This document shows positions 1-58,325 of a stretch of 58,325 bases of DNA, in pieces. Under the pieces are notes generated by a model that made no database searches, had not been told where the DNA came from, and saw only the letters and a program-made list of their open reading frames with translations. The stretch spans positions 1 to 58,325 of the forward strand of contig NZ_JAUNXR010000003.1 of the NCBI RefSeq assembly GCF_030539665.1, written 5' to 3'. The stretch's first letter is position 1; the number at the start of each line of letters is the position of its first letter. The position numbers were made by a program, and so were the translations under genes. The DNA is from Methanobrevibacter sp. (lineage in GTDB: Archaea; Methanobacteriota; Methanobacteria; Methanobacteriales; Methanobacteriaceae).

Positions 1-70
1 AATGTTTCTTTACATTACATAAGAAAACAGTGTTCTATGTTTATTATTTCAATGTTTCTTTACATTACAT
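1..70. repeat. 20-bp direct repeat at the window edge
   Basis: The 20 bases at 1-20 recur exactly at 51-70, a period of 50 bp. The left copy touches the window edge, so the true unit could be longer. The bases just before the right copy (46-53) read ATTTCAAT, the reverse complement of the ATTGAAAT ending of many archaeal CRISPR repeats. With a 50-bp period the spacer would be only about 25 bp, so a CRISPR array is not established. The second copy lies directly upstream of the ribosome binding site of the next gene. Confidence 0.6.
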
Positions 71-85
71 GCATGGAGATGACTT

Positions 86-1120
86 ATGAGTTATAAAATT
101 TCTGTAATCCTACCAATCTTTAATGGTGAAAAAACCATTAATCGAGCTATTGAATCTGTAATTAACCAAACAATTGGTTTTGAAAATATAGAGCTAATAT
201 TGTATGACGATGCTTCAACAGACAGATCCAGAGAAATAATTCTAGATTATGCAAAAGAGTATGGAAACATTGTCCCCATTTTATCAGATGATAATAGCGG
301 ATACCCTGGAAGAGGGAGAAATGAAGGAATAAAAAGATCATCAGCAGACTTTGTAATGTTTATGGACAATGATGATGAGTATAGGTCGGATTTTTGTGAA
401 AAACTCTACGATGCTGCTGTAAAATATGATGCGGATGTTGTATTGTGCGATTACATTGAGGAAGATTATGTATCATCATATGTTTGTAAGACAAGCTACA
501 ATGGAGAAATAGTGGAAAATGACAGCACAGTAATTTTTGACCATCATGTGAAGAATCTTAATAACATGATGCTTTGGAACAATCTCTTTAGAAAATCCAT
601 AATTGAAAAAAACAAAATCAGATTCCCTGAAGACAAATTAGCTGAGGACATATATTTTTCATATCTCAATTACATGCATGCAAATAAGGTGGTTTACCTG
701 AAATCCTATATTGGTTATGTCAGACATATTCAGGGAACTTCACTGTCCAGAACCCTTTCATTTAAGAAAATAGAAGAAAGTTTGACTGTACTGTCTGAAA
801 TTGTCGATGAATTTAACTCCAACAATTATAAACCAGATTATAATGTCCTGTTTAATGCAAACATTAGATTAACATTAAAGTACATATACATGTCCCAAGA
901 TTTTAAAGACAAAAAGGAAATTAAAAAGCTTTTAAAACAGCTGTATGACTTTGAAAGGAAAATCGACTTTGAATATGATTATGCTCCAATCTTTAAAATT
1001 GCCAATTTCCTGTTAACACACAGGATGTGCAATCTTCTGATATTGTACCTTAAGACATTGAGAGCCTTTGCCAAATCAAGGTTAATAAGAAATATCTACA
1101 GGTCAACTTTGGGCAATTAG
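86..1120 (+). CDS. Family 2 glycosyltransferase
   Basis: A GT-A fold inverting glycosyltransferase of 344 aa that would transfer a sugar from a nucleotide donor at the cytoplasmic face during surface glycan assembly. The N-terminus has the family start (SVILPIFNG), the first acidic motif (YDDAS) and the DxD-type metal site (MDNDDE, about residue 92). An acidic stretch near EDIYFS could hold the catalytic base. The C-terminal 100 residues are basic and helical, with no clear membrane span. A GGAGATG ribosome site precedes the ATG. A 136-bp gap separates it from the LicD operon, so it may be transcribed separately. Donor and acceptor cannot be predicted. Confidence 0.85.
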   Translation: MSYKISVILPIFNGEKTINRAIESVINQTIGFENIELILYDDASTDRSREIILDYAKEYGNIVPILSDDNSGYPGRGRNEGIKRSSADFVMFMDNDDEYRSDFCEKLYDAAVKYDADVVLCDYIEEDYVSSYVCKTSYNGEIVENDSTVIFDHHVKNLNNMMLWNNLFRKSIIEKNKIRFPEDKLAEDIYFSYLNYMHANKVVYLKSYIGYVRHIQGTSLSRTLSFKKIEESLTVLSEIVDEFNSNNYKPDYNVLFNANIRLTLKYIYMSQDFKDKKEIKKLLKQLYDFERKIDFEYDYAPIFKIANFLLTHRMCNLLILYLKTLRAFAKSRLIRNIYRSTLGN

Positions 1121-1193
1121 AACAGTTTTCTTTAAAAAAATCCGTTAGAAACTCCCGTTACTATCGCAAAAATAGCCTTTTCATTAATAAATA

Positions 1194-1205
1194 TTTTATA
1201 TTTAA
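1194..1205 (+). promoter_or_regulatory. Probable TATA box of the LicD operon
   Basis: A TTTTATATTTAA stretch lies about 57 bp before the ATG at 1257. Transcription would start about 25 bp downstream of it, giving a leader of roughly 30-35 nt that contains the GGAG site at 1246-1249. It is the only good TATA-like element between the glycosyltransferase and the operon. Start site not verified. Confidence 0.4.
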
Positions 1206-1256
1206 AAGACTAAAAATATAATAAACTAAAAATTATCATTGAATTGGAGTTTCACA

Positions 1257-2084
1257 ATGGATAATAAACTTGACCAACAGACACTGAAACATTTGAAGGA
1301 AACAGAGTTAATGATTCTAAAGGATGTTATCGATGTTTGCGACAAGCATGACATTGACTATTACTTGTTTTTTGGAACTCTTATTGGTGCTGTTCGTCAT
1401 GAGGGATTTATTCCGTGGGACGATGACATTGACATAATGATGTTTAGGGAAGATTATGAAAAATTCCTGAAAATCTTCAAAAATGAAAAGAGCGACAAAT
1501 ACGAAGTGTTGGAGGGTCGCTGTCAGGACGATTACTTTTTGCTTTTCGCCAAAATATCCTTGAAGGATACCAAATTTGAAGAATACTGGGCGAAACAGGT
1601 TTCCTTTAATCTTGGAATATTCATAGACATCTTCATTTTGGACAATGTTCCAGACAATAAGGTTAAAAGATTCCTCTTCAAGAAATATTGCTTCATGATG
1701 GACAAGCTATTGACAATGGCTACAATCAGGTTGCCTGAGCATTATCCTCCTCACATAAGGATTCCTGCAAATGCAATGCACGGCATTCTAAACAGGATAG
1801 GTCTTGACACCGAATATTTCAAGAAAAGAACCGAAAGGCTTGCTAGAAAATATGAGAATCAGGATACTGAATACGTTTGCGATTTGACTGAAGTAAAGCA
1901 ATTCCATTTTAGAAGAAGTGATTTGAAGCCTGCAAAAATCATGAAATTTGAAGATATTGAAGCTAAGGTACCTAACAATTATGATTATATTTTAAAACTG
2001 TTGTATGGAGATTATATGAAAATACCTCCTGAAGAGGAACGCACATGTCATGTTCTGGATGGTATTGAATTTGGAGAGTATTGA
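1257..2084 (+). CDS. LicD family phosphotransferase (copy 1)
   Basis: A LicD-family protein of 275 aa. Characterised LicD enzymes move phosphocholine from CDP-choline onto a cell-surface sugar. The diagnostic nucleotidyltransferase-like core is clear: [20 protein letters not shown] near residues 39-58, with the DDDID acidic cluster for metal and nucleotide binding. The frame is open upstream from a TTG at 1239, but the ATG at 1257 sits 7 bases after GGAG and is the better start. It opens a four-gene operon and is followed after 1 bp by the aminotransferase. A second LicD closes the operon, so two acceptor positions or two donors are possible. The group transferred is probably not choline, because no choline uptake or kinase gene is present here. 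Confidence 0.85.
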
Positions 2085-2085
2085 A

Positions 2086-3159
2086 ATGCTTAATTTTACT
2101 ATTGGTCCTGTAATGTCTAACGATAAGGTAAGGGAAATCGGATCTGAACAGGTTCCCTATTTTAGAACTCCTGAATTTTCCGAACTTATGCTTGAAAGTG
2201 AAGAATTGATGAAAAAACTTTTGAACGCTCCTGAAAATTCCAGGTGTGCATTTATTACAGGCTCTGGAACAGCATCTATGGAAGCTGTTGTAATGAATGT
2301 TTTTACAAGTGACGACAAGATTCTCATCGTTAATGGAGGCGGATTCGGCGAAAGGTTCGTTGAGCTCTGCAAATTGCATGAGATTCCCTACGAATCAATT
2401 GATTTGGAAGTGAACAAGGACATTGCAGAGGACATTTTGAAACAGTATGAAAACAAGGGATTTACTGGATTTCTTGTAAATATTCATGAAACCTCCACAG
2501 GAGTGCACTACAATCTTGATCTTATTAGCGAATTCTGCAGGAAAAACAATCTGTTTTTGGTTGTCGATGCAATCAGCTCATTTCTGGCCGATGAGGTTGA
2601 CATGAGCAAAAACGACATCGATGTGGTAATCACAGGGTCACAGAAGGCATTGGCATGTCCTCCAGGAGTTTCCATCATTGCATTGTCTCCAAAAGCTGTT
2701 GAAAGGGTTGAGGAAAACACATGCAAGTCAATGTATCTTGATTTGAAGAATGCATTGAAAAACGGAGAAAGGGGCCAGACACCATTCACCCCAGCTGTCG
2801 CTATTTTAATCCAAATCAACGCCCGTTTAAATGAAATCTTTGACAATGGAGGGGTTGGAAGCGAAATTGAAAAGGTTGCTGAAATTGCAGACAACTTTAG
2901 AAGTCAGATTAAGGATTTGCCGTTTGAAATTACTTCAGAGTCCCTTTCAAATGCCGTTACTCCCCTACATCCAACAACAGCATCTGCCGAGGATATTTTC
3001 CACATCCTGAAGGATGAATACGGCATATGGATCTGTCCAAATGGTGGGGAGTTTAAAGATACCCTGTTTAGAGTGGGCCACATTGGGGATTTGACAATTG
3101 AAGACAACAACAGGCTCATTGAAGCCCTGAAGGATATGCAGAAAAGAAATTTAATTTAG
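2086..3159 (+). CDS. Class V aminotransferase (AEP/alanine-glyoxylate type)
   Basis: A PLP-dependent fold-type I, class V aminotransferase of 357 aa, similar to alanine-glyoxylate and 2-aminoethylphosphonate transaminases. The N-terminus FTIGPVM and the small-residue stretch [11 protein letters not shown] (cofactor phosphate binding) are typical. The Schiff-base lysine is in [13 protein letters not shown], and the acid contacting the cofactor ring is in VVDAISSF. The open frame extends to 2050, but GGAGAG at 2073-2078 points to the ATG at 2086, just after the LicD stop. Its place between LicD and a cytidylyltransferase suggests it makes the amine of an amino-alcohol head group. The substrate is an inference; AEP is possible, but no PEP mutase is in the window. 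Confidence 0.8.
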
Positions 3160-3168
3160 GTTGGAAAA

Positions 3169-4497
3169 ATGAAGAAAGTTATAACCTATGGTACATATGA
3201 TTTATTCCATTATGGCCATCAAAGACTATTGGAACGTGCAAAAGAGCTTGGAGACTACCTTATTGTAGGGGTTACAGCTGATGACTTTGATAAGACAAGG
3301 GGAAAAATCAATGTACACCAACCATTGATTGAAAGGATAGAATCAGTTCGTTCAACAGGCCTTGCAGACGAAATCATAGTTGAGGAATATGAAGGCCAGA
3401 AAATCGACGACATCAAAAGAAAGGAAGTGGACATATTTACAGTCGGATCAGACTGGATAGGAGAGTTTGACTACCTGAATGAATTCTGTGACGTCGTATA
3501 CCTGGACAGGACCGAAGGGATCTCAAGCTCAGACATACGTTCAGAACACAGAAGCATAAAACTGGGCCTTATAGGTAAAAGCAGAATCCTTACAAAGTTC
3601 TACAACGAAAGCAAACATGTAAACGGAATAACCGTAGACTACGTCTGTACCGAAGACCCAAAGGAAATCAACAAGCTCAAGGACGAGGATGTCGTAATAA
3701 CCGAAGACTATGATGTACTTCTGGAGCATTGTGATGCCGTATACATAGTATCACCACCAATCAGACATTATGAACAAATAAAAAAGGCCTTGAATCTTGG
3801 AAAACATGTCCTTTGTGAAGCCCCAATAGCATTAAGGGAAGATGAATTTGACGAGCTTATTGAACTTGCAGAAAAAAACGGCCTGATGCTGTTTGAATCA
3901 ATAAAGACCGCATACTCAACAGCATTCCACAGGCTTGTATTGCTTGCAAAAAGCGGAAGGATAGGAGACATAATCTCAATAGATGCGACCTGTACCAGCC
4001 TAAGGGACATAAACACCGAAGCGCTGGAAAAGGAATGGAGCAGTATTGAAAAATGGGGTCCTACAGCACTCCTGCCAATATTTGAAATATTCGGAACAGA
4101 ATACAAGAACAAGCATGCATCATCACTGATACTAAAGGACAATTTCGACATATTTACAAAAATAGATTTCGAATACGAATCATCAGTGGCATCAATAAAG
4201 GTCGGTAACAGCGTAAAATCCGAAGGTGAACTTATAATATCCGGAAGAAACGGATACATCTATGTTCCTGCACCATGGTGGAAAACAGACTACTTCGAAT
4301 TGAGATATGAAAACCAGGAAGAGAACAAGAAGTACTTCTACCAGCTTGAAGGTGAAGGAATAAGATACGAGCTTGTAGCATTCATCAGGTCAATACAGAT
4401 GAACAAGAACAATTCATACATAAAGACAAAGGTCTCAAAGGCCATTGCAAAAACCGTCGGCGACTGCATCTACGGAGACGTAAACAAACTATCCTGA
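3169..4497 (+). CDS. Cytidylyltransferase fused to Gfo/Idh/MocA-like domain
   Basis: A two-domain protein of 442 aa. Residues 1-125 are a TagD/GCT-like cytidylyltransferase with the nucleotide motif HYGH (14-17) and the second signature RTEGISSS (114-121); such enzymes form CDP-alcohols from phospho-alcohols and CTP. From about residue 130 a Rossmann domain of the Gfo/Idh/MocA oxidoreductase family begins (KLGLIGKSR). That domain looks atypical: the usual EKP motif reads EAP (HVLCEAPIA), and the segment that normally carries the D-x3-H catalytic pair reads ALLPIFEIFG without histidine. It may use other residues or only bind a ligand. It lies 9 bp after the aminotransferase and 9 bp before the second LicD. 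Glycerol-3-phosphate is the likeliest substrate of the first domain, but this is unproven. Confidence 0.8.
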   Translation: MKKVITYGTYDLFHYGHQRLLERAKELGDYLIVGVTADDFDKTRGKINVHQPLIERIESVRSTGLADEIIVEEYEGQKIDDIKRKEVDIFTVGSDWIGEFDYLNEFCDVVYLDRTEGISSSDIRSEHRSIKLGLIGKSRILTKFYNESKHVNGITVDYVCTEDPKEINKLKDEDVVITEDYDVLLEHCDAVYIVSPPIRHYEQIKKALNLGKHVLCEAPIALREDEFDELIELAEKNGLMLFESIKTAYSTAFHRLVLLAKSGRIGDIISIDATCTSLRDINTEALEKEWSSIEKWGPTALLPIFEIFGTEYKNKHASSLILKDNFDIFTKIDFEYESSVASIKVGNSVKSEGELIISGRNGYIYVPAPWWKTDYFELRYENQEENKKYFYQLEGEGIRYELVAFIRSIQMNKNNSYIKTKVSKAIAKTVGDCIYGDVNKLS

Positions 4498-4506
4498 GGG
4501 CTTGAC

Positions 4507-5370
4507 ATGACAATAATGGAAAAGGAAACTTTCTATGAATACCCTCCAGAAACACTTCAGAAAATAAAGGACCTGGAACTGATGATTTTAAAGGAATTCA
4601 TCAGAATCTGTGAGGAAAACCACATAACCTACTTTTTAGATGGTGGAACAGCCCTTGGAGCCATCAGACATGAAGGATTCATTCCATGGGATGACGACAT
4701 TGACGTAATCATGCTAAGGGAAGACTACGAAAAGCTTCAGGAAGTCATGAAAGACTACAAAAGCGACAGGTTCGAGTTCCTAAGCAAGAATACAAAGGAA
4801 TACTATTGTCGTAACTTCTCAGAGCTGAACCTTAAGGGAACATATACTGAAAGGTTCTACAACAGCGAAAACACCGACTTTGAGCTTGGAATAAGCATAG
4901 ACATATTCGTTCTGGACAACATTCCTGACAGCAAGCTAGCAAGAAAGCTCTTCAACCTCAGATACAAGCTATTCAGGCTACTGCTTATCTCATATGAAAT
5001 ATCATTCAACGACATGTACGTTTCCGAAACCAAACAGAAGATCGGAAGGACAATCAGGTCCATCTACAGGCTGCTGAACATTGACAATGACTTTGTAAAA
5101 AGACAAGGGGACAAGCTAATTGAAAGCACCATGAAAAAAGAAACAAGAGACGTTGCAAATCTAAGTACCCCATATTCCACATTGAACATTGTGCCAAGAG
5201 ATATTTTCAAGCCTGCAAAAAAAGTAAAGTTCGAAGATTTGACCGTAAACGTTCCGAAGGACTACGACACTTATCTGACAGGAATCTACGGAGATTACAT
5301 GACCCTGCCGCCAGTTGAGGATAGGGTAAACCACAGCTTTGCAAAAATCGATTTTGGAGAATACAAATAG
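4507..5370 (+). CDS. LicD family phosphotransferase (copy 2)
   Basis: A second LicD-family protein, 287 aa, with the same core (GTALGAIRHEGF then PWDDDIDVIM, near residues 48-68) and the same overall plan as the first copy, including the FxxGxSIDIFVLDNIPD segment and the C-terminal GDYMxxPPxExR signature. By eye the two copies are clearly paralogous but well diverged, so they probably act on different acceptors. The ATG at 4507 follows GAGGG; an internal ATG five bases later in the same region is possible but less well spaced. It ends the operon and is followed by an inverted repeat. Confidence 0.85.
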   Translation: MTIMEKETFYEYPPETLQKIKDLELMILKEFIRICEENHITYFLDGGTALGAIRHEGFIPWDDDIDVIMLREDYEKLQEVMKDYKSDRFEFLSKNTKEYYCRNFSELNLKGTYTERFYNSENTDFELGISIDIFVLDNIPDSKLARKLFNLRYKLFRLLLISYEISFNDMYVSETKQKIGRTIRSIYRLLNIDNDFVKRQGDKLIESTMKKETRDVANLSTPYSTLNIVPRDIFKPAKKVKFEDLTVNVPKDYDTYLTGIYGDYMTLPPVEDRVNHSFAKIDFGEYK

Positions 5371-5403
5371 GTTCCAAAATCCATAAAAAAAATTATTTTT
5401 ACA

Positions 5404-5429
5404 TTTGGAGAACATGTAATTTCTCCAAA
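5404..5429. terminator. Hairpin between convergent LicD and Rpn genes
   Basis: A perfect 9-bp inverted repeat (TTTGGAGAA / TTCTCCAAA) with an 8-base loop lies between two convergent genes. On the - strand it is followed by an AT-rich run with eight consecutive T, so it could end the Rpn transcript. On the + strand it follows the LicD stop by 33 bp. Archaeal termination depends mainly on the T tract, so the hairpin role is inferred. Confidence 0.5.
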
Positions 5430-5452
5430 CGCTTTAATTAGATTTAATTGGT

Positions 5453-6331
5453 TTAGGGAGTGGTTTGTTGCTCTTCCCTTAATTTTATTATTTCTTTAAT
5501 TGTATCATTATCAATACCAACTTCCCTCAAAGCTGACAAAAATCCCTCTCTTTCCTCTTTTATTCCTTCTTCTCTCCCTTCTATTTTTCCTTCTATTTTT
5601 CCTTCATCTATTCCTTCCTGTTTCCATTCATCAAATATTGGATTCCCCATTTTAGCCAACCTCCTTATTTCATTGCATTTTTTACTGTCTTTTACCAGTT
5701 TTTCACATAGCCTAATTAAAAGATATTTAATTTGACCTTTTTCCATTTCTTCCTGTTTATTGTTTGTTTCTATCCTGTTTGCAGTTATCATTGATTGCTT
5801 TATCAATCCAGCACATTCTTCAACCGCTTTTGTGGAATATGGAATCAGTATCAGGTCTTGCTTATCCTGATTTGTAAGATGCCTGTTGTCTTTTATTTTA
5901 TTGTTTATGCTATTTAACAATTCTTTTCCGTCAAGATTCAGTGAGCTTTTCTGGAAGACCTTATGATAGATATTTGAACGGAGCTTATTGCAATGATCTT
6001 CATTTTTCACAGGGAGAATTGTGATTACATATGTGTATACCTCCCCATCGTATTTTGCCGTAGTGAGACTTGCATATTCATGCAATACCTCCTGCTTTGC
6101 TTTGTTTGGATATGTGCTTTGAAATTCGATATTTAGAATCACTCCTTCCTCCGTTAGAATGATACAGTCCATGCTATAACGTGAATCTATCTTCAATACA
6201 TTTTCTGTGGGCAGGAACTCCTTAAAGGTATATGGAATCCCAAACCTATCTAGAAGACCTTGAGGATTAAGATCAACCATAAACTTGAAGGCACTGTCAT
6301 GAATCTTTAAGCCATTTAATTTTTCAGCCAT
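5453..6331 (-). CDS. Rpn family PD-(D/E)XK nuclease (copy 1)
   Basis: A 292-aa member of the Rpn/transposase-like PD-(D/E)XK nuclease family, whose studied members are metal-dependent endonucleases that promote recombination. The active site is visible: D55 in RYSMDC, followed by E69-x-Q71 in NIEFQS, the ExQ variant typical of the family. The C-terminal third ends in EG-rich short repeats (EGKIEGKIEGREEG), also typical. Start at ATG 6331, five bases after GGTGG; an in-frame GTG at 6340 is worse. Over the first 80 residues it is about 85-90% identical by eye to the copy at 9306-10172, which has the opposite orientation. It may move or be maintained as a selfish element; no terminal repeats were found. 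Confidence 0.75.
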   Translation of the reverse strand: MAEKLNGLKIHDSAFKFMVDLNPQGLLDRFGIPYTFKEFLPTENVLKIDSRYSMDCIILTEEGVILNIEFQSTYPNKAKQEVLHEYASLTTAKYDGEVYTYVITILPVKNEDHCNKLRSNIYHKVFQKSSLNLDGKELLNSINNKIKDNRHLTNQDKQDLILIPYSTKAVEECAGLIKQSMITANRIETNNKQEEMEKGQIKYLLIRLCEKLVKDSKKCNEIRRLAKMGNPIFDEWKQEGIDEGKIEGKIEGREEGIKEEREGFLSALREVGIDNDTIKEIIKLREEQQTTP

Positions 6332-6365
6332 AAAAACCACCGTTAGCCTTTAATTTAATATTAAT

Positions 6366-6381
6366 AAGATATAAATCTTTT
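6366..6381 (-). promoter_or_regulatory. TATA box of Rpn copy 1
   Basis: On the - strand this reads AAAAGATTTATATCTT, with the TATA core about 26 bp before a predicted start that leaves a 15-nt leader. The same AAGATTTATAT element at the same distance precedes the second Rpn copy. Confidence 0.5.
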
Positions 6382-6546
6382 GTTTATTAAATAAAATAAT
6401 TTTATACTTAAAAATCCATTTTAAAAGATTAAATAAATATTTAAGAGTGAAAACAATAATTTAAAATGAGTTTAAAAAATAAGATAATAAAATAAATTTA
6501 TATGCTAATTAAAATTAGCAATGAAAAAAATAATGAAAAAAAAACC

Positions 6547-7596
6547 CTATTTCTCATTTAAAAGCTCGATAAGGGTTTTCCTATAGTTTTCCAGCTTGTC
6601 GGAATACAATGGCCCGTCGTAGATATATATTTCAGAACCGTCCTTAAAGCTTAAGGCAACTGTGGAAATGATTGTACCAACCACTTTCGGCCTGATTCCA
6701 AGTAGCTTCAGAAATTCTATCGGGAACAGGTTGCTTATGACCTCCACTTCAGGGAAAATTGCCTTGTAGTCCTTTGATTCCCTTGGATGGGGCTTGACAA
6801 ATACATTCCTTGAGGAAAACTCGGCAATCATGTTTCTGTAGATGTCCATTTCCTCATCTTCAGTGATGAAATTGGCCTCACTCAAAGGCTGGGTCAATAT
6901 GAGAACGCTATCATCACCTATCTTGGATATTGCATCGTAGTCTATGTTGAAAAGTGACAGAATCTTTCTTTTCTCTTCATCTGACTTTTCTGCCCATAGC
7001 TTCTCGATGTCTATGACCTCTATCTTCTCGTTGATCAGCTCATCATCATGCTCGTTTGTAAGATAGACCTTTTTGATGTTTTTATGTGACCCCAAAGTCT
7101 CCTCTATTCTCAGATAGTACATTCCACAAATATGAAGAATTTTATCGATTATTGGATTGATCTTATGGGTTTCCATGGCTTTACGAGAGTAGTTTAAAAA
7201 TCCGTCCTCGATTATGCTTGCATTTTTAAGCTCGTAGAAAGGAAACGAGAATGCGGTACTCGCATTTCCGAAAATCTCATATTCACAATTGTACCTGTGC
7301 CTATTATAAAACAAGAACAGTCTTAAGGAGATATAGCCATAGAAATACCTCAGATAGCCTGCAATGTTTTCAAAGACTCCTCCTATTGAATCCAATGGAG
7401 CCATTAAAGGACCTTTTATGAAATTTACCTTAGGCAGCTGAAAATGGTTGAAGTTTTTAGCAATCTCCCTTGGAAACAGGTATGTGAAGATGAAGATGTC
7501 ATCATCATCATATCCGCATATCAGAAGATACAGGAAAAGATTGTATAAAGTGGCCGTAAGACATATCCTTTTTGTTTTCTTAGAAATAATAAACAC
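6547..7596 (-). CDS. GT52-like sialyltransferase family protein
   Basis: A 349-aa protein resembling bacterial sialyltransferase and polysialyltransferase families (GT52/GT38/GT80). These share a D/E-D/E-G motif holding the catalytic base, an HP motif and an S-S/T motif that contact the CMP donor. All three can be placed here: IIEDGFLNY (about residue 130), VKPHPRE (about 270) and TIISTVALS (about 315). The N-terminal KRICLTATLYNLFLYLLI matches the family start rather than a true membrane span. The start is awkward: GTG at 7596 lies directly after AGGAGA, and an ATT three codons later would be better spaced. A nonulosonic acid operon lies 2.6 kb away, so the donor may be CMP-pseudaminic acid (inference). 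Confidence 0.6.
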   Translation of the reverse strand: MFIISKKTKRICLTATLYNLFLYLLICGYDDDDIFIFTYLFPREIAKNFNHFQLPKVNFIKGPLMAPLDSIGGVFENIAGYLRYFYGYISLRLFLFYNRHRYNCEYEIFGNASTAFSFPFYELKNASIIEDGFLNYSRKAMETHKINPIIDKILHICGMYYLRIEETLGSHKNIKKVYLTNEHDDELINEKIEVIDIEKLWAEKSDEEKRKILSLFNIDYDAISKIGDDSVLILTQPLSEANFITEDEEMDIYRNMIAEFSSRNVFVKPHPRESKDYKAIFPEVEVISNLFPIEFLKLLGIRPKVVGTIISTVALSFKDGSEIYIYDGPLYSDKLENYRKTLIELLNEK

Positions 7597-7690
7597 TCTC
7601 CTATACTAAAATATTTCTCATTAGAATTATTTAAATTTACTTTACAACAATATTTTAATAGAATCAATAACATATCTAATTAGGAGAAGT

Positions 7691-9118
7691 ATGAATCGAG
7701 TTAAAACCATTTTCATGAACATGAGCTGGCTTATGGCATCACAGATAATAACAAGCATCCTTTCATTTATCTGGACCATAATGATAGCAAGATATCTTGG
7801 GGTAAGCGATTATGGTATTTTCGGTTTTGCAGTTTCCCTATCAGGAATGTTTGCTGTCCTTGGAGACTATGGGATAGGAACCCATATCGTAAGAAGCATT
7901 GCAACAGACTACAACCTGGCCAAGGACTATCTGGGAAACGCCATTCCCCTGAAGATGTTTTTGAACATTTCATACTTTGGAGTTATTTTTATTTTGCTTG
8001 TAATATGGCATTCCTCCACACTGGTAATCTACATTACAATGCTATACGTTTTGGAATCCGTAATAAAGAGCTTCTGCAACCTGTTCTACGGAACCTTCCA
8101 GGCACATGAGAAGGGAAAGTATCAGGCAATTGCAAGCATCATCCTTTCACTGCTTTCATTCGGATTCATCATGGGAGCCATCTACTTCAATCTGGGCTTG
8201 AGTGGAATCACATGGGCTTACGTCGCTGCAAATGCAATAACCCTCCTCTACACATTGAATGCACTGATAAGGCATATCGTAAAGCCAAAAATCCAGTTCG
8301 ACTTCAAGTTTTGGAAACAGCTGCTTATCTGGGGTGTTCCATTTGCACTTTACAGTATTTTCTACACTGTATACTATTCAATCGACATAGTAATGCTTAC
8401 TCAGATGGTGGGAGACTTTGCAACAGGTATCTACAATGCAACCTACAAGCTGATAAGCGTTTTGACACTGTTCTACGGAATATACACAGCCGTGATTTTC
8501 CCCGTTATGAGCAAGCAGTTCAAGAGCGAGAAGAAGCTTCTTTTAGCAAGCTTTGAGAAGTCAACAAAGTACCTTTCAATGGTTACCATACCAATATGCA
8601 TTGCATGCCTATTCTATTCTACCGACATTATCCAATTCATCTATGGACACCAGTATGACCAGGCTGCTGCAGTTTTGGAAATCCTTATCTGGACAGTTTG
8701 CTTCCTCTTCATAAATGGTGCGGCATCAACAGCATTGAACGCTTCACACAGGGAATATTCCGTAACTAAAATCTATTTGGGAGCTGCAATAACAAATGTG
8801 GCATTGAACCTTGTTTTGATTCCAAGATACTCCTATATGGGTGCAGCTACCGCAACCGTTCTTAGTGAAATCGTAATTCTTGTTCTGGCGCTGTTTGTTC
8901 TGGGAAAGGTAGGAATAAAGGTTTCAAGACATCTTGTTTTCGATGTGTGCAAGATCATCATATCCTCACTTGCATTAGGAGTCGTTCTATACTTCCTGAA
9001 CCTTAACATGTGGATAGCCATACCTGTGAGCATTGCAGTCTATCTTGTGTTCCTTATTGTTACAAGAACATTTGATGATAGCGACAGGCACATCATAAAA
9101 CAGATAATTGGAAGATGA
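7691..9118 (+). CDS. Wzx-type polysaccharide flippase (MOP superfamily)
   Basis: A 475-aa integral membrane protein of the MOP/MVF flippase superfamily with about 12-14 hydrophobic helices. The first helices carry the family start (SWLMASQIITSILSFIW, then ARYLGVSDYGIFGFA). Wzx-like proteins flip lipid-linked oligosaccharides across the membrane. The start has a good AGGAG site 4 bases upstream. It diverges from the sialyltransferase-like gene across a 94-bp spacer. It would be the exporter for glycans made by the neighbouring loci; the specific cargo cannot be read from sequence. A T-rich tract at 9160-9180 probably ends the transcript. Confidence 0.9.
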   Translation: MNRVKTIFMNMSWLMASQIITSILSFIWTIMIARYLGVSDYGIFGFAVSLSGMFAVLGDYGIGTHIVRSIATDYNLAKDYLGNAIPLKMFLNISYFGVIFILLVIWHSSTLVIYITMLYVLESVIKSFCNLFYGTFQAHEKGKYQAIASIILSLLSFGFIMGAIYFNLGLSGITWAYVAANAITLLYTLNALIRHIVKPKIQFDFKFWKQLLIWGVPFALYSIFYTVYYSIDIVMLTQMVGDFATGIYNATYKLISVLTLFYGIYTAVIFPVMSKQFKSEKKLLLASFEKSTKYLSMVTIPICIACLFYSTDIIQFIYGHQYDQAAAVLEILIWTVCFLFINGAASTALNASHREYSVTKIYLGAAITNVALNLVLIPRYSYMGAATATVLSEIVILVLALFVLGKVGIKVSRHLVFDVCKIIISSLALGVVLYFLNLNMWIAIPVSIAVYLVFLIVTRTFDDSDRHIIKQIIGR

Positions 9119-9254
9119 TCGGTCAAAAAATCATGCTTATCCTGTCCGAAAATCTACTTTTTTTTAAACTTCTTTTGAAATTGCTTTAGATTAAAAATAT
9201 TTATATGGTTGATAAAATTGATTTTAAACTGTAAAATTGCTTTATTTAACAAAA

Positions 9255-9270
9255 AAAAGATTTATATTTC
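9255..9270 (+). promoter_or_regulatory. TATA box of Rpn copy 2
   Basis: AAAGATTTATATTTC occupies the same position relative to the start codon as in Rpn copy 1, leaving a predicted leader of about 16 nt with a GGTGATG ribosome site. Conservation of this element between the copies shows that the duplication included the promoter. Confidence 0.5.
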
Positions 9271-9305
9271 ATTAATCTAAAAATAAATGATTATGGTGAT
9301 GTTTA

Positions 9306-10172
9306 ATGAATGGTAAGTTAAATGGTTTGAAGATTCACGATAGTGCCTTCAAGTTCATGATAGATCTTGACCCTCAAGGTCTTCTGGACAGGTTTGGAAT
9401 TCCATACACATTCAAGGAGTTTCTAGCTACTGAAAACGTGCTGAAAATAGATTCACGCTACAGCATGGATTGCCTTATTCTGACAGAGGAAGGGATAATC
9501 ATAAATCTTGAGTTTCAAAGCTCATATCCAAACAAAGCAAAGCAGGAAGTTTTGCGTGTGTATGCAAGCCTTACGACAGTCAAATATGATGAAGACGTAT
9601 TCACATATGTACTTACGATCCACCCTGTTAAAAATGAAGAGAAGTGCAATAAGCTTCGTTCAAACATTTATCACAGGGTTTTCCAGAAAAGCTCCTTGAA
9701 TCTTGATGGAAAAGAATTGTTAAATAGCATAAACAACAAAATAAAAAACAACGGACATCTTACAAATAAGGACAAGCAAGACCTGATATTGATTCCTTAT
9801 TCCACTAGAGATGTTAAAGAATGTGCAGGATTAATAAAACAAGGAATGATTACTACCAATAAGATAAAAACAGATAGCAAACAGGAAGAAATTGAAAAAG
9901 GCCAAATGAAATATCTTCTGATGAGGCTCTGCGAAAGGTTGGTAAAGGACAATGAAAAATGCAAAGAAATAAAGGAGTTGGCTAAAATGGGAAACCCAAT
10001 ATTTGACGAATGGAAACAGGAAGGACTAGAAGAAGGCTTAGAAGAAGGAAGAGAAGAAGGAATAGAACAAGCAATAAGAAAATTAGCAACAAAACTGGAA
10101 AAACTAGGAATTGACAAGGAAATGTTGAAAAAGGCTCTTGAATTAACCGAAGAGCAAACCAATACAAATTAA
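9306..10172 (+). CDS. Rpn family PD-(D/E)XK nuclease (copy 2)
   Basis: The 288-aa paralogue of the gene at 5453-6331, on the opposite strand. It keeps the catalytic pattern (SRYSMDC, then LEFQSS) and the conserved LNGLKIHDSAFKFM opening. The two copies diverge mainly at the C-terminus, where this one has LEEGLEEGREEG repeats followed by a different helical tail (KLATKLEKLGIDKEML). Such tail exchange is common in Rpn proteins. Together the copies bracket the sialyltransferase-like and wzx genes, an arrangement that could invert or delete that segment by homologous recombination (inference). It converges on pseI with a 16-bp gap. Confidence 0.75.
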   Translation: MNGKLNGLKIHDSAFKFMIDLDPQGLLDRFGIPYTFKEFLATENVLKIDSRYSMDCLILTEEGIIINLEFQSSYPNKAKQEVLRVYASLTTVKYDEDVFTYVLTIHPVKNEEKCNKLRSNIYHRVFQKSSLNLDGKELLNSINNKIKNNGHLTNKDKQDLILIPYSTRDVKECAGLIKQGMITTNKIKTDSKQEEIEKGQMKYLLMRLCERLVKDNEKCKEIKELAKMGNPIFDEWKQEGLEEGLEEGREEGIEQAIRKLATKLEKLGIDKEMLKKALELTEEQTNTN

Positions 10173-10188
10173 AAATAAAATTAAAAAA

Positions 10189-11235
10189 TCAATTGATGAA
10201 CTCCAACTTGAAAGGAGTTCCTCTTTTTATATCTTCATTTACTTCTTTTCCCAGAATTTCGTTTAGGTATTTTGGATGAAGGCCGAACCCAGGCCTGATT
10301 GAACGAACGTTCTTTTCTGTTACTGTTTCTCCTTTTTTAATGTCTTCAACTGCAAAAAGAGATCTTGAAAATTCACGATTTATCTTTGCCTTTTCAGTCA
10401 GTTCGAAGCTAACTTTTCCCAATGCCTTTTCGATGTTTCTAATTGAATCTACCATTTCCTTGAATTCTTCAGGCTCCATTGAGAATTCGGCATCAGGACC
10501 TCCCATATTCCTATCCAAAATAAAGTGCTTTTCTATAATTTCAGCCCCTAATGCAACTGAGGCTATTGCCACTTCGCTGCCCAATGTGTGGTCAGACAAT
10601 CCAACCTCAACACCAAATTCATCCATTATTGCAGGAATCGTATTGAGGTTCATATCTTCAAAAGGGGCAGGATATGATGAGGTGCACTTAAGGATAGCTA
10701 TCTGGTCGTTTCCTGCATCGCGACATGTTTTTATGGCAAGCTCAATGTCTTCCCTTGAGGCTATTCCTGTGGAGATTATTATCGGCTTCCCCTTGCTTGC
10801 AACATATTCTATTAGTGGAATGTCAGTTATTTCAAAAGATGCAATTTTATAGGCTCCCATACCCATGTCTTCCATAAAGTCAACTGAAGTCTTATCGAAG
10901 GGTGAAGAAAATACAATCAAGCCTAAATTTTCTGCTATGTTTTTAAGTTCCTCTTGCCATTCCCAAGGCATGAATGCATCCTCGTATAGGTTGTACAATA
11001 CCTGGCCGTCCCAGATGGTTCCCTGCCTAATCTGGAAATACTCATTGTCGCAATCGATTGTTATTGTATCTGGAGTATAGGTCTGGAACTTGACAGCATC
11101 CGCTCCAGCATCAGCCATTGCCCTGATTGTATCTGCAGCAATGTTGAAATCATTCAGATGATTTGCAGAAAGCTCGGCAATTATAAAAACAGGATTACCT
11201 TCACCAATTCCTCTTCCATCAATTTGAAAACTCAT
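10189..11235 (-). CDS. pseI: Pseudaminic acid synthase
   Basis: Condenses 2,4-diacetamido-2,4,6-trideoxy-L-altrose with phosphoenolpyruvate to give pseudaminic acid. The 348-aa protein has an N-terminal NeuB-type TIM barrel (IAELSANHLNDF, VKFQTY, KIASFEITDIPL, SDHTLG, EKHF) and a C-terminal SAF/antifreeze-like domain from about residue 285. The segment YNLYEDAFMPWEW matches the LYxxAxTPWEW pattern of PseI rather than the NeuB sequence, which separates it from N-acetylneuraminate synthase. ATG at 11235 has TAGGAG upstream and follows the previous stop by one base; the longer open frame begins inside the preceding gene. Last gene of the pse operon. Confidence 0.88.
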   Translation of the reverse strand: MSFQIDGRGIGEGNPVFIIAELSANHLNDFNIAADTIRAMADAGADAVKFQTYTPDTITIDCDNEYFQIRQGTIWDGQVLYNLYEDAFMPWEWQEELKNIAENLGLIVFSSPFDKTSVDFMEDMGMGAYKIASFEITDIPLIEYVASKGKPIIISTGIASREDIELAIKTCRDAGNDQIAILKCTSSYPAPFEDMNLNTIPAIMDEFGVEVGLSDHTLGSEVAIASVALGAEIIEKHFILDRNMGGPDAEFSMEPEEFKEMVDSIRNIEKALGKVSFELTEKAKINREFSRSLFAVEDIKKGETVTEKNVRSIRPGFGLHPKYLNEILGKEVNEDIKRGTPFKLEFIN

Positions 11236-11236
11236 A

Positions 11237-12670
11237 CTATAAACTCCTAACATATTTCAATGCATCAAAACCCTTTACATTTTCAGTTCCTTCAAATTCA
11301 AATCCGCAACGTTCAAACAACGAAATTGAAGCCATGTTTTCCTTTTTTATATAAGCAACCATATTATCCAATCCAGCAAATCTAGAGGCCTCCAAAAGCA
11401 AAAACGGAGAGATGTTAAGTCCCCTGTATTTCTTATTCAGACTTATGCTGACTATTGCACCATCATCTTCCAAATCAAAGCGAACCTGACCTATCAGATC
11501 ATCCCCATATTCTGCCACGAGAAAAATAGTGTCTTCATCATCAATTATGTTTTCGAACCATTTCCTATGGTTTTCAAGAGGAATCTTTTCTGAGTTGAAT
11601 GAAGCATTTCTAACCTCGTCGTCATTTGCTATTTCGAATATCCTATAGCAGTCACCAACATCTGCTTTCCTTAGCTGTAAATTCTTTTTGTAGTAAGCTG
11701 ACAGGATTCTTTTAACCAATCTCCTAGCACCCTTACCATCAACGGCAGAATTTCCTTTTTCCCTTTTGGATTGCCTCATGCCATAATCATTCAATATATT
11801 CAATTTGCCTTTAATATTTTCAAGCAAATCATCGTCATCCCAGAAGCCTACAAACTCTATGAAACCCTGCTCCTGCCAGTTTTCAATGTTGTTTATCTGG
11901 TTATCGACTATTCCAATAGCTATTGTTGGAACACCAACCCTTGCAAGCTCATACAATGTCTGACCGCTTGATGAAATGGCCAGATCGCAAGATAGCATTA
12001 CGTCAAGCATTTCTGACGCATCGAGATTAAACAGAATTTCAGTGTTTGAGTCGGCAGCTTCCCTAATTTTTTCAACATTTTTAAAGCTGTTTCCAACAAT
12101 GACCTTCTTTTTCAAGTCCGAATCAAGCAATTCCAATATTTCGGGAGTCAGATTTCTGAAATCGTCTCCCCCCATAGTTATAAGAACTGTTTCAACTTCC
12201 CTGTTGATTTCAGAATTTTCAAATTCCTCAAATGGCTTTCTCAAGAGTATGAATTCGCTTCCAAGAAGGTCTTCCCTTCCCTCAATATCGGAATATCCAA
12301 TTCTGGAAGCAAGGATTGTTCCGTTTAGAAGAATGCCTTCCGGATACTCCAGACGGTTGTTGTCATCCAAATAGACACCTAATGAAACTTCGTCGGCTAT
12401 CCTATCATAAAATACCTTGTCTGCCAGATATGAATCGATTATGACTATATCATCTTCATCCAACATGTCAAATAGCCTGTCCTGATTGGCTATCCAGTCA
12501 AAATTTAAAAAATCGAAGTCTGTGATGAAGCCATCCACTGACTCGTCACCATTGACAATAAACATTGGAGATATCCCAAATTCCTTAAGGGAACTGTGGA
12601 TTGAACTGCATCTTGCAATGTGTCCAAATCCCCTGTTCTTGCCGCCTTCAGTTAATATTACAACATTCAT
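11237..12670 (-). CDS. PseG-PseH fusion: UDP-sugar hydrolase plus N-acetyltransferase
   Basis: A bifunctional 477-aa protein. Residues 1 to about 310 are a PseG-like GT-B fold hydrolase (EGGKNRGFGHIARC, with the catalytic-type GxGHxxR pattern; TMGGDD; AISSSGQTLYELA) that removes UDP from the bacillosamine-like intermediate. From about residue 330 a GNAT acetyltransferase follows (LQLRKADVGDCYRIFEIAND, then LNKKYRGLNISPFLL), corresponding to PseH, which N-acetylates C4. The two chemical steps are consecutive (acetylation first), so fusion makes sense; similar fusions occur in some bacteria. ATG at 12670 is one base after the pseF stop. No strong ribosome site is seen, so translation is probably coupled. 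Confidence 0.85.
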   Translation of the reverse strand: MNVVILTEGGKNRGFGHIARCSSIHSSLKEFGISPMFIVNGDESVDGFITDFDFLNFDWIANQDRLFDMLDEDDIVIIDSYLADKVFYDRIADEVSLGVYLDDNNRLEYPEGILLNGTILASRIGYSDIEGREDLLGSEFILLRKPFEEFENSEINREVETVLITMGGDDFRNLTPEILELLDSDLKKKVIVGNSFKNVEKIREAADSNTEILFNLDASEMLDVMLSCDLAISSSGQTLYELARVGVPTIAIGIVDNQINNIENWQEQGFIEFVGFWDDDDLLENIKGKLNILNDYGMRQSKREKGNSAVDGKGARRLVKRILSAYYKKNLQLRKADVGDCYRIFEIANDDEVRNASFNSEKIPLENHRKWFENIIDDEDTIFLVAEYGDDLIGQVRFDLEDDGAIVSISLNKKYRGLNISPFLLLEASRFAGLDNMVAYIKKENMASISLFERCGFEFEGTENVKGFDALKYVRSL

Positions 12671-12671
12671 T

Positions 12672-13505
12672 CTAATCAATATGTTTTTCAAGAAATTCTT
12701 TGGCCCTGTCCAAGTCCTGCCTGTCGCAAAGACTTATGACCTCTTCCAGTTCTTCATTCAGACTGTTGCAGACCTTTTTCTGAGCTATTTCGCTGTTGAT
12801 GTCCCTAAGATAAGGCTTCTCATCAAATAGGTTCAAGACGTCCTCCAAAAGGAAATAATTATCCGGGCAATATAGATTGTCATAGATTGTGCAAAGCAAG
12901 GCGTAGTCCTGTGGAGTGTCAAGGGTTATCCTTATGTCTGAATTGTCCTCATCAGATTGGATTCTGTTGATTTTGAAGTCATCCGGATGGGTCTTGTAAA
13001 TAAATGGAGTAACATGTTCTTTTTCAAATTTTTCAGACGCTTCCTCATATGCCCTCTTCAAAACATCGAAGTTTATAACTTCCGCATCGATTCCTCTTGG
13101 AAACGATTCAATAAGAGCATTAGAAGTATAGTCAGCTCCCAAATCCAAATGGCTTTTGACAATATCATCAATTACCGTATAGTCAGCACAGGGACAATCG
13201 CTGGTTATCCTTACAATGACATCCAAGTCATTTTCCACTGCAGCACCGTAAAACCTCTCAAGTACATTGGGAAGGCTCCCCCTATAATAAGGCACCTTTT
13301 CCATTCTGGCCACTTCAACTATCTCTGAGTCCTCATCCTCAGTGGTAGTAGCAACGATTACCTCATCAATCATTTCAGACCTTTTGACACGCCTGATTAC
13401 CTGCTGCAATACGCAGATGTCGCTATCGTAAGGCAAAGGCTTTAGAACCTTTTTCGGAAGTCTTGATGATGAACTTCTTGCCTGTATTATTGCACCAATC
13501 TTCAT
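12672..13505 (-). CDS. pseF: Pseudaminic acid cytidylyltransferase, SpsF type
   Basis: A 277-aa nucleotidyltransferase that should activate pseudaminic acid with CTP to CMP-pseudaminic acid. The start IGAIIQARSSSSRLPKKVL is the nucleotide-binding loop of the SpsF/CMP-KDO synthetase superfamily, and RITSDCPCAD supplies the metal-binding acid. It is of the SpsF subgroup (COG1861 type), longer than the Helicobacter/Campylobacter PseF, with a C-terminal extension of about 50 residues. The ATG follows the pseC stop with no gap (TAG|ATG). The role is assigned mainly from operon context, because SpsF-type enzymes serve several acidic sugars. Confidence 0.78.
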   Translation of the reverse strand: MKIGAIIQARSSSSRLPKKVLKPLPYDSDICVLQQVIRRVKRSEMIDEVIVATTTEDEDSEIVEVARMEKVPYYRGSLPNVLERFYGAAVENDLDVIVRITSDCPCADYTVIDDIVKSHLDLGADYTSNALIESFPRGIDAEVINFDVLKRAYEEASEKFEKEHVTPFIYKTHPDDFKINRIQSDEDNSDIRITLDTPQDYALLCTIYDNLYCPDNYFLLEDVLNLFDEKPYLRDINSEIAQKKVCNSLNEELEEVISLCDRQDLDRAKEFLEKHID

Positions 13506-14666
13506 CTAATCAAACTCGGAAATTACTTTATAAAGCTTCTCTTGAACGAATTCAAGGTCATCGTCTGTCAGGGTAGGATACATAGGAATGCTTAGCTCGC
13601 GAAGATAGAATTCCTCGTCAACAGGACAGCTGTCTTGAGGATACCCCAATTCCCGATAGTATGGTTGCCTGTAAACAGGAATGTAATGAATCTGAACACC
13701 AATTCCCTCTTCCCTTAATCTGGAAAATATCTCCCTTTTATTTTTGAGATACTTGTCCTTGAGAAGAATTGGATATAAATGATAGGCTGACTCTGCATTT
13801 GGAGTCTCTTCAATCACATCAAAGTATGGGTTGTCCTCGAACATCCCATCATACTTTTTAGCTATTTCCCTTCTTGAATTGACAAAGGAATCCAGTTTCT
13901 TGAGCTGGGAGATTCCTAAAGCGCATTGAATGTCGGTTATACGATAGTTGTATCCCAAATGCTGCATTTCATAATACCAGTCACCATCAGACTCGTTGAC
14001 CAGATTCTCCTTAGTAATACCATGGGATCTGAATAGCTGAAGCCTGTTGTAGTATTCCTCATCGTTTGTGACAATTATTCCTCCCTCACCAGTTGTAATA
14101 TGCTTGACTGGGTGGAATGAAAACATTGCCATTTCAGAATACTCCAATGAACCTATAGGTTTCCCATCGTACTTTGCCCCAAGAGCATGTGCAGCATCCT
14201 CAATTAGCTTAATGTCATTTTCTTCAGCAATCTCGGCAAAAGCCTTCATGTCACATGGATTTCCACTATAGTGAACAGGAGCTATGAATTTGGTCTTGTC
14301 AGTAATCTTATCTGCAACCTTCAAAGGATCCAGATTACCTGTTTCAGCCTGCACATCACCAAATACGGGTTTTGCACCTAGATACAATGCAGCATTTGAT
14401 GTTGCAACAAAAGTGTTTGGGGAAGTTATCATTTCATCCCCAGGATTTAAGCCTAAAGCAAAATAGGCACCATGCAATGCAGAAGTTCCTGAATTGAAAG
14501 CTACAGCATATTTGGCACCGCAATATTTAGCTATTCCCTCTTCAAACTCATTAATCTTAGGTCCCTGTGTGATAAAATCTGCATGGAGAACCTCTACAAC
14601 GGAATCAATGTCATCCTGATCCATTGTCTGCTTCCCATAAGGTAGAAATTTAGAAATAGAAATCAC
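13506..14666 (-). CDS. pseC: UDP-4-amino-4,6-dideoxy-AltNAc aminotransferase
   Basis: A DegT/DnrJ/EryC1-family PLP aminotransferase of up to 386 aa that aminates the 4-keto sugar made by PseB. Motifs seen: FNSGTSALHGAYFALGL (cofactor phosphate), EDAAHALGA, and the lysine in SFHPVKHITTGEGG that forms the Schiff base; the opening LPYGKQ...DIDSVVEVL is that of PseC. The start is unusual. The frame opens with a GTG immediately after the pseB TAG, but the perfect AGGTGAT ribosome site overlaps that GTG. A conventional start at correct spacing is absent; an ATT (14657) sits there instead. Either reinitiation at GTG or a rare AUU start is implied. Confidence 0.87.
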   Translation of the reverse strand: MISISKFLPYGKQTMDQDDIDSVVEVLHADFITQGPKINEFEEGIAKYCGAKYAVAFNSGTSALHGAYFALGLNPGDEMITSPNTFVATSNAALYLGAKPVFGDVQAETGNLDPLKVADKITDKTKFIAPVHYSGNPCDMKAFAEIAEENDIKLIEDAAHALGAKYDGKPIGSLEYSEMAMFSFHPVKHITTGEGGIIVTNDEEYYNRLQLFRSHGITKENLVNESDGDWYYEMQHLGYNYRITDIQCALGISQLKKLDSFVNSRREIAKKYDGMFEDNPYFDVIEETPNAESAYHLYPILLKDKYLKNKREIFSRLREEGIGVQIHYIPVYRQPYYRELGYPQDSCPVDEEFYLRELSIPMYPTLTDDDLEFVQEKLYKVISEFD

Positions 14667-15662
14667 CTAATAAACTATATCAATATTTTCCAGAGCTTCC
14701 CTAATCTCTTCCACGGTTAGCCATTCAGGATTGTTGTCTGATGAGTAGGAGAATCTGTCCTCTACCTTCTTGCCTCCATCCTTGATGTCCCAATTGTCCC
14801 ACCAGTTAAGCTCAGGATAGATTATGTAGTAATCATCATATTCGTATGCTGAACGGGAATCCTCTTCAGTAATCATCACCTCATGAAGCTTTTCACCAGG
14901 CCTTATTCCAACATCTTCAAGCTCACATCCGGGAAGCATTGCTTCCGCAAGATCAGTGACCTTAAATGAAGGGCACTTATGGATAAAGAGTTCCCCTCCT
15001 TTTGCATCAGCAATTGCCTTGATTACCAAATCCACAGCCTCATCCAATGTAATCCAGAAACGAGTCATTCTCATGTCAGTGATTGGTAATTTGGTAACCC
15101 CTTCATCAATGAGAGTCTTGAAAAACGGAATTACAGACCCGCGACTTCCGGAGACGTTTCCATATCTAACAACTGAAAATGAGGTGTCCTTGGCCCCAAC
15201 ATATGCATTCGCAGCTATGAACAACTTATCGGAAACCATTTTGGTGGCTCCATAGAGATTTACGGGATTTACTGCCTTGTCTGTTGAAAGTGCAACAACC
15301 TTGTCAACACCCTTGTCAATAGCAACATCCACAATATTTCTAGCTCCGTCAATGTTGGTTTTTATTGCTTCCAAAGGGTTGTATTCAGCTGCAGGAACCT
15401 GTTTTAAAGCAGCCGCATGGACAATTATGTCCACATCATCACATGCCCTTGCAAATCTTTCCTTATCCCTAACATCACCAATGAAATATCTCATCTTGTC
15501 CTGATATTCTGCAAAAGCCCTTTGCATAAGATATTGCTTATATTCATCTCTTGAATAAATAATAACCTTTTTAGGATTGTACTGTTCCAAAACTCTTCTG
15601 GTGAACTTTTTACCAAAAGAACCAGTACCTCCTGTAATTAAAATAGTTTTATCGTCTAACAT
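14667..15662 (-). CDS. pseB: UDP-GlcNAc 4,6-dehydratase (inverting)
   Basis: First enzyme of the pseudaminic acid pathway: an extended SDR that removes water and epimerises C5 of UDP-GlcNAc to UDP-4-keto-6-deoxy-L-AltNAc. The 331-aa protein has the cofactor motif TGGTGSFGKKF near residue 10, the NADP-binding basic stretch IYSRDEYKQ, HAAALKQVPAAEYNP, and the active-site segment STDKAVNPVNLYGATK carrying D, K and the YxxxK pair of PseB/FlaA1. ATG at 15662 has GGAG seven bases upstream; the open frame begins with TTG at 15674. It heads a five-gene operon in which every junction is 0 or 1 nt, so expression of the pathway is tightly coupled. Confidence 0.9.
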   Translation of the reverse strand: MLDDKTILITGGTGSFGKKFTRRVLEQYNPKKVIIYSRDEYKQYLMQRAFAEYQDKMRYFIGDVRDKERFARACDDVDIIVHAAALKQVPAAEYNPLEAIKTNIDGARNIVDVAIDKGVDKVVALSTDKAVNPVNLYGATKMVSDKLFIAANAYVGAKDTSFSVVRYGNVSGSRGSVIPFFKTLIDEGVTKLPITDMRMTRFWITLDEAVDLVIKAIADAKGGELFIHKCPSFKVTDLAEAMLPGCELEDVGIRPGEKLHEVMITEEDSRSAYEYDDYYIIYPELNWWDNWDIKDGGKKVEDRFSYSSDNNPEWLTVEEIREALENIDIVY

Positions 15663-15756
15663 GCTAAACTCCAAATAAATTTAGTTATTTATAACTATCT
15701 TAATTATTTTATTTATAATATTGTATGAGAATTTGAAAAAAAAAGAAGAAATAAGA

Positions 15757-15775
15757 TTAGGAAAAACATTCCTAA
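15757..15775 (-). terminator. Terminator of the adhesin gene
   Basis: An inverted repeat TTAGGAA / TTCCTAA with a 5-base loop begins 17 bp past the adhesin stop. On the - strand it is followed by a T-rich tract with a run of nine or more T. It also separates the adhesin transcript from pseB. Confidence 0.6.
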
Positions 15776-15791
15776 CCTTTTTGAATGGATT

Positions 15792-18700
15792 TTAAGCTGT
15801 TACTTTAACAGTTGTTTGTGTTTGAGCACCATTTGGAGTTGTTATTGTTACTGCATAAGTACCTGGACATAAGTTGATAGGCAAACTGGCCAAACCGTCA
15901 GTATCGGTTATCTTATAGTAAGTTACGGTTTTTGTTGGGAATTTAATGGTAAATGATACCACCTGACCAGCTGCAGGTTTTCCCTGTTCATTAACAAGTT
16001 TTGCGGATACTGAACCCGGTTGGTTTGCAGGTTTTGAAACGCTTTCAGAAGTTATAACAGGTAAAACTTCAATATAGTTTTGAGCCACGTTTCCATCAAC
16101 ATCCGCAGATATTGTATATGTTCCTGCTACCAAATTGATGTCCAATGTTGCAACACCATTGTCGTCAGTGACAATATTGTATTTTGCAGGATTTTTCCAG
16201 CTGGAAGCGCCAAGAGTTATTGCTACTGTCTTGCCCGCTACAGCGTTGCCGTTCAAGTCCTTGACTGTCACATGATATTGAGTTCCGTTCTTATAGTATT
16301 TTACAACATCTGCACTTTCAAGCTTGTATGCTGCTTTTAAAACGTTGACCTGAGTTTTTACGGATTCGCCGTCAAATGAAGCCATAAATCCATAGCTGCC
16401 TATAGCCAAGTTAATAGGCAAGCTTGCAACACCGTCTTCATCGGTGACTATGTTGTATGTTGCAGATTTGGTCCATTTAGGACTGGAAATGGTTAAAGCT
16501 ACAGTCTTTCCAGCTGTAGGATTGCCGTCTGCATCAAGAACAGTCACATTGTAGCTGGTTCCGTCCTTGAAAGTCATGTCAATGTCTTCAGCAAACAATT
16601 CATAGGTCATTGGCAATACTGTGATGCTGTTTTTGACTTCCTGATCAGCCATTACTGCAGTGATGCTGTAATCTCCAGGAGCCAGATTAATGGCCAAAGT
16701 AGCGACACCATCTTCACCTGAAACAATGCTGTATTTAAGGTCCTTGAATGATTTACCGTTAAGGTAAACATCTACAACCTTGCCAGATGCAGGATTTCCA
16801 TTTTCATACAAAACCTTTACATTGTATTGTGTGCCGTTTTTGTAATATTTCACAACATCTTGTGATTCTAGATAGCATGAAGGCTCAATAACTTCAAATT
16901 CTGTAGAATTTTGAGAACCTAAATAGTTTTCATTACCCTCAAATGTTGCATCAACTGCATAGTTGCCAATTTCCAAGCCCTCAATTGGAAGGGTTCCTTT
17001 TCCATCAGTTACATCCACTTCATAAGCATCCCCATTTACAGAAACGAAAACCTTTCCGCTTAAAGGAGTGCCGTCAATTGAATTCAAGGTCACATTTACA
17101 ATAGCTGCGTTGCCTAAAATGATGTTGCCAACAGAAACGGAAACAGTACTATTAGCCTTAGCTACAGCAAATGAAGTTGTATTGGAAGACGGATTGTAAT
17201 TGTCATTTCCAGCAAAGGACACAACAACATCATAATTACCAGCATCCAAAGAAATAACCTCATCAATAACACCATTACCATCAGCAACGGAGATTTCATA
17301 ATCTTTATCATTGATAGTTACAGTTACATTACCATCCAAGCCATTTCCAAGAGAAACAACACCAGAAACCCTATCACCAAAAGTAATATTATCAACAGAA
17401 ACGGAAACAGTACTATTAGCCTTGGTTACGGAGAACTGTGAATCTGCAGAGGAAGGAGCGTGGGTCTCATTGCCTTCGAATTTTGCTTCAACAGAATAAT
17501 CCCCTGCTTCAATGTCATCTATTGCATAATTGAAATTGCCGTTTTTATCGACGATTGCTTCATAAACCTTGTCTCCAACCTTAATGGAGATTGAAGATCC
17601 ATTTGAGATGTTGGTAGTTGATCCTGAAATGACTACAGAATTCCCATATGAAACATTAGCAATAGGATTTAATGTTACTGAAGTCTTTATGAAATTAGTA
17701 AAGCTGATTGAATCCTCTGCATCGGAATATCTTAAATTCCCATCGTATTTTGCAGTTACTTTGTAGATTCCAGTATTCAAAACACCTAAATCAAGTGAAA
17801 ACTTATCGTCTGTTACTGTAACGTTGCGTTCCTCACCATTAACAGTAACTGTAATGTTTGTTCCATTGGCAATGCTTGAAGTGTTTCCTTTAATGATTAT
17901 AGCTCTGCCGTCGTCAGTATAGTTTTCAATTGAATCAAGAACTATTTTGGTGTCTATCAATTCTATCAAAGCTGTTGTATTAGCTTCACATGCATACCAA
18001 TGCCCAGTGCTTGTAAGAGTTCCCTGTTCCGGAAAGGTCACTAAAATGTTGTGAAGTCCATATTCAACTTCATCTTTAGGTATTGTAATGTTACCACTGA
18101 ACTTACCAGGATTAAAATTATTTCCAGTAACCTTGATTGTTTCTGTGAAATTACCCATTGTAACTGTAACATAGGTATTGGAATTACCTGTTTTTACGCT
18201 ACCTGATATGAAAATCACGATATTTTCGTCATTATATTCAACAGAAACATCATCCAATGTCATTTCTGTAATGAAGTTTATGTTTTTATAAATTATAGTT
18301 GTTAAACTACTGGCAACACCCTTAGAATTGCTTGTAATATTTTTTATGGTAGCTGCAGGCCTAGTATAATAAATATCCCTGCCTTGTGACCCCATATTGT
18401 CTAAGAATAATGAATTCATAATTGTAGCAGTGGCACCAACAGTATAAATAGCTCCACCATAGTTTTTTGAACTGGAATTGATGAAAGTACATTTGTCCAC
18501 ATTCAATATGAACGGTTTTACACTGTATATAGCCCCACCAGGACTTACTGCATTGTTGACATCAAAAGTGGAATTGTTAATGTTTACGACATTTGAATAT
18601 CCTGCAGTTGCAGTGGATGAAATTTCAATTGCCCCACCGCTTTTGGTAGCATTGTTGTATTGGAATATGCAGTTGTTGATGGTTATTCCATTGTTTTCAC

Positions 18701-19733
18701 CTATAGAAATAGCCCCACCATAGTGAGCACTGTTGCTTATGAATCTACAGTCGCTGATTAAGGCACTGGATCCTCCAAAAACAGCCAATGCTCCACCATT
18801 GTTATTGTTAGGAGATACGTCACCTTTTCCAGTACCCTTGTTACCTGTAAAGTTACATCCAATGATAACTGCAGTCGGACCGTTTACGTAAGCTGCACCG
18901 CCGTAGATTGAAGTGTTGTTTTCAAAGGTACAGTTTACAATTTCCACTTTTGCAGATGACTTTTTATAATCAAATGCTGCAATAGCTCCACCGTAACGAC
19001 CATAGTTATTGTCAAATCTTGTATTGACAACTGTCAAGTTACCTGAAGAAGAAACAGCACCATACATGATATGGCCATTTATATAGTCCTCAGCATTGTC
19101 CCTTATTTCAGAATTTCTGATGGATGTTACATTTGAATTGAAAATTGCTGCACCAGCGGCATAAGCATCTCCAGTCAAGCCCGCTGAAACACGATAGGTG
19201 ATGTTGTTTCCTTTAAAAACAGACTTGTCAACATCCAATATCCCATCATTACTTATTGCTCCCCCATAATAAGTTGCGGTGCTGTTAATAAATTCTGAGT
19301 TTGAAACTGTTAGAATGCCATTGTTATAAACTGCACCTCCCTTGGAAGTTGCAGTATTGTTTAAAAATTTACAATTGTTTAAAAACAAGGTACCATAATT
19401 AGCTATTGCTCCACCGCAGTCACCATTACCGTTGATAAATGTTATGTCGTTAATGGTTACTGTGGCACCTTTGTCAATAGTGAATATTGGTCCTTTGCCA
19501 TTGCCGTCAATTGTTTTTCCATTTCCATTGATGACAATATCTTTAGAAATATTTATTGCATTAATTGAATCAGCATCATCTCTTAAATAATCAGTACTTA
19601 AATCTACATCATCAGTTGCTGAAGAAATAGTGTTATTAAGACTACTAAATGAATCAGCATCCTCTGCAGAAGCTACAGATATAAATAAAATACAAATCAA
19701 TAAAAAAGACAATGCGCACATCTTTTTATTCAT
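15792..19733 (-). CDS. Secreted adhesin-like protein (beta-helix plus Ig-like repeats)
   Basis: A 1313-aa surface protein. The ATG at 19733 has GGAGG upstream and starts a clear signal peptide (MNKKM, hydrophobic LSFLLICILFISVASA, cleavage near AEDAD); the longer open frame lacks such a start. Residues 50 to about 480 are right-handed beta-helix repeats with the chlamydial Pmp-like GGAI/YGGA pattern (GGAIANYG, GGAVYNNG, GGAISNDG). Then come about six bacterial Ig-like repeats (GNENYLGS, GNDNYNPSS), and four repeats of the type YYKNGTQY...GDYSI. There is no LPXTG motif and no C-terminal membrane span, so the mode of attachment is unknown. Such adhesin-like proteins are numerous in Methanobrevibacter and are thought to bind bacteria, protozoa or host glycans. 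It may be a glycosylation target of the adjacent loci (inference). Confidence 0.85.
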   Translation of the reverse strand: MNKKMCALSFLLICILFISVASAEDADSFSSLNNTISSATDDVDLSTDYLRDDADSINAINISKDIVINGNGKTIDGNGKGPIFTIDKGATVTINDITFINGNGDCGGAIANYGTLFLNNCKFLNNTATSKGGAVYNNGILTVSNSEFINSTATYYGGAISNDGILDVDKSVFKGNNITYRVSAGLTGDAYAAGAAIFNSNVTSIRNSEIRDNAEDYINGHIMYGAVSSSGNLTVVNTRFDNNYGRYGGAIAAFDYKKSSAKVEIVNCTFENNTSIYGGAAYVNGPTAVIIGCNFTGNKGTGKGDVSPNNNNGGALAVFGGSSALISDCRFISNSAHYGGAISIGENNGITINNCIFQYNNATKSGGAIEISSTATAGYSNVVNINNSTFDVNNAVSPGGAIYSVKPFILNVDKCTFINSSSKNYGGAIYTVGATATIMNSLFLDNMGSQGRDIYYTRPAATIKNITSNSKGVASSLTTIIYKNINFITEMTLDDVSVEYNDENIVIFISGSVKTGNSNTYVTVTMGNFTETIKVTGNNFNPGKFSGNITIPKDEVEYGLHNILVTFPEQGTLTSTGHWYACEANTTALIELIDTKIVLDSIENYTDDGRAIIIKGNTSSIANGTNITVTVNGEERNVTVTDDKFSLDLGVLNTGIYKVTAKYDGNLRYSDAEDSISFTNFIKTSVTLNPIANVSYGNSVVISGSTTNISNGSSISIKVGDKVYEAIVDKNGNFNYAIDDIEAGDYSVEAKFEGNETHAPSSADSQFSVTKANSTVSVSVDNITFGDRVSGVVSLGNGLDGNVTVTINDKDYEISVADGNGVIDEVISLDAGNYDVVVSFAGNDNYNPSSNTTSFAVAKANSTVSVSVGNIILGNAAIVNVTLNSIDGTPLSGKVFVSVNGDAYEVDVTDGKGTLPIEGLEIGNYAVDATFEGNENYLGSQNSTEFEVIEPSCYLESQDVVKYYKNGTQYNVKVLYENGNPASGKVVDVYLNGKSFKDLKYSIVSGEDGVATLAINLAPGDYSITAVMADQEVKNSITVLPMTYELFAEDIDMTFKDGTSYNVTVLDADGNPTAGKTVALTISSPKWTKSATYNIVTDEDGVASLPINLAIGSYGFMASFDGESVKTQVNVLKAAYKLESADVVKYYKNGTQYHVTVKDLNGNAVAGKTVAITLGASSWKNPAKYNIVTDDNGVATLDINLVAGTYTISADVDGNVAQNYIEVLPVITSESVSKPANQPGSVSAKLVNEQGKPAAGQVVSFTIKFPTKTVTYYKITDTDGLASLPINLCPGTYAVTITTPNGAQTQTTVKVTA
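17129..17423. repeat. 31-bp exact repeat inside the adhesin gene
   Basis: The same 31 bases occur at 17129-17159 and 17393-17423, 264 bp apart. They encode the residues KANSTVSVSV at the joint between Ig-like modules. Exact nucleotide identity between otherwise diverged modules points to recent duplication or gene conversion, and 264 bp (88 codons) is the module length. Confidence 0.75.
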
Positions 19734-19900
19734 TATTTTCCTCCAATGAAATGCTTGAAAAGCACTAATCATTAGTTTAATTTTTGGATTTTTTTTAATA
19801 TAAACCTTATTATAAGGGGATTTAATGAATAAAACGTACAATAAAAAAAGAAAATGTGGATTGTAATGAATCCATTAAAACGATATGATAATGTATCAAA

Positions 19901-20464
19901 TTACATGTTGTCATATTCGCCATGATACTTCTCATCCAAATCGCGGACTTCCAAATCCAGCAATTGAACGAAGCGAGCATCCTTTTCTATTAGATAATCA
20001 CCATTTGTCAAATTCTTAACTAGGAATATCAAATGGGTCTCAAAGCCAGGGTCTCCAAAAGCGCCCAGAACCTCAATACCTGACCTCATCAATGTGCTTC
20101 TTGAAAGATAGATCTGGCCAGCGTGAATAGCTTTAATCCTATCCTTGGTCCTTATAAGATATGGCACATTAGGTTTTAGTCTGAATACTTCAGCTTCCCT
20201 AAGGTTTTCACTATCCTCCATTTTGGAGAGTATCTCCTCTTCAGACAAGCCATCCAAATCAAAATTTGGAAGTTTCATCTTCTCAGCATCTATAGGAACA
20301 TGCTTTGGAAGGTGTTTTCCCTCATAGAACACTCCAGCAGGAAATTTTCCGCTGTTGTCAATTTCAAAAAGTTCACCTGCTCTCAAATCAATACCTGCAG
20401 GCTGATACTGTTCCTCATCAAATTGAGGGTATTTTACTCTTAATATTGCATCGCTATTAAGCAT
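19901..20464 (-). CDS. dCTP deaminase / dUTPase family protein
   Basis: A trimeric dUTPase-fold enzyme of 187 aa that would supply dUMP for thymidylate synthesis and keep uracil out of DNA. The signature YLSRSTLMRSGIEVLG and the following GDPGFETHLIFLVKN correspond to the RSSLxRLG and DPGF motifs of the dCTP deaminase/dUTPase family. Relative to the bacterial enzyme there is an acidic insert (about residues 55-90). The start is ATG at 20464, four bases after a perfect AGGTGAT; the GTG at 20473 would overlap that site. Whether it acts as Dcd, Dut or the bifunctional archaeal type cannot be decided by eye. Confidence 0.75.
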   Translation of the reverse strand: MLNSDAILRVKYPQFDEEQYQPAGIDLRAGELFEIDNSGKFPAGVFYEGKHLPKHVPIDAEKMKLPNFDLDGLSEEEILSKMEDSENLREAEVFRLKPNVPYLIRTKDRIKAIHAGQIYLSRSTLMRSGIEVLGAFGDPGFETHLIFLVKNLTNGDYLIEKDARFVQLLDLEVRDLDEKYHGEYDNM

Positions 20465-20510
20465 CTCTATCACCTAAAATTAATATGGCAAAAGCAACTA
20501 TATAAATATT

Positions 20511-20798
20511 ATGACTCAAACAATGTTAGATGAAAATTTTGATGTTGAAATTATTACAGACATTATCGAAAGTCAACTATCACAGTGGAGATGCCATAGG
20601 ATTACCCTCAACAACATAAAATGGGAAATTTTCGATTTTGATGGAAATACCGTTTATAGCTATTTTTTCAATATAAATTTTGAGGATATCGAAGCAAGAA
20701 TAAAATTAGAAGACCTGAGATTGAACATCATCCACTACATTGAGTCAATGAAGGACGATACGACATATGACTACTATCTCAATGACCTGTTCCGATAG
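20511..20798 (+). CDS. Hypothetical protein, 95 aa
   Basis: A small acidic protein that I do not recognise. It is rich in aromatic and acidic residues (IDFDGNTVYSYFFNINFED) and predicted to be mixed alpha/beta, with no membrane span or metal motif. It diverges from the dCTP deaminase gene across 46 bp. A TATA-like CTATATAAAT lies at 20498-20507; with archaeal spacing this would give a leaderless message beginning near the second ATG (20523), so the true start may be residue 5. No ribosome site precedes either ATG. A translated gene is plausible but not certain. Confidence 0.5.
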   Translation: MTQTMLDENFDVEIITDIIESQLSQWRCHRITLNNIKWEIFDFDGNTVYSYFFNINFEDIEARIKLEDLRLNIIHYIESMKDDTTYDYYLNDLFR

Positions 20799-21161
20799 CC
20801 TGTTTTATCTTTTGATGAGAAAAATTCCATTGAATTTGGATTTGCGGAAGAATCTGTTTTTCCTAAAAATAAACCTAATAAAAAATTAAAAATATTAATT
20901 TATAAACTTATATTCTAAAATATATAATGGCTTATAAAGAGTTATATATTAAAGTATATAACTAATTTTTCAACTAAAAAAATATCACAATATCCTTATT
21001 TTCAAGTCAAATAACGATTCATTGTTGTGTATCCCAATAAATGCTTTATAATGATTCATCAATATTTCAATTACAAAAAATATGAACAACTATCATGAAT
21101 TGAAAAAAATAGTAATTATTTAAACATTCAAAAACATACTAATATCAAAGGAGATAATAAC
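20799..21161. other. 363-bp AT-rich intergenic region with an inverted repeat
   Basis: Very AT-rich, with no open frame of note and no tRNA-like cloverleaf. It contains an 8-bp inverted repeat GTTATATA / TATATAAC with a 6-base spacer at 20941-20962, a possible operator. A TATA-like AATTATTTAAAC lies near 21112-21123, about 40 bp before hemD, and GGAGATA at 21150-21156 is the hemD ribosome site. Confidence 0.4.
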
Positions 21162-21935
21162 ATGTCAAAACCTGTAGTTGCAATTACAAGACCCTATGAT
21201 AGGGCCAAAAAAGCTTGTGAAATCGTAAAGGAATTGGGCGGAGAGCCTGTTCTTGCACCAACTCTTGATTTGCAGCCAGTAAATACAAAATCATTGAAAG
21301 AATTGGTAAAAAAGCAAGATGAACTTGATTGGATTGTTTTCACATCCCCAACCACAATAGTTTCCCTAAACGAATTTCATCCAGAATTCCTAAAAACATT
21401 GGACTGCAAAATAGCAGTTATTGGAAACAAGACTGGAAAGGTAGCTAATGAATATGGTTTAACCGTGGATTTAGTTCCCGATAATTTTACAGCGGAAGGA
21501 CTAGTTGAAGAATTTAAAAAACAAAACATCAAGAATCAGGTTGTTGGAGTTCCAAGAACCCTATCCGCAAGACCGACACTTGTAGACGGCTTAAAGGAGC
21601 TTGACAATGAAGTAATTGTAGCTGAAGCTTACAGATCTCTTTTCCCTATGGACAAAATCAAAGTTGAAAGATTGATTGAACAGATAAAAAATAATGAAAT
21701 TGATGCTATAACTTTTACAAGTCCATTGACTGTTGAAAATTTCTTTAAAATTGTTGTAGAAGAAGAAAAAATCTCAAATTTGTTGTCTGAAGAGGTTATA
21801 ACTGTAGCTATCGGACCAATAACCGGAAAAGTTCTGGAAGAACATGACATCAGCTACATTTATCCGGACACTTATACGGTTAGAGACATGTTAGAATTAC
21901 TATTCAAAGTTTATAACGGTGAGCAAAATGGCTAA
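21162..21935 (+). CDS. hemD: Uroporphyrinogen-III synthase
   Basis: Closes and rearranges hydroxymethylbilane to uroporphyrinogen III, the precursor of coenzyme F430, siroheme and cobamides. The 257-aa protein has the two-lobed HemD pattern: VAITRPYDRAKKA with GGEPVLAPTL at the N-terminus, DWIVFTSPTTI in lobe one, and DAITFTSPLTVENFF then VAIGPITGKVLEE in lobe two. A GGAGATA site precedes the ATG. It overlaps srp19 by 8 bp and is co-transcribed with it. hemB lies 13 kb downstream in the same window. Confidence 0.92.
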   Translation: MSKPVVAITRPYDRAKKACEIVKELGGEPVLAPTLDLQPVNTKSLKELVKKQDELDWIVFTSPTTIVSLNEFHPEFLKTLDCKIAVIGNKTGKVANEYGLTVDLVPDNFTAEGLVEEFKKQNIKNQVVGVPRTLSARPTLVDGLKELDNEVIVAEAYRSLFPMDKIKVERLIEQIKNNEIDAITFTSPLTVENFFKIVVEEEKISNLLSEEVITVAIGPITGKVLEEHDISYIYPDTYTVRDMLELLFKVYNGEQNG

Positions 21936-22212
21936 AGATAGAGACATTATGATATGGCCCCAATACTTAAATAACAATCTTTCACGTTGCGAAGGCAGAA
22001 AAGTTTCTCTTGAATATGCAATTAAAGATCCAACAGTAAATGAAATCTCAAGAGCTTTAAAAAGACTTAACATTACCCATAATGTTGAAAAAGACAAGGC
22101 ATATCCTGGAAAATGGTATGATAAATCCGGTAGGGTTCTTAGTGAACGCACCATGGATAAAAATGAATTGTTGAAACAGATTTGTATCGAAATTAAAGCT
22201 ATTAGAAAATGA
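21928..22212 (+). CDS. srp19: Signal recognition particle 19 kDa protein
   Basis: Binds helices 6 and 8 of 7S RNA and prepares it for SRP54 in co-translational targeting. The 94-aa protein begins MAKDRDIMIWPQYLN, which fits the archaeal SRP19 start, with the conserved WPxYL and later PGKWYDKSGRV. The ATG at 21928 lies four bases after GGTGA, inside the 3' end of hemD; the open frame from 21919 is less likely. A 7S RNA gene is not visible in this window. Confidence 0.92.
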   Translation: MAKDRDIMIWPQYLNNNLSRCEGRKVSLEYAIKDPTVNEISRALKRLNITHNVEKDKAYPGKWYDKSGRVLSERTMDKNELLKQICIEIKAIRK

Positions 22213-22216
22213 TAAT

Positions 22217-23638
22217 ATGACATCTGGCGAAGAAATATTAGGTGGAGATATAACAGAGTTGCCAGAATCAATGCGCAATCTTTACAAAGAAGCTATAGAG
22301 CTAATAGAACAGAACGATGATATAAAAATATATACTCACATAGATTGTGATGGTTTGTGTTCTGGTGCAATTCTTTCACAGGTTCTTGATAGGCTTGGAA
22401 AGGAACATGAAATTGAATGGGTTAACCTGGATGAATTGAGCGACTTGAAAATCAATCATGACCTGACAATATTTTCAGATTTGGGATCAGGACAGCCAGT
22501 GGATAAGAATGCTAAAGAAGGGCAAAATATAATTATCCTAGACCATCACCCTCCATTGAGGGACCTTGACTATGAAACCGATTGCAATTACATTGAAATA
22601 AACCCGTTGCATCATGGTATAGATGGGTCATTTTATGTTTGCGGTGGAGGACTATGCTATTTCCTTGCAAGAGAGTTGGGTTATAAGGATTTAAGTTGGA
22701 TTGGAGTGCTGTCTGCAATTGGAGATATTCAAAATGGAAGAAGTGGAAAATTGGAAGGTTTGAACTCCACCATTCTAAAGGATGCCGAAGACCAAGGCTA
22801 CATTGACACCACCCCCAATGACATAAACATTTACGGAAGAAAAACAAGACCTCTTTTTGTTGCCCTATCCTACTTTAGTGACGTTAAGATACCGATTACT
22901 GGAAATCAAAACACTTCCAAAAGAGTATTGAGAGAGCTGAACATTGACATGGATGGAAGACGTACCCTAAGTGAGCTTTCACAAGAAGAAAAGGGAAAAT
23001 TATTCAAATACATGCTTAAGGAAATTTCAAAAAGAGTGCCTCAGAAATATGTAAAACATGTTCCGAAACTACTTATTGGGGACGCCTTTGAATTTTTATG
23101 TGAAGAGGAAGGGACATTCTTAAGGGATGCAAGCGAATTCTCAACTGCAATGAATGCCTGTGGAAGAAATGAGAAATATCCCGTAGCCCATAAAATCCTT
23201 AAAGGAGATAGAGGGGAAGCACTTGACTGTTTAGAACAAATCAGTAAAGAGCATAGGATGAGACTTGCAAAAAACATAGCAAAGGTTGGAGATTCCATAA
23301 TCGAACTTGAAAATCTTCAGTATTTTGACGGGAAAGATATGGCTCCAAATATAGTTGGAACAGTTACAGGAATGATTTTGGGCAATGGAAACTGGAAAAA
23401 ACCTATTATAGGATTTGGACAAACTGATGAGGATCATTTGAAAGTTTCCTTAAGATGCTCCAAGCTATTGTCATATGATGGAATACACTTCGGCCACATA
23501 ATCAGGGAAGTATCAAGAGAATTCGGCGGGGATGGCGGAGGTCACTCCATGGCTTGCGGTGCATATATACCTATTGATAAGAAAGATGAGTTTTTAGAAG
23601 AATTCAACAACAGACTTGAGGGAGTAATAGAAAACTAA
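22217..23638 (+). CDS. DHH family single-strand exonuclease (archaeal RecJ/GAN type)
   Basis: A 473-aa DHH/DHHA1 phosphoesterase. Metal motifs are visible in order: IYTHIDCDGLCSGA (motif I), TIFSDLGSG (II), IILDHHPP (III, the DHH triad) and NPLHHGIDGS (IV). The C-terminal DHHA1 domain ends with FGGDGGGHSMACGAYIP. Archaeal homologues of this size are GINS-associated nucleases or RecJ-like enzymes acting at the replication fork and in repair; some also degrade RNA. It starts 4 bp after srp19. The start codon choice (ATG at 22217) is supported by the short spacing, although the ribosome site is weak. Confidence 0.85.
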   Translation: MTSGEEILGGDITELPESMRNLYKEAIELIEQNDDIKIYTHIDCDGLCSGAILSQVLDRLGKEHEIEWVNLDELSDLKINHDLTIFSDLGSGQPVDKNAKEGQNIIILDHHPPLRDLDYETDCNYIEINPLHHGIDGSFYVCGGGLCYFLARELGYKDLSWIGVLSAIGDIQNGRSGKLEGLNSTILKDAEDQGYIDTTPNDINIYGRKTRPLFVALSYFSDVKIPITGNQNTSKRVLRELNIDMDGRRTLSELSQEEKGKLFKYMLKEISKRVPQKYVKHVPKLLIGDAFEFLCEEEGTFLRDASEFSTAMNACGRNEKYPVAHKILKGDRGEALDCLEQISKEHRMRLAKNIAKVGDSIIELENLQYFDGKDMAPNIVGTVTGMILGNGNWKKPIIGFGQTDEDHLKVSLRCSKLLSYDGIHFGHIIREVSREFGGDGGGHSMACGAYIPIDKKDEFLEEFNNRLEGVIEN

Positions 23639-23691
23639 ATATAACTGGATTAAAAAATAAAATAATATTGATAAAAATAGGAGTATCTAAA

Positions 23692-24495
23692 ATGAAAGCA
23701 TTTAAAAAAAGAGGAGCGCTTACACATTTTCAAATATTAAGTGAAATATCAAAACAAAACCCAAATCTTAAACAAAAAGACCTTGCAGAAACCCTTGGAA
23801 TTACAATACAAGCAGTTTCCGAAAATATAAAGACATTGATTGAAGAAGGCTACATAACTTCAAAAGATGGAAGGTCACCATACAAGATAACACAGAAAGG
23901 AATAGACAAAGTTAAAAAAGATGCAATAGTTCTTAGAAAGTACACAGATTCAGTACTTGAAACTATGAATCATTTTAAAACCGTATGGCCTGCAATAGCT
24001 AATGAAAAATTGAAAGAAGGGGAAAAAGTAGGTCTTTATATGGACGGCGGGGTTTTATATGCCTCAAAACAGCCAGCAAGTGCAACTGGAACCGTTTTAA
24101 AAGATGCTGAAAAAGGAACCGATGTTGCTTTAGGCGGTCTTACCGGACTTATTGACATGGAAGTCGGTGAAGCGATAATCGTTACACTCCCAAACATTAA
24201 AAATGGAGGATCCGATGCGGCAGATTTGGATTTAATCATGAATATCTACGAAAAAGGAACACAACATGGTGGAAAAATAGATAAAATAGCAATCGTAGGT
24301 ACTGTTTCACGTTCAATTACAAATCAACTCAACTTACCTGTCGATATCGAATTTGCAGCGGCTGCAGGAACTGCAAATGCATGCAGAAAAGGATTGAATG
24401 TTTTAGTATTGTCCGTCGGAGATATGACAAAGGCATTTATCCGCGAACTTGAAGAAGAAAAAATAAAATATAATATAATTGATGGTATTAAATAA
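23692..24495 (+). CDS. Winged-helix transcriptional regulator with archaeal ligand-like domain
   Basis: A 267-aa protein with an N-terminal MarR-like winged helix (QKDLAETLGITIQAVSENI recognition region, then GYITSKDGRSPYKIT wing). A longer C-terminal domain (about residues 85-267) has glycine-rich segments GLTGLIDMEVGEAIIV and AAAAGTANACRKGLNV. The family is widespread in methanogens, and its ligand is unknown to me. AGGAGT lies 7 bases before the ATG at 23692; the open frame from 23668 lacks such support. A 53-bp gap separates it from the nuclease gene. It converges with the helicase gene with only 5 bp between stops. Confidence 0.75.
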   Translation: MKAFKKRGALTHFQILSEISKQNPNLKQKDLAETLGITIQAVSENIKTLIEEGYITSKDGRSPYKITQKGIDKVKKDAIVLRKYTDSVLETMNHFKTVWPAIANEKLKEGEKVGLYMDGGVLYASKQPASATGTVLKDAEKGTDVALGGLTGLIDMEVGEAIIVTLPNIKNGGSDAADLDLIMNIYEKGTQHGGKIDKIAIVGTVSRSITNQLNLPVDIEFAAAAGTANACRKGLNVLVLSVGDMTKAFIRELEEEKIKYNIIDGIK

Positions 24496-24500
24496 GGAAG

Positions 24501-25790
24501 CTAATCATCCTTAACCATCTTTAAAAGAGCTGCAGCCACTTCCAAAGTAGTGTAGTTCTTTCTTGTATACTTTTTAACGGCTTTTGTATAGTTTTTCAAA
24601 TCATCCTTTTCGATGATGTTTTTAACTTCATCAAAAATAAGACCATTTCTGATTTCTTCCATTTCCTTATAGGAAGGAATTTGCTGCTTTTTAATGCTTG
24701 ATTTTGTAACATTGCGAATATTGTTTAGCATGTGATGCTCTTTTCCATTGACAAATGTAAATGCATACCCAACATTACCTGCACGAGCTGTTCTTCCTAT
24801 TCTATGAACATAATACTCTGGATTTTGAGGCACATCATAATTGAAAACCGCCTGAACATTAGGAACGTCAATTCCACGGGCCGCAACATCAGTAGCAACA
24901 AGAATCTCAATATTTCCATTTCTAAACTTGTTCATGACCTTATCACGAATCTTTTGTTTCATATCACCATGAATACCATCAACAGAATACCCTCTGCTTT
25001 TAAGATGGCGAACAACATAATCCACTCTCTTTTTAGTATTGCAGAATACAAGGCCCAAATTTATGTCATAAACATCTATTAAGCGAGTCAATCCATCAAG
25101 CTTATCCCTATCCTTTAGATTATAGTAAAATTCACTGATTTCAGGAACAGTCATTTGTTTTGAATCTATTTTAAGATGTTTTGGATCTCTTTGATAAAAT
25201 TTAGCTATTCTTTTAATGTCATCAGGAATAGTAGCTGAAAACAGCAATGTTTGCCTTTGTTTAGGAGTATGTCTCAATATCTGTTCTATATCCTCCCTGA
25301 AACCCATGTCCAACATTTCATCAGCCTCATCAAGAACAACTGTTTCAATGCCTATAAGGTCAAGAGTTCCCCTTTCGATATGGTCCAAGATACGTCCCGG
25401 AGTTCCAATAACAATATGAACACCCTTATTTAAAACTCTAATTTGACGTCCAATCGGTTGACCTCCATAAACTGGCAAAACTTTAAGGTTTTTAATATTT
25501 GAACCTAATCTGGAAATCTCATTAGCTACCTGAATTGAAAGTTCCCTTGTAGGGCAGATTATAATTGCTTGGGGAGACTTGTCCTTAATAAAAATCTTCT
25601 GCAGAATAGGAATCCCATAAGCTAAAGTTTTTCCACTCCCTGTTTGAGCCTGCCCAATGATGTCCTTTCCCTTAACCGCTTCGGGAATGGTCAATTCTTG
25701 AATAGGGGTTGGTTCTTCAAATCCCATATTCCTAATGGCTTTCTTAATATTATTATCAATATCAAAATTATTGAATGTAGTTAAACTCAT
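24501..25790 (-). CDS. DEAD-box RNA helicase
   Basis: An ATP-dependent RNA helicase of 429 aa for unwinding structured RNA, for example in ribosome assembly or mRNA turnover. All core motifs are present: Q motif region PTPIQELTIP, AQTGSGKT (I), PTRELSIQV (Ia), GTPGR (Ib), DEADEML (II), SATIP (III), VATDVAARGIDVP (V) and HRIGRTARAG (VI). After the two RecA domains there is a short C-terminal tail with NYTTLEVAAALLKM, similar to the tail of bacterial DeaD/CshA-type proteins. ATG at 25790 is preferred over the GTG/TTG codons upstream; there is little room for a ribosome site, so the message may be leaderless or nearly so. Confidence 0.92.
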   Translation of the reverse strand: MSLTTFNNFDIDNNIKKAIRNMGFEEPTPIQELTIPEAVKGKDIIGQAQTGSGKTLAYGIPILQKIFIKDKSPQAIIICPTRELSIQVANEISRLGSNIKNLKVLPVYGGQPIGRQIRVLNKGVHIVIGTPGRILDHIERGTLDLIGIETVVLDEADEMLDMGFREDIEQILRHTPKQRQTLLFSATIPDDIKRIAKFYQRDPKHLKIDSKQMTVPEISEFYYNLKDRDKLDGLTRLIDVYDINLGLVFCNTKKRVDYVVRHLKSRGYSVDGIHGDMKQKIRDKVMNKFRNGNIEILVATDVAARGIDVPNVQAVFNYDVPQNPEYYVHRIGRTARAGNVGYAFTFVNGKEHHMLNNIRNVTKSSIKKQQIPSYKEMEEIRNGLIFDEVKNIIEKDDLKNYTKAVKKYTRKNYTTLEVAAALLKMVKDD

Positions 25791-25862
25791 AAAAATCAAT
25801 TATTATATTAGATTCCAACAGTATAAAAAGATAATTTTAAAAAAAATAAAAGGAAAATAGGC

Positions 25863-27356
25863 CTATTTACCTATTTTTGCACTTCCTTTTTCGTAATAAT
25901 GAGCAATGTCATTACTGTTTTTAAGACAACCAGAATCTCCTTCTAGGATGTCACCATTATATGTGTATGCACGTGCCCTACAACCACCGCAGATGTATCT
26001 TGAGTCACATTCACCACAGTGTCCTTTAAGTGCATCTTTGTTTCTGAGGTTTTGTAACAGTTCGTTGTTAACCCATAAATCTTCCATATCTGCGTCCTTA
26101 AGGTTTCCTAATTTAAGAATGTCATCGTGTGGGAAGAATACACATGGATACATGTCTCCATTAGGCTCTACGCTCATATAGAATCTACCAGCACCGCATC
26201 CACCAACAAAGTCTGCTAATGCTTTCATACCAGGATTGGTATATTCCGGATTGAAGAAGTGTGTTGGTACCATATTGTCGTCTTCAGTTTGGATGGATGT
26301 TGAAATATCTGCAAATTGAGGAGCTGTTGATAGGATTTGCATTTCCCCTTTCTTGTTTTCAACATAGATTTTTTTAAGAAGATCGAACCTTTGTTCAGGT
26401 GTTAAATCTATTTCTGTAACTTCCTCCGCACATCCTGTTGGAATGAAGTTGTAAAGCATGTACCAGTCAACTCCTAATTCGCGCATGAAATCAATCATGT
26501 CATCGATTTCACCAATGTTGTTTTGTGTAACGGTAGTTGAAACCTCTGTAAATACTCCTAATTCGTGGAAGTTTTTAATAGAGTCTACAGCTCTTTGCCA
26601 GGAGTTAGGAACACGTCTAAATTCATCGTGAGTTTTTGGGTCTCTTCCATCAAGACTTATTTGAACGAATTGAAGTCCAGCATCAGCAAATTCTTTTGCA
26701 CGTTTCATATTACCAGTTTTAAAACCATTGGTAGCCATAGAAACATACATTCCCCTGTCGGTTGCATGTCTAATGAAATCTAAGATATTTGGATGGATTG
26801 ATGGTTCTCCACCTGAAAATGCAATTGAAGTAACTCCAAAATCAGCCAACTTATCAATTCCTGCATGAATCTCTTCTGCTGTGAATTCATCTGCATCTTT
26901 CTTACCTGCATTTTCATAGCAGTGAATACATCTGAAATTGCATGCTTTTGTAATGTTCCATACAATTTGGAAAGGTGCACCTGGAACGAAAGGTTTTTTA
27001 ACACCGAAGCTACCCATACCCTTAATTACACTTACAAGACCTTTACTCCAGTATGGATCCTGCATGGTTGATTTGAATGCCTCTTCAGAGGTATTAAAAC
27101 TTTTAAGACCTCCTTTAATGATTAATTTCAATGCAGGTACAACAAGGTGACATTTCATACAAATGTCATCCCTTTTACCTAAGTAATAATCAAGAGCGCA
27201 TTCTAATCTGTTTGCCCCGCATTTTTCACAGTATGCGGTAGCTGCATTAATTGTTTTTTTAGAGATAGGATTGTTAATAAAAGTTTCAAAAGTATTGATC
27301 ATGGAACTGATATCAGCGCCTTCTACCTCTTCTTCGTTGTTTTTTCTGAAATTCAT
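25863..27356 (-). CDS. Radical SAM/SPASM protein with Cys-rich N-terminus
   Basis: A 497-aa radical SAM enzyme. The SAM cluster motif is CNFRCIHC (about residue 150), followed by GGEPSIHP. A C-terminal SPASM-type auxiliary cluster region has GGCGAGRFYMSVEPNGD, YPCVFF and CGECDSRYICGGCRA. The N-terminal 120 residues carry an extra set of cysteines (CEKCGANRLEC, then CMKCH), which could bind a zinc or iron-sulfur cluster. The domain layout resembles AhbC/AhbD/NirJ heme-pathway enzymes and peptide-modifying maturases, but I cannot assign a substrate. No small precursor peptide gene was seen next to it. ATG at 27356 follows GGGGAT; it diverges from the Cas4-like gene. Confidence 0.75.
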   Translation of the reverse strand: MNFRKNNEEEVEGADISSMINTFETFINNPISKKTINAATAYCEKCGANRLECALDYYLGKRDDICMKCHLVVPALKLIIKGGLKSFNTSEEAFKSTMQDPYWSKGLVSVIKGMGSFGVKKPFVPGAPFQIVWNITKACNFRCIHCYENAGKKDADEFTAEEIHAGIDKLADFGVTSIAFSGGEPSIHPNILDFIRHATDRGMYVSMATNGFKTGNMKRAKEFADAGLQFVQISLDGRDPKTHDEFRRVPNSWQRAVDSIKNFHELGVFTEVSTTVTQNNIGEIDDMIDFMRELGVDWYMLYNFIPTGCAEEVTEIDLTPEQRFDLLKKIYVENKKGEMQILSTAPQFADISTSIQTEDDNMVPTHFFNPEYTNPGMKALADFVGGCGAGRFYMSVEPNGDMYPCVFFPHDDILKLGNLKDADMEDLWVNNELLQNLRNKDALKGHCGECDSRYICGGCRARAYTYNGDILEGDSGCLKNSNDIAHYYEKGSAKIGK

Positions 27357-27486
27357 ATTTTCATCCCCATTTAAAAATAATTGCATAATCTATTAACACT
27401 TAGAAATTGTGTTATCTAATAGTAATAATGTCTACTATATAAATGTTTTCAAAAATGCACTTATACTTATAATACAAAATTTAATT

Positions 27487-28173
27487 ATGGAAAACAAACT
27501 AATACAATCAAATGCTGAGGATTATGATATTGAAAAACATCCCAACATAAAGGGCGTTCAGATAATAGAAGGAAAAAACAACTTTCCAATAAGCTGGTTG
27601 AATCAACAGGGATACTGTGAATATCAGATATACCTCCAATATTTCAAGGACATTAAAGTTGGAGCAACAGCTGCAATGAAACAGGGAACTGCAGTCCACA
27701 ATGAATTGGAAAATAAGTTTAAAGAAACAGCAGAAGTTGCAAGTTTTGAAGATGTCATGGAAATGTCAAAAGAAACAGCAACAATATCAAGGGAAGTATT
27801 TGTAATATCTCCTGAAAACGGAATCAGAGGATTCATTGATGAAATACAAATGACTCCCACCGAATTCATCATAATAGATGACAAGCCTGGAACCACACCA
27901 TACAATTCAACAATAAACCAGGTCAGGGCATATTGCTTGGCTTTTAAAGAACTGATTGGTGATGACACAAGAAAAATAAGAGGAGCATTAAGACAGAGAG
28001 GAACAGACAATATCTTTTGGAGCGAGGAATTTAATGAAGATGTTGAAAAATCAATAAAATTCGTCCTAGACAGAATGGAGGGCCTGTTTAACGGGACAAA
28101 ACCGTTTATCCCAACCAAAAATAAAAATAAATGTAGAAGTTGCAGATATCAAAGTTACTGTGAACACTTCTAA
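27487..28173 (+). CDS. Cas4/RecB-like PD-(D/E)XK nuclease with Fe-S cluster
   Basis: A 228-aa RecB-family nuclease of the Cas4-like group. The pattern fits: a first cysteine in QGYCEYQIYL, histidine in KQGTAVHNELE, GFIDEIQM and IIIDDKPG supplying the D and DxK active-site residues, QVRAYCLAF (the Q-x6 motif), and the C-terminal cluster CRSCRYQSYC. Together the four cysteines would bind a 4Fe-4S cluster. Free-standing archaeal Cas4-like proteins occur without CRISPR loci and presumably process DNA ends. No other cas gene is seen here. The ATG at 27487 is preferred; the TTG-initiated extension from 27409 is implausible. Confidence 0.78.
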   Translation: MENKLIQSNAEDYDIEKHPNIKGVQIIEGKNNFPISWLNQQGYCEYQIYLQYFKDIKVGATAAMKQGTAVHNELENKFKETAEVASFEDVMEMSKETATISREVFVISPENGIRGFIDEIQMTPTEFIIIDDKPGTTPYNSTINQVRAYCLAFKELIGDDTRKIRGALRQRGTDNIFWSEEFNEDVEKSIKFVLDRMEGLFNGTKPFIPTKNKNKCRSCRYQSYCEHF

Positions 28174-28197
28174 CTGCAACACCCTTTTTAAAAAAAA

Positions 28198-28605
28198 TTA
28201 ATAATATTTAGGTATTTCAATAACTGTGGTTCTTGTAATTGAATCTAAAATCCTATCATCCTTTTTTAGGATTTTTCCAATAGCCCAATCAAAGATTATT
28301 GGAATCCAATAGATTTTAGTTAGGTTACGCGCAAAAGCCTGACCCCAGGTAATTCTATAATCCCTAATGTCACGAACCTCCAAATACATTAAAGCCTTAC
28401 CAACAGTAGCTCCCTTAATCTTTTCAAGCAATGTGAAGTAAACCATGATTATGATAGGAACCACAAATGGGAAATAACTGTAAACCTCAAACAGTTCAAA
28501 TGGATCCATGAATAAAGATAAAACATAAGAAAAAATCCACATAATAGCAGATACGACAAAAAAATCAGCTATGTATGCTACAACTCTTTTTGAAAATACT
28601 GACAT
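28198..28605 (-). CDS. RDD family membrane protein
   Basis: A 135-aa integral membrane protein with three hydrophobic segments (residues about 10-35, 42-60 and 95-112). The family-defining arginine and aspartates are in KRVVAYIADFFV, and the GKALMYLEVRD segment links helices two and three. RDD proteins are sometimes linked to ion transport, but most have no known function. The ribosome site AGGTGAT overlaps the hypE stop 12 bp upstream, so the two genes form an operon, though no functional link to hydrogenase maturation is known to me. Confidence 0.8.
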   Translation of the reverse strand: MSVFSKRVVAYIADFFVVSAIMWIFSYVLSLFMDPFELFEVYSYFPFVVPIIIMVYFTLLEKIKGATVGKALMYLEVRDIRDYRITWGQAFARNLTKIYWIPIIFDWAIGKILKKDDRILDSITRTTVIEIPKYY

Positions 28606-28617
28606 CAAATCACCTAA

Positions 28618-29637
28618 CTAACAAACTCTTGGAACCGGATCTGCAATAGGAGCCTCCAATATTCTTTCCCCGCCAATAGGTGTTTCAACAAGAACATAAT
28701 CTCCCTCAATAACTTCACCAACGATAGCTGCATTTTCACCATATTTTTCGCTTTTGATGGCCGCAAGAACCTCTTCAGCCTTATCGGCCTTAACACCCAT
28801 TACAACCTTACCTTCATTAGCTACTTCAAAAGGATCAATACCCAACATTTCAGATGCCGCTCTTACTTCCTCACGGATAGGAATGGCTTCCTGCTCAAGA
28901 CGTATTCCAACACCAGATTTAGATGCCATTTCATTAATAGCGTTTGCAAATCCACCACGAGTAGGATCCTTCATTGCAGTGACACCACCAACATCCAATG
29001 CCTTTTTAATAACGTTCCACATAGGGGCAACATCAGATTGCAAATCAGTTTCAAAACCGAAACCTTCCCTAAAGGACATCAAACTGATTCCATGATCTCC
29101 AAGAGTACCGGTAACAATGATCTTATCCCCAACTTCCAAAGTAGAGTCCCTAATGATTTCGTCTTTTTTGGCTACCCCAATACCTGTAGTAACCATAACA
29201 ATACCGTCAAGACTGCCTTGATTAACTACCTTGGTATCACCGGCAACAACAGCAACATCTACCTCACTACATGCCTCATCGAGAGATTTCATAATCTTAT
29301 CCAAATCTTCAATCGGGAACCCCTCTTGCATAATAATAGCATTAGTAATAGCTAATGGCTTTGCTCCCATAACAGCCACATCGTTTATAGTTCCTGAAGC
29401 TGAAATTCTTCCTATATCTCCACCAGGGAAAAATAAAGGATCAATTGTATGGCCATCAGTAGTTATAACAATCTCATAATCACCTAATGGGATGGATGCA
29501 CCATCATCTAAATCATCTAAGCTTACTCCACCATTTACACTTTTTTTAGTGATATTGTCGAGAACTGTCTTAGAGATTAAATTAGCCATTACTTCTCCAC
29601 CAGCACCGTGATTCATACTAATTTTATCATCTGACAT
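28618..29637 (-). CDS. hypE: Hydrogenase maturation protein HypE
   Basis: With HypF, HypE makes the cyanide ligands of [NiFe] hydrogenases; it dehydrates a thiocarbamate carried on its C-terminal cysteine. The 339-aa protein starts with SMNHGAGGEVM, has the ATP-binding-type TTDGHTIDPLFFPGGDIG and VAGDTKVV, and ends with PRVC, the canonical acceptor cysteine. The ATG has AGGAGATA upstream. A hydrogenotrophic methanogen needs it for Mvh, Frh and Ech-type hydrogenases. No other hyp gene is in the window. Confidence 0.95.
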   Translation of the reverse strand: MSDDKISMNHGAGGEVMANLISKTVLDNITKKSVNGGVSLDDLDDGASIPLGDYEIVITTDGHTIDPLFFPGGDIGRISASGTINDVAVMGAKPLAITNAIIMQEGFPIEDLDKIMKSLDEACSEVDVAVVAGDTKVVNQGSLDGIVMVTTGIGVAKKDEIIRDSTLEVGDKIIVTGTLGDHGISLMSFREGFGFETDLQSDVAPMWNVIKKALDVGGVTAMKDPTRGGFANAINEMASKSGVGIRLEQEAIPIREEVRAASEMLGIDPFEVANEGKVVMGVKADKAEEVLAAIKSEKYGENAAIVGEVIEGDYVLVETPIGGERILEAPIADPVPRVC

Positions 29638-29743
29638 TGTATCTCCTAAAAAAATTTAAAATTATAATAAAATAATATTTGTTGAATAAACTATTTAATA
29701 ATAGTTATTTGTAAAAAAAGTTTTGAAATAAAATAAAAAAGAG

Positions 29744-29767
29744 AATTAAAGAAATTATTCTTTAATT
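29744..29767 (-). terminator. Terminator of rps8e
   Basis: A perfect 10-bp inverted repeat AATTAAAGAA / TTCTTTAATT with a 4-base loop overlaps the last codons of the S8e gene. On the - strand it is followed by CTCTTTTTTATTTTATTT, a strong T tract suited to archaeal termination. Confidence 0.65.
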
Positions 29768-30138
29768 AAAACACCGTTAATAACACCATCTTGACCAGGT
29801 CTTGATGTTACTTTAGCATTACCTTCAGGAGTTTCTACAATAGCCCCTTTAGTAATGATATTCCTTCTTACGTAGTTTGGGTTTGCAGTGTTTTCAACTA
29901 CACCAATAATATCTAAAACTTGGGTTTTGTTAGTGTCAGGATTAGTTACGTTGATTTTGTTACCGGTAGCTAATCTGAGTTTTTCGTTTCCACCACGAGT
30001 TCTGATTTTTCTTAATTTTTTTTCATCTACTCTAGTTTCTGCAGGTTCTCTACCTAATTGTGCTTTTCTTTTTCCACGGTTTGCTTTGTTTCTAGCACCA
30101 GATGGACTTCTTGTTGATTTTCCTTGAGAAATTGCCAT
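29755..30138 (-). CDS. rps8e: Ribosomal protein S8e
   Basis: A small-subunit ribosomal protein of archaea and eukaryotes, 127 aa, highly basic. The start MAISQGKSTRSPSGARNK and GNEKLRLATGNKINV, together with the C-terminal ITKGAIVETPEGNAKVTSRP, are those of archaeal S8e. ATG at 30138 is preceded by GGTGAA; the longer open frame has no support. It has its own terminator and no close neighbour on its strand, so it is monocistronic. Confidence 0.95.
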   Translation of the reverse strand: MAISQGKSTRSPSGARNKANRGKRKAQLGREPAETRVDEKKLRKIRTRGGNEKLRLATGNKINVTNPDTNKTQVLDIIGVVENTANPNYVRRNIITKGAIVETPEGNAKVTSRPGQDGVINGVLIKE

Positions 30139-30316
30139 TATTTCACCAAATAAATATAATAATTTTATTAAATAAATAAGTAATCGCAATCAATAAGACA
30201 CTTTCATCTAAATTATCTGACAAGAAAAAATGATAATTTAAATATTCGAGAGCAATAAAGCATCTTAAAGAATAATGATAATAAAATATTACTTCTTTCT
30301 AATATATAAAGTTTTA

Positions 30317-30997
30317 TTAGAAGAATGCATCCAAACTTTGTTGGAATTCTCCCCTAGCCAAATCTTCAAGATCTTTTTTTGAATAGCCTAAAGGCCCCAT
30401 AATCCTAGCAACAGCAGGGATTAGTTGATTATTAATATAATAGTCCCTATCATACTCCAAACCATCGCTATATTCATATGGAACGGCTTTTTGACTGATC
30501 GGACCCTTTCCCTTAACAATAATATACTGAACGATGGTGCCCTTGCTAACCTTAATTCCATGAGCTTCAATTTGACGAGCGGCCACCACATGAGGTCCTA
30601 CCTGCTTATAGTCATCCAATTTCTTTGTAATTTGAGTGTGGATGATTAGCTCTTTCATATCAACATTTCCGCTCTTCAATTTTTTCAGAACTTTTTTAAC
30701 TTCATCAATTGCCTTTTGAGTGTTACCCTCTTTAAGAATGGCCATAAGGACATTTTCCTGAGTTTTTTTAACAATTGGAGCCCAATCCCTTCTTACAAGT
30801 TCAAGACCTTTAGCAATTATCTCTCCCTCTTCAATAACAGCATATCTTTTTTTACTTACAAAGAATCCACGCCTGTAGAAACCTTCATATTCCAGTTCCA
30901 TACTTTCAGGAAGAGTATCATTAATATAATCAATAAATGATTGAGCCTGATTCTTAATCTCTTGTTCCAGTTCTAGTTGTTTAACATCGTCTTGCAA
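30317..30997 (-). CDS. Family B DNA polymerase, C-terminal subunit of split PolB (PolB2)
   Basis: A 226-aa protein corresponding to the C-terminal palm/thumb part of an archaeal family B DNA polymerase, not a whole enzyme. FYRRGFFVSKKRYAVIEEG contains the conserved KKRYA primer-template contact that follows motif C, and PYEYSDGLEYDRDYYINNQLIP matches the thumb of PolB. In Methanothermobacter the polymerase is likewise encoded as two separate polypeptides, the small one of about 223 aa, so this is a natural split and not a pseudogene. The large subunit is outside the window. The start is probably TTG at 30997, 7 bases after AGGTG; the GTG at 31006 overlaps that site. Confidence 0.85.
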   Translation of the reverse strand: MQDDVKQLELEQEIKNQAQSFIDYINDTLPESMELEYEGFYRRGFFVSKKRYAVIEEGEIIAKGLELVRRDWAPIVKKTQENVLMAILKEGNTQKAIDEVKKVLKKLKSGNVDMKELIIHTQITKKLDDYKQVGPHVVAARQIEAHGIKVSKGTIVQYIIVKGKGPISQKAVPYEYSDGLEYDRDYYINNQLIPAVARIMGPLGYSKKDLEDLARGEFQQSLDAFF

Positions 30998-31102
30998 GAA
31001 AAGCACCTACTAATACTATTGACTTCAACATATAAAATAATTTTCAATCGGAACCCTTCAATCAAAATTTTTAAATATTTTCAAAAATAAATTTTTAAGT
31101 AC

Positions 31103-31804
31103 ATGAGAAAAACTGATAAGGCAAATGAAAGTGTTGTATTTTTTGATGTTGACGATACATTACTAGACACCTCCAAATTTGCAGAAACTGCTAGAAGAAC
31201 AGCTATTGAGACAATGGTTGACAACGGGCTTCCCCTCAAAAAGGATATAGCCTACTCCACATTAAAAACCGTCATTAAAGAAAAAGGATCAAATTATGAC
31301 AAACATTTTAATGTTTTGACAAAGGCGCTTTTAGGAAAGGAGGACCCAATGCTTGTTGCACTTGGTATGGTAACCTACCACAATGTTAAATTTTCTCTTT
31401 TAAGACCATTTCCAAAAACAATCGACACATTAATCTATTTGAAAAGTCAGGGATACAAATTAGGAGTAATTTCCAATGGAATTACAATAAAACAGTGGGA
31501 AAAGCTCGTAAGATTGAACGTATACCAGTTTTTCGACGAGGTTATAACTTCAGAAGAGGTAGGATATGCAAAGCCAAGCAAAGAAATTTATGAGGAAGCG
31601 TTGAGAAGAATGAAGGCCGACCCTGAAAAAAGTGTCATGATTGGGAATAAATTTTTAGAAGACGCTTTAGGAGCAGTTGAAGCTGGATTAAGTGCAATAC
31701 TTGTAAATTCAAATATAACTAATTCTGAAAGATTAAGAATAAAAAAAGAAAATTTAGATATTAAAATTGTCGATAATATTGGAGATATTAACACAATTTT
31801 ATAA
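31103..31804 (+). CDS. HAD superfamily phosphatase
   Basis: A 233-aa haloacid-dehalogenase-like hydrolase of the C1-cap group. Motif I is FFDVDDTLLDTS (the first D forms the phospho-aspartate), motif II is VISNG, motif III lysine is in GYAKPSKEIYEEAL, and motif IV is IGNKFLEDALGA. The helical cap lies between residues 20 and 95. Substrate unknown; archaeal members act on small phosphorylated metabolites. No clear ribosome site precedes the ATG, so it may be leaderless. It is monocistronic and ends at a strong hairpin. Confidence 0.82.
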   Translation: MRKTDKANESVVFFDVDDTLLDTSKFAETARRTAIETMVDNGLPLKKDIAYSTLKTVIKEKGSNYDKHFNVLTKALLGKEDPMLVALGMVTYHNVKFSLLRPFPKTIDTLIYLKSQGYKLGVISNGITIKQWEKLVRLNVYQFFDEVITSEEVGYAKPSKEIYEEALRRMKADPEKSVMIGNKFLEDALGAVEAGLSAILVNSNITNSERLRIKKENLDIKIVDNIGDINTIL

Positions 31805-31816
31805 AAAATGAATCAA

Positions 31817-31840
31817 CACTAAGTTTTAAAAAACTTAGTG
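31817..31840. terminator. Palindromic hairpin between convergent genes
   Basis: CACTAAGTTTT / AAAACTTAGTG form a perfect 11-bp stem with a 2-base loop, midway between the HAD gene stop (31804) and the exonuclease III stop (31853). It is followed by T-rich sequence on the + strand. It could serve as a shared terminator or a transcript-end stabiliser for both genes. Confidence 0.6.
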
Positions 31841-31852
31841 ACTTATTTTAAT

Positions 31853-32626
31853 TTAGAAATCCAATTCCAAAGTAACTGGACAGTGATCTGAACCCATTAC
31901 GTTGTCTTCAATGGTTGCTGAAAGTACCTTATCCTTCAAATCTTCACTTACGAAGAAATAGTCCAGTCTCCAGCCGATTCCTTTGGACCTTGCATGATAC
32001 CTATAGCTCCACCAGGAATATTTCTCTTCTGTAGGATGCAATTCCCTAAATGTATCAATAAAACCCAAATCTAAAAATTCAGATAGCCAATCTCTTTCTG
32101 CAGGCAAAAATCCTGAGTTTTCATGGTTTTTTTCCGGATTTTTCAAGTCAATAGGCTCATGAGCAATGTTAACATCCCCAGATATTACAATGCTGCGACC
32201 TGCATCCTTAAGATCAATAATATAGTTTGTAAGGGTGTTACAGAACTTGATTTTCTTATCTAACTTTGCCCCTCTTGTTCCACTGTTTGGGAAGTATATG
32301 TTGAGCAAGGTAAAATCCTCAAAATCTGATCTTAAAAGACGACCTTCCATATCCAATTCTATGTCCCCCAATCCATGGAAGACATTGACTGGTTTTACCT
32401 TGGAGTATGTTGCAACCCCACTGTAACCCTTTTTCTCTGCTGTGGTAAAGTATGAGTTGTAACCATCAATATTGTATAGGTCAGCAGGAATATCATCAAT
32501 ATTCGCTCTGATTTCTTGCAAATTGATTATATCCGCTTTACTATTGTTGAACCAGTTCCAAAATTCTGGCTTTTTATTAACTGCCCTTATTCCATTTACA
32601 TTCCATGATGTAAGTTTAATTGACAT
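31853..32626 (-). CDS. xth: Exonuclease III family AP endonuclease
   Basis: A Mg-dependent AP endonuclease and 3'-exonuclease of the ExoIII/APE1 family, 257 aa. Conserved residues: TSWNVNGIRAV, NLQEIR (metal-binding E), GYSGVATYSK, NIYFPNSG, ISGDVNIAH (catalytic D and N) and DHCPVTLEL (catalytic H). The Methanothermobacter homologue Mth212 has the same length and also nicks DNA at deoxyuridine, replacing uracil-DNA glycosylase; the same may hold here, which would fit with the nearby dUTPase-type gene. ATG at 32626 follows AGGAG by 9 bases; the earlier ATG at 32635 overlaps that site. It is co-transcribed with pheS. Confidence 0.92.
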   Translation of the reverse strand: MSIKLTSWNVNGIRAVNKKPEFWNWFNNSKADIINLQEIRANIDDIPADLYNIDGYNSYFTTAEKKGYSGVATYSKVKPVNVFHGLGDIELDMEGRLLRSDFEDFTLLNIYFPNSGTRGAKLDKKIKFCNTLTNYIIDLKDAGRSIVISGDVNIAHEPIDLKNPEKNHENSGFLPAERDWLSEFLDLGFIDTFRELHPTEEKYSWWSYRYHARSKGIGWRLDYFFVSEDLKDKVLSATIEDNVMGSDHCPVTLELDF

Positions 32627-32655
32627 CTTTTTCATCTCCTACAATTAATTATTTT

Positions 32656-34203
32656 TTATAAGTCAATTCCATTTGTAATTGGCAATTCACGTAGCCATTT
32701 GATATCGCTTTTGTAAAGCATACGAATATCTGAGATATCGTAACGTATCATGGCCAACCTTTCAATACCAAGTCCAAACGCAAGTACAGGAACGTCAATT
32801 CCTAACGGTTCAAGAACTTCAGGTCTGAACATTCCAGAACCACCAAGCTCAATCCAAGCACCCTTATCCTCCAAATAAACTTCACATTCAGTGGAAAGAT
32901 AAGTGTATGGGAAGTATGCTGGCCTGAATCTTACTTCGAATCCTAATTTTTTATAGAATTCTTTTAATGTTCCAAGTAAGTTCTGATAGCTGATTCCAGG
33001 TGCTCCAACAATTCCTTCAACTTGATGGAACTCAGGTAAATGTTTGTATGTGATAGTTTCACGTCTAAATACACGACCTACTGAGAACATTTTAAAAGGA
33101 GGTTCATTTTCATATAAATATTTTGTGGAAACTCCCGTAGTATGAGTCCTGAGTACACTTTGACGTGCAACATCCTCATCCCAATCATATTGCCATCCTG
33201 TAGAACCGGTATTTCCACCGTTTTCATGAACTGTAGCTGTTAATTTTACTAGATCCTCGTCATCAGGCAAATCACAGGTCAATGGGTTTTTAACATAAAA
33301 TGTATCCTGCATTTCACGAGCAGCATGGTCTTGAGGTTGGAAAAGTGAATCGAAATTCCAAAATGCTGAATCAAGAATAGGCCTGTTGGATTCTGTAAAA
33401 CCAAGATTTAAGAAAATTTCCCTAATTTCCTCAATAATCCTTCTGAGAGGATGTTCCTTACCTGGAAATATTTTAGGAGCTTCAGCATTTATATCATAAG
33501 GCCTGTATTGGAGATTTCTCCATTCCCCATCTTTAAGTTGTTGGTGTGTTAATTGAGTAGCCTGTTCTTGAATAGTAAAACCTACATCTAAAATATCTTT
33601 ACCTTTAGACAATACTTTAAAAGAATGTGAGGTGTTCTTTTTGGTATCCAATAGGTTTTTTCTATTGTTGAGTAATTTAAATCCATCTAACAAATCGTCA
33701 TCCAATTCATTTTTAATTGTTGACTCCGCTTCAAAAAGATATTTGAGGAGCTTTTCATCGTCCCCTAACTTCTCTGCACTTTCGCGACCCACATCGGTAA
33801 TCTTAATAATGCCCTTGTCAACGGTAGCCCAATGTTTACGGTTTAGCCAACCGATTGCAATACCAGTGTCCTTTTTATCGATTCCTGATTTTGCTGCAAG
33901 TTCACCCATTGGAATTTCATCTTCAGCAACCAAAACGTCAAGAATTCTTCTCTCAGGCAATCCAAACTCAGCATAGCTTTTACCGTCATCGGTCAATGAA
34001 AGAATTTCATCAATATCCTTTTCAACTTCAATAATCTCTTTTGATGCAAGAGAACCGGCCGCACTCATTACTGATTTAATATCCATGCCGGTAATTTCAG
34101 CAACTTCATCAGGAGTTACATCCCTGTTTTTTTCCAATTCTTGCAATAGCTTTTTTTCGTAAATATGTAATTCATTAATGGTTTTTTTAATATCCTCACT
34201 CAT
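32656..34203 (-). CDS. pheS: Phenylalanyl-tRNA synthetase, alpha subunit
   Basis: Charges tRNA-Phe together with PheT, which is not in this window. The 515-aa archaeal/eukaryotic type protein has an N-terminal region of winged-helix repeats (about residues 1-170) and a class II catalytic core. Motif 2 lies around [25 protein letters not shown] and motif 3 in [12 protein letters not shown]. The ATG has AGGTG upstream. The exonuclease III gene follows 29 bp after the stop, an operon pairing synthesis and repair genes without obvious functional logic. Confidence 0.95.
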
Positions 34204-34529
34204 TAAAACACCTACTTGTTTATTCTATATTATATATGATAATCATAATATAAAAAGCATTTCAATGTTAAGAATGAAAAAAATGATTTGTTTTGATAAG
34301 ATTCCATTTATGATTGAAAATGATTCCAAATAGAACCGTTCACTTTATTTATAAGAAAATAGATTGAAAAATCATCATTAAAAAGTAATTGGAATGACAA
34401 CTAGGATATTAAAAGAATAAAACAAAAGGAATATCCAAAGTAGGATGCCTGGAATCAAAAAAAGATAATTTAAAATATAAGATTGGAATTTAAAGAAAAT
34501 CTCTTTAAATTCGTTGAAGCTTTTTTTAG
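34204..34529. other. 326-bp intergenic region with promoter and terminator signals
   Basis: No coding frame or stable RNA is evident. Near pheS there are TATA-like elements on the - strand (34228-34238 and 34247-34257) and the AGGTG site at 34207-34212. At the other end, GAATTTAAAGA / TCTTTAAATTC (34486-34496 and 34502-34512) is a perfect 11-bp stem, followed on the - strand by T-rich sequence; it probably terminates the hemB operon. The middle 200 bp are AT-rich and featureless to my eye. Confidence 0.5.
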
Positions 34530-35414
34530 CTAAAACTTTTCACTTAACAGACTAAGCATGATTGAAGCTGCAGTTAAGTCTGCTGTTGTTCCCGGATTTA
34601 ACTTGTTTTCAAACAGGTAATCGTCAAACTCCCTAACCTTGTCCATGAAATTGATGGCGTCAACATAGCCCAACAGTTCTGCAGCCATTTCAGATACTTC
34701 CTCTGCCTTTTCATCGCCGTATTTTCTAGATATTAATGTATCTGGAGTTGTTGAGAGAATCTTTAAAAATGTTAAAACTCCACTCATGTTAAGGGAGGTT
34801 TCTTTCTTAAGTTTTGAGTATTCCTTAAACCCTATTTCAAAGCAAACCGGAAGGGTAGTGGTTAATTCACTGGCTAGCCTATCCCAAGGAGCTGAGATTT
34901 CAAGAACATCATACATTGTCTGATTGTTTTCCCTAAGTTCCTGTTTTGCATTCTCACCAGCTACATCATACTCATCCTGTTCACCCATTCCTCCAGCATC
35001 TGCAATATTAATGGCATCGTAAAGATTTATTGCATCATCTACAGTTGTATGTGCCATTAAATCAACCACATTTTCACGTATTTGATAGAAGTCTTCACTA
35101 ATAGCTGCTGCTGCTGAAATTGGCACAAGCAACATTACAATTCCAAGATTAGTATTGTTTGCAATCCAATTGTCGGTTTCTTTTACAGCTTCCAATATGT
35201 ATTTTCCAAGTTGTGCAGAAGCCAAATCATCCTTATCAACATTTTCGGCAACTTCCCTTATTGTGTCACCTATAACAACACCACTTATTAAAAAGTCTTC
35301 AAAGACCATGTCATCGTAATCTCTTGTTCTATGAACGTTTCCAGGTTTGGGAAATCCGCTAACCTCAAGACAAGATGCGATTTGGGCTATTTTAGCTATT
35401 GTTTTAGAATCCAT
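34530..35414 (-). CDS. CitG-like triphosphoribosyl-dephospho-CoA synthase family protein
   Basis: A 294-aa all-helical protein of the CitG/MdcB family, which in bacteria makes the prosthetic group of citrate and malonate lyases from ATP and dephospho-CoA. Visible conserved parts: EVSGFPKPGNVHRTRDYDDM, NTNLGIVMLLVPI and ADAGGMGEQDEYDV. Methanogens lack those lyases, so the true role differs. Homologues occur in gene sets for tetrahydromethanopterin in methylotrophic bacteria, and a cofactor role there is plausible but unproven. The ATG at 35414 lies 5 bp after the hemB stop; the TTG of the longer frame overlaps hemB. Confidence 0.75.
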   Translation of the reverse strand: MDSKTIAKIAQIASCLEVSGFPKPGNVHRTRDYDDMVFEDFLISGVVIGDTIREVAENVDKDDLASAQLGKYILEAVKETDNWIANNTNLGIVMLLVPISAAAAISEDFYQIRENVVDLMAHTTVDDAINLYDAINIADAGGMGEQDEYDVAGENAKQELRENNQTMYDVLEISAPWDRLASELTTTLPVCFEIGFKEYSKLKKETSLNMSGVLTFLKILSTTPDTLISRKYGDEKAEEVSEMAAELLGYVDAINFMDKVREFDDYLFENKLNPGTTADLTAASIMLSLLSEKF

Positions 35415-35419
35415 GATGA

Positions 35420-36424
35420 TCAATCCAACATATCGTTTTCAAGCACATAAGGTGCAAAGTTTGTAATTATCAGGTCTGCTCCAGCCCTTTTGAAGGCAAG
35501 TAAAGTTTCATATATGGCCCTATCGGTCAAATATCCCTTTTCAATAGCTGCCATAATCATTGAATATTCCCCACTTACATTATATGTGGCTAAAGGCAAT
35601 GGAAACTCTTCCTTAATCATTTTAATAATGTCAAGATACGGAAGCCCTGGCTTAACCATTAAGAAGTCGGCCCCCTCTGCAACATCCAATTCACATTCCC
35701 TGATGGCTTCGATTGAGTTTGCAGGATCCATCTGATAGCTTTTACGATTTCCAAGTCCTGGTGATGAACAAGCAGCTTCCCTGAAGGGTTCATAAAATGC
35801 GGAAGCGTATTTTGCAGAATAGGACATAATCATGACATTTTCAAATCCTGCCTCATCCAATCCGCATCTTATAGCTTCAACTCTCCCATCCATCATGTCA
35901 GAAGGGGCTACGATATCGACCCCTGCCTTTGCATGGGACACTGCAACTTTAGCCAGGTATTCCAATGTTTCATCATTGCATATCTCAAGGCCAAAATCAG
36001 TGTCCGCATTTTCAGCTATCAAACCGCAATGGCCATGAGAAGTATACTGGCAAAGACAAACGTCACTTATTACAACAAGATTTGTGTTCTCCTTGATGGC
36101 TTTAATGGCCTTTTGAACAATCCCATCATCTACAAATGCAGGAGTTCCCACCTCATCTTTTTCATTGGCTGAAGGGACTCCGAAAACAATGATTGATTTA
36201 AGACCCAATTCTTCCAAATGCTTTGCAAATTCAACACCAGCTTCAAGAGAATACCTAAATTCCCCAGGCATGGAAGTTATCGGTTCCTTTTCCATACCTT
36301 TCAACTCTTCTTTAAAGAATATTGGATAAATCAAATCTTCCTTGCAGACCTTTGTTTCACGTACAATGGTTCTTATTTTTTCATTTTTCCTAAGTCTTCT
36401 CAATCTTGTAGTTGGAAAATACAT
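35420..36424 (-). CDS. hemB: Porphobilinogen synthase (delta-aminolevulinate dehydratase)
   Basis: Joins two aminolevulinates into porphobilinogen, leading to F430 and cobamides. The 334-aa protein shows the HemB start [12 protein letters not shown], the zinc-binding cysteine region [14 protein letters not shown] (three Cys, the zinc-dependent type), and both Schiff-base lysine regions, [17 protein letters not shown] and [12 protein letters not shown]. It heads a two-gene operon with the CitG-like gene. The ribosome site before the ATG is GGTGAA. Confidence 0.95.
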
Positions 36425-36528
36425 TTTTTCACCTTATTAGATTAAGATATAATTTGTAATTTATTATTTAAAAAACTTTAAAATGAAAATAAAAAAGTCC
36501 TGCTGAAAGACAAAAAGAATAAAAAAAA

Positions 36529-37224
36529 TTAGGAGATTTTATATTTGGATAAAATTTTATCACCGACCCCATAAGGCCTGTTTCTGTAATATAGCTTGGC
36601 ATGCTCTACAATAAGGCCATGATAATCCTCATAATCCTTTACATCCCCTTCAAAGTTATCCTCAAACAGCCTTTTAAGCTTTAGATAAGTTACCTTTTCA
36701 GACACGTAGCCTAGATAGGAAAATATTCTCCTCGTATATGCGTCAACCACAAATTCCTTCTCATTGTAGGCGTAGAGCATGATGGAATCTGCAGTTTCGT
36801 TCCCTACTCCCTTAACAGACAGCACTTCCTTTCTTGAGGGAGTCTTGCCATCTAGAGAAATGTAGAACTCCGCAATGTTTTTCAAGTACAATGTCTTCTG
36901 ATTGTAATATCCCGTTGGCTTTATAAGCCTTTTAAATAGATCAGGATCGTCTTCAATGAAAGCAATTATGCCTTCGGGATTGAAATTCGTATATTTGGAT
37001 AAATTCTTTAATGCCCTATCTACACTTACCCAAGTGGTATTTTGAGTTAAGATGGTTCCCATGATAATTTCAAATTTACGATTATCCTCTAAAGAAGAAT
37101 TTTCAGCACCATATTTAATATTTTGAGCATCAACATCGGTTGTTGGCCACCAATGACCTTCATGAGGATAATTTTCTTTTAAAGTCCAATAAATATTGTT
37201 AATATTCTCCTTTATCTTATCCAT
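36529..37224 (-). CDS. HhH-GPD DNA glycosylase, MagIII-like
   Basis: A 231-aa helix-hairpin-helix base excision glycosylase. FEIIMGTILTQNTTW and the HhH segment VLSVKGVGNETADSIMLYA lead to the catalytic aspartate in FVVDAYTRR. Two features separate it from endonuclease III: the lysine that gives Nth its lyase activity (GRKTA) is glutamate here (GNETA), and the C-terminal four-cysteine Fe-S motif is absent. Both, and the N-terminal GHWWP segment, point to a monofunctional alkyl-purine glycosylase like Helicobacter MagIII. The second of two adjacent ATGs (37224) is better spaced from AGGTGAT. Confidence 0.78.
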   Translation of the reverse strand: MDKIKENINNIYWTLKENYPHEGHWWPTTDVDAQNIKYGAENSSLEDNRKFEIIMGTILTQNTTWVSVDRALKNLSKYTNFNPEGIIAFIEDDPDLFKRLIKPTGYYNQKTLYLKNIAEFYISLDGKTPSRKEVLSVKGVGNETADSIMLYAYNEKEFVVDAYTRRIFSYLGYVSEKVTYLKLKRLFEDNFEGDVKDYEDYHGLIVEHAKLYYRNRPYGVGDKILSKYKIS

Positions 37225-37318
37225 CATATCACCTTTTCAACTATGAAAAATTGTTTTTTTAATTATAAATACTTTATCAAACAAAATTAATATTCATAAA
37301 TTTAAAACTTGTGATATT

Positions 37319-38404
37319 ATGGCAAATCGATTTGGAGAAGTATTTTCTGTTACAAGCTTTGGTGCAAGCCATGGAAAAGCAATCGGAGCAGTCGTTGATG
37401 GATGTCCTGCTAATTTGGAATTAAGTGCTGAAGACATCCAAAAAGAATTAAATAAAAGGAAACCTGGAACAAGTGCAGTTACAACACCACGTAAAGAGGA
37501 CGATGAAGTTCAAATACTTTCAGGGATTTTTGAAGGAAAGACCGATGGAACACCAATAGCAGGAATTGTCTTTAATAAAAACCAGCATTCAAAAGACTAT
37601 TCAATGTTCAAAGACACACCTCGCCCATCCCATGGAGATTACGGATGGATGACCAGATATGGAAACTATGACTACAACGGAGGAGGTCGTGGAAGTGGAA
37701 GAACAACCATTGGCCATGTAATTGGTGGTGCAATAGCTAAAAAACTCCTTAAAAAATATGGTATTGAAGTAATAGCCCATGTAACCCAAATCGGAGACAT
37801 AAAATCATCAAAATTAAACATTGAAGACATTGAAAAAAATGTGGTTAGATGTGGTGATTTAGATGTTGCAAAGGAAATGGAAGAATTGATTATTGCAAAA
37901 AAACAGGAAGGAGATTCCGTGGGAGGAGTAGTTGAAATAATTGCTACCGGAATACCTGCAGGACTTGGAGAGCCAGTTTTCGGAAAGCTGGATGGAGATA
38001 TTGCACAAGTTTTAATGAATATCGGAGCTGTTAAAGGAGTTGAAATTGGTTCGGGTTTTGATGTTGCAAATAAACTAGGATCTGCAAACAACGACGAGTT
38101 TTATATTGAAAATGATGAAATAAAAACAAGAACTAACAATTCCGGAGGAATAATCGGTGGAATGAGCAATGGAATGCCTATTGTTGCCAGAATAGCTATT
38201 AAGCCAACCCCTTCAATATCAAAACTTCAGGAAACTGTAGACATGAAAAATATGGAAAATAAAAAAATAGAAATAAAAGGAAGACATGACCCTTGCATTG
38301 CTCCAAGAGTTACTGTCGTTGCAGAATCAAGTGTAGCTATCGTATTGGCCGACCATATGATTCGTTCCGGATTCATACATCCTACAAACATTGAAAATGA
38401 CTAA
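37319..38404 (+). CDS. aroC: Chorismate synthase
   Basis: Last step of the shikimate pathway, the FMN-dependent 1,4-elimination of EPSP phosphate. The 361-aa protein has the signatures [17 protein letters not shown], the [27 protein letters not shown] region binding FMN, and the C-terminal RHDPCIAPR. It overlaps the 3' end of the MBL-fold gene on the other strand by 4 bp. No other aro gene is nearby. Confidence 0.95.
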
Positions 38405-39303
38405 TTGTCCTTATTGATAGTTAGTTCATCAAATTCTTTATTTTTTAAGGTACTTTGATAAGTAGTTTCCCTTTCTTTTTTATATAATGAAGAACTAGGA
38501 TCCTTTAAAGACTTCATTCTTGAATATTGTGGCTTTGAATAGTTTATATCCAAAGACATACCGTCATAAGCAGCTAAAGTTTTGATACGTGTTTTTTTAG
38601 TAATCTTTTTAGCTTCAGATATCGGATTTGCATTAATCATTTTCAAACCAAAATGTGTCATGATAGCTAATTTAGGTTTGACTTCATTGATTAAGTCCTC
38701 AAAGTTTTTAGAGCACATATGACCTCTGATAGTCGTATCCCCTGGTCTTAGCACACTACATATTAATATATCTGCCCCTTCATGATATTCTGCCAATCCA
38801 TCAAAGTTTGATGTATCTGCCGTGTAAGATATTTTCAGATTTCCTTCATCAATTTGGAAACCGACACCTGTGGGATCTCCATGAATTGTTTTGGTTCCCT
38901 TGATTGTGAATCCATCAATTTTCTTAACATAATCCGGCTTCAGCAAGTAATTTTCTGATTTGCTTCTATGATAATCAGAAACACATGGGCCGAATTGTTT
39001 GAATCCTTCAAATACACTTTGACTTCCCATTATGACGCCTGTATCCCTAGTCATTCCTTTTGTTATGGCTTCAATGAGAATTTCAGCGTCTGAATAATGG
39101 TCAGTATGAGCATGTGAAACAAAAACGCCAGACAAGTTCCTAGGATCAAGTCCAAATTGATATGTTCTAACAAGAGCGCCTGGACCTGGGTCTATGTGAT
39201 AATTCTTGCCTTTCAAATTATCTATCCTGAAGCCCCCAGTCATTCTGCGCTGACTAATTGTGGAAAATCTTCCCCCACCAGTTCCCAAAAATGTTATTTT
39301 CAT
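38401..39303 (-). CDS. MBL-fold metallo-hydrolase (RNase Z-like)
   Basis: A 300-aa metallo-beta-lactamase fold protein. Metal ligands: [12 protein letters not shown] (HxHxDH), an aspartate in [10 protein letters not shown], and histidines in TIRGHMCS and IMTHFGLKM. It resembles RNase Z/ElaC and the phosphodiesterase branch but lacks the flexible arm of tRNase Z, so an unassigned hydrolase or nuclease is the safer call. ATG at 39303 follows GGAG; the longer frame starts with TTG inside the upstream gene. It forms an operon with the DUF2121-like gene (gap 15 bp). The last 40 residues are charged and probably disordered. Confidence 0.75.
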
Positions 39304-39318
39304 TTGTTTCTCCTGCAA

Positions 39319-40233
39319 CTATGCATTACATAATATTATATTGCATTTAAGTGAAGATTTATCTTTCTTAAGACATAAATCCTCTCCTTCAATAACTACT
39401 TCATCTCCGACCTTTACATCGTCGCTTTCAGTAAACATTATAACATTTTCATTAGGCCCTGCAAGCTCTTTCCAGTTACCGTCATATGCAACTGTCTTGT
39501 CGTTGAGTTTGACTTCCAACATCTTGCCATCAACATTTATGACTTTTCCAACAGACCCCTCATCTATAATTTTAGATGCAAGCTCTATTTCTCTTGATTT
39601 TTCAATCAAATCGTTTTGAAGCTTTTGTCTGAACTTGCTCAACAGTTTGACATCGGTTTCGATGATTTCATCCAAATGTTTTTGTGCCTCTTGAGGTGTG
39701 TACTGTGGCTGTTTTAAAAGAACATCAACTTCCCCACCAACAGTCGGGGTTGATTTTGAAATTTCTTTAATAATTTCAGCAAATATGTCTCCCATATACT
39801 TTAAGCTCAATGATGATTTCCATTTTTTGGAAATTAGCTTTTCAGCTTCGGCCTTTGCGTATTTGTTTCCAAATATGATGATTGCCTTTTCACCTGAATT
39901 TTTAGAGGTTATGTTGGATCCGATCAACTCAATGATTTGATATCCGTTTGTGGTTCCGTAAATTCTTTTTCTTTTAGTTTCAAAAGCTCCCTTAGAACTT
40001 ACTTCACCTCTCACCACATCATCAATAGTGCTAATTTTATTTCCATCACTTGATAGTTTGATTTGAATATCTAATTCCTGAGCTCTATTTGTTAATTCCT
40101 CTTCACTAGTTATTTTACCAGCATATAATTCATCTTCCAATTGTGCCAAGTTATCCTTATTACCGAAATAAGCGATTTTTCTTTTATCACTTGCCATTAC
40201 ACATCCTTTTTTACCAATATATGCTATAATCAA
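39319..40233 (-). CDS. DUF2121-type protein with proteasome-like N-terminus
   Basis: A 304-aa archaeal protein of uncertain function. The N-terminus IAYIGKKGCVMASDKRKI closely follows the start of 20S proteasome beta subunits (KDGVVMASDKRAT), including the D and R of the ASDKR element. The position of the catalytic Thr1 is not threonine here, so a non-proteolytic Ntn-fold protein is likely. The middle (about 200-235) is a predicted coiled coil, and the C-terminal 70 residues look like a small beta domain (VGKVINVDGKMLEVKL). No ATG start is available: a TTG at 40233 lies about 13 bases after GGAGG. The proteasome relation is inference from one segment. Confidence 0.65.
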   Translation of the reverse strand: MIIAYIGKKGCVMASDKRKIAYFGNKDNLAQLEDELYAGKITSEEELTNRAQELDIQIKLSSDGNKISTIDDVVRGEVSSKGAFETKRKRIYGTTNGYQIIELIGSNITSKNSGEKAIIIFGNKYAKAEAEKLISKKWKSSLSLKYMGDIFAEIIKEISKSTPTVGGEVDVLLKQPQYTPQEAQKHLDEIIETDVKLLSKFRQKLQNDLIEKSREIELASKIIDEGSVGKVINVDGKMLEVKLNDKTVAYDGNWKELAGPNENVIMFTESDDVKVGDEVVIEGEDLCLKKDKSSLKCNIILCNA

Positions 40234-40328
40234 ACTAATAGTAATCCCTCCTTTGATTTTTTTATTTTTTTATATTAATTATAATTTATACTATTTATAA
40301 GTTAAATACTTTCCAAGCAATTTTTCCA

Positions 40329-40409
40329 ACCATATATTTATATATTAATTAAAATCTAAATTATTAATTATGATAAATTGTTAATTATTTATCATTATAA
40401 ATTAACAAT
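40329..40409 (+). promoter_or_regulatory. Promoter and leader inverted repeat of the acetyl-CoA synthetase gene
   Basis: A TATA-like CATATATTTATATATT covers about 40331-40346, which would start transcription near 40362. Inside the predicted leader lies a 10-bp inverted repeat ATTGTTAATT (40377-40386) / AATTAACAAT (40400-40409) with a 13-base spacer, upstream of the GGAG at 40421. It could be an operator or an RNA hairpin. Symmetric AT-rich sites of this size suit a dimeric repressor. Confidence 0.4.
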
Positions 40410-40432
40410 CCAACAAATATGGAGACTATTTT

Positions 40433-42532
40433 ATGAAAAATCTTGATAAGATATTCAAACCTGATTCTGTGGCTGTAATCGGAGCATCTGATACTCCGGG
40501 TAAAGTAGGTTACATTATCGTTGCAAATATGATTTCTGGAGGATATCCTGGAAAAATATTCCCAGTGAATCCTAAAGGCGGAGAAATCCAAGGATTAAAA
40601 GCTTACAAAAACATAAAAGACATCCCAGAAATGGTCGATTTAGTAATAATGTCCATTCCAGCTGCTTTCGTAAACGAATCTGTTAAAGATTGTGGAGAAG
40701 CAGGTGTAGAAAATATGGTTGTAATTAGTGCTGGATTTAAAGAAATTGGAGAAGAAGGTGCTAAATTAGAAGCTGAATTAACAGCTCTCGGAGAAAAATA
40801 TGGAATCAACATTATTGGACCAAACAGTTTAGGTACCACCGATTCACATACTCCGTTAAACTCCTCATTCTCACAAATGATGCCTCCAGCAGGTAACATT
40901 GCATTTATCTCACAAAGTGGAGCTATGATGGTAGCTATTCTTGATTGGAGTGTAACCTCAGGAATAGGATTCAGTAAAGTAATCAGTTTAGGAAATAAGG
41001 CAGGAGTAACTGAAATTGAATTGATGGATTATTTAGCTAACGATCCAGAGACTGCTGTAATCATTTGTTACTTAGAATCAATTACAGACGATCCAAACTT
41101 TGTAAATGCATTAAGAGAAACTGCAGCTAAAAAACCGATTATTGTTCTTAAATCCGGTTCCAGTTCTGCAGGTGCACAAGCAGCATCATCACATACCGGT
41201 GCATTAGCAGGTAGTGACATTGCATTTGATACTGCATTTAGACAATCTGGAATTTTACGTGTAGAAACCATGGCAGACCTATTTGACTTAGGATTAGCAT
41301 TTTCAAAAGCACCACTTCCAAGTGGACCTAATGTAGCTATCATCACCAATGCAGGTGGTGGAGGAGTAGTAACTGTAGACGCTATGGAAAAAGCAGGTTT
41401 AGAACTTGTCCAGTTTGACGATGAAACTAAAGCAAAACTAAAAGAATGTATCCCTGATGAAGGTAGTGCAAACAACCCAATTGACGTTCTTGGAGATGCA
41501 CCAGTAACAAGATACAAAGAATCACTGGATATTGTTTTAGATGATCCTCAAGTAGACAGTTTGATTATCATGGTATGTCCAACCGCATCCGCAGATCCTG
41601 ATGGAATTGCAGAAGTAATTCTTGAAGCTGAGAAGAAATTTGAAAAACCTATCCTTGTCGTAAACATGGGTGGACCTTCATTTGAAAATGCAAATGACAT
41701 GCTTAGAAAAAACAATGTTCCTACTTATGTTTTCCCTGAAACCGCTGTAAAAGCGCTTGAAGCAATGACAAGATATGCACGTCTTGAAAGCAGAGAATAC
41801 AACGACTGCGTAAGCAATATTGAAGGAACCAATCCTGAAGTTGTAGCTGAAATATTTGAAAAAGTTAAAGCTGACGGAAGAGACACATTACTTGGAAGTG
41901 AAGCATATGCAGTAGCTGACGCTTACGGAATTTCCGCAGCTCCAATCAAGCTTGCAACCTCAGCGGCTGAAGCAGGAGACCTTGCAGAAGAAATGGAATT
42001 CCCAGTCGTACTTAAAATCGCTTCCGACAAAATACTTCACAAATCCGATATCGGAGGAGTAAAAGTTGGAATTGAAAACAGGGAAGAGGCAGAAGCAGCT
42101 TACGATGAAATTATAGCTAATGCAAAAGAAGCACATCCAGACATCATTCCTGACGGAGTGGAAGTTCAGAAAATGATGCCTACAGGACAGGAAGTTCTTG
42201 TTGGTATGATTAAGGACAAACAATTCGGTCCTATGATTGCTTTCGGTATGGGAGGAATCTACGTAAACCTTATTGAAGATGTTGCTTTCAACCTAGCTAA
42301 AGGCCTTACCTGCCAAGAAATCGATGAGCAAATTGAAAAGACTAAAGTCTGCACATTACTTAAAGGTTACAGAGGAGAAGCTCCTTGTGACATAGATGAA
42401 GTAAAAGAAGCTGTTAAAAGAATAGCCAAATTAACTTTAGACTTCCCAGAAATATCTGAATTAGATATCAACCCTATCTTCGTTTATGAAGAAGGTTCAA
42501 GTGCTCTTGACGTAAAAATCAAACTCGAATAA
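40433..42532 (+). CDS. acd: Acetate-CoA ligase (ADP-forming), alpha-beta fusion
   Basis: Interconverts acyl-CoA, ADP and phosphate with acid, CoA and ATP. The 699-aa protein is a full alpha-beta fusion. It has an N-terminal CoA-binding Rossmann domain (SVAVIGASDTPGKVG), a succinyl-CoA ligase-like domain with the phospho-histidine in SSHTGALAGSD, and a C-terminal ATP-grasp domain (from about 470) whose second histidine is in ILHKSDIGGVKVG, with GPMIAFGMGGIYV further on. It may salvage energy from acetyl-CoA or activate acetate for carbon assimilation; direction cannot be told. ATG 40433 has GGAG 9 bases upstream. It has its own promoter and terminator. Confidence 0.9.
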   Translation: MKNLDKIFKPDSVAVIGASDTPGKVGYIIVANMISGGYPGKIFPVNPKGGEIQGLKAYKNIKDIPEMVDLVIMSIPAAFVNESVKDCGEAGVENMVVISAGFKEIGEEGAKLEAELTALGEKYGINIIGPNSLGTTDSHTPLNSSFSQMMPPAGNIAFISQSGAMMVAILDWSVTSGIGFSKVISLGNKAGVTEIELMDYLANDPETAVIICYLESITDDPNFVNALRETAAKKPIIVLKSGSSSAGAQAASSHTGALAGSDIAFDTAFRQSGILRVETMADLFDLGLAFSKAPLPSGPNVAIITNAGGGGVVTVDAMEKAGLELVQFDDETKAKLKECIPDEGSANNPIDVLGDAPVTRYKESLDIVLDDPQVDSLIIMVCPTASADPDGIAEVILEAEKKFEKPILVVNMGGPSFENANDMLRKNNVPTYVFPETAVKALEAMTRYARLESREYNDCVSNIEGTNPEVVAEIFEKVKADGRDTLLGSEAYAVADAYGISAAPIKLATSAAEAGDLAEEMEFPVVLKIASDKILHKSDIGGVKVGIENREEAEAAYDEIIANAKEAHPDIIPDGVEVQKMMPTGQEVLVGMIKDKQFGPMIAFGMGGIYVNLIEDVAFNLAKGLTCQEIDEQIEKTKVCTLLKGYRGEAPCDIDEVKEAVKRIAKLTLDFPEISELDINPIFVYEEGSSALDVKIKLE

Positions 42533-42565
42533 ATTTCTCAACTTTTTGAGAAATTCTCTTTTTTT
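42532..42565 (+). terminator. Hairpin plus T tract after acd
   Basis: AATTTCTCAA / TTGAGAAATT (42532-42541 and 42546-42555) form a perfect 10-bp stem with a 4-base loop right at the acd stop codon, followed by CTCTTTTTTTATTTT. It has the form of a bacterial intrinsic terminator; in archaea the T tract alone may suffice. Confidence 0.7.
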
Positions 42566-42796
42566 ATTTTCGTTATGTAGATTAACGGATATTTATTTTC
42601 AACATTATATTCAATGTTCCATATATTTTCATATCTCTTTAATATTTTTATAAGATTAATTGAATCTATATAAAATAAACATAGCTATTTTTAATTATAT
42701 CATTATAAAAAACATGGTAAAAAATTACAATATTGCATATATTTAAAAACTAAAAAAATAAATAAACTATCTAAATAAAAAAAAAGAGGTAATAGT

Positions 42797-43291
42797 ATGA
42801 ACGGTGAATTTGATATAGAACTTTATACAATTGCAATGACCAGACTAAATAATGGCTTTGCAAAAGTAGGCGATATAATTCAAGAAAATGCAGCTGTACT
42901 TAACAGCGAAAATGAAGATGAAGAAAGAGAAAAGAAATTGGACAAAATGGCGGTTTCAATAAAAAGAACATTGCCTGACTTTAAAAATGCATGCAAGGAA
43001 TTTAAAGATCTCTATGCTGACATCGAATCTGATTTAAATAGTAAAGAGATAAACCTAAATGATTACGAACCTTTCTTCAAACATGTTCAAGAGACATTTC
43101 CACAATCCTCAATCGATTTGGAAAAAGGAATAAAAGGAATCCAGGATGCAGTTCAAATTGCAACAGGACCTCTTGATTACGCAGTAGCTGACCTAGCACA
43201 AATAATTGATGAAATATTGGCTACATTTACTGCATTATACTCACTTTCCTGCAACACCCTTGAAAAAATACAAAAAGGAGAGTTAAGATGA
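42797..43291 (+). CDS. Hypothetical helical protein, 164 aa
   Basis: Not recognised. The protein is acidic and almost entirely helical (heptad-like stretches at about 40-75 and 95-160), without signal peptide, membrane span or cysteine motif. A GAGGT site precedes the ATG. Its stop overlaps the start of the DUF447 gene by 4 bp (ATGA), so the two are translationally coupled and the products may interact. Confidence 0.7.
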   Translation: MNGEFDIELYTIAMTRLNNGFAKVGDIIQENAAVLNSENEDEEREKKLDKMAVSIKRTLPDFKNACKEFKDLYADIESDLNSKEINLNDYEPFFKHVQETFPQSSIDLEKGIKGIQDAVQIATGPLDYAVADLAQIIDEILATFTALYSLSCNTLEKIQKGELR

Positions 43292-43905
43292 ATCTTGAAA
43301 GAGTAGGAATAAAGCCACAATTGAAATATGAGTGCATTTATACCACCATATCAAAGGATGGCAAAAAAGATGCCGCACCTATCGGATTCACATATCTTGG
43401 AAATGACAAAGTGAAATGCAGCATTTTTGAGGATGCGCAGACACTTAAAAACATTCTTGATACAAGAAGGTATGTTGTAAACATTACCCAGGATCCAATG
43501 GCATTTGCATATGCGACAATAGCTAACGTGCCTGAGGACTACTACACCAACGACGAGTCAATAGCTATCCTGAAAGATGCTCCATCATATCTAGTTATAG
43601 ATGTTGAGGACATTGAAGAAAAACATGCGGAAAGATATCCAATCGAGAATGACAAGTCAAGATTCGAGATTACTGGAAAAATAGACAAATTCGTGGTTAA
43701 CGACGATTCCGTAAAAGCATTCAACCGTGGCATGGGATGCCTTATAGACTCACTCGTAAACTATACAAGATACTACATTGTTGACGATGAGGGTAAAAAA
43801 TTCTTCGATGAAAGACTTGAAGAAAACCAAAGAATTATCAACAAGGTGGCCGATAGCAACGTTATTGAAGCTATGGAACTGTTAAAAAAGAATCAAGAAA
43901 AATAA
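43288..43905 (+). CDS. DUF447 family protein (FMN-binding split-barrel type)
   Basis: A 205-aa protein of the DUF447 family. Members have a split beta-barrel as in pyridoxamine-phosphate oxidase and flavin reductases, and probably bind FMN. The family is conserved in methanogens and also appears in gene sets for tetrahydromethanopterin in methylotrophic bacteria. Features seen: ECIYTTISKDGKKDAAPIGFTYL opening, RRYVVNITQDPMAF, and a helical C-terminal part beginning FNRGMGCLIDSLVNYTRY. It is translationally coupled to the preceding helical protein. No enzymatic activity is established to my knowledge. Confidence 0.8.
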   Translation: MNLERVGIKPQLKYECIYTTISKDGKKDAAPIGFTYLGNDKVKCSIFEDAQTLKNILDTRRYVVNITQDPMAFAYATIANVPEDYYTNDESIAILKDAPSYLVIDVEDIEEKHAERYPIENDKSRFEITGKIDKFVVNDDSVKAFNRGMGCLIDSLVNYTRYYIVDDEGKKFFDERLEENQRIINKVADSNVIEAMELLKKNQEK

Positions 43906-43917
43906 ATAAAAAAAAAT

Positions 43918-43938
43918 GGAAGTATTAACAATACTTCC
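43918..43938 (-). terminator. Terminator of the substrate-binding protein gene
   Basis: GGAAGTATT / AATACTTCC, a perfect 9-bp stem with a 3-base loop, directly abuts the stop codon of the - strand gene and is followed on that strand by ATTTTTTTTTATTTATTT. It lies 12 bp after the stop of the convergent DUF447 gene and may serve both. Confidence 0.7.
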
Positions 43939-44883
43939 TTAATTACCATTCCAGAATATTTTCTGTTCTGATAATGGTTCTTTTAAAATACCTAATTCTA
44001 CTTCCAAGTTCATGAAATCCATGATACTTTGTTTGTAGCTAGCATCCAAACCTGAGATGAAATTAATACCGCCGAGAGCTTTTTCTTCCAAAGTCACATT
44101 TGAAACAATCTCTTTAGGCAATTGTGAAGCTGCACCTTTGGAATCCTTTTTAATGATGTCGGTTGCTTCCTTGTGAGCATCAATTAAATCTTTTAATTCA
44201 TCAGGATGATCAGCGATAAACTTATCTGAAGCTGCAACTACACAACATGGGTGTCCTGGAAGAATTTCAGATGAATTAACTAATAATTTATGTCCGTTTT
44301 CAGTAGCAGTGGTCACATATGGTTCATAAGTCAACATACCATCAATCTTGTTAGAATTCAATGCATCATTCATAGGAGCCACTTTCATTGCAGATACTTT
44401 TAAATCATCTACAGACATGCCATTTTGTTTTAAGTAGTATTGGAGTAACATGTATTGGATGGAAGCTTCACCAGGAGTTGCGATTGATTTTCCTTTCAAG
44501 TCTGAAGCCTGTGTAATTCCAGAAGCTTCTGAAACTGCAAGTCCACTACCTTCAGTCTGTACACCGGATACAACTTTTACAGGTACGCCTTTTTCAATTG
44601 AGGATAATACTGGAGTAATTCCAACATAACCTACATCAACTTCACCACTAGCCATAGCGGTCATCAAATCTCCACCATTGTTGAACTGTACAAGCTCTAC
44701 GGAGATACCTTTATCATTATAAATGCCTTGAGCATCAGCTATAAAAAGTGCAGCGTCGTGATCGGAAGGAAGGTAACCAATTTTTACAGTACCTTCAGAA
44801 CTATTGCCGGAAAGCATGAAAGCTGCTCCAGCAACGATAATTACCACTATCACAATAATAGCTGCAAGTAATTTTTTATTCAT
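43939..44883 (-). CDS. ABC transporter substrate-binding protein (NMT1/SsuA type)
   Basis: A 314-aa extracytoplasmic solute-binding protein of the nitrate/sulfonate/taurine/thiamine-precursor group. Residues 6-25 form a hydrophobic anchor (LLAAIIVIVVIIVAGAAFML) with no lipobox cysteine. The mature part has the type II fold signatures IGYLPSDHDAALFIADAQG, VQFNNGGDLMTAMASGEVDVGYVG and DGMLTYEPYVTTA. The paired cysteines in GHPCCVVA are notable. No permease or ATPase gene is adjacent, so the transporter partners lie elsewhere. Its location just before the CoM genes makes a sulfonate ligand tempting, but this is a guess. Confidence 0.82.
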   Translation of the reverse strand: MNKKLLAAIIVIVVIIVAGAAFMLSGNSSEGTVKIGYLPSDHDAALFIADAQGIYNDKGISVELVQFNNGGDLMTAMASGEVDVGYVGITPVLSSIEKGVPVKVVSGVQTEGSGLAVSEASGITQASDLKGKSIATPGEASIQYMLLQYYLKQNGMSVDDLKVSAMKVAPMNDALNSNKIDGMLTYEPYVTTATENGHKLLVNSSEILPGHPCCVVAASDKFIADHPDELKDLIDAHKEATDIIKKDSKGAASQLPKEIVSNVTLEEKALGGINFISGLDASYKQSIMDFMNLEVELGILKEPLSEQKIFWNGN

Positions 44884-45032
44884 TATTAAATCACCAAAAA
44901 ATATTAATTATAATTAATACATTATTATATTTTAATAAAAGAGCATATATTATTTTATATTTTATCTTATATTTTATCCAAATGAAATTGAATTGATGCT
45001 AATTTAAAAATCATGTGAATAAGCTTAAACAA

Positions 45033-45752
45033 CTAAATTTTATCCAGCCTGAATTCGCTGGTCTTGACCAATTTTGGAAGCTTCCCGATTGTTCCGACAT
45101 TGTCTCCACAGATAATCAGAACCCCGTTGAAATATTCCCTATAGTCCTCACAGACCTCCAATGCATTGGAAATAGCTTCATTGGAATTATCCCCATTTAC
45201 TTCATTTGCAATCCTTGTTGCCAATCCATCAGCCAAAGAACTTGAATTTCCAACTACAGTAACAGAATCAGAACTTCCGAAACTAATGGAATGACCTATT
45301 TTACCAGAGGAAGTGCATATTCCCAATGGAACCCTTCGCGGTTTGATTCTGAATGCTATGTTGTTTTCTATTACTTTATTATTGGAATAAATCCCGCACA
45401 ATACGGTTTTATTGTTTAAAATAGCTATGTCCCCACCATTTTCAACTATGGAATATCTTGATCCTAACTGAATCAAGCGATTCAAGCATAGTTCAGAAAT
45501 AGAGCCTGCAACACAGGCCATAGGGCCAACATCGGCCTTTTTAGATGAATCAGCCATTAATCCTATAATGTCTTCCTGTTTATCAACTTTCAAATCCAAG
45601 TTATCAAGGGACAATAGGAAATCCCTATTGGAATTGATGAATGAGTTGAGGGAATTGTGGATTTTATAGATTAACAGCCTTAAATCATTGCTTTTGATAT
45701 CTGTTGTTAATCTGATATGGGTCTGGTTAATGTCAATGTTTTCACTATACAT
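45033..45752 (-). CDS. UPF0280 / ApbE-like protein (COG2122)
   Basis: A 239-aa protein of the UPF0280 family, related to ApbE. Features: ADVGPMACVAGSISEL, the GGDIAILN segment typical of ApbE-like folds (ENGGDIA), PLGICTSSGKIGHSISFG and SSLADGLATRIAN. As far as I recall, COG2122 proteins act with COG1900 proteins in a sulfide-dependent homocysteine route in methanogens. Here it sits beside comDE and a COG1900-type gene (marker 16) lies 5 kb away, so a role in CoM sulfur chemistry is suggested. It diverges from comD with only 36 bp between starts. Confidence 0.8.
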   Translation of the reverse strand: MYSENIDINQTHIRLTTDIKSNDLRLLIYKIHNSLNSFINSNRDFLLSLDNLDLKVDKQEDIIGLMADSSKKADVGPMACVAGSISELCLNRLIQLGSRYSIVENGGDIAILNNKTVLCGIYSNNKVIENNIAFRIKPRRVPLGICTSSGKIGHSISFGSSDSVTVVGNSSSLADGLATRIANEVNGDNSNEAISNALEVCEDYREYFNGVLIICGDNVGTIGKLPKLVKTSEFRLDKI

Positions 45753-45753
45753 T

Positions 45754-45785
45754 AAATATATTATTAAAAACTTTCCTAAAATAAA
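45754..45785. promoter_or_regulatory. Compact divergent promoter of UPF0280 and comDE
   Basis: Only 36 bp separate the two start codons. On the + strand AAATATATTA (45754-45763) lies about 29 bp before the comD ATG, so the message would be leaderless or nearly so. On the - strand CATAAATTTAT lies about 29 bp before the UPF0280 start. No ribosome site precedes either gene. The TATA boxes sit inside each other's transcript start region, so the two genes probably share control. Confidence 0.45.
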
Positions 45786-45788
45786 TTT

Positions 45789-46280
45789 ATGGACAGCAGT
45801 GAAGCGATTTATAATGGGATTAAAGATGCAGGAATAGACTTCATTGTAAGTGTTCCCTGTGTCAATCTAACACGATTGTTGAATATGATTGATGAAGACG
45901 ATGAAATAACACATATTCCAGTTACACGTGAAGAGGAAGGAATTGGAATATGCGCAGGGGCATATATGGGTGGAAAAAAAACAGCCATACTAATGCAGAA
46001 TTCCGGTCTTGGAAACTGTATAAATGCCTTAAAGTCCTTAACTGAATTGTATCATTTTCCATTAGTGATGATAATGAGCCATAGAGGGACTGAAGGGGAG
46101 CAAATTTGTGGACAGGTTCCTATGGGGGAGTCAACACCATCAATACTGGAAGGAATGAAATATGATTACCATAAACCTGAAACTCCAGAAGAAGCCTATG
46201 GAAACGTTAAGAACTCATGGATTGAAAGTGAAAAGACTGGAAAACCAGTGTCCATATTATTGGAAATAAAATATTGGTGA
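45789..46280 (+). CDS. comD: Sulfopyruvate decarboxylase, alpha subunit
   Basis: With ComE it decarboxylates sulfopyruvate to sulfoacetaldehyde in coenzyme M biosynthesis, using thiamine diphosphate. The 163-aa protein is the pyrimidine-binding half of a split ThDP enzyme: [32 protein letters not shown] carrying the conserved glutamate for the aminopyrimidine, and [18 protein letters not shown]. Phosphonopyruvate decarboxylase is similar, but the split gene pair and the presence of comA nearby favour ComD. It is followed by comE with a 4-bp gap. Confidence 0.9.
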
Positions 46281-46284
46281 TGTT

Positions 46285-46827
46285 ATGTTTAGAAGAGATG
46301 CGATTGTAAATATAATGAAAGATATAAGTGACGAATTGATTGTCTGCAATATAGGCGTTCCTTCTAAAGAATTGCATGATGTGAAAGACAGGAACGAAAA
46401 CTTTTACATGATCGGTTCAATGGGGCTTGCATCATCAATAGGTCTTGGATTAGCTGCAGCTATTAAAGATAGAAACATTGTGGTTATAGATGGTGACGGA
46501 TCTGTTTTGATGAATTTGGGAAGTCTTGTGACAGTGTTTGCACAAAATCCAAAAAACTTAACATGGATTGTAATCAACAACGGAGCATATGGCTCTACAG
46601 GAAATCAGGACACATATGCACAGAAAGTAGACATTTTAGAAATGGCCAAAGGAGTTGGTTTTGAAGATGCACACAACTACGAGGACATTAATCTAAAAGA
46701 AATATTGAAAAATGAGAAATGCAGTTTTATCAACTACCCGGTTGATGCGGGAAACAGTGCTGCACCAAATATTGAATTAACTCCTGAAGAAATAAAAGAA
46801 AGGTTTATGAATGTAATAAAAAAATGA
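46285..46827 (+). CDS. comE: Sulfopyruvate decarboxylase, beta subunit
   Basis: The diphosphate-binding half of the enzyme, 180 aa. The ThDP motif GDG...NN is in IDGDGSVLMNLGSLVTVFAQ followed by VINNGAYGSTGNQ. IGSMGLASSIGLGLA precedes it, as in the decarboxylase family. The ribosome site GGTGAT contains the comD stop codon, so the subunits are made at a matched rate. It converges with hdrA with 50 bp between stops; that spacer has A/T tracts able to end both transcripts. Confidence 0.9.
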   Translation: MFRRDAIVNIMKDISDELIVCNIGVPSKELHDVKDRNENFYMIGSMGLASSIGLGLAAAIKDRNIVVIDGDGSVLMNLGSLVTVFAQNPKNLTWIVINNGAYGSTGNQDTYAQKVDILEMAKGVGFEDAHNYEDINLKEILKNEKCSFINYPVDAGNSAAPNIELTPEEIKERFMNVIKK

Positions 46828-46877
46828 ATAATCAATTCTTTAATTTTTAATAAAAAAAAAGGAAAAAAATAAAAGAA

Positions 46878-49187
46878 TTAAGCTCCTAATTCATTTAATT
46901 CTTTAATTTTTTCATCAAAGTCAGTTAATTTTTTAGCTAATCCTGTGAAATAAGGAATATAAACTTTAGAGAAAGCCAATCTTTCAGGATTTTGGTTTGA
47001 GTCTGAAAGTCTCTTTTTAACCCTTTCAACCTTTCTTTCAACTTCCTCATACATCAAATCTCCAGGAAATTCACCAATGAATACGCCGTCAGCGCCGTTT
47101 TCTAAAGCATGATTGATATGTCTTGGCCTTACACGGTTTACTGAATGAACTTTGATTATATGAATGGATTCAGGATATTTCAAACGGTTGACCCCAATAT
47201 TATCGGCAGCAGTATAACCTATATTATCTAAAAATACTAGAATCATGCGCTCATTTTCTTCTTTTTTCTCCAGAATACCATTAATTGTTGCCATGATTTT
47301 CTCATCAATGTTACCGTTTACTGTAATGGCCGTATTTTTACATGCGGTCAAACACTTTCCACATCCAGTACAACTCATCGGATCTATTTCAATCTTATTT
47401 TCATTAATTGACATTGACTTGAATTTGCAGCGCATTATACAGTTACCGCAAAGCTCACATTTTTCATCGTCAATTTCTGCAATGAACGGTTCGATTTCCA
47501 CACCAGCATAATTGTATTCAGCAACTTTTGAAGCGGCTGCAGTTGCCTGCATGATTGATTCTGTTATATCCTTCGGATCCTGTGCTGTTCCACAAACAAA
47601 GGTTCCCTGAAGGTCTGTTGTTACAGGTTTGATTTTTGGATGGGATTCCTTTATGAAATTATCTTCAGTGACTCCGACATTTAGAATATCTGCAATTTCT
47701 TTTGTACCTTCTGACGGTTCCATAGCAGTGGATAAAACAACCATGTCTGCCTCAATCTCGGAAAATTCCTTTTTGAGAGTATCTTCAACCCGAACGATGT
47801 AGTTATCTCCTTTTTTAACAACTTCTCCTGGCCTTCCACGTATAAACCTCACACCACTTGCCTGAGAATGCTTATAATATTTTTCATACATTCCTGGGGT
47901 CCTGACATCAGTATAACAAATTACAATGTCAGTATCTGGATATTTATGTTTGATAATGTTAGCGTTTTTAAGGGCAACCATACAGCATATTTTAGAACAA
48001 TATTTATGGCCATCTGGCTTTTCATCCCTTGAACCTACACACTGTATCATAACAACCCTTTTGGGAACATCCCCGTTCTTTTTAAGAAGTTTTCCTTTTG
48101 TTGGACCGTTTACTCCAGTAATACGTCCCAGTTCAGATTGTGTGATTACATCATCGTATCTGTCATAGCCGTATTCTGGCCTCTTGTTTGGATCAAACAA
48201 CTGATGACCAGTAGCTAAGATTAGTGAACCTACACTTAAAGGAGTCTTTTCACTTTTTCCCTTAAGCTTTATTGCATGCATAGGACATACCTTTACACAT
48301 TCGGCACATTGAGTGCAGCTATCCATATCAATAGCATATGCTTCTGGATATGATTGTCCGAATGGCCTGTAAATAGCTTTTCTATTGGATAGATTATCGT
48401 TCCAGTCATTTGGAACTTCAACTTCACAAGCTTCCGCACATTTTCCGCAAGCAATACATTTGTCCGGATTTACATACCTTGGAAACTGTTCCAGAATTAG
48501 GTTGTAAGTTCCTGCCCTTCTCTCAGCATCCACAACCTTTGTGTTGGTCATCACATCAATATTCTCATTCCAGACCACTTCGTTGAGGATTGGATTCAAT
48601 AAACACATTCCGCACTCTTCAGCTATTTTAACTGGAGAAAACACCTTACCTATCTTTGCCATATGCCCTCCAATTGATGGGCTTTGTTCAATCAAGGTAA
48701 CCTTTGTCCCTTGTTTAGCCAAGGACAATGCAGCATTCATTCCTGCAATTCCACCACCAATAACTGCAACCTCATTTGGCGTTTGACAATAGATTGGATT
48801 TACTGCATCAGATTGTTTGACTTTTTCGATGGAAGCGTTGATTAAAGTAATTGCCTTTTTAGTTGCCTTTTCACAATCATCATGAACCCAAGAACACTGT
48901 TCACGAATATTGGCCATATCCATCAAATAAGGATTTAAAGGTTTTACATAATCCTGGAAAGTTTTCTCATGACTAATCGGTGAGCATGCAGCTACGACAA
49001 CACGATCCAAATCATGCTCAAAAATAGCATCCCGAATAATCTTCCTACCATTTAACGAACAAAGATTTTCAAATTGTTCCACAACCGCAACATCCAATGA
49101 TTCTTTAACTTTGTCAATATCTACAATATCTGAGATATTTCCACCGCATTCACAAATAAATACTCCTACTTTTAAATCATCAGCCAT
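46878..49187 (-). CDS. HdrA-like subunit with fused, cysteine-less MvhD domain
   Basis: A 769-aa HdrA-type iron-sulfur flavoprotein. Seen in order: N-terminal cluster region ICECGGNI; FAD Rossmann VAVIGGGIAGMNAALSLA; ferredoxin motifs CIACGKCAEAC and CTQCAECVKVCP; the HdrA hallmark YCSKICCMVALKNA; then CELCGNCIMRC and CTGCGKCLTAC. Residues 648-769 align with MvhD, the 2Fe-2S subunit linking Hdr to hydrogenase. But all its cysteines are replaced (VFLDNIG, VHSVNR and GEFPGDL for the usual FCCNWC, MCSGR and GCxxGDC), so this domain cannot hold a cluster. It is the last gene of comA-comF-hdrC-hdrB-hdrA. Probably a paralogue specialised for CoM synthesis, not the main methanogenic HdrA (inference). 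GGGAGGT precedes the ATG. Confidence 0.85.
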   Translation of the reverse strand: MADDLKVGVFICECGGNISDIVDIDKVKESLDVAVVEQFENLCSLNGRKIIRDAIFEHDLDRVVVAACSPISHEKTFQDYVKPLNPYLMDMANIREQCSWVHDDCEKATKKAITLINASIEKVKQSDAVNPIYCQTPNEVAVIGGGIAGMNAALSLAKQGTKVTLIEQSPSIGGHMAKIGKVFSPVKIAEECGMCLLNPILNEVVWNENIDVMTNTKVVDAERRAGTYNLILEQFPRYVNPDKCIACGKCAEACEVEVPNDWNDNLSNRKAIYRPFGQSYPEAYAIDMDSCTQCAECVKVCPMHAIKLKGKSEKTPLSVGSLILATGHQLFDPNKRPEYGYDRYDDVITQSELGRITGVNGPTKGKLLKKNGDVPKRVVMIQCVGSRDEKPDGHKYCSKICCMVALKNANIIKHKYPDTDIVICYTDVRTPGMYEKYYKHSQASGVRFIRGRPGEVVKKGDNYIVRVEDTLKKEFSEIEADMVVLSTAMEPSEGTKEIADILNVGVTEDNFIKESHPKIKPVTTDLQGTFVCGTAQDPKDITESIMQATAAASKVAEYNYAGVEIEPFIAEIDDEKCELCGNCIMRCKFKSMSINENKIEIDPMSCTGCGKCLTACKNTAITVNGNIDEKIMATINGILEKKEENERMILVFLDNIGYTAADNIGVNRLKYPESIHIIKVHSVNRVRPRHINHALENGADGVFIGEFPGDLMYEEVERKVERVKKRLSDSNQNPERLAFSKVYIPYFTGLAKKLTDFDEKIKELNELGA

Positions 49188-49200
49188 AATTATACCTCCC

Positions 49201-50139
49201 TTAAATTTTCTCCTTCAAATCGGTTAATTTAGATTCAACAGGAACAGTATGGGTCTGTGTTCCAATAACCTTTCTAAAATCAGCACCCATTACAATAGCT
49301 AAGAACTGTGAAATGTTCAAATGAATCATGTCAAAATCTTCACCAATGTTTTCACCAATCAAATTCTGGTACCTGTCAAACTGAACATGGCAGTTTGGAC
49401 ACAAGTGGATTAGAATGTCAACATCATCCTCTTTTAATGCCCTCAGCTTATCTTCAGTAACCTTTAATGAAAGTTCCTTGTTCGAATATCTTTGCCTAAA
49501 ACCAGATCCGCAAGTTGTTCTTTTATGATCATAGAACCCGATGGTTTTACAACCTGCAGCTTCAACAAGCTCATCCAATATTAGAGGGTTTCTAAATCCT
49601 CCAATAGTGTCGTCATAATGAACTTTACAGTAATGGCAACCGTGATGAGTGGCTATTTTAAAATCGCTTAAATCGTATTTTAGATGGTTGGAAATCTCAT
49701 CCTTTTTATTATATAAAATATCCACAACGTGAAAAATATTTTCGCTAGAGTCTGTAGAATCTTTTTCATAGACCAAATGTGCCAAATCTGATTCTTTAAA
49801 AACTTCATTTACCTTATCTCGAACCTCGTCCTTGTTATTGAGAATGTTGGCTACTTTTTTATTGATTGCATAACAAGTAGCGCACATCATCACAAGATTG
49901 GGTCTGTTGATGTTTTGAGCTATCTTAAAATTACGTGCTCCAAGAGTTGTTGTAGTAAATTGATCAAAAACATCAGAATAATGTCCCAAACCAGTACAGC
50001 ATGTTTGGTGAGGGGAAACCTCATAGTCAACCCCCAATTTATCAAAAACAAACTTGGTGGATGACTCTATTCCAGGATATTCTACACTTACAAGGCAACT
50101 CTTAAATAAAAGAATATCTTTATCAGGTATTTTCTTCAT
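49201..50139 (-). CDS. HdrB-like subunit with one altered CCG motif
   Basis: A 312-aa HdrB-type protein; HdrB holds two non-cubane 4Fe-4S clusters that cleave the CoM-CoB disulfide. CCG motif 1 is intact: C in LLFKSCLVSVEYPG, CC in HQTCCTGLG, and CxxC in MCATCYA. Motif 2 has GCHYC, then TTCGSG where CCG is expected, then LCPNCH, so one of the five expected ligands is threonine and an extra cysteine occurs in GCHYC. It lies 13 bp upstream of hdrA and 2 bp after hdrC. The substitution suggests a modified second cluster and perhaps a different disulfide or sulfur substrate. Confidence 0.85.
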   Translation of the reverse strand: MKKIPDKDILLFKSCLVSVEYPGIESSTKFVFDKLGVDYEVSPHQTCCTGLGHYSDVFDQFTTTTLGARNFKIAQNINRPNLVMMCATCYAINKKVANILNNKDEVRDKVNEVFKESDLAHLVYEKDSTDSSENIFHVVDILYNKKDEISNHLKYDLSDFKIATHHGCHYCKVHYDDTIGGFRNPLILDELVEAAGCKTIGFYDHKRTTCGSGFRQRYSNKELSLKVTEDKLRALKEDDVDILIHLCPNCHVQFDRYQNLIGENIGEDFDMIHLNISQFLAIVMGADFRKVIGTQTHTVPVESKLTDLKEKI

Positions 50140-50141
50140 GT

Positions 50142-50732
50142 TTACAACTCATTAGATTTTCTAACTTTTTCTATTCTCTCTTTAAATCCGCAATTTGTCA
50201 AAATTAGGGAAACCTCATCAATTACCTCTTGTGGAGGGGTTACTGGGTCGAGGTTTAGTTCGTTTCTGATTTCTCCAAGGTGTTGTCTGAATTCCCACCA
50301 TCCTTCAACATCTTCTCTGATGTCAGGATAAAAATTTTCAGGGATTGCACCAATAGCTGCACTGTAGTAACTATCTGCAAAACCCAAATATTCGTACAGC
50401 TTATCATATGCCAAATCTTTACTTATTGCAAATTGTTTTAAAATTTGATTTACTTCACATACGCTGTTTCCAACTGGACATGTACTGTGGCATGTATAAC
50501 AGTAGAAACAGTTCCAAATGTTTTCGTCTTCAATTAATGTTTCGTCTCCTTGAAGAACTCTTTCAATAATGTCTCTGGGATTATAATCGGAGTGTTTTGC
50601 TGATGGACATGTTGATGTACACATACCGCACTGAACGCATTTTAAAACTCCATCCTCCTTTGAAGACTTGATATCGTTGATTATCTCCTCCACAAAATTA
50701 AGTGGAGTGTCTGTGATTTTTTGAACTTTCAT
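50142..50732 (-). CDS. HdrC-like iron-sulfur subunit
   Basis: A 196-aa HdrC-type protein with two regular 4Fe-4S motifs, CVQCGMCTSTCPSAKHSDYN and CFYCYTCHSTCPVGNSV, the classical C-x2-C-x2-C-x3-CP pattern. It would pass electrons between HdrA and HdrB. The usual HdrC helix pattern PRDIIERVLQGDETL follows motif 1. The C-terminal 60 residues (GWWEFRQHLGEIRNEL onward) are typical of the family. It starts 9 bp after comF. Confidence 0.88.
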   Translation of the reverse strand: MKVQKITDTPLNFVEEIINDIKSSKEDGVLKCVQCGMCTSTCPSAKHSDYNPRDIIERVLQGDETLIEDENIWNCFYCYTCHSTCPVGNSVCEVNQILKQFAISKDLAYDKLYEYLGFADSYYSAAIGAIPENFYPDIREDVEGWWEFRQHLGEIRNELNLDPVTPPQEVIDEVSLILTNCGFKERIEKVRKSNEL

Positions 50733-50741
50733 TTGATCACA

Positions 50742-51989
50742 CTACAATAAAAATTCCTTATTCATAATCATTTTTTTAAGCTTTGATGATAGTTTGTTTC
50801 CTCTTAAAACATCAGATTGCCTGCATATAATTGGAATATCATATTCATTGTCTTCAATTTCCAAATTAACAGAACCTGTGTTCATTTTTATTGCGCCCTT
50901 TCTGCAGTAGTGAGCGCAGATTCCACAACCGAAACATCTGTATTGATCAATCCTTTTATCATATAGAGCATTTGTTGGGCATATATCTTCAACAGAACAG
51001 TCATTACACTTATCACATTTGGTTCTGTTGAGTCTTGGCCTTAGGTCATAATTGCCCCATGCGTCTCCATAAGTCATTTCACCAATTGGAAAACGTCCAT
51101 CAATATCTGCAACTGTAAGTGGAATGTCCTTATTTTGAACTAGTAAACCGTTATAAATCTCCTCATTTAAAACAGGAATTGGAACAGCTACGGTATCATA
51201 AACTTCTCCACCTTCACCTGTCTTAAATCCGCCGATGTATGTGGAATCCATTTCTTTTAGATTTCCTGTAAGCATCAAGTTCGGTTTTTCAGAAGTGCTC
51301 CTTGTCCCGTTTCCAATAACCAAACCCTCAGCCCCATTTAGAAGGATTTTGGTACCGAATTTGATTATGTTCTGATTTGGGTCATTTTGAAGAGGATTTA
51401 GATCTCCACAACCTGAAAATGTCAAGCCGGAAAATGGTCCCTCAAGAGGAATAGCAGAGAATATTGAAGAAACCGGCTGGTTGGAAGGATTGGTAAATGC
51501 TGTGTAATTTTTGAATGCCATTCTTGTTCCGAATAGTTGCGCATTTGGAATTTCGCTGATGTTTGTGGTGGATTCTATAATTTCTCCGTCAATTGTCTCC
51601 ACCATAACCTCAATGTCCTTTCCTTCAAGTATTTCCTTAAATAAAAATCCTCCACCATAACTTGAATCGTTTATTGCCTTGCTGGTTCCGTTAACAATTA
51701 GATCAACAGATCCCAAACGTTCATTAGGGCAAGGCCCCACATTGCCTGGAACACCGTTCAGATATATGTTTTTAGCTCTAACGAAGCTACCCTGTTCAGC
51801 CACAATTATATTAAATACTGCTGCAGTTCCACTCATTACACCGCAGGTTCCAGTTGTGATTACATCGACTTCATCAAATTCAGGCGCTTCATCATTTTCA
51901 ATCATGTTTTTGAATTCTTCGGCTGTGTAAATATTACAGTCATCATTTTCTATTTTTTTATTGATTTCCTCAATAGTCCTATTTTGCAA
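50742..51989 (-). CDS. comF: Methanogenesis marker 16 / ComF (COG1900-type) metalloprotein
   Basis: A DUF39 (COG1900) protein of 415 aa with a C-terminal ferredoxin part. The core has ITTGTCGVMSGTAAVFNI, GVPGNVGPCPNERLG and LTFSGCGDLNPL, each with a conserved cysteine. The tail has two cluster motifs, CDKCNDCSVEDICPT and CFGCGICAHYC. The family is methanogenesis marker 16; its Methanocaldococcus member has been proposed to turn sulfoacetaldehyde into coenzyme M. Location right after comA agrees. The real start is most likely TTG at 51989, spaced 4 bases from AGGTGGT; the GTG at 51998 lies inside that site. Confidence 0.82.
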   Translation of the reverse strand: MQNRTIEEINKKIENDDCNIYTAEEFKNMIENDEAPEFDEVDVITTGTCGVMSGTAAVFNIIVAEQGSFVRAKNIYLNGVPGNVGPCPNERLGSVDLIVNGTSKAINDSSYGGGFLFKEILEGKDIEVMVETIDGEIIESTTNISEIPNAQLFGTRMAFKNYTAFTNPSNQPVSSIFSAIPLEGPFSGLTFSGCGDLNPLQNDPNQNIIKFGTKILLNGAEGLVIGNGTRSTSEKPNLMLTGNLKEMDSTYIGGFKTGEGGEVYDTVAVPIPVLNEEIYNGLLVQNKDIPLTVADIDGRFPIGEMTYGDAWGNYDLRPRLNRTKCDKCNDCSVEDICPTNALYDKRIDQYRCFGCGICAHYCRKGAIKMNTGSVNLEIEDNEYDIPIICRQSDVLRGNKLSSKLKKMIMNKEFLL

Positions 51990-52014
51990 TATTACCACCT
52001 AAAATATGTTGTTT

Positions 52015-52788
52015 CTATTCTATCTTGCCAAAAGTGTCTCCCCTTAATCCTCTTCTAATGGTTTCAAGAGAAGTGATGTCCTCTGTAGAAATGTTTCCTA
52101 GATTAACGTCTTTTCCAACATTCAGAACAAAGAAAATCTGTTGATCTTTATTAGGGGCTTCCCACAATATTCTATCATTGTCAACGCCATCTAAAATGAC
52201 ATTGATCTCATCTTCCTTAACATTTCCTGCCTTATCATATATTCCAATATTCTTTCCACCTTCACGGGCTTCAACGATGATGTATGAAGAGCCTGCTTCC
52301 AATTCATTGTTCATCATTTTAACCCTTTCATAAATATCTATCTCTTTATCGAGTTCCGGATTTTTCTTACCCACTTCAGATAGGACCTGAAAACCTTCTT
52401 TCTTTGCACGTTTTATTGCATCAAGTTTGGTTTCATGATCTATATCGCATGAACCGTCAGATATTTCTACGGCGGGAAAGCCCAATTCACGAGCTTCTTG
52501 GAAAAACTCATCTAATTTGTCGTTATGATAAGCAAGCTCAAATAATGTTCCTCCAGTATAAGGAACTATGTCATGAGATTTATACATGCCAACCTTGTCT
52601 TTAATGACTTCCCTATCATGAACTATGCTAGTCCCCCAACCGAATTTTACAAAATCAACATAATTTCCAGCTATTTTCATTAAACTGTCAGCTGTTTCAA
52701 GCCCTAAACCTTTATCAAGAACCATTGTTATCCCTTTGGTTCTTGGTTTATTTTCACGTTCTATAAATAAAAAATCAAATGCATTCAA
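52015..52788 (-). CDS. comA: Phosphosulfolactate synthase
   Basis: First step of coenzyme M biosynthesis: adds sulfite to phosphoenolpyruvate to make (R)-phosphosulfolactate. The 257-aa protein is a TIM barrel with the family stretches TMVLDKGLGLETADSLM, YVDFVKFGWGTSIV, PYTGGTLFELAYH and AVEISDGSCDI, and the acid-rich IIVEAREGGKNIGIYD. It starts at TTG 52788, close behind GTGAT. It heads the operon that runs through comF and hdrCBA. Some Methanobrevibacter cannot make CoM and need it supplied; this locus suggests the present organism can, although comB and comC are not in the window. Confidence 0.92.
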   Translation of the reverse strand: MNAFDFLFIERENKPRTKGITMVLDKGLGLETADSLMKIAGNYVDFVKFGWGTSIVHDREVIKDKVGMYKSHDIVPYTGGTLFELAYHNDKLDEFFQEARELGFPAVEISDGSCDIDHETKLDAIKRAKKEGFQVLSEVGKKNPELDKEIDIYERVKMMNNELEAGSSYIIVEAREGGKNIGIYDKAGNVKEDEINVILDGVDNDRILWEAPNKDQQIFFVLNVGKDVNLGNISTEDITSLETIRRGLRGDTFGKIE

Positions 52789-52926
52789 AATATCACAACA
52801 AATAATTCAGTATAAGTATAATATTAAAAAAGAATTAAATTAACTTTTCTATATTTCATAACTATTGTTATAAAAATTAAAATCAAATAATCGAATAACA
52901 TGCAGAAAATTAAAAAAAAAAATGAA

Positions 52927-53949
52927 TTATAATAATTCACTTCTTAAATCGATTGTGTCTTTTAAATCAGGACCTGTTGAAATAATAGTAACAGGAACGC
53001 CTGTTTCTGCTTCAATCTCATTAATGAAAGCTTTAGTTTCAGGAGACAAATCAGAATAACTTTGAGTTCTAGCACAATCAGGGTAAAGTCTATCTACACA
53101 AGTTAAAGCTATTTGGGTTGCACCATTAATCCTACAGGACTCTTTAGCCAATTCCATATCAAAGTAACCAACACGACGACGACGTCCGGTTACAACACCA
53201 TACTCTTCAAGTCCTTTAGATTCTGCTTCATCCTGAGACATTTCAGTAGGGAACGGTCCTTCTCCAACACGAGTAATATATGCTTTGAATACATTAATTA
53301 CCTCATCTACTTTAGTTGGACCAACACCTACATCAGCAGCAAATGTACTTGCAGTAGTATCTTTACTAGTAACAAATGGATAAGTTCCATAGTATAAAGA
53401 CAATGCAAATCCTTGAGAACCTTCTATAAATACATCTTCACCATTGTCAAGAGTTTCATTAACAGCAAATGAAACATCCAACAAATAATCTTCAAGTTCT
53501 GGAACATCCTTAGCTAATTTAATGCTTCTCATTACCCTATCAGAATTAGCCGGACCACATCCGGATCCAGTACTACCAATTTTTTTGTATAAATGTTCTG
53601 AACCTTTATCTCTTACTCTATGATCATCAGTAATAATTGCAGCTCTTGGATCTACAAATGTTCTTTCACTTACATTATATTTCTTTAAATCTTCGAATTC
53701 TTTGAATAAAACTTCAGGATCAACTAATACTCCTGCACCAATTAAAAGTTTTGCATCAGTATGAACAAATCCAGACGGAGTTAGTCTTAAACCGTATTTT
53801 TCACCATTAAATTCAACAGAGTGTCCTGCATTAGGACCTACTCCTGCACGAGCAATAATATCCGGTTTATCATGTTCACAAAGGTAAGTAATACATTTTC
53901 CCTTACCTTCATCACCCCATGCTCCACCTACTAAAATACTACAAGTCAT
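52927..53949 (-). CDS. purA: Adenylosuccinate synthetase
   Basis: Joins IMP and aspartate with GTP in AMP synthesis. At 340 aa it is the short archaeal form (bacterial enzymes have about 430). The GTP loop [11 protein letters not shown] is at residues 8-18, [10 protein letters not shown] follows, [11 protein letters not shown] is in the middle, and [12 protein letters not shown] lies near residue 250. GGAG precedes the ATG by 7 bases. It is separated from both neighbours by AT-rich spacers, so it is monocistronic. Confidence 0.94.
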
Positions 53950-54042
53950 TTAAAAACTCCTTTGTATTAATTTGAAAATAAAAAAATTTTCACACCAGTA
54001 AAATAATTTATAATTAATATATTAAAAACTTTTTGAAAAAAA

Positions 54043-54573
54043 TTAAGCCTCTTCCAGAATATCCAAAAGATGAGTGAGATAAATAAATCTCAAATGTTTA
54101 AAAGTTTCATCATCCTCAAGAAAATAATCCAGAACAATAGAATTCATCTGCCTTAAAATGGCCAAATGAATGATATTCTTAATGTTCTCATCCACATATC
54201 CCCTAACAATCAATTCGCCAAATCCAATGGCTATTATTGACCAATCTACAGACAGAACAAGTTCATCAAAATCATAATCCTCAGCCAGCCTCAGAATATG
54301 ATCATACTCAATGATGGACTCGTTATAATCCTTTAAACTCAAATCCCAATAGTTAAGAATGTCCCTAATGTATTCTATTACCTGACCTTTAGGATTATCA
54401 TCAAGCCAGTCAACAAAATCTTCAAATATGAAGATGGCGGTCTCATTCCCGAAAGGAGACAAATAATTGGTGGAACTCCAGAAAAATTCAAAATTAGCTA
54501 TCCTAATGGCATTTGGATGTGGAATTACACCATGAAATTCACAATCTTCAGGAAATGCATACGATTCAATCAA
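54043..54573 (-). CDS. Hypothetical acidic protein, 176 aa
   Basis: Not recognised. It is rich in aromatic and acidic residues, with a beta-like N-terminal third (ANFEFFWSSTNYLSPF) and a mostly helical remainder (DILNYWDLSLKDYNESI, FKHLRFIYLTHLLDILEEA). No membrane span or metal motif. TTG at 54573 is the start: AAAGGAG lies 8 bases upstream, and the TTG overlaps the TGA of the previous gene. It is the last of four acidic genes following dapL; composition and arrangement resemble immunity-protein clusters, but no toxin is visible. Confidence 0.7.
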   Translation of the reverse strand: MIESYAFPEDCEFHGVIPHPNAIRIANFEFFWSSTNYLSPFGNETAIFIFEDFVDWLDDNPKGQVIEYIRDILNYWDLSLKDYNESIIEYDHILRLAEDYDFDELVLSVDWSIIAIGFGELIVRGYVDENIKNIIHLAILRQMNSIVLDYFLEDDETFKHLRFIYLTHLLDILEEA

Positions 54574-55163
54574 AGTCTATTCTCCTTTAAATGATTTTCA
54601 CACATAGGATCTTTATTCAACATTTTTCTTTGAGATTTGTAGTCTAAAAAATAGATCATCCACTGATTTGAAAGTTCCTTTAAGATATGGTCATCTAATT
54701 TTTCAGATTTGTTAAAGAAATCCATTTGATTTCCACCAACCACAACGGCTATCTCATCTATTTCAAAAATCAGGAAAAAGTCATTTCTAAGATTGTTGAT
54801 ATCAAAATCTTCAATTAAGGTAATCAGCTTGCTTTTGCTGTAATCGTTTACAATCTTATGCAAGTATTCGAAATCAAGGAACTTGAAATTCTTAATTTTA
54901 AAATCAAGATTGGCATCAATCCTTAGAGTATTATGGTTAAAATCAGAAAGAAATTCCAAATCCCAAATATTGCTATAAAAAAACATTATGAATGAGTTGT
55001 CTGCAAAACGAACTGATAATGACAATTCATCATCGATCTTAGGATTTCCCAGCTCGACGTTTAAAAAGTCCAAATATATTGTGTCTTGAGCTATTTCCAA
55101 AAAAGACCAAATTCCAGAATTGACAACAACTTCCTCGATTCTTCTAAGAGAATTTATATTCAC
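54570..55163 (-). CDS. Hypothetical acidic protein, 197 aa
   Basis: Not recognised. An acidic soluble protein with alternating beta strands (DTIYLDFLNVELG, SFIMFFYSNIWDLEFL) and many D, N, F and I. It begins SLRRIEEVVVNSGIWSFLEIAQ. GTG start at 55163 after AGGTG. It overlaps the next gene by 4 bp (TTGA) and follows the previous one by 2 bp, so it is co-translated with both. Confidence 0.7.
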   Translation of the reverse strand: MNINSLRRIEEVVVNSGIWSFLEIAQDTIYLDFLNVELGNPKIDDELSLSVRFADNSFIMFFYSNIWDLEFLSDFNHNTLRIDANLDFKIKNFKFLDFEYLHKIVNDYSKSKLITLIEDFDINNLRNDFFLIFEIDEIAVVVGGNQMDFFNKSEKLDDHILKELSNQWMIYFLDYKSQRKMLNKDPMCENHLKENRL

Positions 55164-55165
55164 GT

Positions 55166-55762
55166 TTACACCTGATTATTCTTAACAAAATTATCAAAAG
55201 CCCCTTCCATTTCATATTCCCTATCTGGAGTGAACTTTTTATCCCAAACGAATGGATTGATTACAATCTGATTGTCAACCGATCCATCCCAAACAACATT
55301 AAAATCAAATGATCCCAGAACATGTTTAACAGTTTTTCCAATTTCCAAAGCTTCGGATTCATTGTTATTAAAATCTCCGAAAGTAATATTTAATTTATCT
55401 TCAGAAATGGCTTCTTCAATATCTTCAAAAGTGTAAAAACAAAAACCAATCGGATCAAACTTATTATTTTTCAAATGAACCAAAAGCTCAAATGCATCGT
55501 TAACTCCCTCTTCGATATCATAACCACAATTATGAACAGCTATGATTCCTTCCTTGGATAATGCAGTGAAAGCTTCTTCCAAACGGGAAAAATTAGAATT
55601 AGAAGAGTCCATTAATTCAATGGTTAAATTGTCAAAGTCAATTCCATCTTCATCCATGAACTGTTCTTCCAATATTTCCAATATTTCATCTTCATCGAAA
55701 AATCCTGACCTAACCAGATTTTCATGCATCAAATCCAATTCTTCGATAATATTTTCATCCAT
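55166..55762 (-). CDS. DUF6891-like hypothetical protein, 198 aa
   Basis: A very acidic protein (opening MDENIIEELDLMHENLVRSG). The stretch SGFFDEDEILEILEEQF, then LSKEGIIAVHNCGYDIEEG and FYTFEDIEEAI, looks like the DUF6891 family of bacterial proteins of unknown role; I give this as a resemblance only. It starts 7 bp after the preceding gene with a GTGAT-like site. Part of the four-gene string behind dapL. Confidence 0.65.
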   Translation of the reverse strand: MDENIIEELDLMHENLVRSGFFDEDEILEILEEQFMDEDGIDFDNLTIELMDSSNSNFSRLEEAFTALSKEGIIAVHNCGYDIEEGVNDAFELLVHLKNNKFDPIGFCFYTFEDIEEAISEDKLNITFGDFNNNESEALEIGKTVKHVLGSFDFNVVWDGSVDNQIVINPFVWDKKFTPDREYEMEGAFDNFVKNNQV

Positions 55763-55769
55763 AAAATCA

Positions 55770-56495
55770 CTAATCGGCAGTAAGCATCTGAATATGGGTT
55801 AAATTTCCCCTGTCAGTAAATCCTGCAATAATCCTGTCGTCACCTATTTTAGCAACGGAAAACTCATCTCTTCCCTTATAGATATAACCTTTAAGCTTGG
55901 TGTAGCCTTCAAAAGTCAACCTTGGGAAAACGTTGAAGTTTTTCTGGAAAGTCGCATAAGTGTTTCTGAATTTTTCAACAGAATCATTTCTTTTAATCAA
56001 ATCTGATTTGATACCTACAAATACGTCAATGTTTTCAACACGAGCAGCATAATAAGCATCCAAATCCAAAACACCTGCAGCCGCCATTGCCCAAATATGA
56101 CAATTATTGAATGTGGTTTGGAACACTGGAGTGTTAAACTCTTTAATGGAGAATTCATCACCAATTTCTTTGATTTTCATAGCTAGTTCAATAAGAGATT
56201 CGTCAAATCCAATGTCATCGTTATCCCAACACCAGGACCATTGTCCAACTGGTTCATCTTCTGACAAATCCTCATTGGAACCGAATTCCTTATAGAATCC
56301 TAATAATTGTACTGGAAATTCAATTTCATCATTGAATTTTAGGACTCCACTATCTAAATCAAGTTCGCCCACCAAATCTCCGATCAATTCAGAGAGATTT
56401 TCTTGCCTATCAAAGGCAAGACAACCAAATTTGGAAAAAACTGTTTTGAAATTATCTCCTTGTTCTATTTCAATCGGTGTTTGTATATCTCTCAT
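55770..56495 (-). CDS. DUF6882-like hypothetical protein, 241 aa
   Basis: An acidic soluble protein. The segments GDLVGELDLDSGVLKF, PVQLLGFYKEFGSN and especially PVGQWSWCWDNDDIGFDESL resemble the DUF6882 family (WxWxWxN-type motif), which is found in bacteria and often linked with immunity-like genes. AWAMAAAG-type helix (HIWAMAAAGVLDLDAYY) lies near residue 130. AGGTGATTTT precedes the ATG and lies 9 bp after dapL, so it belongs to the dapL transcript. Family call is by memory of motifs and needs a profile search. Confidence 0.65.
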   Translation of the reverse strand: MRDIQTPIEIEQGDNFKTVFSKFGCLAFDRQENLSELIGDLVGELDLDSGVLKFNDEIEFPVQLLGFYKEFGSNEDLSEDEPVGQWSWCWDNDDIGFDESLIELAMKIKEIGDEFSIKEFNTPVFQTTFNNCHIWAMAAAGVLDLDAYYAARVENIDVFVGIKSDLIKRNDSVEKFRNTYATFQKNFNVFPRLTFEGYTKLKGYIYKGRDEFSVAKIGDDRIIAGFTDRGNLTHIQMLTAD

Positions 56496-56504
56496 AAAAT
56501 CACC

Positions 56505-57740
56505 TTAAATATCTAGTTTTGAGATTCTATCCATAGCTTCCTGAGTGTTTTCATAAGTGTTAAATGAAGTAAGTCTTAAATAGCCTTGACCACTTGGTCC
56601 GAATCCAGCACCTGGTGTACTGACCACATTAGCTTCATTCAATAATAAGTCGAAGAATTCCCATGAATCCATTCCATTAGGAGTCTTTACCCAGATGTAA
56701 GGAGAGTTAACTCCACCATAAACTTCAAGACCTAAGTCAGTTAAGCTTTCACGAATAAGTTTTGCATTTCTCATGTAATATTCGATGTTTTCCCTAACCT
56801 CCTTTTTACCTTCTTCGGAGTAGGTAGCAGCAGCTGCAACCTGTACAGGGTAAGATACACCATTGAATTTAGTGGTTTGTCTTCTGTTCCAAAGACTGTT
56901 TAAATCCTGGGTTTCGCCATTTGCAGTGTAACCCATTACATCTTTAGGAACAACTGTGTAAGCACAACGGGTTCCAGTGAATCCTGCGGTTTTTGAAAAG
57001 CTTCTGAATTCAATAGCTACTTCTTTAGCTCCTTCAATTTCATAAATACTGTGAGGAACATCATCTTCGGTGATGAAAGCTTCATATGCTGCATCGAACA
57101 AGATAATAGCCTTGTTTTCTTTTGCATAATCGACGAATACTTTTAACTGATCTCTGGTTAAGGTAGTACCTGTCGGATTGTTAGGATAGCATAAGTAAAT
57201 AATGTCAACAGGTTCTTCTGGAAGTGCTGGAACGAAACCGTTTTCAGCATTACATTTAAGGTAAACCAAACCTTCATACATTCCATCATCCTGCATGAAT
57301 CCTGTTCTTCCTGCCATTACATTAGTATCAACATATACGGTGTATACAGGGTCGGTTACAGCAATCTTATTGTCGATTCCGAAAATTTCCTGAATATTAC
57401 CAGTATCACATTTTGAACCGTCACTAATGAAAACTTCATCAGGCTCTAAGTAAACTCCATATGGTTCGTAATCACTATTGATAATTGCTCTTGCTAAAAA
57501 TTCGTAACCTTGTTCCGGACCATAACCCATAAAGTTACCTGCTTCACCCATTTGAATAACAGCATCGTTAAATGCTTTAATAATAGCTGGAGACAATGGT
57601 CTTGTTACATCACCAATACCCATTTTGATTATGTCAGCTTCAGGATGTGCTTCTTGAAATGCTTTTTCTCTTCTTGCAATTTCAACAAAAAGGTAACTAC
57701 TTGCTAATTTAAGATAATTATCATTGATTTTAACTACCAT
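56505..57740 (-). CDS. dapL: LL-diaminopimelate aminotransferase
   Basis: Makes LL-diaminopimelate directly from tetrahydrodipicolinate with glutamate as amino donor, the lysine route of methanogens, plants and Chlamydia. The 411-aa class I/II PLP enzyme starts with [19 protein letters not shown] and continues through [37 protein letters not shown] and the lysine segment [14 protein letters not shown], all DapL features. AGGT lies 6 bases before the ATG. It leads the transcript that continues into four acidic genes. Confidence 0.95.
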
Positions 57741-57784
57741 GATTAAACCTCATTAATATAAATCTAATTTATATTTAATTTTAA

Positions 57785-57797
57785 GAATATATATAAG
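57785..57797 (-). promoter_or_regulatory. TATA box of dapL
   Basis: On the - strand CTTATATATATTC lies about 50 bp before the dapL ATG, leaving a leader of about 25 nt that includes the AGGT site. It is the clearest TATA element upstream of the gene and would also drive the four genes behind it. The region from 57798 to 58035 shows nothing else beyond AT-rich sequence. Confidence 0.45.
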
Positions 57798-58035
57798 TAA
57801 TTGACATGGAAACATGATGTAAATGAGGATTAATTGTTTAAAAAATATTAAAATAACATAAAAACATTTTAAAATATTTGGAGAATTATAAAAGAACATG
57901 AAATATTTTGCCAAATAATATAAATTCATATAAAAATGATGGAAAAAATGGAAATTCGTAAGATATAAAAATATATTAATTAAATAATACCAAAATGTTA
58001 ATATATAAAATTAAACATTTATTATGTGGGATTGT

Positions 58036-58325
58036 ATGCTTGGAACAACAGAATTAATATTAATAAATATAGTCATAATATGTGTGATTTCAATAATTAT
58101 TGTAAAATTATATTATAGAAAACATGCTGAAGCAGATACAGACATTAAAATATTCAACAGAGGTCCTGATGGAGGATTCTTCTCAAGGAAAAACTCAGAA
58201 GAAACAAATGAAATCATTACTCAAAGCACTACAAATAGAGCCTTGAACAATGTGAATTCATATTATGGAAATTCAATGAACCAAGAACCTCAATTTAGAA
58301 CTCAAAGAAATAATGCCTATGCAAA
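58036..58325 (+). CDS. Membrane-anchored hypothetical protein (3' end outside window)
   Basis: The open frame from ATG 58036 continues past the window end; 96 codons are visible. Residues 5-25 form one hydrophobic helix (ELILINIVIICVISIIIVKL) followed by a basic YYRKH, which suggests an N-terminal anchor with the rest in the cytoplasm. The remainder is polar and N/Q/S-rich (RGPDGGFFSRKNSEETNE). GGGAT lies upstream of the ATG. I do not recognise the family. Confidence 0.6.
   Translation, partial: MLGTTELILINIVIICVISIIIVKLYYRKHAEADTDIKIFNRGPDGGFFSRKNSEETNEIITQSTTNRALNNVNSYYGNSMNQEPQFRTQRNNAYA

Follow-up and report, generated by a model that had tools for sequence, protein, structure and literature searches.

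RESULTS

A LicD locus with a two-domain fusion and an aminotransferase

The window, that is, the whole stretch of DNA that was analysed, comprises 58,325 nucleotides of Methanobrevibacter sp. (contig NZ_JAUNXR010000003.1, assembly GCF_030539665.1), an archaeal genome whose nearest named relatives are Methanobrevibacter. An open reading frame (ORF) at 3169-4497 on the + strand encodes a protein of 442 aa, hereafter the window fusion, and lies among the following genes and features:

86..1120, + strand: glycosyltransferase family 2 (PF00535, E 1.9e-31), likely of the same surface-glycan locus
1257..2084, + strand: LicD-family phosphotransferase (PF04991, E 1.9e-46)
2086..3159, + strand: class V PLP aminotransferase (Aminotran_5), the partner enzyme, directly upstream of the fusion
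3169..3546, + strand: TagD-like cytidylyltransferase domain, residues 1-126 (Pfam CTP_transf_like; PDB 2b7l/1coz matches)
3208..3219, + strand: HYGH (HxGH) motif, residues 14-17; H14, G16 and H17 invariant in alignment A1
3508..3531, + strand: RTEGISSS motif, residues 114-121; R114, T115, G117, S119 and S120 invariant in A1
3553..4494, + strand: Gfo/Idh-fold domain, residues 129-442, predicted non-working oxidoreductase (Pfam GFO_IDH_MocA; AF2 model; structural neighbours)
3817..3825, + strand: EAP replacing EKP, residues 217-219; K in 36/145 non-redundant fusions, absent from the window
3991..3993, + strand: Cys275; the EKP type has F here, and the ESP/EAP branch has switched to C (at >=95 percent)
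4051..4065, + strand: K295-T299 replacing the E-x3-Y pair of EKP relatives (alignment); E/Y in 36/36 EKP-type sequences
4276..4284, + strand: WWK, residues 370-372, in the C-terminal sheet; all three subfamilies retain W370 and W371
4507..5370, + strand: second LicD-family phosphotransferase (PF04991, E 4.6e-47)

One LicD gene stands on each side of the aminotransferase-fusion pair, in keeping with the LicD part of a Lic1 pathway. The adjoining PLP enzyme, which does not figure in the preliminary description of this DNA, is our main clue. Its best NCBIfam match was PhnW-AepZ, at 161.5 bits and below the cut-off of 360.8, and the solved relative 3f0h matched it over its whole length (E 6.6e-149). 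The window's genome, which is 95 percent complete, gave no match to GpsA models, to PEP mutase (PF13714; control positive in 11 of 14 genomes) or to choline kinase (PF01633; control positive in only 5 of 14). Thus, sn-glycerol 3-phosphate from GpsA, 2-aminoethylphosphonate (AEP) and LicA-type phosphocholine are not obvious alternatives in this genome, and a phosphocholine reading was dropped on the choline kinase result.

Elsewhere in the window, a 484-aa ORF (11237-12691, - strand) joins a PseG-like half (NCBIfam 129.7 bits, below the cut-off of 153.6) to a GNAT/PseH-like half, within an archaeal cluster of the pseudaminic/sialic-acid type that also holds NeuB (10189-11253), a CTP_transf_3 protein (12672-13505) and a DegT aminotransferase (13506-14666). 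The archaeal ORF at 6547-7596 (- strand) matched glycosyltransferase family 52 and alpha-2,8-polysialyltransferase (PF07388, E 2.7e-16). The ORFs at 5453-6340 (- strand, 295 aa) and 9306-10172 (+ strand, 288 aa), which are similar paralogs, bracket part of the glycan locus; they gave no Pfam match at 1e-5, and presumably resemble Rpn/PD-(D/E)XK transposase-type proteins.

An intact cytidylyltransferase domain and a reductase-type domain lacking the reductase residues

The N-terminal domain was recognized as CTP_transf_like (Pfam, residues 5-125, E 3.7e-18), and residues 1-126 matched the PDB glycerol-3-phosphate cytidylyltransferases 2b7l and 1coz (E 1e-34 and 6e-33). Its score against the TagD/GCT equivalog TIGR01518 was 104.3 bits, below the cut-off of 165.4. 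As the preliminary description had stated, its HxGH and RTEGISSS motifs are intact. Residues 130-242 matched GFO_IDH_MocA (PF01408, E 1.4e-17; 64.9 bits against a cut-off of 24), and the AF2 model of the Gfo/Idh domain reached a pLDDT of 91.0 and a pTM of 0.73. In fold comparison, residues 129-442 gave Z 33.9 with 2o48 and 33.6 with KijD10 (3rc1), and the Gfo/Idh chains listed all exceeded Z 28 over about 300 residues, the two-domain fold being shared. Among the 60 PDB matches listed, no solved chain spanned both domains of the fusion.

The first alignment contained the window fusion and 79 of the 80 best loci (L057 gave no full ORF and was left out). In alignment A1, the 77 rows besides the window shared 56-71 percent identity with it across the fusion, and both domains were strongly conserved. 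At the EKP site, none of the 80 sequences had a lysine (S in 67, A in 8, P in 2, and T, M and L in 1 each). Together with the strong conservation of both domains, this indicated that EAP reflects neither chance nor a sequencing error, and the earlier claim that EAP stands in place of EKP was upheld. Relatives with EKP were first met in other genomes of the Methanobrevibacter family, and carried GxGRIA, TPH, CEKP and an E-x3-Y pair. Aligned with these complete-site relatives, the window fusion has neither the EKP lysine nor a D-x3-H or E/D-x3-Y pair. The preliminary description, which had reported D-x3-H as missing, was right that the acid/base pair is absent (K295/T299), but the pair of the relatives is E-x3-Y, not D-x3-H.

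The wider comparison used 145 non-redundant fusions (219 counted with copies, minus near-copies at 97 percent). Their sources were the 80 loci closest to the query, genomes of the window's phylum (151) and of the phylum to which L016 (Faecalibacterium) belongs (398), a single order with 189 genomes, and a plasmid. They are not a census, and 28 of the 36 EKP sequences come from one order, that holding Anaerovibrio lipolyticus, which makes the sample uneven. The EKP-site motif was ESP in 82, EKP in 36, DPP in 10, EAP in 8, DSP in 3, EPP in 2, and ELP, EMP, EYP and ETP in 1 each. Accordingly counted, 109 fusions are lysine-less, although one of them, L216 (EYP), which has a long branch and an unusual composition, may be an outlier of the EKP type. 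The EKP type had E295/Y299 in every sequence and the G-x-x-G-x-G residues in 35 of 36, the latter being retained in 22 of the 109 lysine-less sequences.

Positions fixed in the EKP type and not in the ESP/EAP branch included the cofactor loop (138-140 and 196-197), K218, glycines 290-291 and E295/Y299, and residues newly fixed in the ESP/EAP branch included C275, W296 and P298. Identity within the ESP/EAP branch was 44 percent in the Rossmann half and 60 percent in the C-terminal half, as against 57 and 55 percent in the EKP type. The DPP/DSP branch has lost the Rossmann glycines too. This is the pattern that one expects if cofactor binding has been relaxed and ligand binding is still under selection. 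Judged by their residues, EKP-type fusions look like live reductase-cytidylyltransferases, and the lysine-less Gfo/Idh domain is predicted not to be a working oxidoreductase.

The preliminary description had offered two roles for this domain, a different chemistry or a substrate-binding partner. We favor the latter because the dinucleotide and catalytic positions are relaxed and conservation of the C-terminal face exceeds that in the EKP relatives; new redox chemistry is less favored. It would imply that the Gfo/Idh half has kept an oxidoreductase activity, with its catalytic residues moved to other positions (e.g., C275, K350 or K372), converting CDP-glycerol to CDP-dihydroxyacetone for amination by the PLP enzyme. 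Consistent with this, C275, W296, K350, W370, W371, K372 and Y375 were invariant in the first 80 sequences, the glycine pattern is kept in part of the lysine-less type, as given above, and the GpsA neighbors of a few fusions (see below) would supply glycerol 3-phosphate. However, the dinucleotide loop is mostly lost, the EKP and E-x3-Y residues are missing, PLP pairing persists in the DPP/DSP branch despite its loss of the Rossmann glycines, and K350 and K372, being frequent in the EKP type as well, did not arise as replacements upon the loss. We therefore regard a relocated oxidoreductase as unlikely.

The lysine-less type is mostly paired with a PLP enzyme

Gene contexts were compared by using ORFs called mechanically (at least 90 aa, longest first), short loci narrowing the view of the neighbors. 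The PLP, GDPD and GNAT profiles were built from the loci under study, the PLP ones from two PLP neighbor clusters of the first loci. A PLP gene was found within four ORFs on either side of 98 of the 109 lysine-less fusions, the window among them, versus 1 of the 36 EKP-type fusions (L209, at -4). It stood at -1 in 74 of the 109, and the 72 same-strand pairs of this kind had a median gap of 4 bp, with 69 of 72 within 50 bp. The slot was occupied by two unrelated families, class V only in 70 cases, HisC-like only in 25 and both in 3. The other 11 lysine-less fusions had no PLP neighbor in view; some are near contig ends, which does not apply to L074, L035, L017, L077 and L169. L035 has an HMGL-like gene in place of the PLP gene, and a second gene that by eye reads like a ThDP enzyme.

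The neighbors of the EKP type were of another kind. Glyphos_transf (CDP-glycerol glycerophosphotransferase) was their commonest Pfam family (12 of 90, versus 4 of 79 lysine-less neighbors, the latter from 36 loci drawn at random out of the 87 lysine-less ones that exceed 9 kb), and GDPD was present within four ORFs of 18 of the 36 EKP-type fusions versus 0 of 109 lysine-less ones. Thus, the context of the EKP type points to CDP-glycerol. LicD occurred within the same distance of 71 of the 109 lysine-less and 8 of the 36 EKP-type fusions. Acetyltransf_1 (GNAT, amine-modifying) was matched by 6 of the 79 lysine-less neighbors, whereas the 25 families most frequent in the 90 EKP neighbors, a list extending to families with 1 member, included no acetyltransferase. 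One genome (G157) carries both types, one fusion with a class V PLP gene (L051) and the other with Glyphos_transf (L161). The preliminary description would have been weakened by homologues with EKP; such relatives do exist, but as a separate group in this other gene context.

Several further neighbors were noticed. A protein of about 750-880 aa (L159:5149-7674 and equivalents) lies within four ORFs of 29 of the 36 EKP-type fusions, at -1 in 21; it is mostly without a Pfam match, and in one case weakly Glyphos_transf. A stand-alone Gfo protein with EKP, kin of the fused domain, directly follows an EKP-type fusion and two LicD genes (L157:7394-8380). In L112 (6228-7175) and L116, a gene of the ornithine cyclodeaminase/mu-crystallin family sits between the class V PLP gene and the fusion.

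The Gfo-domain tree, for which two stand-alone Gfo proteins served as an imperfect outgroup, showed the EKP type as a basal grade and the lysine-less type as a single nested group (support 91). In the full-length tree, the split between the two types needs one change. The loss of lysine is a single event, so the PLP link is one evolutionary observation, whatever the sequence count. A Fisher value for the PLP association is thus not independent evidence, and the independent-pairs test of lysine loss against PLP presence found one pair and no significance, a single pair giving it no power. A stronger argument came from the PLP families themselves. Among fusions with one PLP type in view (71 class V, one EKP row included, and 25 HisC-like), the family was swapped 17 times by parsimony, with at least 9 swaps forced by well-supported branches, and the pairing was kept. 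Such repeated swaps argue for a common pathway of PLP enzyme and fusion.

These data bear on a simpler reading, in which the fusion just makes CDP-glycerol and the PLP enzyme has an unrelated task within the glycan locus. The closest solved relative among the 60 matches listed is TagD, and aminotransferases are often found in polysaccharide loci. Yet, the tight operon spacing, the unequal PLP counts in the two types, the repeated family swaps and the missing GpsA match in the window's genome all speak against it, and we consider it distinctly improbable.

We give a slim chance to CDP-ethanolamine, or a methylated relative, as the product. The PLP enzyme would yield phosphoethanolamine, by phosphoserine decarboxylation in the HisC/CobD-like case, and LicD would add a phosphocholine-like group. 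The frequency of LicD near the lysine-less type fits this idea, HisC-like partners also score against threonine-phosphate decarboxylase CobD, and a methyltransferase (cluster 8) was near 13 of the 109 lysine-less versus 0 of the 36 EKP-type fusions with a profile made from the loci under study. However, the HisC-like partner tested scored 232.9 bits against HisC and 137.6 against CobD, the class V partner belongs to an aminotransferase family and not to a decarboxylase family, and the cytidylyltransferase is TagD-type. Moreover, Pfam methyltransferases were equally rare near both types (2 of 79 lysine-less and 2 of 90 EKP neighbors); the enrichment was not upheld and was not used as support. 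Finally, an AEP pathway (PntC-like), in which the class V enzyme would be an AEP transaminase and the fusion would activate AEP, could draw on PhnW-AepZ as the best NCBIfam match of the partner and on the PF01467 domains that activate phosphonates in known pathways (PMC6697681, partial text), but it was dropped as very improbable because the window's genome has no PEP mutase match, and the PhnW-AepZ score is far below its cut-off and HisC-like enzymes can take the place of the class V enzyme.

GpsA adjoins 6 of the 109 lysine-less fusions, which suggests that glycerol phosphate may also serve there; one GpsA-type neighbor that was scanned matched PF01210/PF07479. GpsA-type, NAD-dependent glycerol-3-phosphate dehydrogenases directly adjoin DPP/DSP fusions in Methanobacteriaceae (L114:6969-8000, L113, L115, L122 and others). 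Archaea usually make sn-glycerol 1-phosphate. Those of the 6 fusions that were listed belong to the DPP/DSP branch, where the presence of GpsA speaks against a purely amino-polyol interpretation.

The fusion is common in gut and rumen genomes

A protein search of GTDB genomes with the window fusion returned at least 592 stretches, at least 576 of which encode relatives. The best 80 loci belonged to Methanobrevibacter, Lachnospiraceae, Oscillospiraceae, Bacteroidales, Elusimicrobiaceae, Treponema and others. Matches, fragments and lone domains included, occurred in 43 of the 151 genomes of the window's phylum. In a Bacteroidota sample, 1 of 395 genomes matched at E 1e-60, namely the genome used as entry point, and the family is patchy across Bacteroidota as a whole. 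Plasmid pRUMAL01 of Ruminococcus albus 7 has LicD, class V aminotransferase, fusion and LicD in the same order as the window, its fusion being annotated only as 'adenylyltransferase/cytidyltransferase family protein'; the accessions of this pair are WP_013483592.1 for the aminotransferase and WP_013483593.1 for the fusion. With the terms used, our search of the open-access literature found no paper describing the fusion. The fusion is common, not rare; calling it unusual, as was done at first, was too strong, also in view of the known reductase-cytidylyltransferase fusions Acs1/Bcs1 (PMC4873967, PMC10918830, partial texts).

DISCUSSION

We propose, with confidence that is about evenly balanced, that the window fusion is half of a two-gene unit making a CDP-activated amino alcohol for LicD, and that its reductase half has been kept as a binding domain. 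In this scenario, an ancestral CDP-glycerol synthase would have lost its reductase activity as a transaminase took over the three-carbon keto-phosphate. The EKP type would still make CDP-glycerol from a ketone of the dihydroxyacetone phosphate (DHAP) type, CTP and NAD(P)H, in analogy to the Haemophilus CDP-ribitol synthase (PMC4873967, PMC10918830, partial texts). In the lysine-less type, the upstream PLP enzyme would aminate a three-carbon keto- or aldehyde-phosphate, the likeliest amination being that of DHAP to serinol phosphate and the second that of glyceraldehyde phosphate to aminopropanediol phosphate. The TagD-like half would then move CMP from CTP, giving a CDP-amino-polyol (CDP-serinol is our best guess), and the flanking LicD proteins would transfer the phospho-amino-polyol to a surface glycan. 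The order of the first two steps could be reversed, with amination taking place on CDP-dihydroxyacetone. As for the lysine-less Gfo/Idh half, it would descend from a working reductase of the same carbonyl, with its cofactor and catalytic residues lost, and may have been retained for binding substrate or product, possibly also for docking of the partner.

Some observations count against this explanation. The 22 lysine-less fusions with G-x-x-G-x-G may still bind a cofactor, and 11 of the 109 have no PLP neighbor in view. Besides, the class V partner is most like PhnW/AepZ, whose natural substrate is a phosphono-aldehyde, whereas DHAP is the substrate that we infer. More tentatively, and with somewhat less than even confidence, we extend the proposal to a widespread, undescribed CDP-amino-polyol pathway, in which the former reductase would no longer do redox chemistry but would present the keto- or amino-polyol to either of two unrelated PLP enzymes that can replace each other. 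The carbonyl once reduced would now be aminated, and the dead reductase would persist as a binding module common to both.

LicD-type decorations shape how hosts and phages perceive microbes, and those known in bacteria are mostly choline, glycerol or ribitol phosphates. If our proposal is true, an amino-polyol is to be added to them. The unit is conserved in hundreds of gut and rumen genomes, including those of methanogens, Lachnospiraceae, Bacteroidales and the cultured R. albus 7. Collectively, these data suggest a widespread, undescribed route to amino-alcohol phosphates on microbial surface sugars. They also provide a natural case wherein a domain appears to lose its chemistry as a neighboring gene takes over the same carbonyl, live and dead forms being both extant.

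Comparison with known systems

The TagD/GCT proteins (2b7l, 1coz) share the whole N-terminal domain with the window fusion, HxGH and RTEGIS motifs included, but they are single-domain proteins, whereas the window fusion stays under the TIGR01518 cut-off and has a second domain. Regarding the fold of residues 129-442, it is shared with the group of KijD10 and dimeric dihydrodiol dehydrogenase (3rc1, 2o48). The EKP relatives keep K and Y at what we presume to be the K102 and Y186 sites, which are mutated in the KijD10 entries; the window has neither.

The domains of Haemophilus influenzae Acs1/Bcs1 are from other families, IspD-type and SDR-type. Acs1/Bcs1 is a bifunctional reductase and cytidylyltransferase, the CDP-ribitol synthase (PMC4873967, PMC10918830, partial texts), and it too has a cytidylyltransferase and a reductase-type domain in one chain, providing a CDP-polyol for glycan phosphotransferases. 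A fused cytidylyltransferase with an apparently active reductase was seen in the EKP-type relatives alone, which would work like Acs1/Bcs1. In contrast, the window protein has the fusion and the reductase-type domain without the catalytic residues, and an aminotransferase adjoins it.

In the Campylobacter jejuni capsule, Cj1437 transaminates DHAP to serinol phosphate (PMC12096443, partial text). Our proposal has in common with it that a PLP enzyme turns a triose phosphate into an amino-polyol phosphate by transamination, for use in a surface polysaccharide. In that system, however, as far as the partial text goes, an amidoligase couples the amine to glucuronic acid, without CDP activation or LicD transfer. 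Lastly, in the CDP-6-D-glucitol pathway of HS5.18/HS5.17, a keto-sugar phosphate is activated with CTP and its carbonyl is then processed on the CDP form (PMC10918830, partial text). There, the proteins are separate and of other families, and the carbonyl is reduced, not aminated, yet the pathway offers a precedent for handling a carbonyl after activation.
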